Source: Scilla litardierei (Eukaryota; Streptophyta; Magnoliopsida; Asparagales; Asparagaceae). From it: a stretch of 64,000 nucleotides of DNA. Under the pieces are notes generated by a model. That model saw nothing but the letters and a program-made list of their open reading frames with translations. It made no database searches and was not told where the DNA came from. The stretch lies in assembly GCA_030789695.1 (NCBI GenBank), contig CM061142.1, forward strand, positions 569,523,281 to 569,587,280, read 5' to 3'. Within the stretch, counting starts at the first letter, position 1. Each line of letters starts with the position of its first letter. A program made the position numbers and the translations under genes. This document shows, one piece after another, positions 1 through 64,000 of the stretch.

Positions 1-1438
1 AGCATAGAGTCTGAATATAGATCCATGGCAAATGACAATGTGAGTTAACATCGTTGAGATATTTGTTGAGAGAACTAAATTGTCAACATCCATAGCTATG
101 ATTCTTAAGTGTGATAAACAAGTTGCTATCTACATTGCAAAGAATATAGTATTTCATAAGAGGACAAAACTTACAGAGATTGATTGCCATTTTATTGTAG
201 ATGGTTTTTTTAGATGAAGTGATTGAAATAACACTTATTAAATCGGATGCTCAATTAGCTGACTTGTCACCAAATCTTTGGATGGTTAGAGAATAAAATA
301 TGTGTATCAAACTCTGAGCATATGATATATGTGCTCCATATTGAGGGGTTGTTAAGAGTTATATTAGAATTATGATAGTTTCCACCTTAGTCATAGGAAT
401 TTATTCTTATAAGTTTTAAAATCCAATAAGGAGTCAATATGAATTATAATACTAATCATGTTCGTCGGCTATATAAACTTCAATAACTATTGTTGAGATG
501 TGGCATTTGCTCTTAACAATATTCTCTTTCTTATTTACATGTATAAATGAGTATATGTGTGTATGTAAATCTATACATGTATACATGTCCATGTATATTT
601 ATGTGTGTCTATGTATATTTATGTGTGTATACATATGTATACAGTGCATATATATATGTACACACATATATGTATATATGTGTGTGTAACTGTGTATTCT
701 TTATATATAAACAGATGGACTACAAAGTTTCTGTTTATTAATGGAATCCTTTAGGGTCTAAACTTAAAATAAACAACCCAAATTAAAATTTATATGTTGA
801 ATGGCTCTAACCTATTCACATGACATGAAAGCAAAAAATTCAAATGATTTTAATATGTTTTACACATGCATCAAGCCGCGATAAAATCAATAAATACTTG
901 ATGCATCGATGAAACATACCTAATTGTTTGTTTGAATTTTTATCTGTTTATAGTTTAAATGTGTTAAACCGCGTCCAATGAAACAAATTTTTTACTTGGG
1001 CTCTAACATTAAGTATTCATTCAAAAAAATAAACCGAAATTTGTTAGTCCAACTCATTCATAAATTCAATTTGGGTTATAGGTTGGCTTCATTTCTGGTA
1101 TAGAAATGAGAAAGAAGAGAAAAGCCACCGAGGATCTCTCTCTCCCTCTCTCACGCATACAAAAACATGGAGTCGTTATGGTCTCATTTTGCGTTATGGG
1201 TTTGTTTTGGATAGAGAAAGGAGGATGAAGATATGAGCTACATAGGGTATAGCGGTCAACAGACATTCCACGGCATTTTAAAGAAATTTTCTCTTCAAAC
1301 ATAAAAAAAATTTATTTAATGATCTGATATCAAAATATGAAGATTTAAGGGATGAATACAAAAGATTTAAGTAATGAATATTTAAAAAACCTTCACACAA
1401 AAGGAAAAAATTGAGTTTGTTGATTGATGAACTGTGTC
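1..1438. other. AT-rich intergenic DNA
   Basis: No credible gene is seen. The short open frames at 498-741 come from a TATGTG/TATATG-type low-complexity stretch. The open frame at 1066-1302 (minus) has no recognisable domain. Confidence 0.6.
541..700. repeat. Imperfect TATGTGTG-type microsatellite
   Basis: A run of alternating TATGTG, TATATG and TACATG words about 160 bp long. It creates spurious Tyr/Cys/Val-rich open frames on the plus strand. Confidence 0.75.
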
Positions 1439-2414
1439 TAGGGGTGGCAAGTGGTTTGGGTTGGATGCAGGTTGGGTAGATAGCGGGTCAAACCATCTAC
1501 CCCCCAGATTTGTACCCAACTTGTTTATTCATGGCTTAAGAGATTGCAACCCGCAACTGGCCCATAAGATCTGAGTCACCAATAGCCTATTTGACCCATG
1601 AAGCTGCATTAGAGAGTGTAAAGAGAAATAGAGTTTATTCTCCCAAAAATAAAAAAGATTCGAAAAATTAAAACTCAAATCAATTTTAGCAGAAAAATGA
1701 TAGTTTAAGTCTTCAGAAAATTGATTGTTACTGGTCAGATTCATACAATGAGCATCATTTTACCTCAAAATGGACAAATAACGCTAAGAATACCCAGAAA
1801 ATACCATTCAAAACTGCATGATTATTAAACCATCAAATTAAAAAAGACAAGAAATTAAGGAAACAATCTAGTGGGGAAGAAACCCCGCCCAAAGGATAAA
1901 GTGCCATCGGCCTAACTTTCCAAACTGAGCAAAGATTCTAAAAATTCGTCATAAACTCCATCCAAGTCCTCCTTTTTCATCTTCCTTGATATGAATCCAG
2001 CAATCATCCCCAATCTCACAAAAATCAAATGTTAACAAGAACTAATCTCTAATAAAGTATCAATTCTCCCTTGCTCGTTATCTTAAATTTCATGCTGCAG
2101 TCTGTGCTGTGGAGAGAGAAAGATGAAGAGGAGGGACAGCAGTGGGGGCAAAACTAGGAGAGAGCAAGGGAGTGATGGAGTGGATTCGAGCTGTGTTGCA
2201 AAAGAATATTGTGAGATAGTGTTAAATTAGTTTATATATTAACAGGTAGGAAATGGGTTCAACAGGTAAATTACTCTAACTCTCGCTTCCTGACCCATTT
2301 AATAAAACGGTCCAACGGGTAAGGTCTTTTATAGATCAGACCCATACATGCCTAACCCAAACATGTTAATAGCGAGTCGGCTTGGTGGGTTAGGTTTGGA
2401 TTGCCACCCAAATA
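1439..2414. mobile_element. hAT-like non-autonomous DNA element (candidate)
   Basis: The left end reads TAGGGGTGGCAA and the right end TTGCCACCCAAATA, giving inverted termini that share GGGTGGCAA. The hexamer TGTGTC lies directly outside both ends (1433-1438 and 2415-2420) and may be the remains of an 8-bp hAT target duplication. About 976 bp lie between, with GGGTC/GACCC-rich sub-terminal sequence and no transposase. Plant hAT termini often resemble YAGGGGTGGCAA. The class is inferred from termini only. Confidence 0.5.
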
Positions 2415-2420
2415 TGTGTC

Positions 2421-4432
2421 ACACCTCATTTAGACTAAAACCATCGTAAAGTAGTACCTTTTCATAAATATTTAAGCACAAAACAAATCAATAAATAAAG
2501 TTATTTTCACATTTAAGATTTAACGTTCGTAATATGTGGGAATTTGTATGCATCTTGACCATAAATCATCTGTATATTAATATATTTCGGCTATTTTGTT
2601 CAACTTAGCATGTCAGTTTCTGCATGCACGTGGGTAAAGATAAATTTGCACTTCTCAGACTATTTACACATGTACTCATTTCAATGTGCATCCACAAACA
2701 GTATGTTCACAAATCTAGTCAGTATACACTTGAATGTAAAGATCTCAAGATCATGATAATGCATATGCAAACTTCTGCTTTGAACAACGCCACATTGGTG
2801 TGTGGCTTGAGCCGTATGCGTTAAGAGGGGCATGTCGTCATTGTGTCAATCTTCGGATAATCTTTTGACAGATCTAATTTATTTGAACCTTCTTTAACCA
2901 TTAGCATAATAGTAAAGAATACCAATCCAAAAATACTTGGTTCTTGACAAAACAAATTAATTAATCAGAACTGAAAAGGTGCAGCATCAAATTTCCTTTT
3001 TCTGACAAAAGAAAGGGAAATTATAAGCACTTATAATAAATATTATCTTATTACAAACAGCCATTTGCTGGAAACCTATTAAGTAGCAATGAGATAACAT
3101 AGGTAAAACCAAAGGCTGAGAAATTCATCTTACTAAGATATGGTCCAGAAGTTCCTATAAAAAGCTTTTTTTTTCCTTTCTTTTTTAACAATAAATTGGT
3201 TCTGGTTTTCTTCTTTTATTCATTTATTTATTAGATGGGGGGTTGGTCTTTTGGGGGGCCAATGGTGGGGGTTGGGGTTTTGGGGGTGGGGGTAGATTCG
3301 GGGTATCGTTTCTAAAGCTACGATCTGAAAGCTATTGATTCAGATTTTTTTATTTTGGACTTGACACACAAGGTATCTGTACCTGTGGATACCAACATAT
3401 ACCAAGTGATTCATTCTTTGGGAGCTGACCATATTACACCATTTGGATTTCCAAGAAGAAAGAAAACAACATGCATGAGACACTTACAATAGTTTGGTTG
3501 CCTGTATGAAGCAGGGATATCTCTAGCACTGACCTTCCTATTTCCGTGGCCAACTCCTGTTTAATTGTACTCCATCCTGGATGGTTCAACCTAAAAAGGG
3601 TAAAACCCAGCATATATTAGTATCAGAAGGTCCTTTATTTGCTTTATAACTACATTTACACGATATATCAGAACATTCCATCACAGGATTTCCCAATGGC
3701 TAAGAAATTGTTCCTCACCGGATAAGCAGTCAATATTCCTTGGTCCAAAATGCAATTTCTGAGAAATGATCAGAAAAATTCCCACTAAACACTTTCCATC
3801 TATCAAAGCTCTGATCGACTTTCTTCAATCATTGCTTAATCACTAATCGACCATGCGACACATCCATTGGTGCCCTCCAGTATGCAAAGTTTAAAATGTG
3901 CAAAGGCCCCAGAGATCCTACACTTTCTCATACAAAATAGCTATAGTGGCCTCTAGTAACCAGATTTTAGAGCTGCATTCCTCTTTTCAAGTGTCACTAT
4001 CCCACGACCCCGATGGGGAGGCCCTTGTTGATCAGCCACTTGGGCTTCCACTCTCACATAAAGTTCTTTTTCAACAATTCAAAATTGAGTCGAAGTTTTT
4101 TAGTAATAAATCTTAGAGTGCCAGTGACTCAACACTTCTCAGTGAAATAGCTATCAAAGGCTCCACCACCCAGTCAAAATACTCTTCCATTTCGAGAAGT
4201 ATAAATTAGCTTCGTCCAGATGTAACCTCTTCTTGGTTGTACTGAATTTCTCGGTTAAAGATTTTGATACATCGCCAATTGAATGTAGAATTCTTGTTGC
4301 TGTGCATACCTTCCCCCACTAACACATGAAAGCCTTGGTTCAATTATTGCGGATAAGATTTGAATGATCATAATCATTTCATGATGCAATTACAGCATTT
4401 ACAATCTAAATTTGGAACTTGAACTTTTTTTA
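2421..4432. other. Intergenic region downstream of PPR gene 1
   Basis: AT-rich DNA with no convincing gene. Short open frames at 2624-2824 and 3898-4116 (plus) show no domain or codon signal. The region holds the G-rich tract described separately and would include the 3' UTR of the minus-strand PPR gene next to it. Confidence 0.55.
3237..3303 (+). repeat. G-rich tract, potential G-quadruplex
   Basis: Several runs of four to six G separated by one to several bases, including GGGGGTTGGGGTTTTGGGGG, meet the usual four-run pattern for an intramolecular G-quadruplex on the plus strand. No gene is attached to it. Confidence 0.6.
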
Positions 4433-7141
4433 TCATCGCATAGTTGATAATGCAGATGCCCGCTTACCAGCCACCAAACAAATTCCATGAAGCAGAGAAC
4501 CATAAGTAGCCCAATTTGGTTTCACCTTGCTTCTTATCATATCATCATAGAGTGCAAAAGCCTTCACTACTTCTCCATTGACACTACACCCATGTATCAA
4601 AAAATTGTACGCTAGCATGTCAGGCTTCAGCCCGATTGTCAGCATATCATCCCATAGCTTAAAAGCTTCCCCTAAGTCACCTCTTCTGCAGTATTCATAG
4701 ATGAGGGTTGAAAAGCTTATGCAATCAGGAACCACAGCATTCCCTCTCATTTCAGCAATAAGATTGTTTGCATCCTGAATTCTCCCTACTCGGCAGTAGC
4801 CATTTATTAATATGTTGTAAGTGATGGTGTTTGCTAGAAATCCTCTAAGCATGGCCTTATGAAGTATTATAGCCTCATCCATATTCCCCTGCCTAGCCAG
4901 GTGGTCAAGGAAACAACCAAAGGTAACTTCATTAGGAAGGGTACCGCTGGCCAACATTTCTTTACAAAGGAGCTCTGCTTTATGTACAAACCCAGCTTTG
5001 CATAGGCCATTTATTAGAACAGTATATGCCACAACATTTGGAACACAACCCTCACCAGCCATTCTACTCCAAAAACTGAAGGCCTCTGTGAGTTTCCCTA
5101 GGTTAGAATATGCATCGATAATATTTGTACACAATACATCATCTGGGTTGATTCCCCTATCAGCCATCTCCTTCAATAATAAATGGGGTCCAACCATGTA
5201 GCGATGTTTTAGACCTCCATATATAAGAACACTATAGCAAATAAGATCCATCTCTACTCCTCTCCCAATCATCTCTTTAGAGAAACTATAAGCATCATGC
5301 ACTCTTCCTTCTCTGCATAATCCATGCAGAAGGGAACTGCAACTCATGTTATTAAGCACACGATGCTCGCTGTATAAGTCATCCACAAACTCCTTGGCAT
5401 CAGAAACTCTACCACTTACACACAGACCAGTTATTAAAGGCCTATAGGTATAATTATCAGGGACAAGGCCCCTCATCACCATTGAGTCATATAACTCAAA
5501 AGCTTTTCTTGTATCACCGACCATGCAATACCCTTCTATCATAACATTATAAGTTACTTCATTTGGCATCACATTGAGCTCAATCATTTCCTCAAATAAC
5601 TTAGCTGATTCTACCATGAGATTTGCCTGGCAGAAACCACCAATGAGTGCAGTGAAAGTATGTGTATTCCACTTCATGCCCCTCTCAGGCATCTGTCGGT
5701 GAAGCTTTAGAGCGCTATCCAGGTCCCCTTGCCGGCAATACCCATTTATTAATGTAGTATATGTTGATGCATTTGGATTCAGTCCTTTGTCAATCAACTC
5801 TTTATACAGATCTTCCGCCTCACTCAATCTGCCTGACTTGCAATGCCCGTTTATTAAAGAATTGTAGGGGTAAATTGTAGTCTGTATTCCCTCCACTTTC
5901 ATTTTTTCAAACAGAATGTGGGCATCACTCAACTTCCCCTGTTTGCACAAAGAATCAATCAAAATAGCATAGGTAACATCATTAGGCGAAAGACCCTTCT
6001 CTCTCATCTTCACAAAAAGCGACTCCGCCTCATCGAATTTTAAGCTTTTACATAAAGAATTAATCAATGCATTGTAAGCAAACAAATTAGGAATCACTCC
6101 AACCTTCCCCAAATTGCCAACCAAATTAAAAGCCTCCTCTACTTTCCCTTTCCTCCTCAAGCCATCAACCACCGACGAACAAGCAGCTTCGGACGGAACC
6201 AACCCCAACACCATCATTTCATCCAACAGCTCTTTCCCCTTAACAAAATCATCAATCTTACAAAAACCAAGAACTAATGTGCAATAAGTTACCTCGTCGG
6301 CTCTCAAACCGTTCCCTTCCAAAGAGTTTTTCACCTCAATCGCTTCCAAAACTCTCTTATTCTTACATAACCCATGAATCAACACATTATAAGTAACAAT
6401 GCTGGAACAATCAACCATGTCGCTCTCCATTTGAGAAACCAGCTCTCTAGCCCTACCAAAATCTCTCATCTCACAATAACTCCTAACCGCCCAATTATAA
6501 ATAAAAACGTCAGGCCGAAGTTCGAGCCTCATTATCTCATCAAACACGACCGCAACCAAATCAAACCGCCGAATCTTCACCAATCCGTTCATAACGTCGC
6601 TAAAGGTCCTAACTTCAGGCACCAATTGCATTCTCACTGCCAGATTAAGAACCTTGAAAGCATCCAGAACTCTCCGGCTCTGTACATAAGCCTGGATCAA
6701 GAAATCGAACCCTGTAGCCGACGAGATCTTACAAAGCTCCCGCGATCTGGCAAGCGATTCGAACGCCTCGAGGGGAGTGATCTGGCGGGAGATTAGGGTT
6801 TGGAGAAGAGAGCAGGCGGGCCAATGGAGGCCGGATTTGATCAGAGATTGGACGAGAATAGAGAAGGAGAGGTTCGAGTGGTTGAAGTGAAGATGGAGGC
6901 CAAGGTAGTTGAAGAAGCGGAGGGAAAGCCTCGGGTCGCCGTCCAGTGATTCGACGAGGAGCTGCTCGACGTGGTGAGTGCCCAGACGAGCCGAGATGAA
7001 GGGGCTATTGAGAGAAAGGCGCCAGCTTTGCTTTGAGATTAGGATTTCGTGGAGGATTTTGACGAAGCCTTCATCGCGTTCGGCGTTTGGAGAGCTGCAT
7101 AGATTTCTAGTGACGATGAGCGGAAGACGACGATGGCACAT
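4433..7141 (-). CDS. P-class pentatricopeptide repeat protein, organelle-targeted (At5g59900-like)
   Basis: An uninterrupted 902-residue single-exon frame. The N-terminus (MCHRRLPLIVTRNLCSS) is basic and poor in acids, fitting a mitochondrial or plastid targeting peptide. From about residue 145 to the C-terminus run roughly twenty 35-residue repeats with the P-class pattern (YNxLIxGxCKxGxxxEAxxLxxEM), seen for example as TYNVLIHGLCKNKRVLEAIE and TYTTLINGYCRQGDLDSALK. P-class PPR proteins bind organelle RNA and act in its stability, cleavage, splicing or translation. There is no E, DYW or SMR domain. Length and layout resemble the Arabidopsis protein At5g59900; orthology is my inference. The start is the first Met of the frame; a 73-residue frame upstream overlaps it and is probably 5' leader. 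A copia LTR begins 170 bp upstream of the ATG. The gene looks intact. Confidence 0.93.
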   Translation of the reverse strand: MCHRRLPLIVTRNLCSSPNAERDEGFVKILHEILISKQSWRLSLNSPFISARLGTHHVEQLLVESLDGDPRLSLRFFNYLGLHLHFNHSNLSFSILVQSLIKSGLHWPACSLLQTLISRQITPLEAFESLARSRELCKISSATGFDFLIQAYVQSRRVLDAFKVLNLAVRMQLVPEVRTFSDVMNGLVKIRRFDLVAVVFDEIMRLELRPDVFIYNWAVRSYCEMRDFGRARELVSQMESDMVDCSSIVTYNVLIHGLCKNKRVLEAIEVKNSLEGNGLRADEVTYCTLVLGFCKIDDFVKGKELLDEMMVLGLVPSEAACSSVVDGLRRKGKVEEAFNLVGNLGKVGVIPNLFAYNALINSLCKSLKFDEAESLFVKMREKGLSPNDVTYAILIDSLCKQGKLSDAHILFEKMKVEGIQTTIYPYNSLINGHCKSGRLSEAEDLYKELIDKGLNPNASTYTTLINGYCRQGDLDSALKLHRQMPERGMKWNTHTFTALIGGFCQANLMVESAKLFEEMIELNVMPNEVTYNVMIEGYCMVGDTRKAFELYDSMVMRGLVPDNYTYRPLITGLCVSGRVSDAKEFVDDLYSEHRVLNNMSCSSLLHGLCREGRVHDAYSFSKEMIGRGVEMDLICYSVLIYGGLKHRYMVGPHLLLKEMADRGINPDDVLCTNIIDAYSNLGKLTEAFSFWSRMAGEGCVPNVVAYTVLINGLCKAGFVHKAELLCKEMLASGTLPNEVTFGCFLDHLARQGNMDEAIILHKAMLRGFLANTITYNILINGYCRVGRIQDANNLIAEMRGNAVVPDCISFSTLIYEYCRRGDLGEAFKLWDDMLTIGLKPDMLAYNFLIHGCSVNGEVVKAFALYDDMIRSKVKPNWATYGSLLHGICLVAGKRASALSTMR

Positions 7142-7310
7142 TTCGGGGTTTTGTGAGTTTGAAGATGGTTTAGGGTGTGGATTTGTTTGAAGTGTGGGGT
7201 GCGTGGGGTTAAGTTGGAGTCAGATGGCTTTGTGTCTACAATCACTTTGCTTCCCCTCAAGTTTTCACGCTAGAATTTTGTTTCCCTCTAATCTTTTAAA
7301 AAGTTTGAAT

Positions 7311-7429
7311 TGTAGTGAACAGGTCCACTGGGCTCATTGGATATCCACCAACTATTGAATGCTACATATATGAGACAGTGGGCTCCTAACCCCATACACT
7401 TTTTATCGTACTATTTTCCCTTCATAACA
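7311..7429 (+). repeat. 5' LTR of copia 1
   Basis: 119 bp, starting TGTAGTGAACAGG and ending TTCATAACA. It matches the 3' LTR over the TTGAATGCTA..ATATATGAG..CAGTGGG..CCTAACCCCATACAC segment. It faces away from PPR gene 1. Confidence 0.88.
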
Positions 7430-7443
7430 CGTTATCAGCACGA
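7430..7443 (+). other. Primer-binding-site-like sequence of copia 1
   Basis: CGTTATCAGCACG follows the 5' LTR directly. The same 13-mer follows the 5' LTR of copia 2 on the minus strand. It resembles, imperfectly, the tRNA-iMet complement TGGTATCAGAGC used by many copia elements. Confidence 0.55.
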
Positions 7444-8564
7444 ACTGCTCGAAGGAAAAAGACGACGGCTCTCAAGGAGGAGTTCATCCCCAACGTCATT
7501 TTTAAGAATATCTTGTTCTTCTCAACGGGAGCGTAAAGAGAATCCTTCATCGACCATCGTGTAGATTCCACTGTTGAATCTAGAAGGTAAATCCTCAAAA
7601 TGTTTTTAGATCTAGACTTGCTTTTCCTGTAGATCCGCATGTTTTAGATCATGTAGTTCATGAACACGTAAAAATCGAATTTTTTTTAAATCTGCATGTC
7701 TAAAAAAACATTAAAATTGGGTTTTTATGATCCATGGCAGCGCCCTGAAGGCGCGGCGGCCGTGCCTTCGTGCACGGCCAGGCCATGCCCAAAAGGGTAT
7801 GATCGGCCGCACCCTGCAGGCGCGGCCGGCTGCCACGGCGGCCGCCGTGGGCCCCTTAGGGTTTTTCGAAACCCTAGCCCTTAACGGACTATTTTGGGGG
7901 ATGCCCATTATCCTTAGTTGTTTTTTGGTCATAAAGCCCGAAAATTAGCCTATTTTTTTCAAAAAAAATTCTTTTTAAATTATTTGGGGCCTCTAAAGCC
8001 CACTAATTAAAGAAATATTTAATTGTGATAGAGTTGGGCGGAAAAATAAATAAAGACACAAAATGAATCATAATTACATGTTTTAAATTCTATTGTTAGA
8101 AATTTGAGCACACACTTCACTTGTTAGATTACTTTTAATCTATGCATGTGATGTCATATATCTGCATGGTTATCTATGTATATAATATCTGTGTGGATGT
8201 GCTATTAGACTATGTTTTTGGGGATCAACTAGGTTTCCGACACTTTTCCTTTTTTCTACAATTTTTTCTTTTTGAGAGAACTTGTATTTGAGGCTATAAA
8301 TGTAAAAGTCAAAGCTGAAGGACCACCCCATGTAGATGAAGGCGCTAACATAAAGAGAAATGGGCTTTTCTTAAAGTTCCCAAGTTGTCTTTATTTTATG
8401 CATTTTTTTTATTTTTGGGATGTATCTTCGGACTTTTTCTTTTTAGGGCTCGGCTGGATGATCCTCAAAGTTCTAAATAAATTCTTTGCTTATATTAAAT
8501 ATGTGGATGTTTAACTTTAATAGTCAAATAATTCATGTTATTTTTATGTTGCTTGATTGCACAT
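7444..8564 (+). other. Long 5' leader of copia 1 with GC-rich hairpin block
   Basis: Untranslated leader of about 1.1 kb. At 7735-7865 it carries a block of short GC-rich inverted repeats (such as GCGCCCTGAAGGCGC and CGTGCCTTCGTGCACG) inside AT-rich DNA. Open frames here are products of the repeats. Confidence 0.6.
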
Positions 8565-9587
8565 ATGGCCAGACTTGCTAATGTTGATTTCTCGATCCTG
8601 AAGGTCGATGTGTCGAACTACTTGAGTTGGCAGCTGGACCTGAAGTTCCACCTGCGCTCTCATGGGTTCAATCTAACACCCACAGCAAAGGTAACAATCA
8701 GTACTGCCACAGTTGAAAATGATGCTTCTATAGAAGCCCTTACTGCAGAAGAAGTTTCCGATATACTTAAGGCGAAAGCCATTATTTATATCAGGAAACA
8801 CTTAGACTCGACCCTGAGGGACGAGTATCTTACTGTAGAGGATCCATATGAGTTGTGGACCGCACTTGAGGAGAGATACAGACATCAAAGGGATGCCATA
8901 CTCCCTCTTGCACAGTACCAGTGGACCCACTTCCGCATACATGATTACAAATCCGTAGCGGAGTATAACTCAGCATTATTCCGAATCACCTCACTCCTGA
9001 AGTTGTGTGGTGAGAATGTGACTGAGAGGATGTTGCTAGAGAAGACGTTTACGTCTTTTCATGAGAATGACATTATCCTCATGCAACAGTACCGTGAACG
9101 AAAGTTCACAAAGTACTCTGATCTGCTCTTATGCCTACTAATGACTGAATAGAACAGAGAGTTGTTGATTGCCACTCACAATCTACGCCCTCCTGGCTCC
9201 GCTCCACTTCCACCTCCTGCAGAGGCACATTTCCAGTCTTCCCAGAAGAAGAAGATGGATAAGAAGGCAAAGTTCCAGAAATGGAAAGAACTGAAGCAGC
9301 GGAAAAAGGCTACTCCCCAGGCTCATCCCAAGAACCATAAGTTCGTGGCAAAGAAGCAAAAGTGGACGCCTAATAAAGGTGGTCCTCCCAAGAAAGACAG
9401 GGAGGATAAATGCCCTAAATGCGGAATGACTGGCCATTGGTCCAGAAATTGCCGCACATCCAGACACCTACAGGACCTCTACCAAGCAAGTCTCAAGCAT
9501 CATGCTGAGACAAACTCGATAGATGGGGCAGCGTTACCAGCTACTACATGGAATCCAAAAGATTTCGTGAATGACAACACTTTGTAG
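8565..9587 (+). pseudogene. gag: copia 1 gag (broken)
   Basis: Capsid-type Gag of a plant copia. The Met at 8565 begins MARLANVDFS, which lines up with the start of the copia 2 Gag (MEKLASVDFE), so it is preferred to the upstream Met at 8535. A UBN2/gag-polypeptide-type domain follows (YLSWQLDLKFHLRS, IIYIRKHLDSTLRDEYL, DLLLCLL). An in-frame TAG at 9150-9152 ends the first part. The same frame resumes and carries a Lys-rich tail and a CCHC zinc knuckle (CPKCGMTGHWSRNC, 9411-9452) for RNA binding, ending at 9587. A 150-nt T-rich spacer separates it from pol. Confidence 0.88.
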
Positions 9588-9739
9588 TCATGGACCATCT
9601 ATATCTTACTTTCTAGCACTGTATCTTATTTTATGTCTTTCTATTCCATGTTAGCTACTTTGTTTGTCAGATTTTAAACATTAAGGAAAGTATTCTCTTT
9701 TCGTAGTATTTTTTGAATGCTTTTCATTTTTAGATATGG

Positions 9740-12700
9740 AATCTATATGACTAGTGGACAGTGCATCAACGCACTTTATTTTCAGTGTATAGACTACTTT
9801 ACGAGCATTAGTTGTCACTCTGGTCCATTGAGAACAATCTCAGGACCAGCTGACATAATAGAAGGATCAGGGGAATCAATCATTTTGCTCCCTAATAACA
9901 CACACATTAAACTTAGAGATGCACTATACTCACCTAAATCAATCCGAAATCTTCTAAGTTTTAAAGATATCCGTTTAAACGGGTATCACTTAGAGACAGT
10001 CGAGGATAATAAAAAAGAATACTTGCACGTAACATCCCTTACAAATGGTATAAAAACCATTGTGGAACATATCGAGGGACACCCCGCGGGTCTCTACCAG
10101 ACAAGTATTCACTCTCCAGAAGTATACATGACGGAGCACCTGCAGTGCCATCAAATACAAGAATTCCAACTCTGGCATAGTAGACTGGGACACCCTGGAT
10201 CTGTTATGATGTATCGCATCATAAATAGCTCAAGGGGTATAAATTTGAAAAACCTGATGATCCTTCAAAAAGGTAATTTCTCATGTCAACCTGTTACAAG
10301 GGTAAACTAATAACGAGACCCTCTCCACTTAAAGTGGACTTGAAGTCTCCTAGCTTTCTGGAGAGAATCCACGGGGACATTTGTGGACCTATACACCCAT
10401 TAAGTGATCCCTTCAGGTACTTTATGGTCCTGATAGATGCATCTACTAAGTGGTCACATGTGTGTCTAATGTCCACCCGTAACTTGGCATTTTCCAAGCT
10501 TTTAGCTCAGATAATCAAGTTGCGGGCCCACTTCCCCGATCACCAGATAAAGAAACTTCGTCTAGATAATGCGGGGGGGGGGGAGTTTACAGTTCAAGTT
10601 TTTCTAGACTATTTCCAAGCATCGGGCATTGAAGTTGAACATCTTGTAGCACTTGTTCACACCCAAAAATGGGTTAGCAGAATCTCTAATAAAGAGACTG
10701 CAATGGATTGCTCGTCCATTAATACTTAAATCACAGTTGCCGGTGAATGCATGGTGTCATGCAATATTGCATGCTGCATATTTAATAAAATACAGACCTT
10801 CTGGAGGTCAGTCATCTTCTCCTATGCAATTAGCACTTGGAGTACCACCAATTGTCTCACATTTGAGAATATTTGGTTGTGCAATATACGTCCCCATAGC
10901 ACCACCACAAAGGACAAAGATGGGTCCACAACGTCGTATAGGCATTTATGTTGGGTTTGACACGCCCTCCATAATAAGATTCCTAGAACCCCTTACGGGA
11001 GACGTTTTCAAGGCATGTTTAGAAGACTGTGAATTTGATGAAACATCATTTCCAAGACTAGGCTTACAAACCAAGAAGCCTGAAGCTTCAGAGAGTATCT
11101 CTTGGGATACACAAAAATTAAGTCACTTTGATCCACCTACAAGCCAGCGTGAGGAGGATGTCCTGAAGATTCTCCATATCCAAAACACTGTCCATCTCTT
11201 ACCGGACAAATTTACTGACAACCAGAAGATTGTCAGATCACACGTCCCTGATGTTAACACTCCAGCTAGGATTGACATACCGTAAAATGGATGCAACCCG
11301 CCTACAGCAGAGATGGTTGGACATCTTAAAAAGAGAGGACGACCACCGGGATCCAAGGATCAAGTCTCTCGAAAGAGTAGGACCCTTGGCAATGGTCAAA
11401 AAATACCACCACAGGATGCTACTATAAGCACTGCTCCCACATCTCTCCCAAACTCTCAAAGAGAGGAAAAACTGGGAGAAAATGAAGTTTCGATACATGA
11501 TGTACGAACTGGCGAGTATTGGGAAAGAAAGAGCACCATTGTAGATGACACATTTGCGTGCAATATTGCCATCAATGTCGTGTACTGCGACGATGATATT
11601 GAACCACACTCTCTGACAAAATGTCAAAGCAGAGATGATTGGCCAAAGTGGAAAGCGGCAATAGGAGTGGAGTTGGACTCACTCACAAACGCAAGGTCTT
11701 CGGACCAATTGTCCAGACACCAAAAGGTGTAAATCTGTGGGTTATAAATGGGTATTTGTTAGAAAAAGAAATAAACAAAATGAGATCGTTCGCTACAAAG
11801 CAAGGCTTGTAGCGCAGGGTTTTACCCAACGTCCAGGGGTGGATTTTGACGCCATATAATCCCCGGTCATGGACGCGGTCACCTTCTGATTACTTATTGG
11901 ATTACAGCTCAAAAATGTTTGGATATGCAGCTTATGGACGTCGTGACTGCATACCTATATGGCAATTTAGACCGAGACATCTTTATGAGATTGCCTGACA
12001 GTTATTCTTTTGCCTGCAGCACTAAAAGAGAGACAACATGACATCTACTCAGTGAAACTGCAAAGATCATTATATGCTCTGAAACAATCTGGAAGGATGT
12101 GGTATAATAGACTGAGTGAATTTCTTGCGAAGAAATGATTTGCAAATGACCATGTCTGTCCTTGCATATTTATTAGAGCAAAGGCAACATGATTTGTCAT
12201 TATAGCCGTCTAAGTGAACGACTTGAACCTCATCAGATCTCCTGAAGAGATCACTGAGATTTCTAGAAGCTTGACGAAATTTTCGAGATGAAAGACCTCG
12301 GAAAGTCAAAATTCTGTTTATATCTTCAAATAGAGCATCTTAACGATGGGATCCTGTTACATCAGTCAACTTATACATCGAACTTACTGAAAAGGTTCCA
12401 AATGGATAAGTGACACCCCCTCAATACCCCTATGGTCGTGAGATTATTGGATGTACATAAAGACCCCTTCCGACCGCTGGAAGATGGGGAGGAAGTACTA
12501 GGCCCTGAAGTGCTTTATTTAAGTGCTATTGGTGCACTCCTTTACCTGGCAAACTGCACTCACCCTGACATAGCATTTGCAGTCAACTTACTAACCAGAT
12601 ATAGTGCTGCACCTACACAGCGGCACTAGGTCGAAGTAAAGCATCTTTTGCGCTTCCTCCAATGGTCCATAGACTTAGGTCTATTCTACAGGAAAGGGGC

Positions 12701-13241
12701 AACAACAGGTTCAGTTGGTTATGCTGATGCAGGTTACAGATCCGATCCTCATACAGAGAAGTCTCAAACCGGATACATGTTCACTTATGGCGGCACTGTT
12801 ATATCTTGGAGATATGTGAAGCAGACCATGACGACCATCTCATCCACACATTTAGAACTTCTAGCGATCCATAAAGCAAGTAAAGAGAGTTTCTGGCTAC
12901 GTTCTGTGATCCAGCACATTCTTACCTTTACCGACCTGAAGCCTGGCGTTCTTGAGCCTACTACAATCTATGAAGACAATGCAGCATGTATTACCCAGCT
13001 ACAGAACGGTTACATCAAAGGCGACAAGACGAAGCATATCTCTCCCAAGTTCTTCTGGACGCATGACCTTCAGAAGCAAAAGCATATTGAGGTACAGACG
13101 ATCCAATATTGTAATAACTTGGCAGATTTGCTTACCAAATCCCTGCCTACTAGTATCTTTGAGAAACTTGTAAGTGGGATTGGGATGAGTAGAGTGAGAA
13201 AATGTAAACTAGGTCAGGATGAGAGAACTATGAATGTATAG
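9740..13241 (+). pseudogene. pol: copia 1 pol (protease-integrase-RT-RNase H, heavily broken)
   Basis: Fragments of the copia polyprotein in the usual order: protease remnant (about 9745-10080); GAG-pre-integrase (QLWHSRLGHPGS, near 10170); integrase core (IHGDICGPIH, LDNAG) to about 10729 and on in another frame to 11285; then reverse transcriptase from about 11735 ([13 protein letters not shown] motif) and RNase H (12648-13241, YEDNAACITQL). A frame change sits in a run of nine or more G at about 10572-10582. The RT part (11735-12430) has many stops and indels. The C-terminus, with the IKGDKTKHISPKFFWTH motif, is better preserved. Confidence 0.88.
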
Positions 13242-13540
13242 ATACATAGGAGACTGATGTATAGATTCCTAGGAAATCTGCAAGCCTGAAGCTTGGTCAG
13301 ATGAGGGGGAGTCAACCGTTGTGTTGTACTCTTTTCTCTTGGCTATTGGTTTTTCCCACAGGGTTTTCTATAGTCAAGTTTTTGACGAGGCAACCTCGTT
13401 GACTCTGGATCCTGAAGTATCCACCCCTATACACATCCCTAAAACAGGGGAAGTTATGGAGAAACTGTTCTTTATTTAACAAGGCAGGTGTCCTAACTTG
13501 GATCTTGAAGAATCCACCTCTTATTCCATGTTGGCTGGAT

Positions 13541-13549
13541 AAGGGGAAG
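13541..13549 (+). other. Polypurine tract of copia 1
   Basis: AAGGGGAAG lies directly before the 3' LTR TGTTG, the expected place for the plus-strand primer. A similar GATGAGGGGGAG lies about 250 bp upstream, just after the pol stop. Confidence 0.75.
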
Positions 13550-13679
13550 TGTTGTGAATAGGCACATTGGGCACATTGGGCACATTGGGCATCCACCCAC
13601 CATTGAATGCTATATATATATGAGGGCAGTGGGATCCTAACCCCATACACCTTTTACCCTACGCTTTCCCTTCATAACA
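13550..13679 (+). repeat. 3' LTR of copia 1
   Basis: 130 bp from TGTTGTGAATAGG to TTCATAACA, followed by the TSD copy TGAAT. Near its start the 9-mer GCACATTGG is repeated three times, which makes it longer than the 5' LTR. Confidence 0.9.
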
Positions 13680-13725
13680 TGAATTTAAATCTTCTGTTTG
13701 CAGACTGAATCCATCCGAACCCTTA

Positions 13726-13755
13726 GGGTGCGTTTGGTTTAGGGTAAAATAAAAG

Positions 13756-13786
<31 letters not shown>

Positions 13787-14120
13787 GAAAAAGGAAAGTG
13801 AAAGAAAAACAATTTTGATGTTTGGTTGTTAGGAAAGTTAAATAACAAATTGCATTTGAAAAAAATAATTTTGAGTTAGTTTGGTGGCTTGCAAACTTTT
13901 CCTCTTCAAATAAGTCCCCAATTTAAATTTTTATGTCTTTCTCTCATTTTCCATAGGGGTTGGGAGAGAAAATTAGAAAGAAAATTGTAATGTATAATTT
14001 TCTCTCATTTTCTTTCCGTTTCCTTTTCATTTTGCTTTTCTTTCTAACCAAACAATGAAAAATAGTTTTCTTTCTAACTTTCTTTCCTTTTCTTTCCTTT
14101 TCCTTCAAACAAAACACACC
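13726..14120. mobile_element. MITE-like sequence with GGGTGCGTTTGGTTT termini
   Basis: The left end is GGGTGCGTTTGGTTT and the right end CAAACAAAACACACC, an imperfect inverted pair that is common at plant DNA transposon ends. The interior is rich in GAAAGAAA/TTTCTTTC, largely self-complementary and without coding capacity. No clean target duplication was found. The superfamily (Tourist-like or other) is uncertain. Confidence 0.4.
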
Positions 14121-14156
14121 GCCGTCCCAACTTTCTGGCCAAAGAACTTACTACTT

Positions 14157-14256
14157 CATACTCTTCTTCCATTCTCTTTGTCCCTCCCGCTCCACCTCAT
14201 GGTGGTCATACTCTTCTTCCATTCTCTTTGTCCCTACCGCTCCACCTCATTGTGGC
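14157..14256. repeat. Two tandem copies of a 50-bp unit
   Basis: CATACTCTTCTTCCATTCTC begins both copies (14157 and 14207). The copies differ at only a few positions. Confidence 0.85.
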
Positions 14257-14422
14257 CATCGGGCCGAGCCGGCCTGTGGCCTGTTTAACCGGATGATCCG
14301 GTCTGGATAGGTGACTGGCCAATAGCGAGAACGGCCCATGGCCCGGACCAGGCCAGGCTTAATGTATTTTTTTAAAAAATAAATAAATATTCCAAGAAAA
14401 ACTTAAAATTCTAATAAATTCT
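14257..14422. other. Short intergenic segment
   Basis: Holds a GC-rich piece with CCGGATGATCCGG (a small palindrome) and AT-rich DNA. No gene is seen. Confidence 0.5.
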
Positions 14423-14569
14423 TGTTATGAATTATGATCTAGAAGAGAAACCCCTAGCTCTTTATTTATAGCAGGTGGAGGAGCGTATAGAGATAAGATA
14501 CAATAGATACGGACTTATCTATAAGATAAGACGTGATCCTAACTAACTCATCAACATCCGTTCACAACA
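14423..14569 (-). repeat. LTR of copia fragment 3
   Basis: 147 bp starting TGTTATGAATTATG and ending TTCACAACA on the plus strand. On its right is CTCTCCCTTAT, the complement of a polypurine tract (ATAAGGGAGAG). This makes it the 3' LTR of a minus-strand copia related to copia 1 and 2. Confidence 0.75.
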
Positions 14570-14997
14570 CTCTCCCTTATCCAGCCATGGGTGTAGACTC
14601 TGCTCTTGAATACTCCAGGATTCTGAGTGTAGCAGGAGTCTCGCATGATGTAGAAACTTCAGGATCTGAGTTGATGAGGTTTGCCTCGTTAAAATCTTTA
14701 GCTATGAAAAACCCTGTGGGAAAAACCATAGGTAAGGAAAAAGAGTACAAACAATCTCTAACTACCCCTGATATGTACAAGCACTCAGGCTTTCAGATCT
14801 CTTAAGCGCATCATCCCAATTTTCTGTACAAACTTCCCAAAGGTAGCAGTAGGAAGGGCTTTAGTGAACAAGTCTGCCAGGTTGTAACATGATTGTACTT
14901 GTCTGACGTCGATCTCGCCATCTCTTTGTAGCTCATGCGTCCAGAAGAATTTAGGTGAAATATGCTTCGTTCTGTCGCCTTTGATGTAGCCACCTGA
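14570..14997 (-). pseudogene. pol: copia fragment 3: 3' end of pol (RNase H C-terminus)
   Basis: The minus-strand frame 14785-15006 codes for YIKGDRTKHISPKFFWTH and NLADLFTKALP, the same C-terminal motifs as copia 1 and copia 2. The frame is cut at about 14995, where the chromovirus LTR begins. The 3' untranslated part also matches the other two copies (GCCTCGTTAAAATC, AACCCTGTGGGAAAAACC). No other part of this copy is visible. Confidence 0.85.
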
Positions 14998-15699
14998 TGT
15001 GTCCACATTTTCTACTATTTTTATACCATCATTTCATTGCATCTCATGCTATTTTCGCATCCAAATCCCATATTTTACTGCGATATTTCATTTCTGTCAC
15101 GACCCGCTTCCCTAAAATGGAGGCGAGACGTGAAAAGGTCCGCACGGGAGTGGAGCTGTGAAGCCCCAAACCCGATAAGCGTCCACAATACATAAACAGG
15201 TCCCTGTAACCACAACAGAATAACAATAATAACACAAGGCGAGACTGAAATAAAATTCCACATCTCACAAATTGTCCAACATCAAAAATAAGTCCAACAT
15301 CCAGAAAAGCCACCAGGCTAAAAGAAAAGAGTCTAAAGGCCCAGAACAAGGCCAACAAAAAGCAGCGACATAACAAAGTATAGGTGCTACGCACCGATAA
15401 CAAAACAACTGTCTAAACAAGGTAAAGCACAACGAAGACACTAGGACTGGTCCCCAGTGTCCACGTACTCCCCGTCAAACACAAGCTCGGGCTCGGCGTC
15501 AGCAAACACCTCGTCCTCAACAAGGTACTCGGGCTCAGGATCTAACATGTGTCACCCAAAAGAGTAAAGGGGCACATGTCAGCAAGTCTAAAAGACTTGG
15601 GCAAGGAAACTGAAAGTAGGCAACTAGCAACCTAGCAGTTTAGTATGCATGACATGGCAGTTAAGTATGATGCAACAGTTTAAAAGAGAGGCAAGCATG

Positions 15700-16030
15700 C
15701 ACAATGTAGCAAAAGCTACCAAATCACTAATCACTTATCATTTAACACTTATCACGTAACACTTATCACTTAACACTTATCACTTATCACTTATCACTTA
15801 GTGCATAGAGAGTCCACCTGCTGGCCAGCTCGTGGCTCAGTCCGCTTATCTCTATCACTATTAATCATTTATCACTGTTTATCACTTAGTGCATAGAGAG
15901 TCCACCTGCTGGCCAGCTCGTGGCTCAGTCCGCTTATCTCTATCACTATTAATCACTTGAACACTAGAGATTTCACCTGCTGGCCGGAGTGGCGGATCAG
16001 GCCACTCGGCTCAGTCCGCTTATCTCTTAC
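15700..16030 (-). repeat. Repeat array in the R/U5 part of the chromovirus LTR
   Basis: Many short CACTTATCACTTA units surround two near-identical copies, and a third degenerate copy, of a block containing CACCTGCTGGCC and GGCTCAGTCCGCTTATCTCT. Confidence 0.8.
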
Positions 16031-16857
16031 CCCACCCATGTGTGTCGAGCGTTGGGGTTTCCAACTACAGGGCTCGCTTCTGGAACACGAGCCAGGAAAA
16101 TAATAGCATTGTAGCGTGTGCTACACAATCACGACGACAATCAAAATGCAATGCTAGGAACAGATAATTGCGTACCGTTAATTGAATTCAAACGTGACAG
16201 GCAAGATGCAATGACATGAACATATTCGCGTACCGTTAATTGAAAGTAAACATGACATGGTAATTGTGCAACATGCTAAAAGTCGGAACTAGCTTCGTTG
16301 TCAAGCTAGTTCCCCAATTTGCGCCTAGGCGAGTATCATTTCGTCGCCTAGTCTCTTTTACGCCTACATTAAGCAATTGGCCTAAAACATGGCCTAAACC
16401 CTAAGTGGCAAGTTTCACTTGCCTAGCACCGGGGATTGACGATCACTTCGTCACACGGATGCTATCTACGGGGGAAATCGCTGTTTTGGGGGAGACAAAC
16501 ATCAAACACATGAAATTAATTAGGGTTTCACCAAAATTATCAATAAGTTATGAAAACAACGGTAGAACGATTTCTTACCGAGAGGAGACGGAAGAAACAC
16601 TCCGAGGAACCCTAGGATCAGATCTGGAAGCAAATGGAGAAGTTTGGGGAAACTAGGGTTTTGGGGGATTTGGGGATTTTGATGGGTTTGGGTGAGATTT
16701 TGGGGAAGATGAGAGGTGGATGGAGTGAATGGTTGGATTGGATGATGATTCTAGGGCTTGGAATGGAGAAATGGAGCTTGGAGGAAGATGGGGGCTGAAG
16801 AGGGAAGTTTTTAGGGTTTTGGATCGTGTTGGAGAAGAAGAAGTAGTTTGGGTTGGG

Positions 16858-16865
16858 TATAAATA
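16858..16865 (-). promoter_or_regulatory. TATA-like box of the chromovirus LTR
   Basis: TATTTATA on the minus strand within CCTATTTATACCC. It lies just downstream (in sense) of the GACCGACTAG array. Confidence 0.55.
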
Positions 16866-16905
16866 GGTTGAGCTGGCGGCTGCCCAGAAATTAGGGTTTT
16901 AACAC

Positions 16906-17330
16906 TGGTTAGTCGGTCAAAGAGCAACCACTGACCGACTAGTTTGGCAACTAGTCGGTCGGTCGACCAACGCAGACCGACTAAGTGCAAACAGTAACTC
17001 CTGAACGAAAATAGGATTTTAGAGTTAGTCGGTCCATGAACAAGTACTGACCGACTAGTTTAGCATCTAGTCGGTCGATGAACGTTCTTAGACCGACTAA
17101 GAGTAAACAGTAGCTGATACAAAAATAAGATGATGAGTTAGTCGGTTCAAGAAGCATTGCTGACCGACTAGTTTGCAACCTAGTCGGTCAACCAACGTTC
17201 TTAGACCGACTAACGATAAACAGTAACTCCTGAGAAATTTAGAAAGCTAACTAGTCGGTCCAAGAAGGATTGCCGACCGACTGGATCGTCATCTAGTCGG
17301 TCGGTGCCCCTTCTTATACCGGCTAATGAG
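16906..17330 (-). repeat. Array of GACCGACTAG / CTAGTCGGTC inverted motifs in LTR U3
   Basis: About four tandem units of roughly 120 bp. Each contains CTAGTCGGTC and its complement GACCGACTAG, separated by short spacers such as AACAGTAACTCCTGA. The array lies immediately upstream of the TATA-like box, so it occupies the promoter-proximal part of U3. Confidence 0.88.
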
Positions 17331-17596
17331 CACAGAAAAGTACCGATACGGAGCGCGGGGCCCCGGGATCGATTCCTAAGACTCCTAGGCTTGATCTAAC
17401 AGTTAGATACGACCGTTATGAAGTCCATCACGAGTTACATACTTCTTAATCGACAATCCTAAGGAAGAAACGAGAAAATACGACGAATCGATCGAAAATG
17501 AAATCTATGGAGACGAAAACCACACAAGAGGAGAAAATCCACCAAAATACATATTATATTATATTAAATCCAGATTCATGAAAAGCAGTCGTTACA

Positions 17597-17609
17597 TCCT
17601 CCCCAACTT
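17597..17609 (-). other. Polypurine tract of the chromovirus
   Basis: AAGTTGGGGAGGA on the minus strand, directly before the LTR start TGTAACGAC. Confidence 0.75.
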
Positions 17610-17642
17610 AAGAAAAATTCCGTCCTCGGAATTTCCAAAAAT

Positions 17643-20600
17643 TCACGAGTCCGGAAACAAAAGTGGGAAACGCTCTCGCATCTCATCCTCATTCTCCCAA
17701 GTAGAATCTCCAGGTGAACCGTGTCGCCACATCACCCTCACAAGATTGACAATCTTGTTCCGAAGCGATTTTTGACGCCTGTCCAGAATCTGCACTGGAT
17801 GCTGGTCATACGTCATATCGGGGCGAACGGTAATCTCCGAAAAATCCACCGCATGAGACGGATCGCTAATGTATCGACGAAGCTGTGACACATGGAAAAC
17901 ATTGTGAACTCCTTCCAAATATGGCGGCAAGGCCAAGCGGTAAGCTACCTCGCCAACCCTCTCCAAAACATCAAACGGTCCAATGTATCGCGGGCTCAAC
18001 TTCCCACGCTTCCCAAAACGAATCACACCACGATTCGGGGAAATCTTCAAGAACACATGGTCGCCCGGCTGAAACTCCAAAGGACGACGTTTAGCATCCG
18101 CCCAATGCTTAAAACGGTCCTGAGCAATTCTCAACCTCTCCCGAATATTCCTGACGATCTCCATGGCCTCCACGATCATCTCAGGTCCCAACAACTCCCG
18201 ATCACCAACGTCATCCCAACTCAATGGCGATCGACATTTCCTCCCATAAAGAGCGGCGAAAGGCGCCATGCCAATACTCGCCTGGAAGCTGTTGTTGTAA
18301 GAGAACTCCACCAAATGCAGATGGTCCTCCCACGAACCCTTGAAATCCAACATGCACGCCCTCAGCATGTCTTCCAAAATCTGAATCGTCCTCTCGGACT
18401 GGCCATCCGTCTGCGGATGGTACGCCGTGCTGAAACTCAGACGCGTACCCAAGCTCTTCTGCAAACTCTGCCAGAACTGAGATGTGAACCTCGTGTCTCT
18501 GTCAGACACGATACTCACGGGGACTCCGTGAAGTCGCACAACCTCCTGCACGATTCACGTTACATCACTATCTAAACTAGGAAAAGGAAATAAAACGGAG
18601 AGTAAAAGAATTTTACCTCCATATATCTCCTCGCTAGCGCCTCAGTGGACTGTCCCACTCGGAACGGAATAAAGTGAGCAGATTTGGTCAATCGATCTAC
18701 GATCACCCAAATCGCGTCATTCTGCTTCGGACTCCGAGGTAGTCCAGTCACGAAATCCATAGTGATGTGTTGCCACTTCCACTCCGGAATCGGAAGCGGT
18801 TGTAGTAACCCGGCCGTACGCTGATGCTCCGCCTTCACTTGCTGGCAAACCAAGCACTTGGCTACACTCCGAGCCACGCTCCTCTTCATACCATACCACC
18901 AATAATTCAGACGAAGATCCTGGTACATCTTGGTGCCACCAGGATGCACAGAATACGGCGAACTGTGTGCCTCCACCATCAACTCCTCTCTGATATCCCC
19001 AGCAGGCACACACAACCTGGCTCCAAACCTCAGCGAGCCATCCTCATGAATCAAAAAGTCAGTCCGCAGACCGGCTTCCACCTGCTCCCGAATCTTCACC
19101 AGCTTCGGATCCTCAGCCTGGCCAGCCTTAATCCGATCCACGATCGTCGACTGTACCTGCATGTACATCAACGAAGAAGCCTCCCCAGGAAGAACAATCT
19201 CCACACCAGACTCGTAAAAATCCTGATGCAATCTCCACTGCAAGGTCAAAATCATCACCGCTGGAAGCCTACTCAAAGCATCTGGAACCACATTCACCTT
19301 GCCAGGGTGATACTGCAAATCAATCTCATAATCCGCCATAAGCTCCAACCATCGACGCTGTCGCATGTTGAGCTCCATCTGAGTGAAAATGTACTTCAAG
19401 ATTTCGTGATCGGTGAAAATCTTCACTTTCTCACTCAGCAAGAAGTGCCTCCAAATCTTAAGAGCAAACACAACGGCAGCCAACTCCAAATCATGCGTCG
19501 GATAATTCTTCTCATGAACCTTAAGCTGACGTGACGCATACGCCACAACATGCCCGTGCTGATGCAACACACAACCGAGACCCTTGCCAGAAGCATCGCA
19601 AAAGATCTCAAATCCACCGCTGCGATCAGGCACACCAAGAATAGGGGCACTCGTCAACCTCTCCTTCAGAACACCAAAAGCACCCTCACAATCACCCGAC
19701 CAAACGAAAGCAACATCCTTCCGCGTCAACCTGGTCATCGGCTCAGCAATACTAGAAAAGTCCTTAATGAATCGCCGATAATAACCGGCAAGTCCAAGGA
19801 AACTCCGAACCTCAGATGCTGACGATGGAACAGGCCACTCCCTGATGGCCCTAATCTTCTCGGGATCCACTGAAATACCATCTCCAGTCACCACATGCCC
19901 CAGAAAAGCAACTCGATCCAGCCAAAACTCGCACTTCGAAAACTTAGCATACAAACGATGCTTCCTCAAGATTTCCAATACCGTCCTCAAGTGCGATGCA
20001 TGCTCTTCCTCCGACTTCGAATAGATCAGAATGTCGTCAATAAAGATAACGACAAACTTATCCAAAAAGTCGTAGAAAATCAGGTTCATCAGATTCATGA
20101 AAACTGCGGGCGCGTTAGTTACACCGAAAGGCATAACCACAAACTCATAGTGTCCATACTTCGTCCTGAACGCTGTCTTCGGAACATCATCCCTCTTCAC
20201 CCTCAACTGATGGTAACCACTCCTCAAATCCAATTTAGAAAACACCCTCGAACCTCCAAGCTGATCAAACATATCATTGATGCGAGGCAACGGGTATTTA
20301 TTCTTAATGGTTACCGCATTCAATCCCCGATAGTCCACGCACATGCGACGCGAACCATCCTTCTTCTTAACCAGCAACACCGGTGCTCCCCACGGAGACA
20401 CACTAGGATTAATATAACCCTTCAGCAACAGCTCATCCAACTGCTTCCGCAACTCTTCCAACTCTGCAGGTGCCATACGATACGGCGCCTTCGAAATCGG
20501 CTGCGCACCTGGAACAAGATCGATAGAAAATTCCAGAGCTCGATCAGGCGGCAGACCAGACATTTCCTCGGGGAAGACGTCGCCAAAATCTCGCACCACA

Positions 20601-21036
20601 GCTGGCCATTCCAGCTCCATCTGCATAGCCACAGCCTCCACCGGCCTGGCCTGAAATCTGACAGGACCAAGCGAACTGCTACCACGACTGAACTCAAATA
20701 CTGGATGTCCGGGAATCTCGAACACCACCTTCTTCCTCCGACAGTCGATCGTAGCATAGAAGCTCGCAAGCCAGTCCATCCCAAGAACTGCATCATAGTT
20801 GATGATGTCGTGGACAATGAAATCCGCAAAAAGCTCATGTCCACAGACCACCAACGAGCAAGAATTGCAACCACGATGCACCGAGACCACACCATTCCCT
20901 GTAACGATATTCCAACTCTTGGGGAGAGGGGACGTCGACAAGGAATGCCTCTCCACGAAGCTCCGAGAAATAATGCACATCGATGCACCAGAGTCAAAGA
21001 GGACTCGTGCAGGAAATGTGCAAACCAAAATCACAC
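17643..21036 (-). CDS. pol: Chromovirus pol: protease, RT, RNase H, integrase, chromodomain (two exons)
   Basis: In order: aspartic protease (LFDSGAS, near 20985), reverse transcriptase ([25 protein letters not shown] with catalytic DD near 20035), RNase H ([15 protein letters not shown]), an HHCC zinc finger ([12 protein letters not shown]), integrase core ([11 protein letters not shown], then [11 protein letters not shown] and [12 protein letters not shown]) and a chromodomain-like tail ([20 protein letters not shown]). The frame is open except for one break at 18546-18616. That break has GT..AG ends and joins the two frames in phase 0, so I read it as an intron, not decay. The upstream edge at 21036 is the acceptor of a second candidate intron leading from gag. 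The Met at 21043 would lie inside that intron and is unlikely to be the true start. Few other lesions are visible. Confidence 0.85.
18546..18616 (-). other. Candidate 71-bp spliceosomal intron in integrase
   Basis: In sense it begins GTAAAATTC after GAG and ends CGTGCAG before GAGG. Its first half is T-rich. It holds in-frame stops, its length is not a multiple of three, and its removal joins the upstream frame (lowest codon base 18617) to the downstream frame (18543) in phase 0, within a conserved stretch of integrase. Confidence 0.72.
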
Positions 21037-21148
21037 CTAACAATCAATTAACAATCAAAACCTAGTCTAGCAAACAAACATGTTCCAGCAAACAACATAA
21101 TCTAACAATCAAACCAGCTAGGAAAGTAACAGCTAGATTGAGGATTAC
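21037..21148 (-). other. Candidate 112-bp spliceosomal intron at the gag-pol junction
   Basis: In sense it starts CAG|GTAATCC and ends GATTGTTAG|GTG. It is strongly T-rich with a TTAAT branch-like motif near the 3' end, as in plant introns. It contains the gag stop (21102-21104). Removal joins gag to protease in phase 1 across one shared Gly codon. Confidence 0.75.
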
Positions 21149-21743
21149 CTGTGATAACCTCATCCACAGCCTCGCTCTCCGCAGCGGTCATCAGAAAAGC
21201 CTGCCTCCTCGGTGGAACAGCCTGCCGAAAAGCCTGTCCCTGTGGAACAAGAGGTGCTCCACGACCGGCGGGAACAGGAGCCATCTGCTGCAACGGCTGT
21301 GCTGCAACAGGTGCCCTCCAAGGCTGCTTCAACCTCGGGCACTCCCTGATGGCATGGGAGGGATCTCCACAAGCAATACATTGCCCCAAGAACTTCCTAC
21401 ACGACTCCTTAACATGGCCCTCCCTGCCACATAATGGCAAGTCCTCCGAACGGGCCCTCATGGCCTCTTAAACTGAGCAGACTGAGTAGGCCTGAATCCA
21501 TGTCTAACCACAGCCCTCGCCTGTTCCACAGGCCTCTTCCCAGCACCAACAATAGATCCCCTCCTCTGGTTCACGAGCAGCTCCTGCCTCTTGGCAGCGA
21601 CCAGAACCTTCTGATAAGACTCCCGGTCAGAAGAGGTCACAAAACTCTGGAGCTCCGAAGCAAGCCCCTGCAGGAACCTCTGAGCTCTCTCCTCAGCGTC
21701 CTGCACCATCTTTGGTGCAAACCGACTTAGCCTCATGAACTCC
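21149..21743 (-). pseudogene. gag: Chromovirus gag, C-terminal part (broken)
   Basis: Two frames. The upstream one (21458-21743) has a gag-type helical region (FMRLSRFAPKMVQDAEERAQ) and a basic tail, and ends at TGA 21458. The second (from about 21461 down to 21149) carries zinc-knuckle motifs (CIACGDPSHAIREC and a preceding CGREGHVKESC lacking its first Cys in this frame). A stop and a one-base shift near the first knuckle therefore separate them. The N-terminus lies in the gap. Confidence 0.8.
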
Positions 21744-22243
21744 NNNNNNNNNNNNNNNNNNNNNNNNNNNNNNNNNNNNNNNNNNNNNNNNNNNNNNNNN
21801 NNNNNNNNNNNNNNNNNNNNNNNNNNNNNNNNNNNNNNNNNNNNNNNNNNNNNNNNNNNNNNNNNNNNNNNNNNNNNNNNNNNNNNNNNNNNNNNNNNNN
21901 NNNNNNNNNNNNNNNNNNNNNNNNNNNNNNNNNNNNNNNNNNNNNNNNNNNNNNNNNNNNNNNNNNNNNNNNNNNNNNNNNNNNNNNNNNNNNNNNNNNN
22001 NNNNNNNNNNNNNNNNNNNNNNNNNNNNNNNNNNNNNNNNNNNNNNNNNNNNNNNNNNNNNNNNNNNNNNNNNNNNNNNNNNNNNNNNNNNNNNNNNNNN
22101 NNNNNNNNNNNNNNNNNNNNNNNNNNNNNNNNNNNNNNNNNNNNNNNNNNNNNNNNNNNNNNNNNNNNNNNNNNNNNNNNNNNNNNNNNNNNNNNNNNNN
22201 NNNNNNNNNNNNNNNNNNNNNNNNNNNNNNNNNNNNNNNNNNN
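21744..22243. other. Assembly gap, exactly 500 N
   Basis: Exactly 500 ambiguous bases, the usual placeholder for a gap of unknown length. It separates chromovirus gag from PPR gene 2, so the 5' LTR of the former and the 3' half of the latter are missing. Frames drawn across it are meaningless. Confidence 0.97.
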
Positions 22244-23357
22244 AACCATCCACCGCTTCTTCCCAGAGCCCGTGCATCGCAGTCCCCGTAACAATTATGC
22301 TCCACGATATAACATCTCTCTGGGACATTCGATCGAACACCCTTCTGGCATCCGCAATGCACCCGCACTTGGCGTACATGTCCGACAGCGCGTTGCCCAA
22401 GAAGAGCCCCAATCTCATCGCCCTTCGATCGATGTAGCTATCGATCCATTTCCCCAGACCCAACGCGCCCAAGTTTGCGCACGCCGAAAGCACGCTCACA
22501 AGACTGACTTCATTAGGCCGCACGCCCCCATCCTGGAGCATCCCCCTGAAAACCTCAATCGCCTCGGCGAACCTCTCGTTCTGCGCGTACCCGGCGATCA
22601 TCGCGTTCCAGCACACGACGTTCCGCTCCGGCATCCGATCAAACAGCTCCCGGGCCGCCCTTAGATCGCCTGCCTTCGCATGACCCGCGATCATTGTGGA
22701 CCACGACACAAACGTCCTCTCGCCCATCCGATCAAATACCCCCCTCGCAACATCCACCCGCCCGCAATTACAGTACCCGGCGATGACCGTGTTATTCGAC
22801 ACGACATCCCTCACAGGCATTTCGTCGAAGAGCATCCGAGCGTCGTCGTTGCGGCCAAGCTTAAAGCACATGTCGACGAGCGAGTTACGAATGAACAAGT
22901 TGACCTCGAGCCCAAGCCTAATGACAAGAGAATGCGACATATCGCCGTCGACGGGCGAGAAGAGTCCAGAGCATGCTTTGAGCACGGAGGTGAAGGTGAA
23001 CTCGTCGGCACAACGGGGAGAACGAGGCCCGACGAGGAGGTTGAAGTAGAGAAGGGTCTCTTTGAAGAGGATGTTGTCGGCGAGAGACTTGAGGAGAGAG
23101 TTCCAGACGATAAGGTTGGGGTTCGAGAGGACAGAGAAAGTGAGGAGGGAGTGATGGGGGTTCAAGAGGTTCGATGAGGCAGAGATGAGCTTGAGAGCGA
23201 GCACGTTTGGGTCGATGAGAGTCGATGGGGGTGGGTTAGTGATGAGGGCAGCGTGGAGCTGGAGGAGCTGTTTCATGGTGAGAGAGTGAGAGCATTGGAG
23301 GAGAGAGATGGGTGTGCGCCGCAGTGCCACCGCCGGTGGCGCTTGGAACAAACCCAT
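22244..23357 (-). CDS. PLS-type pentatricopeptide repeat protein, N-terminal part
   Basis: About 371 residues from Met at 23357 to the gap edge. After a short N-terminus (MGLFQAPPAVALRRTP) come PPR repeats of the PLS type: an L motif (LKACSGLFSPVDGDMSHSLV), S-like short repeats joined in the VxWNxMIxGYAxxG style (VVCWNAMIAGYAQNERFAEA) and DMYAKCGCIADARRVFDRM. PLS proteins usually end in E or DYW domains and act in organelle C-to-U RNA editing. The C-terminus is not visible, so the subclass is unknown. The frame is clean up to the gap. GC content is well above that of PPR gene 1. Whether the gene is intact depends on what the gap holds. Confidence 0.9.
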
Positions 23358-23824
23358 CAGAACAAAACAACTCTCCTCAGTGTTACTTTTAATCAGAGAC
23401 GTCCCTCTAAATCTTCATGAAAATTTGAGAGATGCCCAAAAAGGAAAATCAATGTGCCATCAAAATGACATCTGTTCTTCAATAAAACTAAATTTATCCA
23501 GAGCCTAACAAATTTTCTTCTTGATAAAGCACATAATTCATGAGTATACTTACAAAGGGACGACATGGATCGAATTGTACACCAACAGAACTGCAGACAA
23601 AATTATAAAGAACAATTCTTGATTCATGACTGAAGTAAGCCAAACAGAAGGCAAATTGAGCAAAATACTCAATTTCCCAAGTCAGACACATATATTACAC
23701 AACAGCGGCAACCGGACTCATCAAAGTACATCGAAAGTAATTAACAAACGCACCCCAGAGAAACCCTAGCTAGCTAGATACCCGATCAAACAGCCAACCC
23801 TAACTTGGATCCGTTCAATTCAAT
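23358..23824. other. Intergenic region between PPR gene 2 and H2B
   Basis: Contains the short leader and promoter of PPR gene 2 and the 3' UTR of H2B. The plus-strand frame at 23308-23508 is a shadow. No other gene is seen. Confidence 0.6.
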
Positions 23825-24301
23825 TCAAGAGCTGGTGAACTTGGTGACGGCCTTGGTCCCCTCAGAGACGGCGTGCTTGGCGAGCTCGCCGGGGAGCACG
23901 AGCCTGACGGAGGTCTGGATCTCCCTGGAGGTGATGGTGGGCTTCTTGTTGTACCTCGCGAGCCTCGAAGCCTCCTGGGCAAGCTTCTCAAAGATGTCGT
24001 TGATGAAGGAGTTCATGATCCCCATGGCCTTGCTCGAGATCCCGATGTCGGGGTGCACCTGCTTCAGGACCTTGAAGATGTAAATCTTGTACGTCTCCAC
24101 GCTCTTCGCCTTCTTCTTCTTCTTCTTCTTGTCGGTCGCCGCCGCCGCGTCCTTCGACGGCAGCTTCTTCTCCGCCTTGGGTTTCTTGCCGGCGGGGGCC
24201 TTCTCCGCCTTCGACGACTTCTCCTTGGGCTCCTCCTCGGGCTTCTCGGCTGCCGCCGCCGGCTTCTTCTCTGCGGGCTTCTTCTCTGCCTTTGGGGCCA
24301 T
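23825..24301 (-). CDS. Histone H2B
   Basis: A complete 158-residue intron-less frame. The N-terminal tail (residues 1-65) is rich in Lys, Ala, Glu and Pro ([20 protein letters not shown] and a KKKKKKK run), as in plant H2B, which are longer than animal H2B. The histone fold (about 66-155) has the conserved [40 protein letters not shown] and [20 protein letters not shown]. The C-terminus is AVTKFTSS, whose Lys154 corresponds to the conserved ubiquitination site. H2B pairs with H2A and two such dimers complete the nucleosome octamer. The start is the only Met that gives a canonical MAPK start. High GC contrasts with the flanks. Confidence 0.98.
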
Positions 24302-24834
24302 TGCTTGGAGACGACTGAGAGAGATTGTAGGGAAAAATTGGAGGGGATTAGATTTGGGGGTTTTTTTCCGCGGTGGGTGATGAGAGAAGAAAGAGATCGG
24401 TTTAGATCTTAAATAAAGATAGGCGGTGGATTTTAATTGGGTGGAGGGTTGGGGTGTGGATAGATGAAGTGGATGCTGATCTGACCGTTGTGTCTTTCGA
24501 GAAATCGACGGCTTCAGACGGTTGCGTTGAGTTTACTTTGGGACGCGTGGCGGTAAAGGATTGGGTTTGATACCAATGTGCAGATTGTGAGCGTGGCGCG
24601 AATTTTAAGCAGTGATGTGGGGTTAAAAATATGAGTTGGACTATCTACACCTCAAAAAGGCTTAAAAAAACAAAAACTAAGAGGAGAGAGAAACAGAAAA
24701 AATCAATAAATTGAGTCCTACTTTTATTTTTAGACACAGATTACATCCCTGCACCTCATTTTTGAGGTGCAGGTAGTCCGTCTCAAAAATATTTGCGCGG
24801 TAAAAATATTCCGGCTGTTATAGGATAACTAGTC
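24302..24834 (-). promoter_or_regulatory. H2B promoter and upstream region
   Basis: On the minus strand, a TATA-like TTATTTAA lies at 24410-24417, about 110 bp before the ATG. Farther upstream are CAACCGTC (near 24520) and CAACGGTC (near 24486), which resemble MYB-core motifs found in cell-cycle promoters. The classical histone octamer CGCGGATC was not found. The rest is AT-rich. Confidence 0.5.
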
Positions 24835-26515
24835 ATAACCCGTGCCCGCGGGCACGGTTCATTTAAGATTTTCCCTTGCGAAATTTTTGTTCCCCGAATT
24901 TTTTTTTTCAAAGCCAAAATTTAAAAGAAAAACAAATTAACTTACAATATTTGGCGGCACAGGCGCCTTTAGCGTAGGTGCCTTCGGTGCGGAATAACAA
25001 ATTCAGCGCATGCGCCTTCGACACAGAACACCAAATTCGACGTGGGTGCCTTCGACGCAGAACAACAAATTCGACGTAAAACAACAATTTCGACGCATGT
25101 GCCTTAGGTGCGGAACAACAAATCAGCGTTAAAAAATGGCGCGGGCGCCTTCGGCGCGGAATAACAAATTCAGCGCATGCGCCTTCGACACAAACACCAA
25201 ATTCGACGTGGGTGCCTTCGGCGCAGAACAACAAACTCCACGTAAAACAACAATTTCGGAGCGGGTGCCTTAGGCAAGGAACAACAAATCAGCGTTAAAA
25301 AGTTTAGCGGGCGCCTTCGGCGCGGGCGCCTATACATATAACACATGCCCGTGTGAAACTGTTCATTTAAAAATCTTGGACCCACTAATTTTAAACAAAC
25401 ATCAATAATTATTAGTTTCCCTTGAAATATCAGTAGATGGGATCGAAATTTTACAGGGTTTTGCAACGCGGATCAATGAGTTGGCAGCATCTCCCGCGTT
25501 CATTCTCTCACAGCTCGCGTCGATTCCCAAGATGAGATTGTGTATGTGCACAACATTTTTTTCATAACTAATATTAAAAGGCTATTCATAAGTTCAATGT
25601 TTTTGTGTATTCCCAACAAATTTCTCTTCAACCCAAAAATTTCCCTCCAAAACTTGATGTGACATTGCCACATAGGACAAATTCAAATTCATTTAAGATT
25701 TTCCTATGCGAAATCGTTGTTCCCCGAATTTTTTTTTCATAGCCAAAATTTAAAAGAAAAACAAATTAGTTTACAATGTTTAGCGGCGTGGGCGCCTTCG
25801 GCGCGGAACAACAAATTCAGAGCATGTGCCTTCGACACAGAACACCAAATTCGATGTGGGTGCTTTCGGCGCAGAGCAACAAATTCGACGTAAAACAACA
25901 ATTTCGACGCGGGTGCCTTAGGCGCAGAACAACAAATCAGCGTTAAAAATGGCGCGGGCGCCTTTAGCGCGGAACAACAAATTCAGCGCATGCGCCTTCG
26001 ACACAGAACACCAAATTCGAAGTGGATGCCTACGGCGCAGAACAACAAATTCGATGTAAAACAACAATTTCGGCGCGGGTGCCTTAGGCGCGGAACAACA
26101 AATCAGCGTTAAAAAATTTAGCTGGCGCCTTCGGCGATGGCTTAATATACATATAACCAGTGCCCTTGGGACACTGTTTATTTAAAAATCTTGGGCCCAC
26201 TAATTTTAAACAAACATCAATAATTATTAGTTTCCCCTGAAATATCAGCAGATGATATCGAAATTTTACAGGGTTTTGCAACGCTGATCAATGAGTTGGC
26301 GGCATCTCCCGCGTTCATTCTTTCACAGCTCGCGTTCATTCCCAAGATAAGATTGTGTGTATGCACAATATTTTTTTCATAACTAATATTAAAAGGCTAT
26401 TCCTAATTTCAATGCTTTTGTGTATTCCCAACAAATTTTTCTTTAACCCAAAAATTTCCCTCCAAAACTTGATGTGACATTGCCACATAGGACAAATTCA
26501 AAATCTGCCCTCAAT
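24835..26515. repeat. Two tandem copies of an ~820-bp repeat with GC hairpin arrays
   Basis: Copy 1 runs from about 24858 to 25687, copy 2 from 25688 to about 26500. Both share TTCATTTAAGATTTTCC, CAAATTCGACGTAAAACAAC and GATGTGACATTGCCACATAG. Each holds internal 25-35-bp repeats of the GGTGCCTTCGGCGCAGAACA type. A perfect palindrome CGTGCCCGCGGGCACG lies at 24841-24856. Minus-strand frames (24908-25466) follow the repeat and are not genes. The ACCCGTGC..GCACGG motif recalls some plant Helitron ends, but I cannot classify it. Confidence 0.7.
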
Positions 26516-26730
26516 TGTAATATAGATTGGATTCAAGAGATAGAGAGAGAAGCTTTCATAGCCAAAGGAATGAGTAACCATGGCCATAGGCCATGGTTCT
26601 CTATATATTGATATAGGGGGGAGATGAAAGGCCTAAAGGAGACCAAGAGTCCTCATTACTCATAGTAATTGGGACTAATGATAGTGGGTAATGAAGGAGT
26701 GGAGGTCAAAGGCCTCCCTCATTCATAACA
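26516..26730 (-). repeat. 3' LTR of copia 2
   Basis: About 215 bp. In sense it starts TGTTATGAATGAGG after the purine tract GTAAGGGGGAG and contains the palindrome-like CCATGGCCATAGGCCATGG. The outer edge is placed at TG 26516 by comparison with the other LTR; the confidently shared part starts at 26527. Confidence 0.85.
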
Positions 26731-26917
26731 CTCCCCCTTACCCATTCATCACTTTGGTCTCAGCATTAGAGGCAAAGAGGGGTGGATACTTCTGGATCCA
26801 GAGTAAGAGTGTTTGCCTCGTTAAAACCTTAGCTGTGGAAAACCCAGTGGGAAAAACCTAATAGCTTAAAGGAAAAGAGTGCAACCCACAGGTTACTCCC
26901 CCTGATCCGTACAAGCT

Positions 26918-29900
26918 TCAAGCTTGTAGGTCTTTCAGTTGTCGCATGCCAATGTTCTTTACAAGTTTTACAAAAATACATTTGGGCAAAGACTTAGTAA
27001 AAAGATCAGCTAAGTTATTGCAGGACGGTATCTGCTGAACTTCGATCTGCTTGTCCTCCTTTAGCTCATGTGTCCAGAAAAACTTTGGAGATATGTTCTT
27101 CGTCCTGTCGCCCTTGATGTAGCCTTTTTGAAGTTGAGCAACGCATGCAGCGTTATCTTCAAACAGAACGGTAGGCTCCAAATCACCGGTCTTCAGGCCA
27201 GTAGATTGAAGAATGTGTTGGACGACGGATCGTAGCCAATAACACTCTCTGCTTGCTTCATGGATCGCAATGAGCTCTGAATGGTTGGATGATGTAGCTG
27301 TTTTGGTTTGCTTCACCGATCTCCAGGAGATAGCAGTACATCCGTATGTAAAAACAAAGCCAGTATGGGATTTTGTCGTGTGCGGATCAGAGAGATAACC
27401 TGCATCAGCATAACCAAACAATTTGGGGGAGGCACATCTCTGGTAGTAAAGTCCAAGATCAATGGAACCCTGAAGGTATCGTAGAAGATGCTTTACTCCG
27501 TTCCAGTGGCGCTTTGTGGGCGATGCACTGTGTCTGGCTAGAAGATTAACTGTAAACGCTATATCGGGACGCGTACAGTTATCCAGATATAGAAGTGCTC
27601 CAATGGCACTGAGGTAGGGTACTTCAGGACCCATTATCTCCTCCCCCTCTTCCAGTGGCCGGAAGGGGTCCTTTTGTACATCTAGTGATCTTACGACCAT
27701 AGGAGTACTTAAAGGATGACATTTATCCATATGAAACTTGTGTAGAAGTTTCTTTGTGTAATTAGATTGGTGTAATAGGATTCCACCTCTTAGGTGTTCT
27801 ATCTGTAAGCCAAGACAATACTTTGTTTTGCCTAGGTCTTTCATTTCAAAAGTATGTTTAAGGCTTTCAGATATCTCTTTGATCTCTGCAGGAGACCCTA
27901 TGAGATTTACGTCATCTACATATATAGCTATGATGACGAATCCTGTTCCCGTTCTTTTGATAAAGATACAAGGGCAGACTTCATTATTCGTGAATCCTTG
28001 CTGTGCAAGGAAGTCACTAAGTCTGGTATACCACATCTTTCCCGATTGTTTTAGACCATATAATGATCTATGTAGCCTTATAGAGAATACGTCCCGAGGT
28101 ATCTCTTTCATCTCTTGGGGTAGACTAAACCCATCAGGGAGTCTCATATAGATATTTTTATCTATATCACCATATAGATATGTAGTCACAACGTCCATGA
28201 GCTGCATTTCTAGGCTTTCCAGAGAAGTTAGGCTTATTAATAATCGGAAAGTGATCGAATCCGTGACCGGAGAATACGTATCTTCGTAATCAATCCCCGG
28301 TCTTTGGGAAAATCCCTGGGCTACAAGGCGTGCCTTATAGCGAACGATCACATTATTTTCATCTCTTTTTCTTATGAAAACCCACTTATAGCCCACAGGT
28401 TTTACACTTACTGGTGTTTGGACTACTGGTCCAAAGACTTTGTGTTTCAAGAGTGAGTCCAGCTCTACTCTTATTGCCTCGTCCTACTTTGGCCAATCAT
28501 CTCTGCGTTTACATTCCGCTAGAGATCGTGGTTCGACGTCATCGTCATATTCAGTGACGTGAACGGCAATATCGAACGCAAAATCGTCGTCGACGACTAT
28601 GCTATTTCTGGCCAATACTTCTCCAGTACGTACAAAATTTAATGATGTTTCTCCTATTGTTTCCTCTGCTGGGGAAATCAGGAGGGGAGAAGTTGCTGGT
28701 CTGAGCTCAGCATCCTGTGGAGGGATAATCTTAGTATCACCAGGAGTCTTCCTCTTTCGAGGAACTTTATCTTTTAAACCTGGTGGACGCCCTCTTTTCA
28801 TTTGAGGTACCTCCAAATCTGCTGTCGGTGGGTTGCATCCATCTATGGGGATGTCAATCCTAGCTGGCGTATTGGCAGCAGGGACGTGTGAACGGACAAT
28901 CTTTTGGTTGTCCGTGAAATTATCCGGTAATAGATGTACGGTATTCTGGATGTGAAGGATCTTCAGGATCTCTTCTTCACACAGATTAGTACGCGGATCG
29001 TAAAGGGACAAAGACTTCTGGTCCCAACTAATGGTCTCAGAAGCTTCTGGCTTCTTAGACTGTGTGCCCATTTTTGGAAAAATTTTCTCATTAAATTCAC
29101 AGTCTGCAAAACGTGCCTTGAATGCGTCACCCGACAGGGGTTCAAGGTATCTGATAATAGAGGGTGAATCAAACCCAATATATATACCGAGACGACGTTG
29201 AGGACCCATTTTAGTCATCTGAGGTGGTGCTATTGGGACATATACCGCACAACCAAACACTCTCAAATGAGAGATATCCGGAGGTGCGCCGTATGCTAGT
29301 TGCATCGGGGATAAAGTGTGACCTCCAGAGGGTCTTATCCTTATAAGTGATGCGGCATGTAAAATAGCGTGCTCCCAAACATCCACAGGCAACTGGGATT
29401 GCATAAGCAATGGACGTGCAATCCACTGGAGTCTCTTTATAAGAGACTCAGCTAATCCGTTTTGGGTGTGAACATGTGCTACCGGATGTTCAACTTCAAT
29501 ACCCGTTGACCGGCAATAGTCTTCGAAGACTTGTGAAGTAAATTCTCCCGCATTATCAAGACGTAGTTTCTTGATATGGTTATCGGGGAAATGAGCACGC
29601 AACCTTATTATTTGTGCCAATAGCTTTGGAAAAGCTAGGTTGCGAGTGGACAAGAGGCACACATAAGACCATTTGGTTGATGCATCAATCAGTACCATGA
29701 AGTACCGAAATGTGCCACTTGCGGGGTGAATAGGCCCGCAAATGTCGCCATGTATTCTATCAAGGAAACCAGGAGACTCTAATCCCACTTTCAGGAGGGA
29801 TAGTCTCGTTATTAGTTTTCCCTTGAAACAAGGGAGACATGGAAATTCACCCCTTTGAAGAATCTTCAGGTTCTTCAATTTGTGTCCACGGGATTCAGTG

Positions 29901-30388
29901 ATGATGCGGTGCATCATTGCTGTTCCAGGGTGACCAAGTCTATTATGCCAGAGTTGGAACTCTGGCAGTGATTGGCACGTCTGGTGCTCAATCATATTGG
30001 CTTCTACTGGTTGAATGTATGTTTGGTAGAGACCCGACAGGAGTCCCTTGAATCGCTCGCAGATGATCTTCTGGTCATCTTTTTGGCGAGTTACAATTAG
30101 ATATTCAACCTTATTTTCATCTCTGGTCTCTAAGTGATATCCGTTTAAACGGAAATCCTTGAAACTTACGAGATTCCTATTTGATTTAGGAGAGAATAAT
30201 GCATTATTTATTTGAAGTCTTGAGTTATTTGGGAGCAATATAATAGCTTCACCAGTTCCTTCGATTATTTGAGACAGTCCTGAAATTGTGATAACAGGAC
30301 CGTCATATTTGTTTACGCTATTAAAATAGCAATGATCGCGAAGGATTGTGTGCGTCGAGGCACTGTCCACAAGGCACTCAGTCATCAT
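26918..30388 (-). pseudogene. pol: copia 2 pol, one nonsense codon
   Basis: One frame from Met 30388 (MMTECLVDSASTH) to the stop at 26918, interrupted only by TAG at 28484-28486. Copia 1 has a Trp codon at the equivalent place. Domains in order: protease (DSAS), GAG-pre-integrase (FQLWHNRLGHPG), integrase core (HGDICGPIH, LDNAGEF, AHVHTQNGLAESLIKR), reverse transcriptase ([31 protein letters not shown]) and RNase H (GYADAGYLSD, LFEDNAACVAQL). It is a complete set of copia activities apart from that one stop. Confidence 0.9.
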
Positions 30389-30516
30389 CTATATAAGCAA
30401 AAACGAAATTTTATTTGAGCGGAAATGTAGATAACATTCGAAAATAAAAGATCGTACTAAAGCAAAATAAAGATGAAGATACATCGAATTCTAAATGCAT
30501 AGATAAAAGATAGTGC

Positions 30517-31529
30517 TCAATCGAGCAGGTCGTCATTCTCGAAGTCTTTAGCAGTAAAGAGAGTTGGCGGCAGTACACCAGCCAAGTTTGTCTCAGGTCG
30601 AGACTTCTGGCTCGCCTGGTATAAATCCTGTAGGTGGCGAGGAGTGCGGCAGTTTCTGGACCAATGGCCAGTCATGCCGCATCTATGGCATTTGTCCTCC
30701 CAGGTCTTCTTTGGAAGTGAAACGTGCTCGGTGTTCTTTCGCTTCCAAGTGAAGTTTTTTTTCCTTTATTGTTTTTGTTTGTCTGGGGAGCTGCACCTCT
30801 TGGTTGCTTCATTACCGCTTTCCCTTTAGTGTTTTTAGGCTTCCTCTTGTTTTTCCACTTCTGGGGAGAAACATGGTGGGCTTCAGGGATTGGGGCAGTG
30901 CCAGCTGGACGCAAGTTATGAGTTGCAAGCAGTAAATCTCGATTTTGCTCTGCCCTAAGTAGGCATGAGATCAGATCAGAGAATTTCGTGAAGTTGCGTT
31001 CACGATACTGCTGCATGAGGATTGCATCTTTCTCATGAAACGAGGTATATGTTTTTTCCAACATGCGTTGTTCTGTCACTTCTTCACCGCACAACTTCAG
31101 GCGTGAGGTGATGTTATGAAGTGCAGAATTATACTCAGCGACGGACTTATAGTCCTGAAGTCTGAGGTTTTCCCACTCATAACTGGCACGGGGTAATATA
31201 ACATCAATTTGATGTTTATACCGTGCTTCCAGCGCTGTCCATAGGTCCTTTGGGTCCTCAACCGTTAAGTATTCGGCCTTCAAGGTCCGATCTATATGTT
31301 TCCTAATGTAGATTATGGCTTTCGCCTTATCTACATCGGATACAGTGGTTGTAGGGCTGCTGCTAGATGTAGCAGAAGCGTCGGCCGCTGCTGGGGCCGA
31401 GGAAGGAGCCAAAATGGACCCAAGGAGGGCCATCGAACGCAAGTGGAACTTCAGGTCCACTCGCCAACTCAGGTAATTTGTCCCTGCAGAGTCAAGGACT
31501 TCGAAATCGACGCTTGCCAATTTTTCCAT
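30517..31529 (-). pseudogene. gag: copia 2 gag with a frame change before the zinc knuckle
   Basis: Met at 31529 (MEKLASVDFE) opens a UBN2-type Gag of 285 residues that runs off frame and stops at 30672. The CCHC knuckle (CHRCGMTGHWSRNC) is in another frame just downstream, ending at TGA 30517-30519. The two frames overlap a run of eight A in sense (near 30755-30762), the likely place of a one-base length change. An Ala/Ser-rich insertion (APAAADASATSSSSP) near residue 45 differs from copia 1. Confidence 0.87.
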
Positions 31530-33366
31530 TTATCTACGCAATTTAAAATGAGCATGAATTAATTAAAATTCAAATATTCATGCACAAAGAAATAAACAAG
31601 TAAAAATGCGGGGATCGGCCAGATACCCAAAATAGTACACAGTCCAAAGTTCGTTTACAGTCCATAAGAGAAAAAAAAATACAACTTTGGAAACCCAAAC
31701 TGGGTCCCTATATCTCCGTCTTCATATGCTGTTGCACCGAGCTTTGGCTTTTAATACAAATTTCTTCACTTACAAATTCTCTCAAAAGAAAAATAAAAGT
31801 GCAGGAATGTAAATATGTATTCAATGGCCGATCCCGAAAACACATTTTTATTTACTTAAACATCCACGCAGTTCTAAATATGCTACTGGCATAAAAATGT
31901 ACAACCACGCATATATCTCAAGCAAAACATATTTGTAAAGGAAACTAGAAAATATAATTATCTCGTAGACCACGTGAAAACATCATACACCGTTAGGTTA
32001 GATGACTAACGGCAGAGCGGTCTCAGGATCTTTGAGATAGTTATATTTTTAAAAATAGAGTCCTAGTAAAACATAGATTATAATATGCAAGAGGGATGTA
32101 TAAAATAATTTGTCAACAAGATTATTTTTGATTTTACTCAGGGGAGAGTCCCGTTAAAGAATTGGCTTCAGGCAATTATTTAGTATGCTAAATATAATTT
32201 TTGACCGATAGGTAATGGGGGCTGCAGGCCCAATTAAAATATTTTGTGTTATTGATACTCACAAATGGGCTTCTGGCCCAACTATCAATTTTAATTAAAT
32301 TTAGCCTACTTTAGGTTGGGGAAAACCCAATAATCCCCAAAACCGTAAGTTTGTCCTCACAATCTCCACCCTATTAGTTACTGATTTGGGTCATTGGCGG
32401 TGGCCAGACAACCCCCCCACGCAGCAGCCAGAGTAAAATATCCCCCCTGCTGCCCCGCAAGGGTGGAAGGCGACAGAGAAGAGCCCCCCCCCCCCCCCCC
32501 CCCGTCGGGGGGGATGCGATGCCGATCGGTCAAAGGACCCCCCCCCCCCCCCCCCCCGCTGGGGGGGCGCTGCAGATCCCCCCCGGCAGGGGGGCGCTGC
32601 GAATCGGCCCCCCGTCAGGGGGGCGCTGCCAGAGGAACCCCCCCCAGCTGGGGGGTGGGCGCTGCGAATCGGCCCCCCGTCAGGGGGGGCACTGCCGGAG
32701 GAACCCCCCCGCTGGGGGGTGGGCGCTGCGAATCGGCCCCCCCATCAGGGGGGCGCTGCCGGAGTAACCCCCTGCTGGGGGGTGGGCACTGCGAATCGGC
32801 CTCCCCCGTCATGGGGGGCGCTGTCGGAGGACCCCCCCCCCCCGCTGGGGGGTGGGCGCTGCGAGTCAGCGACAGAGGCCCCCCCGACTAGGGGGGCGGC
32901 GGCGGGTCAGCGACAGAGGCCCCCCCGACTTGGGGGCGGCGGCGGGTCAGCGACAGAGGCCCCCCCGACTGGGGGGGCGGCGGCGGGTCAGCGATAGAGG
33001 CCCCTCCCGACTGGGGGGGCGGCGGCGGGTCAGTGACAGAGGCCCCCTCCCCGACTGGGGGGCGGCGGCGCGAGGGATTAGAGTAGGGTTTTTTTTTCAT
33101 TTTAATTTTTACTTGTACTATAACAATGTAAAAATTATCATGTATTGTAATCTACGGGAAATAAAATTTTACCTCTAGATCGATGATCTAGGGACGACCG
33201 TAGATTAGAACCGTAGATAAAAATCTGAGCTCCCGAACGCCTTGAGGATGCCGCAACGCTGCAACCAATAGATTCCTCGCCGCAGTAACTATAGATTCCT
33301 TGCGCGTAGGGGATGAAAATTTTGTTGAAAAATTTGTGCTCAAGAGGAGAACACGTGCTGATAACG
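31530..33366 (-). other. 5' leader of copia 2
   Basis: About 1.8 kb untranslated leader, AT-rich apart from the C/G-run array at 32400-33080. It parallels the shorter GC block in the leader of copia 1. Confidence 0.7.
32400..33080. repeat. Minisatellite array of C-run/G-run palindromes
   Basis: About 14 units of 55-70 bp. One type is built on GGGGGGCGCTGC with GAATCGGCCCCCC, the other on GGCGGCGGGTCAGCGACAGA with CCCCCCGACTGGGGGGG. C runs reach 19 (32487-32505). Each unit can fold back or form G-quadruplex/i-motif structures. Frames at 32394-33178 are repeat artefacts. Confidence 0.88.
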
Positions 33367-33584
33367 TGTTATAGGATAATTGGATTCAAGAGATAGAGAG
33401 AGAAGCTTTCATAGCCAAAGGAATGAGTAACCATGGCCATAGGCCATGGTTCTCTATATATTGATATAGGGGAGGAGATGAAAGGCCTAAAGGAGACCAA
33501 GAGTCCCCATTACTCATAGTAATGAGGACTAATGATAGTGGGTAATGAAGGAGGGGAGGCCAAAGGCCTCCCTCATTCAAAACA
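33367..33584 (-). repeat. 5' LTR of copia 2
   Basis: About 218 bp. It shares 204 bp with the 3' LTR with about seven differences by eye. In sense it ends CCTATAACA, followed by the primer-site-like CGTTATCAGCACG. Confidence 0.85.
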
Positions 33585-34950
33585 CCGGCGCATTTATTTT
33601 GGACGTTTTTTCTTATTTTTTCTTGAATAATGAAAGCCGAGATAATATGGAAGAGCCCAAAAAAACGAGATAATAACAAGGGAGAATCATATAGATCAGG
33701 TGTCAACTGATAGATCAGTTACAAAACACAAAAAGGAGGGCCCATTAAAAGTACAAGCCCATATAGGACTTGTACTTTCCAATTCTTTGTGTCTTGGCGC
33801 CTGATGTATTAGATCTGGTGCCAACTTTTCTATATTATTCTCTAATAACAATAATATTAATGTGAAAATGTGAATAATTCCTTTTTAGCATTTTAGTGTT
33901 GTTTAACAAACAACACGTTGAAAGTTACCAAGAAGCAATTAGTCCAGTGACATCTCTCCACTTCTTTTTGGGACGTGACTATTTTACTGTTTTGTGTTGA
34001 ATCAAAGAAAACAAGTTGCAAGTTTTAAAAGATTTTGTTGTTGTGATGGGAAATGGTTAGAGCGTATGTGTTGTCGTAGTTGTGAGTCACTTGAAATTCT
34101 TACTTAAATGAAAAAAAAGGTTGTATGTGAAAAGTGATTATAGTCCATGGTTTAAATGTAATTTTTTTAAAAATTAATTTAAAATTAATTATCTTTAAGC
34201 CATAATTGAATAATAAGTAAACTTTAAAATATTAAAATATTCCTAATTAATATTTCGCTTATTTTTCAAGATAAATGATTCAATTGACTGGCAAAATTAA
34301 GTTTATTGTTGAGTCAATAAAATTGATGTTACTGTTCTCCAAGAGATCAATGGAGAGATAGTAGCATATGATGGGGACTAGGGGTGGGTAAAAACACGGT
34401 TCCGATTTCGAAAACGAATCTAATTCCGAATATTCGGACACTTCGAAATCAGAATCGGATTCAGGTTGAAGATTGTCACCCAATTTGGATTCAGATCGGA
34501 ATCGTGTTGAAAAAATTTGACCAATTTTAATTCAGATCGGATCAGCGTACTAGGTCAGTTGTATCCAACATTGAGACTTGGTTGTGTGATATTAATTCCA
34601 TAATAGATCGCCCAAAAACCTTATTTACACCACGCCTTGTATAATATTTTGTCCGATGTGGGACTAAATATGATCCGAAAGGCCAAAGCAGCAAAGGGGG
34701 GGGGGAGAAGATGCCAAAGCAGTGGGTGACGAAGTGGAAGGGGGCGGTGTGGCCGGGGTGGAAGATGGTGGCAGCAAGCTTGACGTCGGAAGGGACAGTG
34801 GACGGGTTGTTGGATAAGATGGATGGGGAGATGGTCTGAAGGATGCGGTAGAACGAGGGTTTGGACAAGCAGAAATTGTTCAGTCGGTAGGGGGTCGGAG
34901 GGGGGGTGTGGATGCGGCCAGGAAGTAGCGTGTTAACAACTGGGTTCCTG
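33585..34950. other. Intergenic, AT-rich
   Basis: No gene is recognised. A patch at 34380-34540 repeats GATTCAGATCGGAATCG-like words and begins AGGGGTGGGTAAAAA, possibly a decayed hAT-type end. Frames at 34280-34868 have no domain. Confidence 0.5.
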
Positions 34951-36871
34951 TCAACAGTAACAGGGGCTGACGTGGACTCCTTCGATGGGGTGTAGCCTCG
35001 TCAACTATTGATGTGGGACCCTTGGTTACTAGAACCAGGGTCGAGGAAGGCTGAGCTTCTGGCTTTGGGCTGGAGCTCGACTAGTCTCGCGGTCGAATAC
35101 GACGACCATTCGACCTTTCTGCTGGGTCGTGCCTCGAACGATCTGCACTACAGACAGTCATTAGGGGGTCGAATCTGGGTTCCGACCCAAATCCCCTCCG
35201 ATGCTTAAATTAGTAATGACTTAAGAAAGGCTTGGAGCTGTCAAGATCGACCCAAGGAAGATCGTCCGGATTCAGTCACCTCAAGCGTTTGGAGGAAGCA
35301 ATATATGAGTGGAAGAAAATGAGTTTGTTAGAGTACCTAGTATTTTGTACCTCTGGAGTCTGCCTTCTTTTGTTTGTCCTTCCTTTATTTATAGATAGAA
35401 GCATCTCCTCGGTGACGTTGGCGAATAACTGTCCCCAATTATAATGGCACGATCATTCCTCCTCAGTAGGCATAACCGTTGTCTACTCCTTCTGCCATTT
35501 ATGAACCCATAATCAACCGCTTTCTCAAGTTACGGAAGCTCAACGGGCAAATGATGTGCGGGTTTTGACCATGTTAACGGTTAGCCCTCCTTGTGGGCTT
35601 CATAGGCCTAGTGATGTTGAGTATTGGACTTCTCCCTGCTTGGTGTTAATGATGAGCAAACATGAATACTTGTGATTAATCCCCTATTTGTAGTTAATCC
35701 ATTGCCTAAGCATATCATAAAGATCAATTTGCAATGGATGACACTCAAAGATCATTGAAAGCAAAGGAAGTGGATTGGATGATCATAGATGGTGATTGAA
35801 GCTCCTAGAAGACTTCTAGCTCATGCGTTGGATAGAAGAGAGAGTTCTTCAAATGTAATTTTCTTGTTTCTCTTCTAGTATGTAGCTTAGAAGTAGAACT
35901 TTGTTGGAGCACACACACATCTTTATTTCAGTCTTAGGATATCATTAGATCAACTTTCCTTAGACTCCAATTCATTTCTATCTAGATTGTGCATGTCTTG
36001 ATTTCAACAGTCGACTGCTGAACGATTTACAGTCGCCTATCTCAAAACAGTCGACTGTGTTTTATTCTACAGTCGCCTGTTATGCACAAACTTTTTAAGT
36101 CTAGTTTTGGGCTTCTTGGCTTTAACTTATTCGGGCGACTGCTGTACATTGTGTTGAGTATTGGACTTCTCCCTACTTGGTGTTAAAGATGAGCAAACAT
36201 AAATACTTGTGACTAATCCCCTGTTTGCAGTTAATCCATTGCCTAAGCTTATTATGAAGATCTATTAGCAATGGATGATACTCAAAGATCATTGAAAGCA
36301 AAGGAAATGGATTGGATGATCGTAGATGGTGATTGAAGCTCCTAGAAGACTTCAAGCTCATGCGTTGAATAGAAGAGAGAGTTCGTCAAATGTAACTTTC
36401 TTGTTTCTCTTCTAGTATGTAGCTTAGAAGTAGAACTTTGTTGGAGCATACACACATCTTCATTTCAGTCTTAGGATATCATTAGATCAACCTTCCTTAG
36501 ACTCCAATTCATTTCTATCTAGATTGTGCATGCCATGATTTTAACAGTCGACTACTGAACGATTTATAGTCGTCTGTCTCAAAACAGTCAACTGTGTTTT
36601 GTTCTACAGTCGCCTGCTATGCACAAACTTTTTCAGTTTAGTTTTGGGTTTCTTAGCTTTAACTCTCACAGGCGACTTATGAACGATTTGAAAAACATCC
36701 TAGAGTGGGGTGAATAGGGTGTGTGTGGCACAAATTTTAAAACAATCACAATCACTGAGATAATCAGACACAGATATTTTTAACGGAGTGGCTCCCTGCC
36801 AAAACTCTGACCCCAAGACCTATGAGGATTTCACTTAATAAACCTGATCACACTTACGGGTAGTGATCTCA
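34951..36871. repeat. LTR-like or repeat DNA with a 527-bp tandem duplication
   Basis: Two copies start GTTGAGTATTGGACTTCTCC at 35626 and 36153. Each carries CAGTCGACTG/ACAGTCGCCTGT motifs near its end. Near 36700 is a TAGAGTGGGGTGAATAGGG motif like the start of insert C at 42040 (TAGAGGGGGTGAATAGG), typical of some plant LTRs. Athila-like element B begins at 36872. No coding sequence is seen. Confidence 0.6.
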
Positions 36872-37231
36872 TGATCGCGCCCCGGATACACGTCCCAGAG
36901 CGACGACACTGTAGTCTTACCGCAAGCGCACGGTGTAGCGGTGAGCGGGTATCGAACACAGGGATGCTTAATAACAGTGTCTACTTTAATCACCTGGCTA
37001 TAGGAAAAGTCGAGAAATGTTCACAAATATGCGGTCACAGTCGTTCAAATGTAATAAAGGAATAACGAATTAATAAAGACGCTTAGGGGATAGGGAGTCC
37101 CCGCTACTTGCCGTATCTCATCATTCTGACTCATAGGTTTCACAATTGCTAGACTTGAAACTTGGGTGAACTAGTTGCAACTAAATGTGGAACCAAGCTC
37201 ACGCTCTCGCGCTATTGTCGGTCTATAGCCA

Positions 37232-37536
37232 ACCTAGGGTAGGGTCCAATCTCTAGCAAACCCTAACCTAGGCAAACTAGCGTGAAGAACAACATCATCG
37301 TTCAATCGTATCTCGAGCCCACTCTCGTGCAAACTCGAGCTACGACCTAGGTTGGGATAGTTCCTACCCGTCCAATCTCTTGCAAACGGGTATTGGTATA
37401 GAATTGCAATCGAAAACCCTAGTTTCGGTCCAATCTCTTGCAAACCGATTCCGGAGAAATTCAATTGCAGCCCAATTCGAATATCTAGGGCTTCATATCG
37501 AATTGGGATCCAATCTCTTGCAAACCCCAATCGATA
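37232..37536 (-). promoter_or_regulatory. Stem-loop cluster, LTR of B (3')
   Basis: Five inverted repeats around TTTGCAAGAGATTGGA or its variant TTTGCACGAGAGTGGG. Stems include TACCCG/CGGGTA and TCGTAGCTCGAG/CTCGAGATACGA. One apical sequence carries a point change (TTTGCTAGAG). The cluster begins about 390 nt downstream of the TATA box, so it would be in the transcript. Confidence 0.85.
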
Positions 37537-37920
37537 TGAATCCCTAGCTATTCGTATTATAGCAATCCCAAACTAACCCTAATCAATCCTAGCAATAGTT
37601 TCACCAATTCATCACAAATCCGAAATTGGGCTCGTTGGATTCATCCCTAAGCCCTAAGAAGATGAACTACTCACAATTCATAATCAAATTCAATAGAAAT
37701 TCACAATCAAAATCAATAGAATTCATTGTTATATTCAAAATATCAATAAAAATGGAGTTTTTGAGAGAAAGAGAGACAAACCAATGAAGAACAAGATAGC
37801 ATCCAACAAAATCTCACTTTTCTCTCCTCTCTAAAAGCTCAATCTAATCCCTAAAAAGTTAATCTAAAAAGGCTGCAAAAGTTCTGAAAAAGGCTCTCTA
37901 AACTAGGTTAAAAACTGGGG

Positions 37921-37927
37921 TTAAATA
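37921..37927 (-). promoter_or_regulatory. TATA box of B 3' LTR
   Basis: TATTTAA on the minus strand in GGGGGGTATTTAACCCC, at the same relative place as in all five Athila-like LTRs. Confidence 0.6.
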
Positions 37928-38009
37928 CCCCCCAAAATCGCCCAAAAAACCCTGACGAAAATGCCCCTGCGCAGCCTTAAAATCGCAGTTTACGCTACAG
38001 GCAGCGCGG

Positions 38010-38400
38010 CTCACTCGGCCGAGTGACAAATGTCACTCGGCCGAGTGACGAACCCTGTACAGAAACAGAGAGTTGGAGGTCTCGGGGGTCGACTTCTCGG
38101 AGGTCACTCGGGCGGACGGCCTTTAGTCACTCGGGCGGACATCCTTTGTCACTCGAGCTGACGTCGATTGTCACTCGGGCGGACCGCGACTCGGAAATTG
38201 TCTGTATAAAAACAGTAAGTCTGGGATTTTTGCTGCTGCCATCTTGATGCCACTCGGGCGAGTGGGTATCCGTGGTTCGGCCGAGTGACATGGCGATACT
38301 CGGCCGAGTGCACGCTGATATAGCTCTGTTGCGTGTCCGATCTGGCCGGCCGAGCGGGATTCCGATGGTCGGCCGAGTGACTCCTTCACTCGGCCGAGTG
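38010..38400 (-). repeat. CACTCGGCCGAGTG palindrome array, B 3' LTR
   Basis: Repeated CTCGGCCGAGTG and CTCGGGCGGAC-type words immediately upstream (in sense) of the TATA box. Confidence 0.85.
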
Positions 38401-38700
38401 AAATACTCAAAGTGCCCAAACTTCATATTTTCGCCTCCTCGTCGCTCCTACGACGTTCTTAATTTCCTCTTCCACTCCTCTCCAATCGCGGAATACCCCT
38501 CAAGAGAGTTGTCGGTGACACTCCGGAGTGGGTGCATCTCAGAATCACTCCAAATCGCTCCAAATCTCCTGAAATACGACAAAAACAACAAATCGTGAAA
38601 AAGCATCGCAATATTGTCGAATAAACGTGAAAAACACGATTTGAGCGATCTAAATGGCATGCAAACATGCAGAAAAAAGGTGTAAAATACGGAGTGATCA

Positions 38701-40639
38701 AAATCCCCCAAGCTTACCTCTTACTCGTCCTCGAGAAAGATAAGTAAAAAGCGAACCCGGTGGATAAAGATAAAGAAAACGGCGGAAAGGCGGAAAATGG
38801 AAAACGAAAAACAAAATAGAAGACGAAGAGGGAAGTTGCTAGATCATTTTTCTCAGGACGTGGGTTTTGCTTACTCATATAGCATGCATCGAATATAAAA
38901 CACATGTCAAAGTCTTTTATTTTGATATCATAGTATAATGGTGCATTTGAAATAGAAAACCCAAGAATATCAATATAGCATGAAAATGGAATAATTCTAA
39001 TATTAACATCGTCTGAAGCATCTAAAGCGGTATACAATATCGTAGATCACACACTTTTCAATTGAATGTTTTCTATAAGGAGTATAAGAGATATCACACG
39101 ATAGAGTAGAAAGAATAGAAAAAGTGTGGTTTTCATGAAGTGAATGCTAAGCGTAGATTTCTGGATTTCGTGAAACTTTAGCAATCTCACCGAGTATAAA
39201 ATATTACTTAACATAGGTTGTCATGCACCGTCAAGTAGTCACTCTCACACATCATTGGATTCTCTCCCCCAAGCTTATCTATAAGCGTGGTGGCATATAC
39301 AAAACGATATTTACATCCCCGTTTCTTATGAAGCTCCAAAAGTCAAAGAAAACAAAAATAAAAGCAAAAGAGGGAAGAAAGAGAGAAAGGATATGAGATG
39401 GGATCGTTTTCGAACTTCTTTTCTCTTTCCTTCACTTATTCTCAAATCTTTTTCTTTTCTTTTTTTTTCTCTTTTTTTCCTTAACATATATACACAATGA
39501 TCCCAAATCAAAGAGAAGGATATACAAGTATTTTTTTTCTTTGGGTTTTGGGGAATTTGGAGCATGTGATTTTAATAACGGGGGAATGCCAATGATAGAA
39601 TCGCTAAAGGGGAGATTCACCAATGAATTTAAAATAGAGAAATTATGTTCAAGATATGTGGAGAAAGAAATAAATGTATCTCTCAGTTCACTCTATAGGA
39701 CGTGCATGACAACTTCAGCAGTGTAATATAATCTACTCAGTTTAATCTCAAAAAGTATACTAATCCAGATTTATCAAAGCTAGCATACATTTCAATCAAC
39801 CCGAAGTGAAGCGTACAAATCATGCAAATAGAAGTGATGTGAGAAAGGAAAGCAGTACTCCAGAGATAAGCATCAATGCGTGAATCTTGGTGTGTTTTCT
39901 ACGATAGCATACATATGAATCATCAGACATCAGCTAATAATAGAATTTCATCCATTTTCATACAGCAAAAGAGAGTGGGTTATTATTTCTAAATGCAAAG
40001 CAGAAAATAGCATATGATATCAGAAATAAAAAGCTATGACATGACAAATATAGCATGCATATAGAGAAAAGCTAACACCACGTCATCATCATCACAGAAA
40101 AGTCATCTCTAGCAAAAGATAAAAGAAAACAAAGATAAACGAAAATAAAACTATTTACAATGCAGCACACAAGAAGAATAAGAAAAACATGATGCATGGT
40201 AAAAAAATGAAAAAGTGATGGAAAATGGGTGTAAAAGTGGAAAAAACGAGGAAAAGCTAAAAATAAAGGTGACAAAAGCAAAAAGTGTGAGAACTCACTC
40301 CCCCAAGCTAAAGTGCACAGTGTCCTCAATGTGCGAAGTGTGGCACACCGAGAGACGTGGAATGGGTGGAGGGGGTGGGTATGCATGCATGATAAAAAGA
40401 AATAAAAATAACAAGATGAAAAATATGATGCGAATGGGATGCATGCAAGGATAAGAGTGATGCAGATATGTGTGTGCCACCAAAAATACTCTCCCTCACT
40501 TCCGAAGTAGGATATAGAATGATATGATCAAAATGCGGACAAAAATAGTGCTGGGAGGGGGGTGGGCAAAATCTCATCAGGACCAAGCAGAGAATGGGCA
40601 GCATAACGACAAAAAATATTGATGGCATCAAGGGTGTGC
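38701..40639 (-). other. 3' non-coding region of element B
   Basis: Three purine tracts of the AGCTTGGGGGA type end near 38702, 39267 and 40300 on the minus strand. The motif CACATTGAGGACACTGTGCA near 40330 is typical of Athila 3' regions. Short frames here are shadows. Confidence 0.7.
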
Positions 40640-42022
40640 CTAAGCTGGTGGTGCTGCGCCATCACCGTCCTTAGGCGGAGGTGGGGGCGGCGGCGGCTGG
40701 GTAACAGTCTGCTGGGTGGGTGGTGGTGGGGGTGGTGGGCGTAGAACTGTCTGCTGGGTGGATGGTGGTCGTGGCAGTCGCTCGAGGATCTGGGTCAGGC
40801 AAAAAATGAATGTCGGGAAGTAGCTCGAGGCGGTGCTGCATGGCAGTGACTGTGGAAGACAGAGCCCTAAAATCACCCCGCAGTCCACTCATCGCCCCCT
40901 CAAGAGCGCGAACGCTCTGAACTAAGGCGTCAGGGGGTGGTGGAGCGGAGGGACGGATAGGTCTAGGCTGAGCAGGTCGGGGCTGTCTAATACGGGCAGT
41001 GTAGGTGATCGGGACAGCAGTCATGGGTCGAAGGGTGCTGTGCTCACTAGTGGATGCCCAGCCTCAGTGCGAGGCTGGGACGCAGGCTGGTGTGAGGTGG
41101 AAGCAGCAGCAGTGGGAGTGGAAGACAAAATCGGTGACGAGGCAGCGAGAGAGGTCAGTGACACAGACGTGGGAACAGACGTCATGACACTCTCAGATAG
41201 GACGGCTGTCGTGGAGACAGAAAGGTCAACCGCTGGGGAGGAAGTGTGGGGTCCAAAAGGTGAAACCCCAGCGGAGATCAAAGTGGATAGTGTCTCCACG
41301 ACGGAAGTGAAGGAAGGCTCGTCGCTCTCAAGTATGGTGGGTGGACGCTCGGGTAGCAGAGAAGTGAGTGGCTCAACCGACAGGGGCACAGCAGTGGTGG
41401 TGGTAGGCGTTGTGGAAGGCGTGGTGGTAGGCTCAGCAAGTGTACTCCCGACACTGGCGAAGTGGGGACAGAAGTGTCGGGAGCGGCAGAAAGTGTAGGC
41501 TCAAGCTGAGGTAACACAGGGTCTACTGGTGCAGGGGGTGCCTGCTCAGCCTCCTCGGCCTCAAGCACGTAGGCGGCAGGGATCAGGAGATCCATCGCTG
41601 AAAGCCAGTCCTCGTGTGCTGGTCCGATGTGTGTCCGAGCGGGGCTCGGAAGGATCATGTAGTCAGCACCGAATGGACCGTGCAACCATACCCAGTGCCG
41701 CTGGCCGTGCAGACGAAGCATCTTCATCTGGGCCATGACGTCTATCGAGAGTGAAGTAGGGCCCAAAGGTCGACGCATGTCGGCCGGTAGGTCCTCGCCG
41801 GTCATCAGAGCTAGCAGGGTGATCAGGCCGTCGCAACATATCGGGGAGCGAGCGCCCACCGACACGATGATGCGGTCCAAAAACCAGCTAGCGACATCAA
41901 TCTCAACGCCGGGGACCATCGTAACACCATCCCAATCAAGAACTCTGGGGCGAGTCATCGCGTAGAGCATATAGAGCTCAGGCATCGACATCGTCCCAGG
42001 CTCGTACCTCACTAGAAAGGTG
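40640..42022 (-). pseudogene. Element B ORF2 remnant (Athila-type 3' ORF)
   Basis: Begins inside the conserved domain (ARYEPGTMSMPELYMLYAMT) at the border with insert C and continues into the Ser/Thr/Pro-rich part. A frame change occurs near 41460 and another at 41021-41024, where a stop overlaps the next ATG (ATGA). The C-terminal part has a short coiled-coil-like stretch (GAMSGLRGDFRALSSTVTAM) and polyproline. It is colinear with 59640-61326 of element D. Confidence 0.85.
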
Positions 42023-42716
42023 TGTTGGATCTGGATCGTAGCCTAGAGGGGGTGAATAGGCTAATAAAAATTCTCACGCAACCCACGAGAAATCCCACGC
42101 AGTTATAAGCACAGACAGGGCAATAAAAATCAATCACAGAATACGCACCGATATACCCTGGTTCGGTCGTCCCTACGACCTACTCCAGCCCCGAAAGCAA
42201 CTACTAGATAGATATGTAATCAAGTACAGCTACACAGTGAGTCAAGATCCCAAATCTAGTCTCACCTAGCTCGTACGCACACCACGTGCTCTACACTCTC
42301 AATCTAGTCAGATGCTCTCCCTCCGTGACGACTCCCAAAGTCGTCAGGTCCCCAAAAAGTAACAAGTAAACTGGTAAAGTTTTTCCCCTACGAGGATCTA
42401 ACACAACTACATAAAATAATAATAATAGAGTTTAGGAATCTCAGTTTGTGTAGCGGCGATGTCCTCGTCAATAAGCACAGGTCAGATCTGAGTCTGACTA
42501 AATGTCGTCTCTGGTCTCCTCAGCAACTCAAGTTGCAGCCTTGGTCTTTCGAAAGTTGTGCAATGTTCGTTAGCGTTTCACCTCTCAATTTTTGTTGCTC
42601 TTGATGGCCATTTCTTCGTGCGTGTCCTTTGATTCTCTTATTCTCAGAGTTTGTGAAATGGTGCCTTGGTGCGTGTGCAACTTGTGTCTCCTTTGTCACA
42701 TGCGGCTGTGCACAAC
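42023..42716 (+). mobile_element. Insert C, left part (unclassified LTR-like)
   Basis: Starts TGTTGGATCTGG directly where element B departs from element D, with GCCTAGAGGGGGTGAATAGG nearby, a motif known from plant copia LTRs. It is split by element A and resumes at 53505. No coding sequence is seen. It may be a solo LTR. Confidence 0.55.
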
Positions 42717-43009
42717 TGATCACTCCTTATTTTACACCTTTTTTCCGCATGATTGCATGCCATTCAGATCGCTCAAATCACGCTTTTCACGATTTATCGA
42801 CAATATTGCGATACTTTTCACGATTTGTTGTTTTTGTCGTATTTCAGGAGATTTGGAGCGATTTGGAGTGATCCCCTGATACGCCTACTCCAGAGTGTCA
42901 CCGATGACCTCCCCGAGGGGTATTTTGCTATTGGAGAGGAGCGGAAGAAGAAACAACGTCGCAGGAGCGACGAGGAGACAAAAACAAGCTGTTTGGGCAT
43001 TTTTGGTGT

Positions 43010-43410
43010 CTCACTCAGTCGAGTGAAGGAGTCACTCGGCCGACCAGCGAGACACCGCTCGGCCGACCAGATCGGACACGTTTCATGTGTGCATTCGGCC
43101 GAGCGTCGGAAGCCACATCGGCCGAGTGACGAGACTCCGTCCGCCCGAGTGGCACTCAGACGACGCCCATCAAAAAGTGCCAACTTACTGTTTTTCGTCT
43201 GCCTGAGCTTCAAAAGACCCACTCGGCCGAGTGGAAAATGCCGACCGCCCGAGTACATAGAAGCCATCGGCCGAGTGACGACAACTCACTCGGCCGAGCC
43301 ACCCCCGAAGCGAAGACCCCCGAAGACCAAGACTTACTGGAAATTCTCAGGGTTTGTCACTCTGCCGAGCGACTTTTGTCACTCGGCCGAGTGCGACGCA
43401 CTGCCTGTAG
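43010..43410 (+). repeat. CTCGGCCGAGTG palindrome array, A 5' LTR
   Basis: More than ten CTCGGCCGA or close words, including the 14-bp perfect palindrome CACTCGGCCGAGTG, between about 470 and 70 bp upstream of the TATA box. Confidence 0.88.
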
Positions 43411-43477
43411 CGTAAATTGCGATTTTCAGGCTGCGCAGGGGCATTTTGGTCACAGTTTTTTGGACGATTTTGGGGGG

Positions 43478-43484
43478 TATTTAA
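43478..43484 (+). promoter_or_regulatory. TATA box of A 5' LTR
   Basis: TATTTAA within GGGGGGTATTTAACCCC. The same sequence occurs in the 3' LTR at 52346-52352. Confidence 0.6.
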
Positions 43485-43872
43485 CCCCAGTTTTTAACCT
43501 AGGTTGGAGAGATTTTTTCTTTACTTTTTGCAGCTTTTTAGATAAAACTTTTTAGCTTTAGATTTTTGTGATTGGAGAGGAGAGAAAAGTTTATTTTTGT
43601 TGGATTCTTGGAGAACTCTATTGGTTTGTCTCCCTCTCCATTAAAAACCTCATTTTTATTGCTTATTTGAATATTGTGATGAATTCTCTTGTTATTTCCA
43701 TTGTTTATTCGTGCATTTGTGATATGAATTGTGAGTAGTCTATACGTCATGGGGCGTGGGGATGAACCCTACGAGCCCAATTTCTTATTTGTGATGATTG
43801 GGTAGAAATATTGCTAGAATTGCTATTAGGGTTAGTTTGGGATCGACTTACTACGGATAGCTAGGTGTTCAT

Positions 43873-44175
43873 ATCGATTGGGATTTGCAAGAGATTGGAT
43901 CCCAATTCGATAGGAAACCCTAGAAATCCGAATTGGGTTGAAATTGAGTTTCCGTAGTATCGGTTTGCAAGAGATTGGACCGATACTAGGGTTCTCGGTT
44001 GCAATTCCATACCGATACCCGTTTGCAAGAGATTGGACGGGTAAGAACTATCCCAACCTAGGTCGTGGCCCGAGTTTGCACGAGAGTGGGCTCGGGGCGC
44101 GATTGAACGATGATGTTGATCCTAATGCTAGCTTGCCTAGGCTAGGGTTTGCAAGAGATTGGACCCAAACCTAGG
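43873..44175 (+). promoter_or_regulatory. Stem-loop cluster, A 5' LTR
   Basis: Five hairpins. Constant parts at 43884-43899, 43964-43979, 44022-44037 and 44148-44163 are TTTGCAAGAGATTGGA; 44075-44090 is TTTGCACGAGAGTGGG. Flanking stems are ATTGGGA/TCCCAAT, AGTATCGG/CCGATACT, TACCCG/CGGGTA, CCCGAG/CTCGGG and CCTAGG..GGG/CCC..CCTAGG. The constant part can itself pair (CAA/TTG or CAC/GTG) around a GAGA loop. Confidence 0.9.
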
Positions 44176-44549
44176 ATAGCTATAGACCGGCAACAGCGCG
44201 AGAGCGTGAGCTAGGTTTTACATTCAGTTGCAACTAGTTCATCCGAAATTCTACCCTAGCAATGTTGATACCAATGAATCACATTGACGAGATACGGTGA
44301 GTAGCGGGGATTCCCCATTCCCTAGGCGTCTTTATTTGATTTGATATCTCCATATTTTGTCTGACGATTGTGACAGGATCGCCAAAAGGCAAATTCCCTC
44401 TTTTCTGTTCATATAGCCAGGTTGATTGGAGCAGGCACTTTCATTCGTCCTCCCTGTGTTCGATAACCCGCTTGCCGCTACACCGTGCGCTTGCGGTAAA
44501 ACTACAACCGTCGCTCCGGGACGTGTATCCGGGGTGCGATCAAGTTTTT

Positions 44550-44567
44550 TGGCGCCGTTGCCGGGGA
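44550..44567 (+). other. Primer-site copy inside the A LTR
   Basis: TGGCGCCGTTGCCGGGGA, preceded by GATCAAG, as at the real primer site. The 3' LTR has the same copy at 53419-53436. Confidence 0.85.
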
Positions 44568-44636
44568 CTTATCTCCGTGTAATTTGCGCCATACTAGGTT
44601 GTGCTCTTGGGTTGCATTTTGAAGCGATCAAGTTTT

Positions 44637-44654
44637 TGGCGCCGTTGCCGGGGA
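44637..44654 (+). other. Primer binding site of element A (tRNA-Asp)
   Basis: TGGCGCCGTTGCCGGGGA, complementary to the 3' end of plant tRNA-Asp, six bases after the LTR end. Confidence 0.85.
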
Positions 44655-44772
44655 GGCGATAGTGTTTGATCTTACCACCCTAGCCATTTCTTTCTTTTTG
44701 TTTTGTTTCTTTATTTTTTATCTAACCCTTCCATTGTGCTAATCACTTCTTTAAAACTTTGTTTTCCCGTGC

Positions 44773-46395
44773 ATGTACACGAGATCCACTGCGGACCCCA
44801 TTGATATATTGTTTGATCCTGAGATCGAGCGTACATTGCGGAGAATCAGAGCGGAGAGGAGACCCGATACGGAAGGGAGGTTTATGAACGTCCGGGAGAC
44901 GCCTGAAGAGTTAGTGGCAAGAATGGCGAGGATTATTTCTATTCGAGATAGGCTCCGGCCTAAGACCTCCTCCACGACCTCGTCCATAGCCATGCCGGAG
45001 TTGGCGGCCGACAAGAATTTTGAGCTGAAGATTGGACTAGTGGTTCTGATGCAGCAGGATCCATTTCATGGGAATGCCCATGAAAATCCCCACTACCACA
45101 TCCAGCTATTTTTGTCGAAGTGCGCCACATTTCAGATGACGGGAGTCTCCATCGATGCCATCAGACTGCGCCTCTTCCCCTTCACATTAAAGGATAAAGC
45201 TCTTTATTGGTTGAGGACGCAAGCTGAGGGAGTCTTTACCACATGGGATGGGTTGGCAAGCGCGTTCATTGACAAGTTCTATCCGCCTTCCAAGACGTTA
45301 AAGATTAGGAGTGCTCTTATGTCCTTCAAGCAAGGACCTCAAGAGACGCTCTATGAGGCTTGGGAGCGTTTCAAAGACCTGCAGCATCAGTGCCCGCACC
45401 ATAGCATTGAAGATTGGGAGCTAGTCCATAGCTTCTACAATGGTCTCCAACCGGGGACCAAGCAGATTATTGATGCCGCGGCAAATGGTGCCATCCTATC
45501 GAAGACTCCCGACGAAGCTACGGCCCTAATTGAGGAGATGGCCTCAAACAATCAACAATGGGGCGATGAGCGAGGACACTCTACGTCCTCCTTGAAGCCA
45601 TCTAGCATCTATGAAGCAAAGGCCGTAGCGGAGCTGACAAACAAGTTCGATTCTCTCCACAAGGTGGTGGAGAGATTGGAGAAGTATATCACGAAGCCCC
45701 AAGGAACCCCTTCCACATCCGCACCAACGAATCAAATGTGTGATTGGCAAGACCAATCTCAAGCTATGTATTTGGGAGGAGAGCAAGGAGAGGGATCCTT
45801 GGAGCAAGTTCAATATGTCACGGGGAACCAAGGATATTGGACCAATCCGGCCACTAGAAACCATCCCGGTTTCTCATATGCCAACAATGAAGGAGCGTTG
45901 AACCCGTCGCAACAACCACCTCAACAAGCTCGACCACCACCGCAACCACAACATTATCCTCCGAGGGGGCCTCCACAACAAAATTTCACACCAAAGCAAC
46001 AAGTTGGACCCTATAGGCCCCCCGGATACTATCAAGGGTGGAGAAATCCAAACCCTCAACAAGCTCAACAACGATCCGAATTTGAAGCTAAAGTGGAGGA
46101 GTTTATGGTCGAGCAAAAGAAGATAAATGCCTCCTTGAAGGCGGGCCAAGACTCCCTTACAACCGTTGTAGCCCAAATCTCGGAGCAATTGGCGTTGCTC
46201 AATCGAAATACTCAACAATTGCCGGCACAACCCGAGCAAAACCCACGGGGCGCCACCGGCCACATCAATGCAGTGGTTGCCGTTACAACTAGAGGCGGGA
46301 AGGATACCACCCCCGCCATGATTCCTACCGATGAGCCCGTGGAGGAGAATGTAGAGCCAATTGAGCCGGTCATTGAAGTTGAGAGGGAGAAATAG
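44773..46395 (+). CDS. gag: Element A Gag
   Basis: A 540-residue frame starting 118 nt after the primer site. The middle has the retrotransposon gag domain (LFPFTLKDKALYWLRTQAEG, FIDKFYPPSKTLKIRSALMS, HSFYNGLQPGTKQIIDAAAN), as in Athila elements. The C-terminal half is Pro/Gln-rich with a coiled-coil-like stretch (KVEEFMVEQKKINASLKAGQ). No CCHC knuckle is seen. It would form the particle shell in the cytoplasm. It ends at a TAG, but the same frame continues without another stop into protease for over 1.1 kb, so Gag and protease form one frame split by one stop. Confidence 0.88.
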   Translation: MYTRSTADPIDILFDPEIERTLRRIRAERRPDTEGRFMNVRETPEELVARMARIISIRDRLRPKTSSTTSSIAMPELAADKNFELKIGLVVLMQQDPFHGNAHENPHYHIQLFLSKCATFQMTGVSIDAIRLRLFPFTLKDKALYWLRTQAEGVFTTWDGLASAFIDKFYPPSKTLKIRSALMSFKQGPQETLYEAWERFKDLQHQCPHHSIEDWELVHSFYNGLQPGTKQIIDAAANGAILSKTPDEATALIEEMASNNQQWGDERGHSTSSLKPSSIYEAKAVAELTNKFDSLHKVVERLEKYITKPQGTPSTSAPTNQMCDWQDQSQAMYLGGEQGEGSLEQVQYVTGNQGYWTNPATRNHPGFSYANNEGALNPSQQPPQQARPPPQPQHYPPRGPPQQNFTPKQQVGPYRPPGYYQGWRNPNPQQAQQRSEFEAKVEEFMVEQKKINASLKAGQDSLTTVVAQISEQLALLNRNTQQLPAQPEQNPRGATGHINAVVAVTTRGGKDTTPAMIPTDEPVEENVEPIEPVIEVEREK

Positions 46396-47535
46396 CCGCA
46401 AGAAAAGGAGAAATCTAGAGCGGAGCAATTGATTGAAGGGAGGCGTTTTATGCCAACGGTCCCATTCCCCCAGAGGCTTGCTAGAGCAAAAATGGAGAAA
46501 CGGCTAGCAAAGTTTCTCGAGTATTTAAGAGGGGTGAGCCTCAACATTCCTTTCCTCGACGCTATCATGGAAATTCCGACATACGTCAAGTTCCTTAAAG
46601 ATTTGATTACGGGAAGAAAGAGGAAGGAGAAAATTATGCTCACCGAGGAGGGCTCTTGGTTCACCAAGAGAGAGAAGGAGCCGGCTAAATTCAAAGACCC
46701 CGGGAGTTTTCGAATTCCTTGCACCTTGGGCGGCGTCCCTCTACAAAAAGCGTTGGTGGACTTAGGGGCTAGTGTTAGCCTCATGCCTCTCTCTATGTTC
46801 CTAAGGCTAAATACCGACACGAAATTGAAGCCTACCGACATGCGGATACAACTAACCGATGGTCGGATCACAAGGCCGGTAGGGATCGCAGAGGACATCC
46901 CGCTACAAGTCCCGGGGGGCATATGTTTGCCATGCGACTTCGTGATCATGGATGTTAAGGAGGAGGGAGATACGTCACTAATACTCGGACGCCCGTTCCT
47001 CGCCACCGCCGGTGTCATTGTCGACGTACGTGAAGGAACTTTAACATTGAATGTCGGCAACATCGAGGTGGAGCTTCATATTCCCAAGGCAATGAAACAC
47101 ATGCCTTATCATGAGGAGCTGGACTATATGGACCTCCTTGACGAGGTTATTGAGGAGGCGATCCCCCATTCGATCGGCGCTCTATTCAAAGAGGATTTTG
47201 AGGAAGGGCCAGATTTGGGCCAAGAAGAGAAGATGGAGCATTCCCCTGACCTCTCCACCGAAGTTGATGAAGGCGACGCTGATGTCGTGAGGATTCGAGA
47301 GCTCTGCAAGCTCTCAAAATTGAAGTCTCCGAAGAAAGCTCCGCCGATACGGAAATCGGTGTCACCGGTGAAGCCGAGGACCGGAGCAAGCGCTAGCTTG
47401 GGGGAGCCACCCCCTAACACTATTCGAGACGGGAGACCACCGAGGGAGAACACGCCGTCGCAACTTCCGAATCCAAGCGTTCTCCCCGGAAAATTTGACG
47501 GGTGCATCTCATATGCACCAAACATCCCGCATTAA
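46396..47535 (+). CDS. Element A aspartic protease region
   Basis: In frame with gag after its TAG. The first internal Met is at 46429. It holds an Athila-type retropepsin with active-site motif VDLGASVSLMP (near 46757) and the second half LILGRPFLATAG (near 46980). An acidic then basic tail follows to the stop at 47533-47535. Pol would normally continue from here; in this copy nothing of RT remains. It may be expressed by stop readthrough or be a relic. Confidence 0.82.
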   Translation, partial: PQEKEKSRAEQLIEGRRFMPTVPFPQRLARAKMEKRLAKFLEYLRGVSLNIPFLDAIMEIPTYVKFLKDLITGRKRKEKIMLTEEGSWFTKREKEPAKFKDPGSFRIPCTLGGVPLQKALVDLGASVSLMPLSMFLRLNTDTKLKPTDMRIQLTDGRITRPVGIAEDIPLQVPGGICLPCDFVIMDVKEEGDTSLILGRPFLATAGVIVDVREGTLTLNVGNIEVELHIPKAMKHMPYHEELDYMDLLDEVIEEAIPHSIGALFKEDFEEGPDLGQEEKMEHSPDLSTEVDEGDADVVRIRELCKLSKLKSPKKAPPIRKSVSPVKPRTGASASLGEPPPNTIRDGRPPRENTPSQLPNPSVLPGKFDGCISYAPNIPH

Positions 47536-48749
47536 TTGAAAATCAAAGGGGGTCGAGCTCACGACCTTAAACGAGCGCTTGTCGGGAGGCAACCCGACGG
47601 CTATCGCTTTATTTTTACTTTTTCTTTTATTTTTGTTTTAGAAATTATTAGTGTTTTGAGTCGTTCGCCTAAAAATTTCGTGATAACGGGTCCTATTTTT
47701 CTTTGACAGGAGAGGAGAACAAGGTACCTATCATTAGGAGGATGAACAAGGCGACGAGGAGCGCTCCAGGAAGGCGCTCGATGCTTAGGAGGAAGATGAA
47801 ATCGACTGGAGGAAGAAAAACAGAGTTTAGAGCCCAAACGAAGACAAACAGCAGAAAATAGGGTTCACTCGGCCGAGTATACTAGTCACTCGGCCGAGCT
47901 CACAAGTTCGTCCGCCCGAGCGGCTCACGAACGAGGGAAGTCTGCTGTACCCAACTCTCTGTTTATTTTCTTGATTTCAGTATAATTGCTACTCGGCCGA
48001 GTATATATATTCACTCGGCCGAGTAAAACTGATACACTCCTAGGGCGAGTCTTGCCGAGTAGCTTGAGCCACTTGGCCGAATGGACTTACTCCATTCGGC
48101 CGAGGGTGGCAAGGCCACTCGGCCGAAGCGTAAGCGGGGAGGAATTTTTCCGTCGAGTTCACTCGGCCGAGCGACATAGTCACTCAGCCGAGTCGTAACT
48201 TTTTCTATAAAAGGGGGAGCGGGACAACGCGGTTTTCGAAACGAAAAAAATCCCAAAACCCTCGACTATCCGTATCCCTCGCCCGCAGCTTCCCCCTCAC
48301 TCGCCCGACCTCGACCCTCGCCGCGGTGCTCGGCCACCCACCGCCGGCCGAGCTTCCTCCGCCTCCGCCCGAGTCGCCGCCGGCGGCCACACCTCCGGCC
48401 AACTCCGGTAACGCCTTATTCGCCCTATTTTCTCCTCTCTCTCGTATTTCTTGACGATCCATGTGTCTAACGAACCCCAAACCCAAATTAAATTCAATTT
48501 CTATCTATTATACCCATAAGCCCCCATACGTTTTGAATATTACTCGCTGATATCTCCGTTTGATATGCAGGGTATATTGGGGAGCTTAGGGGAGCCCAGG
48601 GGAGCTTCCGGGGATTGTTTTGGGCTACGTGGAGGCGTCGTCTTCGCACGCTTCCATTACTTTGCTCTCGCAGCGTGTCGTGGTATACTCTTTCCTTTAT
48701 TTTACGCACGCCACATTTTTATTGCTTTTGGTGAGCACCCGGGGCCCAC
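47536..48749 (+). other. Spacer of element A between protease and ORF2
   Basis: At 47555-47600 lies a motif conserved between pol and ORF2 in Athila-type elements (AACGAGCGCTTGTCGGGAGG with a GTCGGG..CCCGAC hairpin). Acceptor-like TTTCTTTGACAG is near 47710 and TGATATGCAG near 48570. More CTCGGCCGAGTG palindromes lie at 47866-48195. No frame is convincing. Confidence 0.65.
47866..48195 (+). repeat. Internal CTCGGCCGAGTG array of element A
   Basis: About ten copies or close variants of the LTR palindrome, outside the LTR, upstream of the ORF2 remnant. Confidence 0.85.
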
Positions 48750-49609
48750 ATGCCGCCCCGGACACGGCCACGCACCCGGAGAGCTTCCGCCAAGCGGAAG
48801 CGGTCGGATGAGCCCGGCCCCTCCCATGAGGTGGAAGACTCTCCTCCGCCTACTCCACCACCACCACTCCCACCACTGCTGGCCCTCTGTCCGTCAAGCC
48901 CGTTTCCTCTGCCCTGCCCGAGCGCCCACCGACTATAGTTGAGTGCGGAGAGCCCTCTTTTGCTGCCGCCGTGGAGACCGTGGTTTCCGCCTCTGTCTCC
49001 ACCGCTGTCGTTTTTTCTGAGAGTGTCGCGGCGTCTGTCCACACGTCTGTGTCGCCGACCTCTCTGGCCGCCTCGTTGCCACTTTTATACTCCACTTCCG
49101 TTGCTGTTGCCTCCACTTCTTACCAGCCTGCGTCCCGGCCTCACACTGAGGCTAGGCCCACTCTTGCGAGCACAACACCTTTCCTCCACCTACCTGCTGA
49201 GCCCATCACCTACGCCACCCGAGTACGCCAGCCTCGTCCTGCACAGCACAGACAGGTGCGTCCCTCTGCACCACCTCCCCCCGACACTGTACTTCAGAGC
49301 ATTCGTGCTCTCGAGGGGGCGGTGAGTGGCCTCAGAGGTGACCTTAGGACCCTATCCGCCACCGTCACCGATATGGCTCGCCGCTTTGACCTACTTCCAC
49401 ACATTCACTACTGCATCACCCAGGTTTTAGAGCGGCTCCCTCGCGTACCCACACCTACCCAGCAAGTACCCACCCCCACTCCTACACACACCCAGCCTGC
49501 TTCCACACCCACGCCCACACCCACACCCGCTCAGCAGCCTGTTCCCCAGCCACCACCACCTCCTCCTCCTCCGCCTCAGGACGGAGACGGCGCAGCCCCA
49601 CCCTCTTAG
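48750..49609 (+). pseudogene. Element A ORF2 remnant (internally deleted)
   Basis: Starts with a basic, nuclear-signal-like segment (MPPRTRPRTRRASAKRKRSD), stops at 48936-48938, and another frame (from 48971, 212 residues) gives the Ser/Thr-rich, coiled-coil-like and polyproline C-terminus seen in B and D. The conserved globular domain present in D (about residues 20-250 of its ORF2) is missing. Confidence 0.8.
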
Positions 49610-51584
49610 GCACCCTTGATGCCATTGATTCTTTTTGCCGTTGTGCTGCCCGTCTCTACTGGGTCCTGATAGTTTTGCCCACCCCCCCTCCCCTCACTGT
49701 TTTTGGGTACACATTTTGTTCATATCTTTATATATCTTTATATATCTTTTTTGGGAGAGAGGGAGAGTTTTTGGTGTCACACTTTTATATCTGTATCACT
49801 CCTATATCTGCATGCATCATGTCCGCATCATATTTTTCGTTTCATTGTTTTCTTTTCTTTTTCCTCGCGCATGCATCCTCACCTACCCCTCACATTACAC
49901 GTCTCTCGGTGTGCCACACTTCGCACATTGAGGACACTGTGCACTTTAGCTTGGGGGAGTGAGTTCTCACGTTCTTTTCGATTTACCACCTTTGTTTTTA
50001 GTTTTTTCACGCCATTTTCCGCTTTTGCACTTATTTTCATCACTTTTTCTTTTACTTTACCATACATCACATTTTTCTTATTTTCTTTGTGTGCTGCATT
50101 GTAAATAGTTTCATTTTCCCTCTTTATCTTTGTTTCTTTTTCATCTCATGCTAGAGATGACTTTTCTGTGATGATGATGACGTGGAGTTAGCTTTCTCAA
50201 TATGCATGCTATATTTGTCATGTCTTAGATTTTATTTCTGATATCATATGCTGTGATTTGCCTTGCATTTAGAGATAGTAACCCCCACTTCTTCCGCATG
50301 AAAATAGATGAAATTTTATTATTAGCTGAGTCTGAATATTCATATGTATGCTATCGCAGAAAACACACCTAGATTCACGCATTGAATGCTTATATCTGGA
50401 GTACCGTTTTCTTTTCCTATATCACTTCTATATGCATGATTTGTACATTTCACTTCAGGATGATTGAATGATGTTAGCTATGATAAATCTGGATTAGTTT
50501 AGCTTTTTTGTGATCAAAACTGAGTAGATTAGATTACCCGGCTGAAGTTGTCGTGCACGTCTTATAGAGTGAACTGAGAGACATATTTATTTCTTTCTCC
50601 ACATATCTTGAACATCAATTCTCTATTTTAAAATCATTGGTGAATCTCCCCTTAGCAAATCTATTATATGGCATTTCCCCCGCTATTAATTCCTAGCTCC
50701 GAATTTCCCAAAACCAAAGAAAGAAAAAGAAAAATTCTTGTATATCCTTATTTCTCTTTAAGTTGGGATCATTGTGTATATATGCTATTTGAAAAAAAAA
50801 GAAAAGAAAAAAAAGAAAAAAAAAGAAAAGAAAAAGAAAAGAAAAGAGAAAAGAATCTCAATAAACGATCCCATCTCATGTTCTCTCCTTCTTCTCTCTT
50901 TTTGTTTTTATTTTCATTACTTTTGGAGCTTCATAAAAAAATGGGGATGTAAATATTGTTTTTGTGCCACCACGCTTATAGATAAGCTTGGGGGAGAGAA
51001 TCCAATGATGTGTGAGAGAGTGACTACTTGACGTTGCACGACAACCTAGGCTAAGTAATATTCTATACTCGGTAAGATTGTTTTAGCTTTACGAAATCCA
51101 GAAATCTATGCCTAGCACTCATTTCATGAAATCCAAACTTTTCTATTCTTTCTATTCTATTGCGTGATATTCTTATACTCCTCTTAGAAAGCGTTCAATT
51201 GAAAAGTGTGTGATTTGCGATATTGTATACCGCTTTAAATGATTCAGACGATGTTAATTCTAAAATTATTCCGTTTTTCATGATTATATCATTATTCTTG
51301 GGTTTTCTATTTCTATTTGCACCATTATACTATGATATCGAAATAAAATTCTTTGACATGTGTTTTACATTCGGTGCATGCTATATGAGTAAGCAAAACC
51401 CACGTCTTGAAAAAATGATCTAGCAGCTTCCCTCTTCGCTTTCTTCTTTCTTCTTCATTTTTCGTTTTTCGTTTTTCTTCGTTCTTCGTTTTTCACTTTT
51501 CGTCGTTTTCGTTTTCCGAATCCACCGAGTTCGCCTTTTTCTTATCTTCCTCGAGGACGAGTAAGAGGTAAGCTTGGGGGATTT
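49610..51584 (+). other. 3' non-coding region of element A
   Basis: Three AGCTTGGGGGA purine tracts at about 49948, 50987 and 51571. CACATTGAGGACACTGTGCA is near 49923. A/G-rich and T-rich stretches make spurious frames (50668-51031). Confidence 0.75.
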
Positions 51585-51876
51585 TGATCACTCCTTATTT
51601 TACACCTTTTTTCCGCATGATTGCATGCCATTCAGATCGCTCAAATCACGCTTTTCACGATTTATCGACAATATTGCGATACTTTTCACGATTTGTTGTT
51701 TTTGTCGTATTTCAGGAGATTTGGAGCGATTTGGAGTGATCCCCTGATACGCCTACTCCAGAGTGTCACCGATGACCTCCCTGAGGGGTATTTTGCTATT
51801 GGAGAGGAGCAGGAGAAGAAAGAACGTCGCAGAAGCGACGAGGAGGTAAAAACAAGCTGTTTGGGCATTTTTGGTG

Positions 51877-52262
51877 TCTCACTCGGCCGAGTGAAGGAGT
51901 CACTCGGCCGACCAGCGAGACACCGCTCGGCCGACCAGATTGGACACGTTTCATGTGTGCATTCGGCCGAGCGTCGGAAGCCACATCGGCCGAGTGACGA
52001 GACTCCGTCCGCCCGAGTGGCACTCAGACGACGCCCATCAAAAAGTGCCAACTTACTGTTTTTCGTCTGCCTGAGCTTCAGAAGACCCACTCGGCCGAGT
52101 GGAAAATGCCGACCGCCCGAGTACATAGAAGCCATCGGCCGAGTGACGACAACTCACTCGGCCGAGCCACCCCCGAAGTGAAGACCCCCGAAGACCAAGA
52201 CTTACTAGAAATTCTCAGGGTTTGTCACTCGGCCGAGCGACTTTTGTCACTCGGCCGAGTGC
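51877..52262 (+). repeat. CTCGGCCGAGTG palindrome array, A 3' LTR
   Basis: Same array as in the 5' LTR, upstream of the TATA box at 52346-52352. Confidence 0.88.
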
Positions 52263-52741
52263 GACGCGCTGCCTGTAGCGTAAATTGCGATTTTCAGGCT
52301 GCGCAGGGGCATTTTGGTCACAGTTTTTTGGACGATTTTGGGGGGTATTTAACCCCAGTTTTTAACCCAGGTTAGAGAGTTTTTTCCTTTACTTTTTGCA
52401 GCCTTTTAGATTAAACTTTTTAGCTTTAGATTTTTTGTGATTGGAGAGGAGAGAAAAGTTTATTTTTGTTGGATTCTTGGAGAACTCTATTGGTCTGTTT
52501 CCCTCTCCATTAAAAACCTCATTTTTATTGCTTATTTGAATATTGTGATGAATTCTCTTGTTATTTCCATTGTTTATTCTTGCATTTGTGATATGAATTG
52601 TGAGTAGTCTATACGTCTTGGGGCGTGGGGATGAACCCTACGAGCCCAATTTCTTATTTGTGATGATTGGGTAGAAATATTGCTAGAATTGCTATTAGGG
52701 TTAGTTTGGGATCGATTTACTACGGATAGCTAGGTGTTCAT

Positions 52742-53045
52742 ATCGATTGGGATTTGCAAGAGATTGGATCCCAATTCGATAAGGAAACCCTAGAAATCCG
52801 AATTGGGTTGAAATTGAGTTTCCGTAGTATCGGTTTGCAAGAGATTGGACCGATACTAGGGTTCTCGGTTGCAATTCCATACCGATACCCGTTTGCAAGA
52901 GATTGGACGGGTAAGAACTATCCCAACCTAGGTCGTGGCCCGAGTTTGCACGAGAGTGGGCTCGGGGCGCGATTGAACGATGATGTTGATCCTAATGCTA
53001 GCTTGCCTAGGCTAGGGTTTGCAAGAGATTGGACCCAAACCAAGG
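52742..53045 (+). promoter_or_regulatory. Stem-loop cluster, A 3' LTR
   Basis: Same five hairpins as in the 5' LTR. The last one has one stem base changed (CCAAGG for CCTAGG). Confidence 0.88.
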
Positions 53046-53504
53046 ATAGCTATAGACCGGCAACAGCGCGAGAGCGTGAGCTAGGTTTTACATTCAGTTG
53101 CAACTAGTTCATCCGAAATTCTACCCTAGCAATGTTGATACCAATGAATCACATTGACGAGATACGGTGAGTAGCGGGGATTCCCCATTCCCTAGGCGTC
53201 TTTATTTGATTTGATATCTCCATATTTTGTCTGACGATTGTGACAGGATCACCAAAAGGCAAATTCCCTCTTTTCTGTTCATATAGCCAGGTTGATTGGA
53301 GCAGGCACTTTCATTCGTCCTCCCTGTGTTCGATAACCCGCTTGCAGCTACACCGTGCGCTTGCGGTAAAACTACAACCGTCGCTCCGGGACGTGTATCC
53401 AGGGTGCGATCAAGTTTTTGGCGCCGTTGCCGGGGACTTATCTCCGTGTAATTTGCGCCATACTAGGTTGTGCTCTTGGGTTGCATTTTGAAGCGATCAA
53501 CAAC

Positions 53505-54675
53505 TCCCCTAGAGATTTCGGCTGCAAAAGTTTTGATTCTCCTTTTTGTTGCCTCGTGAGTTATGGCATGCACATGGAGCCTGCAAAAGAAAAGGTCACA
53601 AGAGTAATAAATAAGATAAATAAAATATTAATTACAAAGGGCCTTCTTTATTAATCCCAGGAAGTTGTGTAATGCAGTTGGCCTTTGTATTGATCAAAGC
53701 TCTTTTGATTAACTCCCCTGGTATCAACGAGGTGCTCCTAGTTGTCTTTTATGGGCCTGCTCTTCAAGATCTTGCTCCTTTTTGTTCTTTGTGGTCAATG
53801 CCTTGAACAACTTTGTGATTAAACAACTTTCCCTTGATCTCTCAATGCCAGCCTGCTATCCTGTAAAACAAAGAAAGAGCAAAGCTCATGAAATAATAAA
53901 GAAACCTGAAGCTTGGAGACTCACGGATCTCTGTTGCGGCTGATTGGAGTTTTTGACCAAAAAAAATCCGGTTGCTTCCTCTCAAAAAAATCAATGGAGA
54001 GTTAAAAAGAGGTGGAGATCTGTGTATGGCTTCTTTTCAAAAGATTGGAAATTTGCAACAACGAAACAGGAAAAGAAAATGTGTACTAGCTCCCCAAAGA
54101 AATACTAGCGGATGCACTAGAAGGCCGGCTCTTGCGTGAGTTCTCAAACCCTAAGTGCGCACCTACCCTTTATATAAATGATTCGGTGCTTGGTTTCTCT
54201 TTCAGGCGCTAGGGTATTAATGATACCAAAAAAAGAATTAGGCTTGTGCCAAAAAATGTGCAGACTTACTGATTTTTATAGGCCGCAGGTTTTACAACAA
54301 AAGATGGGCTCTTAGGGGATTTTGTTATGGTCTTTTGGAATTATTTAAAAAAGAGATTAGTGCACTCAATTGAGGGATTTATTAAAAAAATATTATAATG
54401 AATCTTGCCCCTGCTGCGTGTGGCATTCATCCTCCTTTTTGTTTTTTTTGTGCTAGGCTTTTCAAAAGGAGGTGGCAATTAATCAAAAAGATGTCCTCTC
54501 CTAGGAATATTATTTCGGGCTCTCCTTTGGGATTGCAATAGGAACGTGCGCAGACTCCCCTCTCTCCTTTATACATTGACCAAGTCAATTTTGCCGTGTG
54601 CCTAGCAATATCTCCATCTTGTATGTGTATTGCAACTTGTCAAACACATTAATATACGTTCTCGCCATTCCTGCA
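53505..54675 (+). mobile_element. Insert C, right part
   Basis: Resumes after the TSD of element A and ends about CATTCCTGCA, where element B gag begins. AT-rich with no coding sequence. The flanks of C do not form a TSD (AGGTG on the left, CGGCC on the right). Confidence 0.5.
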
Positions 54676-55746
54676 CGGCCCAATATCCAGAATTCCCCGT
54701 GATGTATTGAACTTGCTCCAAGGCTCCTTCTCCTTGCTCTCCTCCTACATACATGGCTTGGGATTGGTCTTGCCAATCACTCATATGATTTGTAGGCGTG
54801 GGTGTAGAAGGGGCTCCTTGAGGCTCCGTAATGAATTTCTCCAATCTCTCCATAACCTTATGGAGAGAATCAAACTTGCTAGAAAGCTCCGCCACGGCCT
54901 TGGCCTCATAGATACTTGTGGGCTTCAAGGAGGATGAAGAATGTCCTCGCTCGTCCTCCCATTGTTGGTTGTTCGAGGCCATCTCCTCAAGCAAGGCCGT
55001 AGCTTCATCGGGAGTCTTTGACAAAATGGCTCCATTTGCGGTGGCATCAATAATCTGCTTCGTGCCCGGTTGGAGTCCATTGTAGAAACTATGGACAAGC
55101 TCCCAATCCTCAATGCTATGATGGGGGCATTGGTGTTGCAAGTCCTTGAAGCGCTCCAATGCTTCATAGAGAGTTTCTTGTGGTCCTTGCTTAAAGTACA
55201 TGAGAGCACTTCTTATCTTCATCGTCTTAGAGGGCGGGTAAAATTTGTCGACGAAGGCACTCTCCAATTCATCCCAAGTGGTGAAGATTCCTTCAGCTTG
55301 TGTCCTCAACCAATATAATACCTTGTCCTTGAGTGTGAAAGGGAAGAGGCGCAGTCTGATAGCATATATGGAGATGCCCGGCATCTGGAAGGTGGCACAT
55401 TTGATAGGAAGAGCTGGATGTGGTAATGAGGGTTTTCATGGGAGTTCCCATGAAAAGGGTCTTGTTGCATAAGGACCACCAATCCGGTCTTCAATTCGAA
55501 ATTTTTGTCGGCCGCCAACTCCGGCATAGCTATGGACGAGGTCGTAGAGGAAGTCTTAGGCCGAAGCCTATCTCTTATGGAAATGATCCTCGCCATTCGA
55601 TCCGCCAAGCCTTCGGGTGTCTCAGGTTCGGTCATAAAATTCCCTCCCGTATCAAGTCTCCTATCCGCTCGGATCCTCCTCAACGTACGCTCGATCTCCG
55701 GATCGTATAGTATTTCTTCGGGGTTCGCCGAGGATCTTGTGTACAT
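54676..55746 (-). pseudogene. gag: Element B gag, truncated and frameshifted
   Basis: Met at 55746 (MYTRSSANPEEILYDPEIER) matches the start of element A Gag. A one-base shift near 55375 separates it from the frame 55384-54602, which carries the gag domain (LFPFTLKDKVLYWLRTQAEG) and stops matching Gag at about 54680, at the border with insert C. Confidence 0.88.
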
Positions 55747-55858
55747 GCAAGGGAGAAAAGAGTTTCAAAGAAATTGTTAGCACAAAGGAAGGGTAAAATA
55801 AAAATAGAAATGATAAAAAAAGAAATAGCTAGGTATATAGAATCAAACACTATTGCGC

Positions 55859-55876
55859 TCCCTGGCAATGGCGCCA
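55859..55876 (-). other. Primer binding site of element B
   Basis: TGGCGCCATTGCCAGGGA on the minus strand, two mismatches from the tRNA-Asp complement seen in A. It lies just inside the LTR end. Confidence 0.8.
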
Positions 55877-56241
55877 AAAACTTGATCGCGCCCCGGATAC
55901 ACGTCCCAGAGCGGCGACACTGTAGTCTTACAGCAAGCACACGGTGTAGCGGCGAGCGGGTATCGAACACAGGGATGCTTAATAACAGTGTCTTCTTCAA
56001 TCACATGGCTATAGGAAAAGTCGAGAAATGTTTGCAAATATGCGGTCACAGTCGTTCAAATGTAATAAAGGAATAACGAATTAATAAAGACACTTAGGGG
56101 ATAGGGAGTCCCCGCTACTTGCCGTATCTCATCATTGTGAATCAAAGGTTTCACAATTGCTAGACTTGAAACTTGGGTGAACTAGTTGCAACTAAATGTG
56201 TAACCAAGCTCACGCTCTCGTGCTATTGCCGGTCTATAGCC

Positions 56242-56548
56242 AACCTAGGGTAGGGTCCAATCTCTTGCAAACCCTAACCTAGGCAAACTAGCGTGAAGAA
56301 CAACATCATCGTTCAATCGTATCTCGAGCCCACTCTCATGCAAACTCGAGCTACGACCTAGGTTGGGATAGTTCCTACCCGTCCAATCTCTTGCAAACGG
56401 GTATTGGTATAGAATTGCAATCGAAAACCCTAGTTTCGGTCCAATCTCTTGCAAACCGATTCCGGAGAAATTCAATTGCAACCCAATTCGAATATCTAGG
56501 GCTTCCTATCGAATTGGGATCCAATCTCTTGCAAACCCCAATCGATAT
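56242..56548 (-). promoter_or_regulatory. Stem-loop cluster, B/D LTR
   Basis: Five hairpins as in the other LTRs. The variant loop here reads TTTGCATGAGAGTGGG, in which CAT can still pair with GTG through a T-G wobble. Confidence 0.87.
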
Positions 56549-57019
56549 GAATCCCTAGCTATTCGTATTATAGCAATCCCAAACTAACCCTAATCAATCC
56601 TAGCAATAGTTTCACCAATTCATCACAAATCCGAAATTGGGCTCGTAGGGTTCATCCCTAAGCCCTAAGACGATGAACTACTCACAATTCATAATCAAAT
56701 TCAATAGAAATTCACAATCAAAATCAATAGAATTCATTGCTATATTCAAAATACCAATAAAAATGGAGTTTTTGAGAGAACGAGAGACAAACCAATGAAG
56801 AACAAGATAGCATCCAACAAAATCTCACTTTTCTCTCCTCTCTAAAAGCTCAATCTAATCCCTAAAAAGTTGATCTAAAAAGGCTGCAAAAGTTCTGAAA
56901 AAGGCTCTCTAAACTAGGTTAAAAACTGGGGTTAAATACCCCCCAAAATCACCCAAAAAACCCTGACGAAAATGCCCCTGCGCAGCCTTAAAATCGCAGT
57001 TTACGCTACAGGCAGCGCG

Positions 57020-57390
57020 GCTCACTCAGCCGAGTGACAAATGTCACTCGGCCGAGTGACGAACCCTGTACAGAAACAGAGAGTTGGGGGTCTCGGGGGT
57101 CAACTCCTCGGAGGTCACTCGGGCGGACGTCCTTTGTCACTCGGGCGGACGTCGATTGTCACTCGGGCGGACCGCGACTCGGAAATTGTCTATATAAAAA
57201 CAGTAAGTCTGGGATTTTTGCTGCCGCCGTCTTGATGCCACTCGGGCGAGTGGGTATCCGTGGTTCGGCTGAGTGACATGGCGATACTCGGCCGAGTGCA
57301 CGCTGATATAGCTCTGTTTCGTGTCCGATCTGGCCGGCTGAGCGGGCTTCCGATGGTCGGCCGGGTGACTCCTTCACTCGGCCGAGTGAA
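57020..57390 (-). repeat. CTCGGCCGAGTG palindrome array, B/D LTR
   Basis: Same motif set as the other LTRs, upstream of the TATA box in sense. Confidence 0.85.
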
Positions 57391-57684
57391 ATACTCAAAG
57401 TGCCCAAACTTCATATTTTCGCCTCCTCGTCGCTCCTACGGCGTTCTTTCCTCTTCCACTCCTCTCCAATCGCGGAATACCCCTCAAGAGAGTCGTCGGT
57501 GACACTCCGGAGTGGGTGCATCTCAGAATCACTCCAAATCGCTCCAAATCTCCTGAAATACGACAAAAACAACAAATCGTGAAAAAGCATCGCAATATTG
57601 TCGAATAAACATGAAAAACACGATTTGAGCGATCTAAATGGCATACAAACATGCAGAAAAAAGGTGTAAAATACGGAGTGATCA

Positions 57685-59639
57685 AAATCCCCCAAGCTTA
57701 CCTCTTACTCGTCCTCGAGGAAGATAAGTAAAAAGCGAACCCGGTGGATAAAGATAAAGAAAACGGCGGAAAGGCAGAAAAAGGAAAACGAAAAACAAAA
57801 TAGAAGACGAAGAGGGAAGTTGCTAGATCATTTTTCTCAGGACGTGGGTTTTGCTTACTCATATAGCATGCATCGATTATAAAACACATGCCAAAGTCTT
57901 TTATTTTGATATCATAGTATAATGGTGCATTTGAAATAGAAAACCCAAGAATATCAATATAGCATGAAAAATGGAATAATTCTAAGATTAACATCATCTG
58001 AAGAATCTAAAGCGGTATATAATATTGTAGATCACACACTTTTTAATTGAATGCTTTCTATAAGGAGTATAAGAGATATCACACGATAGAGTAGAAAGAA
58101 TAGAAAAGGTGTGGTTTTCATGAAGTGAATGCTAAGCGTATATTTCTGGATTTCGTGAAACTTTAGCAATCTCACCGAGTATAAAATATTACTTAACCTA
58201 GGTTGTCATGCACCGTCAAGTAGTCACTCTCTCACACATCATTGGATTCTCTCCCCCAAGCTTATCTATAAGCGTGGTGGCATATACAAAAAGATATTTA
58301 CATCCCCGTTTCTTATGAAGCTCCAAAAGTCAAAGAAAACAAAAATAAAAGCAAAAGAGGGAAGAAAGAGAGAAAGGATATGAGATGGGATCGTTTTCGA
58401 ACTTCTTTTCTCTTTCCTTCACTTATTCTCAAATCTTTTTCTTTTCTTTTTTTTTTCTCTTTTTTTCTTAACATATATACACAATGATCCCAAATCAAAG
58501 AGAAGGATATACAAGTATTTTTTTTCTTTGGGTTTTGGGGAATTTGGAGCATGTGATTTTAATAACGGGGGAATGCCAATGATAGAATCGCTAAAGGGGA
58601 GATTCACCAATGAATTTAAAATAGAGAAATTATGTTCAAGATATGTGGAGAAAGAAATAAATGTATCTCTCAGTTCACTCTATAGGACGTGCGTGACAAC
58701 TTCAGCAGGGTAATATAATCTACTCAGTTTAATCTCAAAAAGTAAACTAATCCAGATTTATCAAAGCTAGCAAACATTTCAATCAACATGAAGTGAAGCG
58801 TACAAATCATGTAAATAGAAGTGATGTGAGAAAGGAAAGCAGTACTCCAGAGATAAGCATCAATGCGTGAATCTTGGTGTGTTTTCTACGATATCATACA
58901 TATGAATCATCCGACATCAGCTAATAATAGAATTTCATCCATTTTCATACAACAAAAGAGAGTGGGTTACTATTTCTAAAAGCAAAGCAGAACATATCAT
59001 ATGATATCAGAAATAAAAAGCTATGATATGACAAATATAGCATGCATATAGAGAAAAGCTAACACCACGTCATCATCATCACAGAAAAGTCATCTCTAGC
59101 AAAAGATGAAAGAAAACAAAGATAAACGAAAATAAAACTATTTACAATGCAGCACACAAGAAGAATAAGAAAAACGTGATGCATGGTAAAAAAATGAAAA
59201 AGTGATGAAAAATGGGTGTAAAAGTGGAAAAAACATGGAAAAGCTAAAAATAAAGGTGACAAAAGCAAAAAGTGTGAGAACTCACTCCCCCAAGCTAAAG
59301 TGCACAGTGTCCTCAATGTGCGAAGTGTGGCACACCGAGAGACGTGTAATGGGTGGAGGGGGTGGGTATGCATGCATGATAAAAAGAAATAAAAATAACA
59401 AGATGAAAAATATGATGCGAATGGGATGCATGCAAGGATAAGAGTGATGCAGATATGTGTGTGCCACCAAAAATACTCTCCCTCACTCCCGAAGTAGGAT
59501 ATAGAATGATATGATCAAAATGTGGACAAAAATAGTGCTGGGAGGGGGGTGGGCAAAATCTCATCAGAACCAAGCAGAGAATGGGCAGCATAACGACAAA
59601 AAATATCGATGGCATCAAGGGTGTGCCTAAGCTGGTGGT
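57685..59639 (-). other. 3' non-coding region of element D
   Basis: Colinear with that of B, including three purine tracts (ending near 57686, 58254 and 59286). No real gene. Confidence 0.7.
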
Positions 59640-61326
59640 GCTGCGCCATCTTCGTCCTGAGGCGGAGGTGGGGGTGGTGGCGGCTAGGTAACAGTCTGCT
59701 GGGTGGGTGGTGGTGGGGGTGGTGGGCGTAGAACTGTCTGCTGGGTGGATGGTGGTCGTGGCAGTCACTCGAGGATCTGGGTCAGGCAAAAGTGAATGCC
59801 GGGAAGTAGCTCGAGGCGGTGCTGCATGGCGGTGACTGTGGAAGACAGAGCCCTAAAATCGCCCCGTAGTCCACTCATCGCCCCCTCAAGAGCGTGAACG
59901 CTCTGAACTAAGGCGTCAGGGGGTGGTGGAGCGGAGGGACGAATAGGTCTAGGCTGAGCAGGTCGGGGCTGTCTAATACGGGCAGTGTAGGTGATCGGGA
60001 CAGCAGTCATGGGTCGAAGGGTGATGTGCTCACTAGTGGATGTCCAGCCTCAGTGCGAGGCTGGGACGCAGGCTGGTATGAGGTGGAAGCAGCAGCAGTG
60101 GGAGTGGAAGACAAAATCGGTGACGAGGCAGCGAGAGAGGTCAGTGACATAGACGTGGGAACAGACGTCACGACACTCTCAGATAGGACGGCTGCCGTGG
60201 AGACAGAAAGGTCAACCACTGTGGAGGAAGTGTGGGATCCAAAAGGTGAAACCCCAGCGGAGATCAAAGTGGATAGGGTCTCCACGACGGAAGTGAAGGA
60301 AGGCTCGTCGCTCTCAAGTATGGTGGGTGGACGCTCGGGTAGCAGAGAGGTGAGTGGCTCAATCGACAGGGGCACAGCAGTGGTGGTCTTAGGCGTGGTG
60401 GAAGGCGTGGTGGTAGGCTCAGCAAGTGTACTCCTGACACTGGCAGAAGTGGGGACAGAAGTGTCGGGAGCGACAGAAAGTGCAGGCTCAGGCTGAGGTA
60501 ACACAGGGTCTACAGGTGCAGTGGGTGCCTGCTCAGCCTCCTCGGTCTCAAGCACGTAGGCGGCAGGGATCAGGAGATCCATCGCTGAAAGCCAGTCCTC
60601 GTGTGCTGGTCCGATGTGTGTCCGAGCGGGGCTCGGAAGGATCATGTAGTCAGCACCGAATGGACCGTGCAACCATACCCAGTGCCGCTGGCCATGCGGA
60701 CGAAGCATCTTCATCCGGGCCATGACGTCTATCGAGAGTGAAGTAGGGCCCGAAGGTCGACGCAGGTCGGCCGGTAGGTCCTCGCCGGTCATCAGAGCTA
60801 GCAGGGTGATCAGGCCGCCGCAACATATCGGGGAGCGAGCGCCCACTGACACAATGATGCGGTCCAAAAACCAGCTAGCGACGTCAATCTCAACGGCGGG
60901 GACCATCGTAACATCATCCCTATCAAGAACTCTGGGGCGAGTCATCGCGTAGAGCATATAGAGCTCAGGTGTCGACATCGTCCCAGGCTCGTACCTCGCT
61001 AGAAAGGTGGTCGCCATAAGGCGCTGTGCTATGCGGAGGCAGGGGTGGACTATGGCCGAGGCCTTGGCCCTACTAGGGTCAAAGGCCGGTGGGAAACCCG
61101 TGATCCTGGCCCAAAAGGCGTGTGAATCGAAAGATGGGGGAGGGATGTGTGTTGGGGCGTAGGCTCGGTCGGGTGTGGGGACTGCGGGCCACTGAAAGAA
61201 CGCTCGAAGCATATCGAGAGTGATCTGACACTCTCGATCCATAAGTCGAAAGGAGCATCCCTCAGCGGTCCGGGCGATCGAGCTGAGTACCTCGAGTGTC
61301 AGACGGATGTAAGTGTCTGTCGACAC
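59640..61326 (-). pseudogene. Element D ORF2 (Athila-type 3' ORF, function unknown)
   Basis: The longest copy: 439 residues from Met 61326 to TGA 60007, then a second frame beginning in the ATGA overlap (60010) with coiled-coil-like and polyproline parts. Residues 20-250 form a conserved domain (ITLDMLRAFFQWPAVPTPD, LRIAQRLMATTFLARYEPGT, GGLITLLALMTG) resembling the Athila ORF-1 or putative plant transposon protein family. Residues 270-439 are Ser/Thr/Pro-rich. Athila relatives carry an ORF here whose role is not established; some authors call it envelope-like, but no signal peptide or membrane segment is visible. The true N-terminus may lie upstream beyond element E. Confidence 0.75.
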
Positions 61327-61776
61327 GGAAAGAAAATTTCGCTAACCCACGTTGTCGTACAACGTGAGCATCCCCTCGAGTACCTGATTAGCCCCGGATA
61401 TACACCCGGAGAACGATTGTAGTTTTACCGCAAGCGCACTGTCAAGTGGCGAGCGGCTATCGAACACGAGGAGGTGGTGTCGGTTCCAATCTATCCTAGG
61501 TTGGTTTGACTACGAATGTTTTATTGGTGGAGATGGCTATGGTATGATATAATGGAAATGGTGGTGGATGTCGGTGTCGGTGATAAAGAAATCGGTCAAA
61601 TATCGATTCAAATACAATATAATAAAAATGTCTAGGGCTAGGGAATTCCCACTACGGATCGTCATACATCATCGTAAATAGTGAATCTCAATATTACTAG
61701 ACTTGCATTGAGGTGAACTAGTCGTAACTGAATATAGAACCAAGCTTACGCTCTCGTGCTATTGCCGGTCTATAGC

Positions 61777-62082
61777 AACCTAGATTAGAGCCCAATCTCT
61801 TGCAAACCCTAACCTAAGCCACTAGCATGAAGATCGACGTCATCGTTCAATCGCTCCTCGAGCCCACTCTCGTGCAAACTCGAGTTACGATCTAGGTTGT
61901 GATAGTTCGTATTCGTCCAATCTCTTGCAAACGAATATGGGTATAGATTTATAATTAAAAATCCTAGCTTTGGTCCAATCTCTTGCAAACCAAATCTAGA
62001 GAAACCCAATTGTAAACCTAAATCGAATATCTAGGCCTTCCCATCGATTAGAATCCAATCTCTTGCAAACCCCAATCGATGG
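61777..62082 (-). promoter_or_regulatory. Stem-loop cluster, E LTR
   Basis: Five hairpins with diverged but still paired stems: TATTCG/CGAATA, TAGATTTGG/CCAAAGCTA, CCATCGATTGGGG/TTCTAATCGATGG (with G-T pairs), CTCGAG/CTCGAG, and CTTAGGTTAGGG/CTCTAATCTAGG (with G-T pairs). Confidence 0.88.
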
Positions 62083-62544
62083 AAATCCCTAGCTATCCGT
62101 AATAAATCAATCACAACCTAACCTCCTAGCAATTCTAGCAATTTAGAAATTCATTCATCACAAATCTGAAATTAGATCCATAGGGTTCATCCCCATGCCC
62201 TAGAACAACAAATCTACTCTAGCATAGCAATAAGGATATAAGAATCAATAAAAACTATAACTTGCATACAAAAAGATACCAAATCAAAGATTCAAAGAAT
62301 AAGAACAAAGATACTTAGCTTTGATGAAGAATTCCAATCCAAATACAAGCTTTTTGATCAAGAGGGGGCCTAGGGCATGGCCTAACCTCTAAAATAATCA
62401 ATAAGAAAACATCTTGGAACCCCCCTCAATGACGGCTACAAACCCTCTTAAATAGCCCCCAAAACCCTACCAAAACTGCCTAAAAAGCCCCTGAAATTCG
62501 GGCCCAAAACTAAATCTGCGCGTGCCCAGAAATCTGCGCCAGTT

Positions 62545-62960
62545 ACGACTCGGCCGAGTGGAAATCTCACTCGGTCGAGTGGAAATCTCACTCGGTCGAG
62601 TGGACAGCTCACTCGGTCGAGTGGAAATCTCACTCGGTCGAGTGAGCTTTCCTACAGAAACTCCAGAAAACAGCACTCTGTCAAAACTGTCAAAAACTGT
62701 CAAAAACTGGTCACTCGGCCGAGGGGCTTTTGGAACTCGGCCGAGTCGGAGCTCGTAGTCGACTGACAGATTACAGAGAGTTGGACATTTTGGCTTGTCG
62801 TCGTCTGGGTGCCACTCGGGAGGACGGAGTCTCCGCACTCGGCCGAGTGGGCGTGCGATGCTCGGCCGAGTGCACGCTGATACATCTCTGTTGCGTGTCC
62901 GATCTGGCCGGCCGAGCGGGGTCTCAATGCTCGGCCGAGTGACTCCTTCACTCGGCCGAG
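62545..62960 (-). repeat. CTCGGTCGAGTG / CTCGGCCGAGTG array, E LTR
   Basis: Includes five tandem copies of a roughly 24-bp unit CTCACTCGGTCGAGTGGAAAT at 62545-62650, upstream of the TATA box in sense. Confidence 0.88.
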
Positions 62961-63267
62961 TGGCATGCTGAAAATGCCCAATCTCCATCTTTTTGCTTCC
63001 TCGTCGCTCCTACGACGATCTTTCTTCTTCCACTCGTCTTCCATTGCAGAATAACCCTCAAAAGGGCCATGGTTGACACTCCGGAGTGGGTGCAAATCCT
63101 TTAAGCTCATTTTTGCTCCCGATCGCTCCATATTTCCTGAAATCCGACAAAAACAAGAAATAGTGAAAAGCACCGCAATATTGTCGAATAATCTTGAAAA
63201 ACGCAATATGAGCAATCGAAATGGCGTGAAAACATGCGGAAAAAAGGTGTAAAATATGGTGTGATCA

Positions 63268-64000
63268 AAATCCCCCAAGCTTACCTCTTACTCGTCCTCG
63301 AGGAAGACAAGTAGAAGGCGAACCCGAAGGGTAAAAATAAGGAAAAAAAATGAAAAAGAATACGAAGTGGAAGGGGTCGCTAGATTATTCTCTCAGATCT
63401 CAAGCCATAAGCTTCACATCACGATAACTTGGGAAATACGAATCACATGCTATAAAGATTTCATAACTTACTTAAACATGGCACTTGCAAGCTTTTCAGA
63501 TCAATAAAAGGGATTCTCTAAATTCATACAATCAATTTATATCCACATCATGCATTTCATAGAATTTAATACACAATTGTTGGCGATGTACTTTTCAATC
63601 AAGAGTCATAACAGAAGCATATAAGAATCACACCAAACATGCAATGGAGAATAGAATAGATCATGTCATTCACATATTTATATCGATTCATAAGAAATCT
63701 CCATAACTAAGGTATTGTGCTAAGTTTCAGCATTATCAAACTTCGCCATTCGTGCACCTCTCCACTCTAATGTCGCACTCACTCATATGGTCAAATGAGT
63801 TCACCCCCCAAGCTTAGCTTGAGGCATTGCATCTAAAGGAATATGATAGTGGAAAATGGGATTTTTGCCTTGGTTTTCCCAAGTATTTTGTGGCTCCAAT
63901 AATGAGATAGAGAAATATTTTTTTTTCTTCTTTTTTTTTCTTTTTGAACTTTTTTGTTTCTCACTTTTCTTTTTGGATTTTTGTAGGAGCTATTTGATTT
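63268..64000 (-). mobile_element. Element E, 3' non-coding region (continues beyond window)
   Basis: Purine tracts AGCTTGGGGGATTT (63268-63282) and AAGCTTGGGGGG (near 63807) on the minus strand, in AT-rich DNA like the other 3' regions. No coding sequence is seen. Confidence 0.75.

Follow-up and report, generated by a model that had tools for sequence, protein, structure and literature searches.

A sense-strand-conserved array of GAGA-capped hairpins in Athila-group LTRs of Scilla litardierei

Each of the five long terminal repeats (LTRs) in a 64,000-nt stretch of the Scilla litardierei genome (the window) carries a cluster of short inverted repeats that frame nearly the same sequence. The question raised by this locus is whether these repeats are kept as folded RNA and, if so, what the folded RNA is for. 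An earlier note on the same DNA had read the cluster as a set of stem-loops under selection for RNA structure.

The hairpin array and its host elements

Every one of the five LTRs has five copies of a 16-nt core, TTTGCAAGAGATTGGA or a variant with at most three mismatches, where the earlier note placed them, and every copy is framed by inverted repeats. The cores lie at 43884, 43964, 44022, 44075 and 44148 and at 52753-53018 on the plus strand, and at 37509-37245, 56520-56256 and 62054-61791 on the minus strand. In the 5' LTR of element A (LTR A5, plus strand), hairpin H1 (43854-43930, apex core 43884-43899) has a minimum free energy of −34.6 kcal/mol for 43850-43930 (z −6.2), and its pairs are conserved. 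It is followed by H2 (43942-44000, core 43964-43979, z −5.1 for 43945-43999), H3 (44016-44043, core 44022-44037, z −3.1), H4 (44061-44104, core 44075-44090, z −4.8), which has a CAC-GAGA-GUG variant of the apex, and H5 (44129-44182, core 44148-44163, z −3.4). All five hairpins of A5 fold 3.1-6.2 standard deviations below dinucleotide shuffles. Comparison of cores and pairing finds this array again in the 3' LTR of element A (52723-53052, plus strand) and, on the minus strand, in LTR B5 (56237-56565), LTR B3 (37226-37554) and LTR E (61772-62099).

In the predicted apex, UU pairs with GA, and a two-base UG bulge is followed by a 3-bp helix capped with a GAGA tetraloop (UUUG-CAA-GAGA-UUG-GA). Each near-constant apex sits on its own, different stem, with five stems per array. 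The minimum-energy fold of H4 draws a slightly different apex, and the CAC/GUG option was retained there. The stem sequences and family differences quoted in the earlier note are present (TACCCG/CGGGTA in A and B, TATTCG/CGAATA in E), but H1 and H2 extend further than it stated. H1 reaches to CGGAT/ATCCG, with one pair that is G-C in A, A-U in B and G.U in E, and the outer extensions of both H1 and H2 also covary. The E-type H3 stem (UU/AA) has 9215 exact copies in the genome.

The framing of the cores is not matched by chance occurrences of the same sequence. All 25 cores in the window have six to eight of eight flanking positions paired, whereas 29 copies of the 16-mer in viral contigs, taken as chance matches although some are copies of one another, pair at a mean of 3.1 of eight positions and none of the 29 reaches six.

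Sequence comparison groups the five LTRs into three families, A (two LTRs), B (two) and E (one). The presence of the cluster in five Athila-like LTRs thus stands, but these are not five independent observations, since the LTRs at 43.9k and 52.7k are the pair of one element, those at 37.2k and 56.2k belong to one family (96.7% identity across 5.2 kb including the LTRs) and E is separate. Element A has its 5' LTR at 42717-44630 and its 3' LTR at 51585-53499 (both on the plus strand and recognised by sequence comparison and the target site duplication ACAAC); flanked on both sides by B-type sequence, it was probably inserted there. LTRs B5 (55883-57684), B3 (36872-38700) and E (about 61392-63267) have their arrays on the minus strand, and E is a 3' LTR, since a purine-rich tract lies immediately upstream of it. 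We further note that, within 36872-61009, LTR B5 looks shared, bordered on one side by B-type internal sequence and on the opposite side by a primer site and gag, an arrangement that recombination between two copies could leave. Elsewhere in the window, 24858-26505 holds a tandem pair of copies of about 830 bp that are 89% identical and contain inner repeats.

The host elements can be placed in the Athila group of Ty3/gypsy on their domains and primer site. An ATHILA ORF-1 domain (Pfam PF03078, E 1.4e-7) at 60007-61326 on the minus strand, upstream of and beside LTR B5, supports this placement, along with PF03732 in the gag of both A and B and a tRNA-Asp-type primer site, TGGCGCCGTTGCC, at 44637. 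The gag ORF of element A (44773-46395, plus strand) matches Pfam Retrotrans_gag at 2.6e-19 and has no CCHC zinc knuckle.

Selection on pairing in the sense strand

With the fold of A5 alone (100 pairs) as the reference, we scored the fate of its pairs in the other families. In E, 73 pairs are the same, 25 are changed and two are gapped (98 scored). Six of the changed pairs differ on both sides and still pair, 16 differ on one side and still pair, and three are broken, compared with 20.05 broken pairs expected from an equal number of substitutions drawn from the spectrum of unpaired sites (none of 4000 simulations broke so few). In B, 14 pairs are changed, four of them on both sides, and three are broken against 11.6 expected. 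From A to E, Watson-Crick pairs on the sense strand became G.U 13 times and A.C once, while the same test on the antisense fold gives no G.U and 13 A.C and breaks 15 pairs where 19.1 are expected (P 0.09). Double changes exceed the null on the antisense strand as well, because a compensatory change pairs on either strand, and for this reason only the wobble count separates the two.

The exact 16-mer occurs 139,488 times in the same genome (3.68 Gb, 7266 contigs) and the reversed pattern not once. One hundred listed places, all on contig 1, fall in 38 arrays, and at about 2.6 listed cores per array we estimate roughly 50,000 arrays or LTR copies genome-wide. Under the first match rule, 37 of the 38 fetched arrays have all five cores and one (L064) has four; the spacing of the cores in genomic arrays is nearly fixed at 80, 57-58, 53 (45 in one) and 71-73. 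Twenty further E-type arrays, also from contig 1, were added, and the tree-based test used 60 arrays, namely 55 of the 58 genomic ones (L076, L152 and L159 were left out for spacing or as partial) and the five of the window. The four-core array is outside the 42-array counts given below and, under a looser core match, inside the 60-array test.

Internal branches of the tree have 124 changed pairs, 13 of which are double compensatory changes against 1.1 expected, and 26 of the 124 are broken compared with 79.8 of 157.5 in the null (0.21 vs 0.51). On these branches the sense array gained 49 G.U and 13 A.C, against 53.9 and 38.5 in the null. Terminal branches behave like neutral sequence, with 186 changed pairs, one double change (null 1.3) and 99 broken pairs (null 96.2 of 178.7). 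We infer that changes on internal branches arose in replicating lineages and that those on terminal branches mostly reflect the decay of copies already inserted. Leaving out the extra E-type copies (42 arrays) gives a concordant result with either A5 or E as the reference. Breakage on internal branches is 8 of 38 in H1, 12 of 45 in H2, 0 of 6 in H3, 6 of 23 in H4 and 0 of 15 in H5, in a run where random tie-breaks give 11 double changes instead of 13; H2 has five double compensatory changes on internal branches.

The LTR sequence on either side of the array, tested with its own A5 fold, has no significant signal on internal branches. The 5' flank (26 copies) has one double change against 1.0 and 33 broken pairs against 38.2 (P 0.13), and the 3' flank (41 copies) has no double change against 1.3 and 53 broken pairs against 61.0 (P 0.07). 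When the array is folded in antisense, there are nine doubles against 1.2, and 60 of 107 changed pairs are broken against 87.7 of 142.5 (0.56 vs 0.62); this fold beats its null, yet keeps pairing far less than the sense fold. Pairing kept on internal branches beyond a tree-aware null, flanks without a significant signal, a weaker antisense fold and tolerance of G.U but not of A.C, as found in conserved structured RNA, together indicate that selection acts on the folded sense RNA. The array is almost certainly a folded RNA under selection, and the earlier proposal to this effect has thus passed the larger alignment of 60 arrays together with the strand, flank and dead-copy comparisons.

Analysis of the rate of change within the array separates letters from pairs. 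On internal branches UUUG and GAGA each change 0.05 times per site, the apical helix 0.33, GA 0.50, the outer stems 0.85 and the spacers 1.35 times; each sampled array needed at least one exact core, so the core rates are somewhat lowered by the sampling. The unpaired letters of the apex hardly change, while the stems drift with pairing maintained. Among 42 arrays, the apical pairs of H4 are CAC/GUG in 30, CAA/UUG in eight, CAU/GUG in three and UAA/UUG in one, and those of H5 are CAA/UUG in 30 and CAC/GUG in eight, with four other combinations once each, of which that of B3 breaks the middle pair. Coordinated switches among CAA/UUG, CAC/GUG and CAU/GUG in H4 and H5 support the GAGA-capped helix suggested earlier, and the concerted switching of the third apical pair implies that the helix is conserved as pairing, and the bulge and loop as sequence.

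A strict per-pair test in the manner of R-scape gives a weak signal. Across the 42 arrays, two of 118 pairs have E < 0.05, both being the third apical pair that switches in H4 and H5, and none does at the all-pairs level. This test has little power because there are few independent subfamilies, and its result speaks against over-reading single pairs.

Place in the RNA and a second lineage

A TATA-like TATTTAA at 43478-43484 (plus strand) lies 406 nt before the H1 core, as the distance in the earlier note had it, and 10 of 11 genomic arrays have TATTTAA or TATATAA 383-407 nt upstream of theirs. The primer-binding site of element A, TGGCGCCGTTGCCGGGGA at 44637-44654 (plus strand, by sequence match), is one that we take to be of tRNA-Asp type. 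In the genomic arrays the primer site follows the start of the H5 core by 393-432 nt in six of 11 and by 834 nt in one, and it was not found within the fetched stretch in the other four. Lying between a conserved TATA box and the primer site, about 0.4-0.7 kb past the TATA box, the array is expected to form part of the 5' leader of the genomic RNA, and perhaps to be also in the 3' end of the RNA if the poly(A) site is downstream.

The leader of element A is about 1.3 kb from the TATA box to the gag ATG and contains 10 upstream ATGs. An upstream ORF between H4 and H5 is seen in A, B and E; with its ATG at the matched codon in only 24 of 60 arrays, under a loose match, we rejected it as a conserved feature. 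The A LTR holds its own copy of the primer-binding site (about 44550) and some 80 nt beyond it (44547-44660 and 53416), an arrangement suggestive of an LTR that has extended across the primer site; the real site comes after it, at 44637.

The U3 regions have a different repeat. A palindrome, ACTCGGCCGAGT, recurs upstream of the TATA box in all five LTRs, each of which has 5 to 11 copies when up to two mismatches are allowed (for example at 43221, 43381, 52249, 57046 and 62548-62950), and it is also found at 47867-48182. The window has 35 copies at up to one mismatch, compared with 0.3 in shuffles. These repeats resemble the clustered motifs of Sirevirus LTRs, which are DNA palindromes with a CGG-CCG core upstream of the TATA box (PMC2829016, seen in part); the hairpin array shares with the latter the clustering of repeated motifs in plant LTRs and is otherwise unlike them.

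Gag sequences found through a coffee relative (30 loci among the 80 matches listed) led to other families with the same type of primer site in the same genome. Twenty-four of the 30 loci have a usable leader, the remainder (L101, L105, L113, L118, L120 and L122) being without a usable primer site, and 18 of these 24 leaders form one group by nucleotide similarity, here called lineage 2. This lineage was recognised by reading the L116 leader; a screen of 9-mer loop words gave a hint, and the scan with the fixed core missed it. Many of its leaders have hairpins such as CCTATC-ATGCATCAC-GAGA-GTGGGG-GATAGG about 310-340 nt before the primer site, and the core of this hairpin has 88 exact genomic copies. 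GAGA tetraloops on at least four pairs number 14 in the 18 leaders, compared with 0.6 in shuffles, and a stricter 3-pair rule leaves 10, in seven of the 18 leaders, against 0.8. Under the 3-pair rule, five of the 18 (L106, L108, L110, L121 and L127, all decayed copies) have no GANA-capped hairpin. Six leaders of other families, a third group of four and two singletons (L103, L114, L123, L125, L111 and L129), likewise have none, which indicates that not all relatives need the array.

Twenty of the 88 copies, chosen for hairpin 6, have up to six GAGA-capped hairpins in a row on other stems, with all six in L146. By our reading of the alignment, three of the hairpins carry UAGC-type loops in one lineage-2 subfamily, and L102-like copies have GACA or AAAA. 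The pairing tests, from which L133, L135 and L144 were dropped and in which L110 and L118 were not entered, again show selection on pairing on internal branches, with seven double changes against 1.8 and 72 broken pairs against 101.6. Over all branches, double changes are 27 against 10.8, and broken pairs (380 against 369) are not below the null; three of 128 pairs covary in the per-pair test.

We also note that Rfam snoR71 (RF00097) matches the antisense of a conserved gag domain in both lineages, at 45301-45407 (minus strand), 55113-55219 (plus strand) and L109 2006-2112 with 48, 55.6 and 46.7 bits, and at L117 2021-2124 with 34.2 bits, below threshold. It may be that snoR71 is a stretch of retrotransposon gag misread as a snoRNA, or that gag harbours a snoRNA gene.

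What the array may bind

The fixed bulge and tetraloop, repeated five or six times on stems that drift and remain paired, suggest an array of protein-binding sites, and the second lineage, with GAGA-capped hairpins on other stems, counts in favour of recognition sites. The UAGC, GACA or AAAA loops of some lineage-2 subfamilies, the leaders that have no GANA-capped hairpin and the weak per-pair covariation count against this reading. The constant unpaired letters of the apex would be a binding surface shown repeatedly on scaffold stems, and the five to six apices of an array would give avidity to a protein. That the array is a set of multivalent protein-binding sites we consider probable. Its position in the leader near the primer site makes Gag and packaging the first candidate, and the element's own Gag is predicted to read the array as a packaging signal in the 5' leader RNA; packaging by Gag as the role of the array is a serious possibility at somewhat below an even chance, and the choice of Gag rather than a host RNA-binding protein as partner is the least certain element. 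Taken whole, the explanation by leader protein-binding sites, conserved on the sense strand and predicted to act as a Gag packaging signal, has in our judgement an even chance of being right.

Retroviral Gags use a CCHC zinc knuckle. Where their relatives carry it, the Gags of A (44773-46395) and B (54602-55384) have MCDWQDQSQAMYLGG and MSDWQDQSQAMYVGG, respectively, and the knuckle is absent from both and from L174, the one readable copy of five tried. It is present in 67 of 91 relatives of at least 380 aa among those listed, in 10 of 18 lineage-2 loci and in 16 of all 30 gag loci. Recognition of the apex by the Gags of A and B would thus need another surface, and a packaging signal read by a zinc-knuckle Gag, as in retroviral psi, does not describe A, B or L174.

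The missing knuckle of A and B also fits a host RNA-binding protein as the partner, with the array acting as a transport or stability element for unspliced RNA. Some retroviruses carry constitutive transport elements, and repeated identical apices are typical of RNA transport elements. A GAGA cap common to two lineages with diverged Gags would likewise suit a shared host partner; however, nothing links the array to a host factor and no such hairpin is found in the six other-family leaders of the same genome, and we consider this reading rather unlikely. The array might instead shape gag translation, with ribosomes getting past a structured leader rich in upstream ORFs by shunting or internal entry. 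The long leader of element A with its many upstream ATGs should be difficult to traverse by plain scanning, and plant pararetroviruses use shunting, but shunting needs one stem and not five constant apices, and the ORF between H4 and H5 is not conserved in position. An effect on translation is thus improbable as the reason for the array.

Dimerisation through kissing of the palindrome TTGCAA, one of the roles considered in the earlier note, is disfavoured by the same apical switches that support the helix. TTGCAA is present in four of the five A apices, and Ty1 dimerises through kissing loops (PMC5454406, seen in part). However, 33 of 42 arrays in H4 and at least 10 of 42 in H5 are without it, having CAC, or CAU, UAC or UAU, with GUG and retaining the 3-bp helix, and the lineage-2 apices are without it; the 42 arrays have no conserved self-complementary loop, and we rejected a kissing-loop site as very unlikely. 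That the hairpins are kept as Dicer substrates in a small-RNA precursor is more improbable still, as the constant part is the loop and not an arm and the arms differ among hairpins, against which there is a weak resemblance of H1 to MIR5565 (20.2 bits vs a gathering threshold of 80, E 0.13). Inverted repeats acting in DNA, as cruciforms or factor-binding palindromes, or arising by chance, would be in keeping with palindrome-rich LTRs whose U3 has arrays of ACTCGGCCGAGT. On the sense strand, however, G.U is kept and A.C removed (13:1 from A to E, and 49:13 on internal branches vs 53.9:38.5 in the null), and chance fails on the flanking pairs (0 of 29 vs 25 of 25 with at least six of eight); both were rejected on these grounds and retain a negligible probability.

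A leader array of protein-binding sites, the reading that we prefer, has partial counterparts in known systems. Retroviral psi hairpins include the GAGA loop of HIV-1 SL4 and the GACG loops of MLV. The array is like psi in having small constant tetraloops on stems in a 5' leader near the primer site, and psi is read by Gag; it is unlike psi in that psi has a few different hairpins and a zinc-knuckle Gag, while here five to six hairpins share one apex and the Gags of A and B are without the knuckle. The Ty1 TIPIRT domain, a leader domain for packaging and dimerisation with hairpins needed for packaging and with compensatory mutants, is a likeness in kind, as it consists of 5' RNA hairpins of an LTR retrotransposon; as far as the available text goes, it differs in being a pseudoknot with two kissing hairpins, without identical GAGA-capped apices, in a member of Ty1/copia (PMC5454406). 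For the barley element BARE, also Ty1/copia and so of another superfamily, conserved packaging and dimerisation signals are discussed, and the accessible account names no hairpin or stem-loop (0 occurrences; PMC3735527). Retrozymes are similar in having a functional RNA structure within plant LTRs, but theirs is a self-cleaving hammerhead ribozyme in a small non-autonomous element (PMC4918200, available in part); the Rfam search gave no ribozyme match in the array.

No match to an Rfam family at or above its gathering threshold was obtained in the array or in the lineage-2 array loci L138 and L146. In the literature searched, mainly open-access and partly in abstract or excerpt, we found no description of such a hairpin array in plant LTRs, and a literal search for the core sequence matched work that, by title and abstract, is on other subjects. 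The terms 'stem-loop' and 'secondary structure' are both absent from the accessible text of a 2025 review on plant LTR retrotransposons (PMC12786077), and an LTR modelling study, likewise seen in part, reports that plant Metaviridae LTRs could not be modelled (PMC3601003). Viral contigs had nothing usable for a double core, the primer site or gag, and genome contigs had no double core. The primer-site search of genome contigs returned L031, a match inside a bacterial ORF, and L030, a plant-like sequence without the array. The latter, a 3.9-kb Streptomyces clavifer record (BMWJ01000030.1), resembles a plant LTR retrotransposon with the same primer site and no ORF of at least 120 aa, and is a probable contamination.

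We tentatively propose, at a little under an even chance, that the hairpins constitute an undescribed RNA family, in which old GAGA-capped arrays in two deep Ty3/gypsy lineages of one plant represent a multivalent recognition code that survived the loss of the Gag knuckle. The contrast between internal and terminal branches indicates that dead copies can supply an internal neutral comparison when transposons are examined for RNA structure. How RNA is chosen for packaging in plant Ty3/gypsy elements seems little known, and the hairpin array, under strong selection and constant at its apex, is a definite candidate open to testing in elements so abundant in plant genomes.
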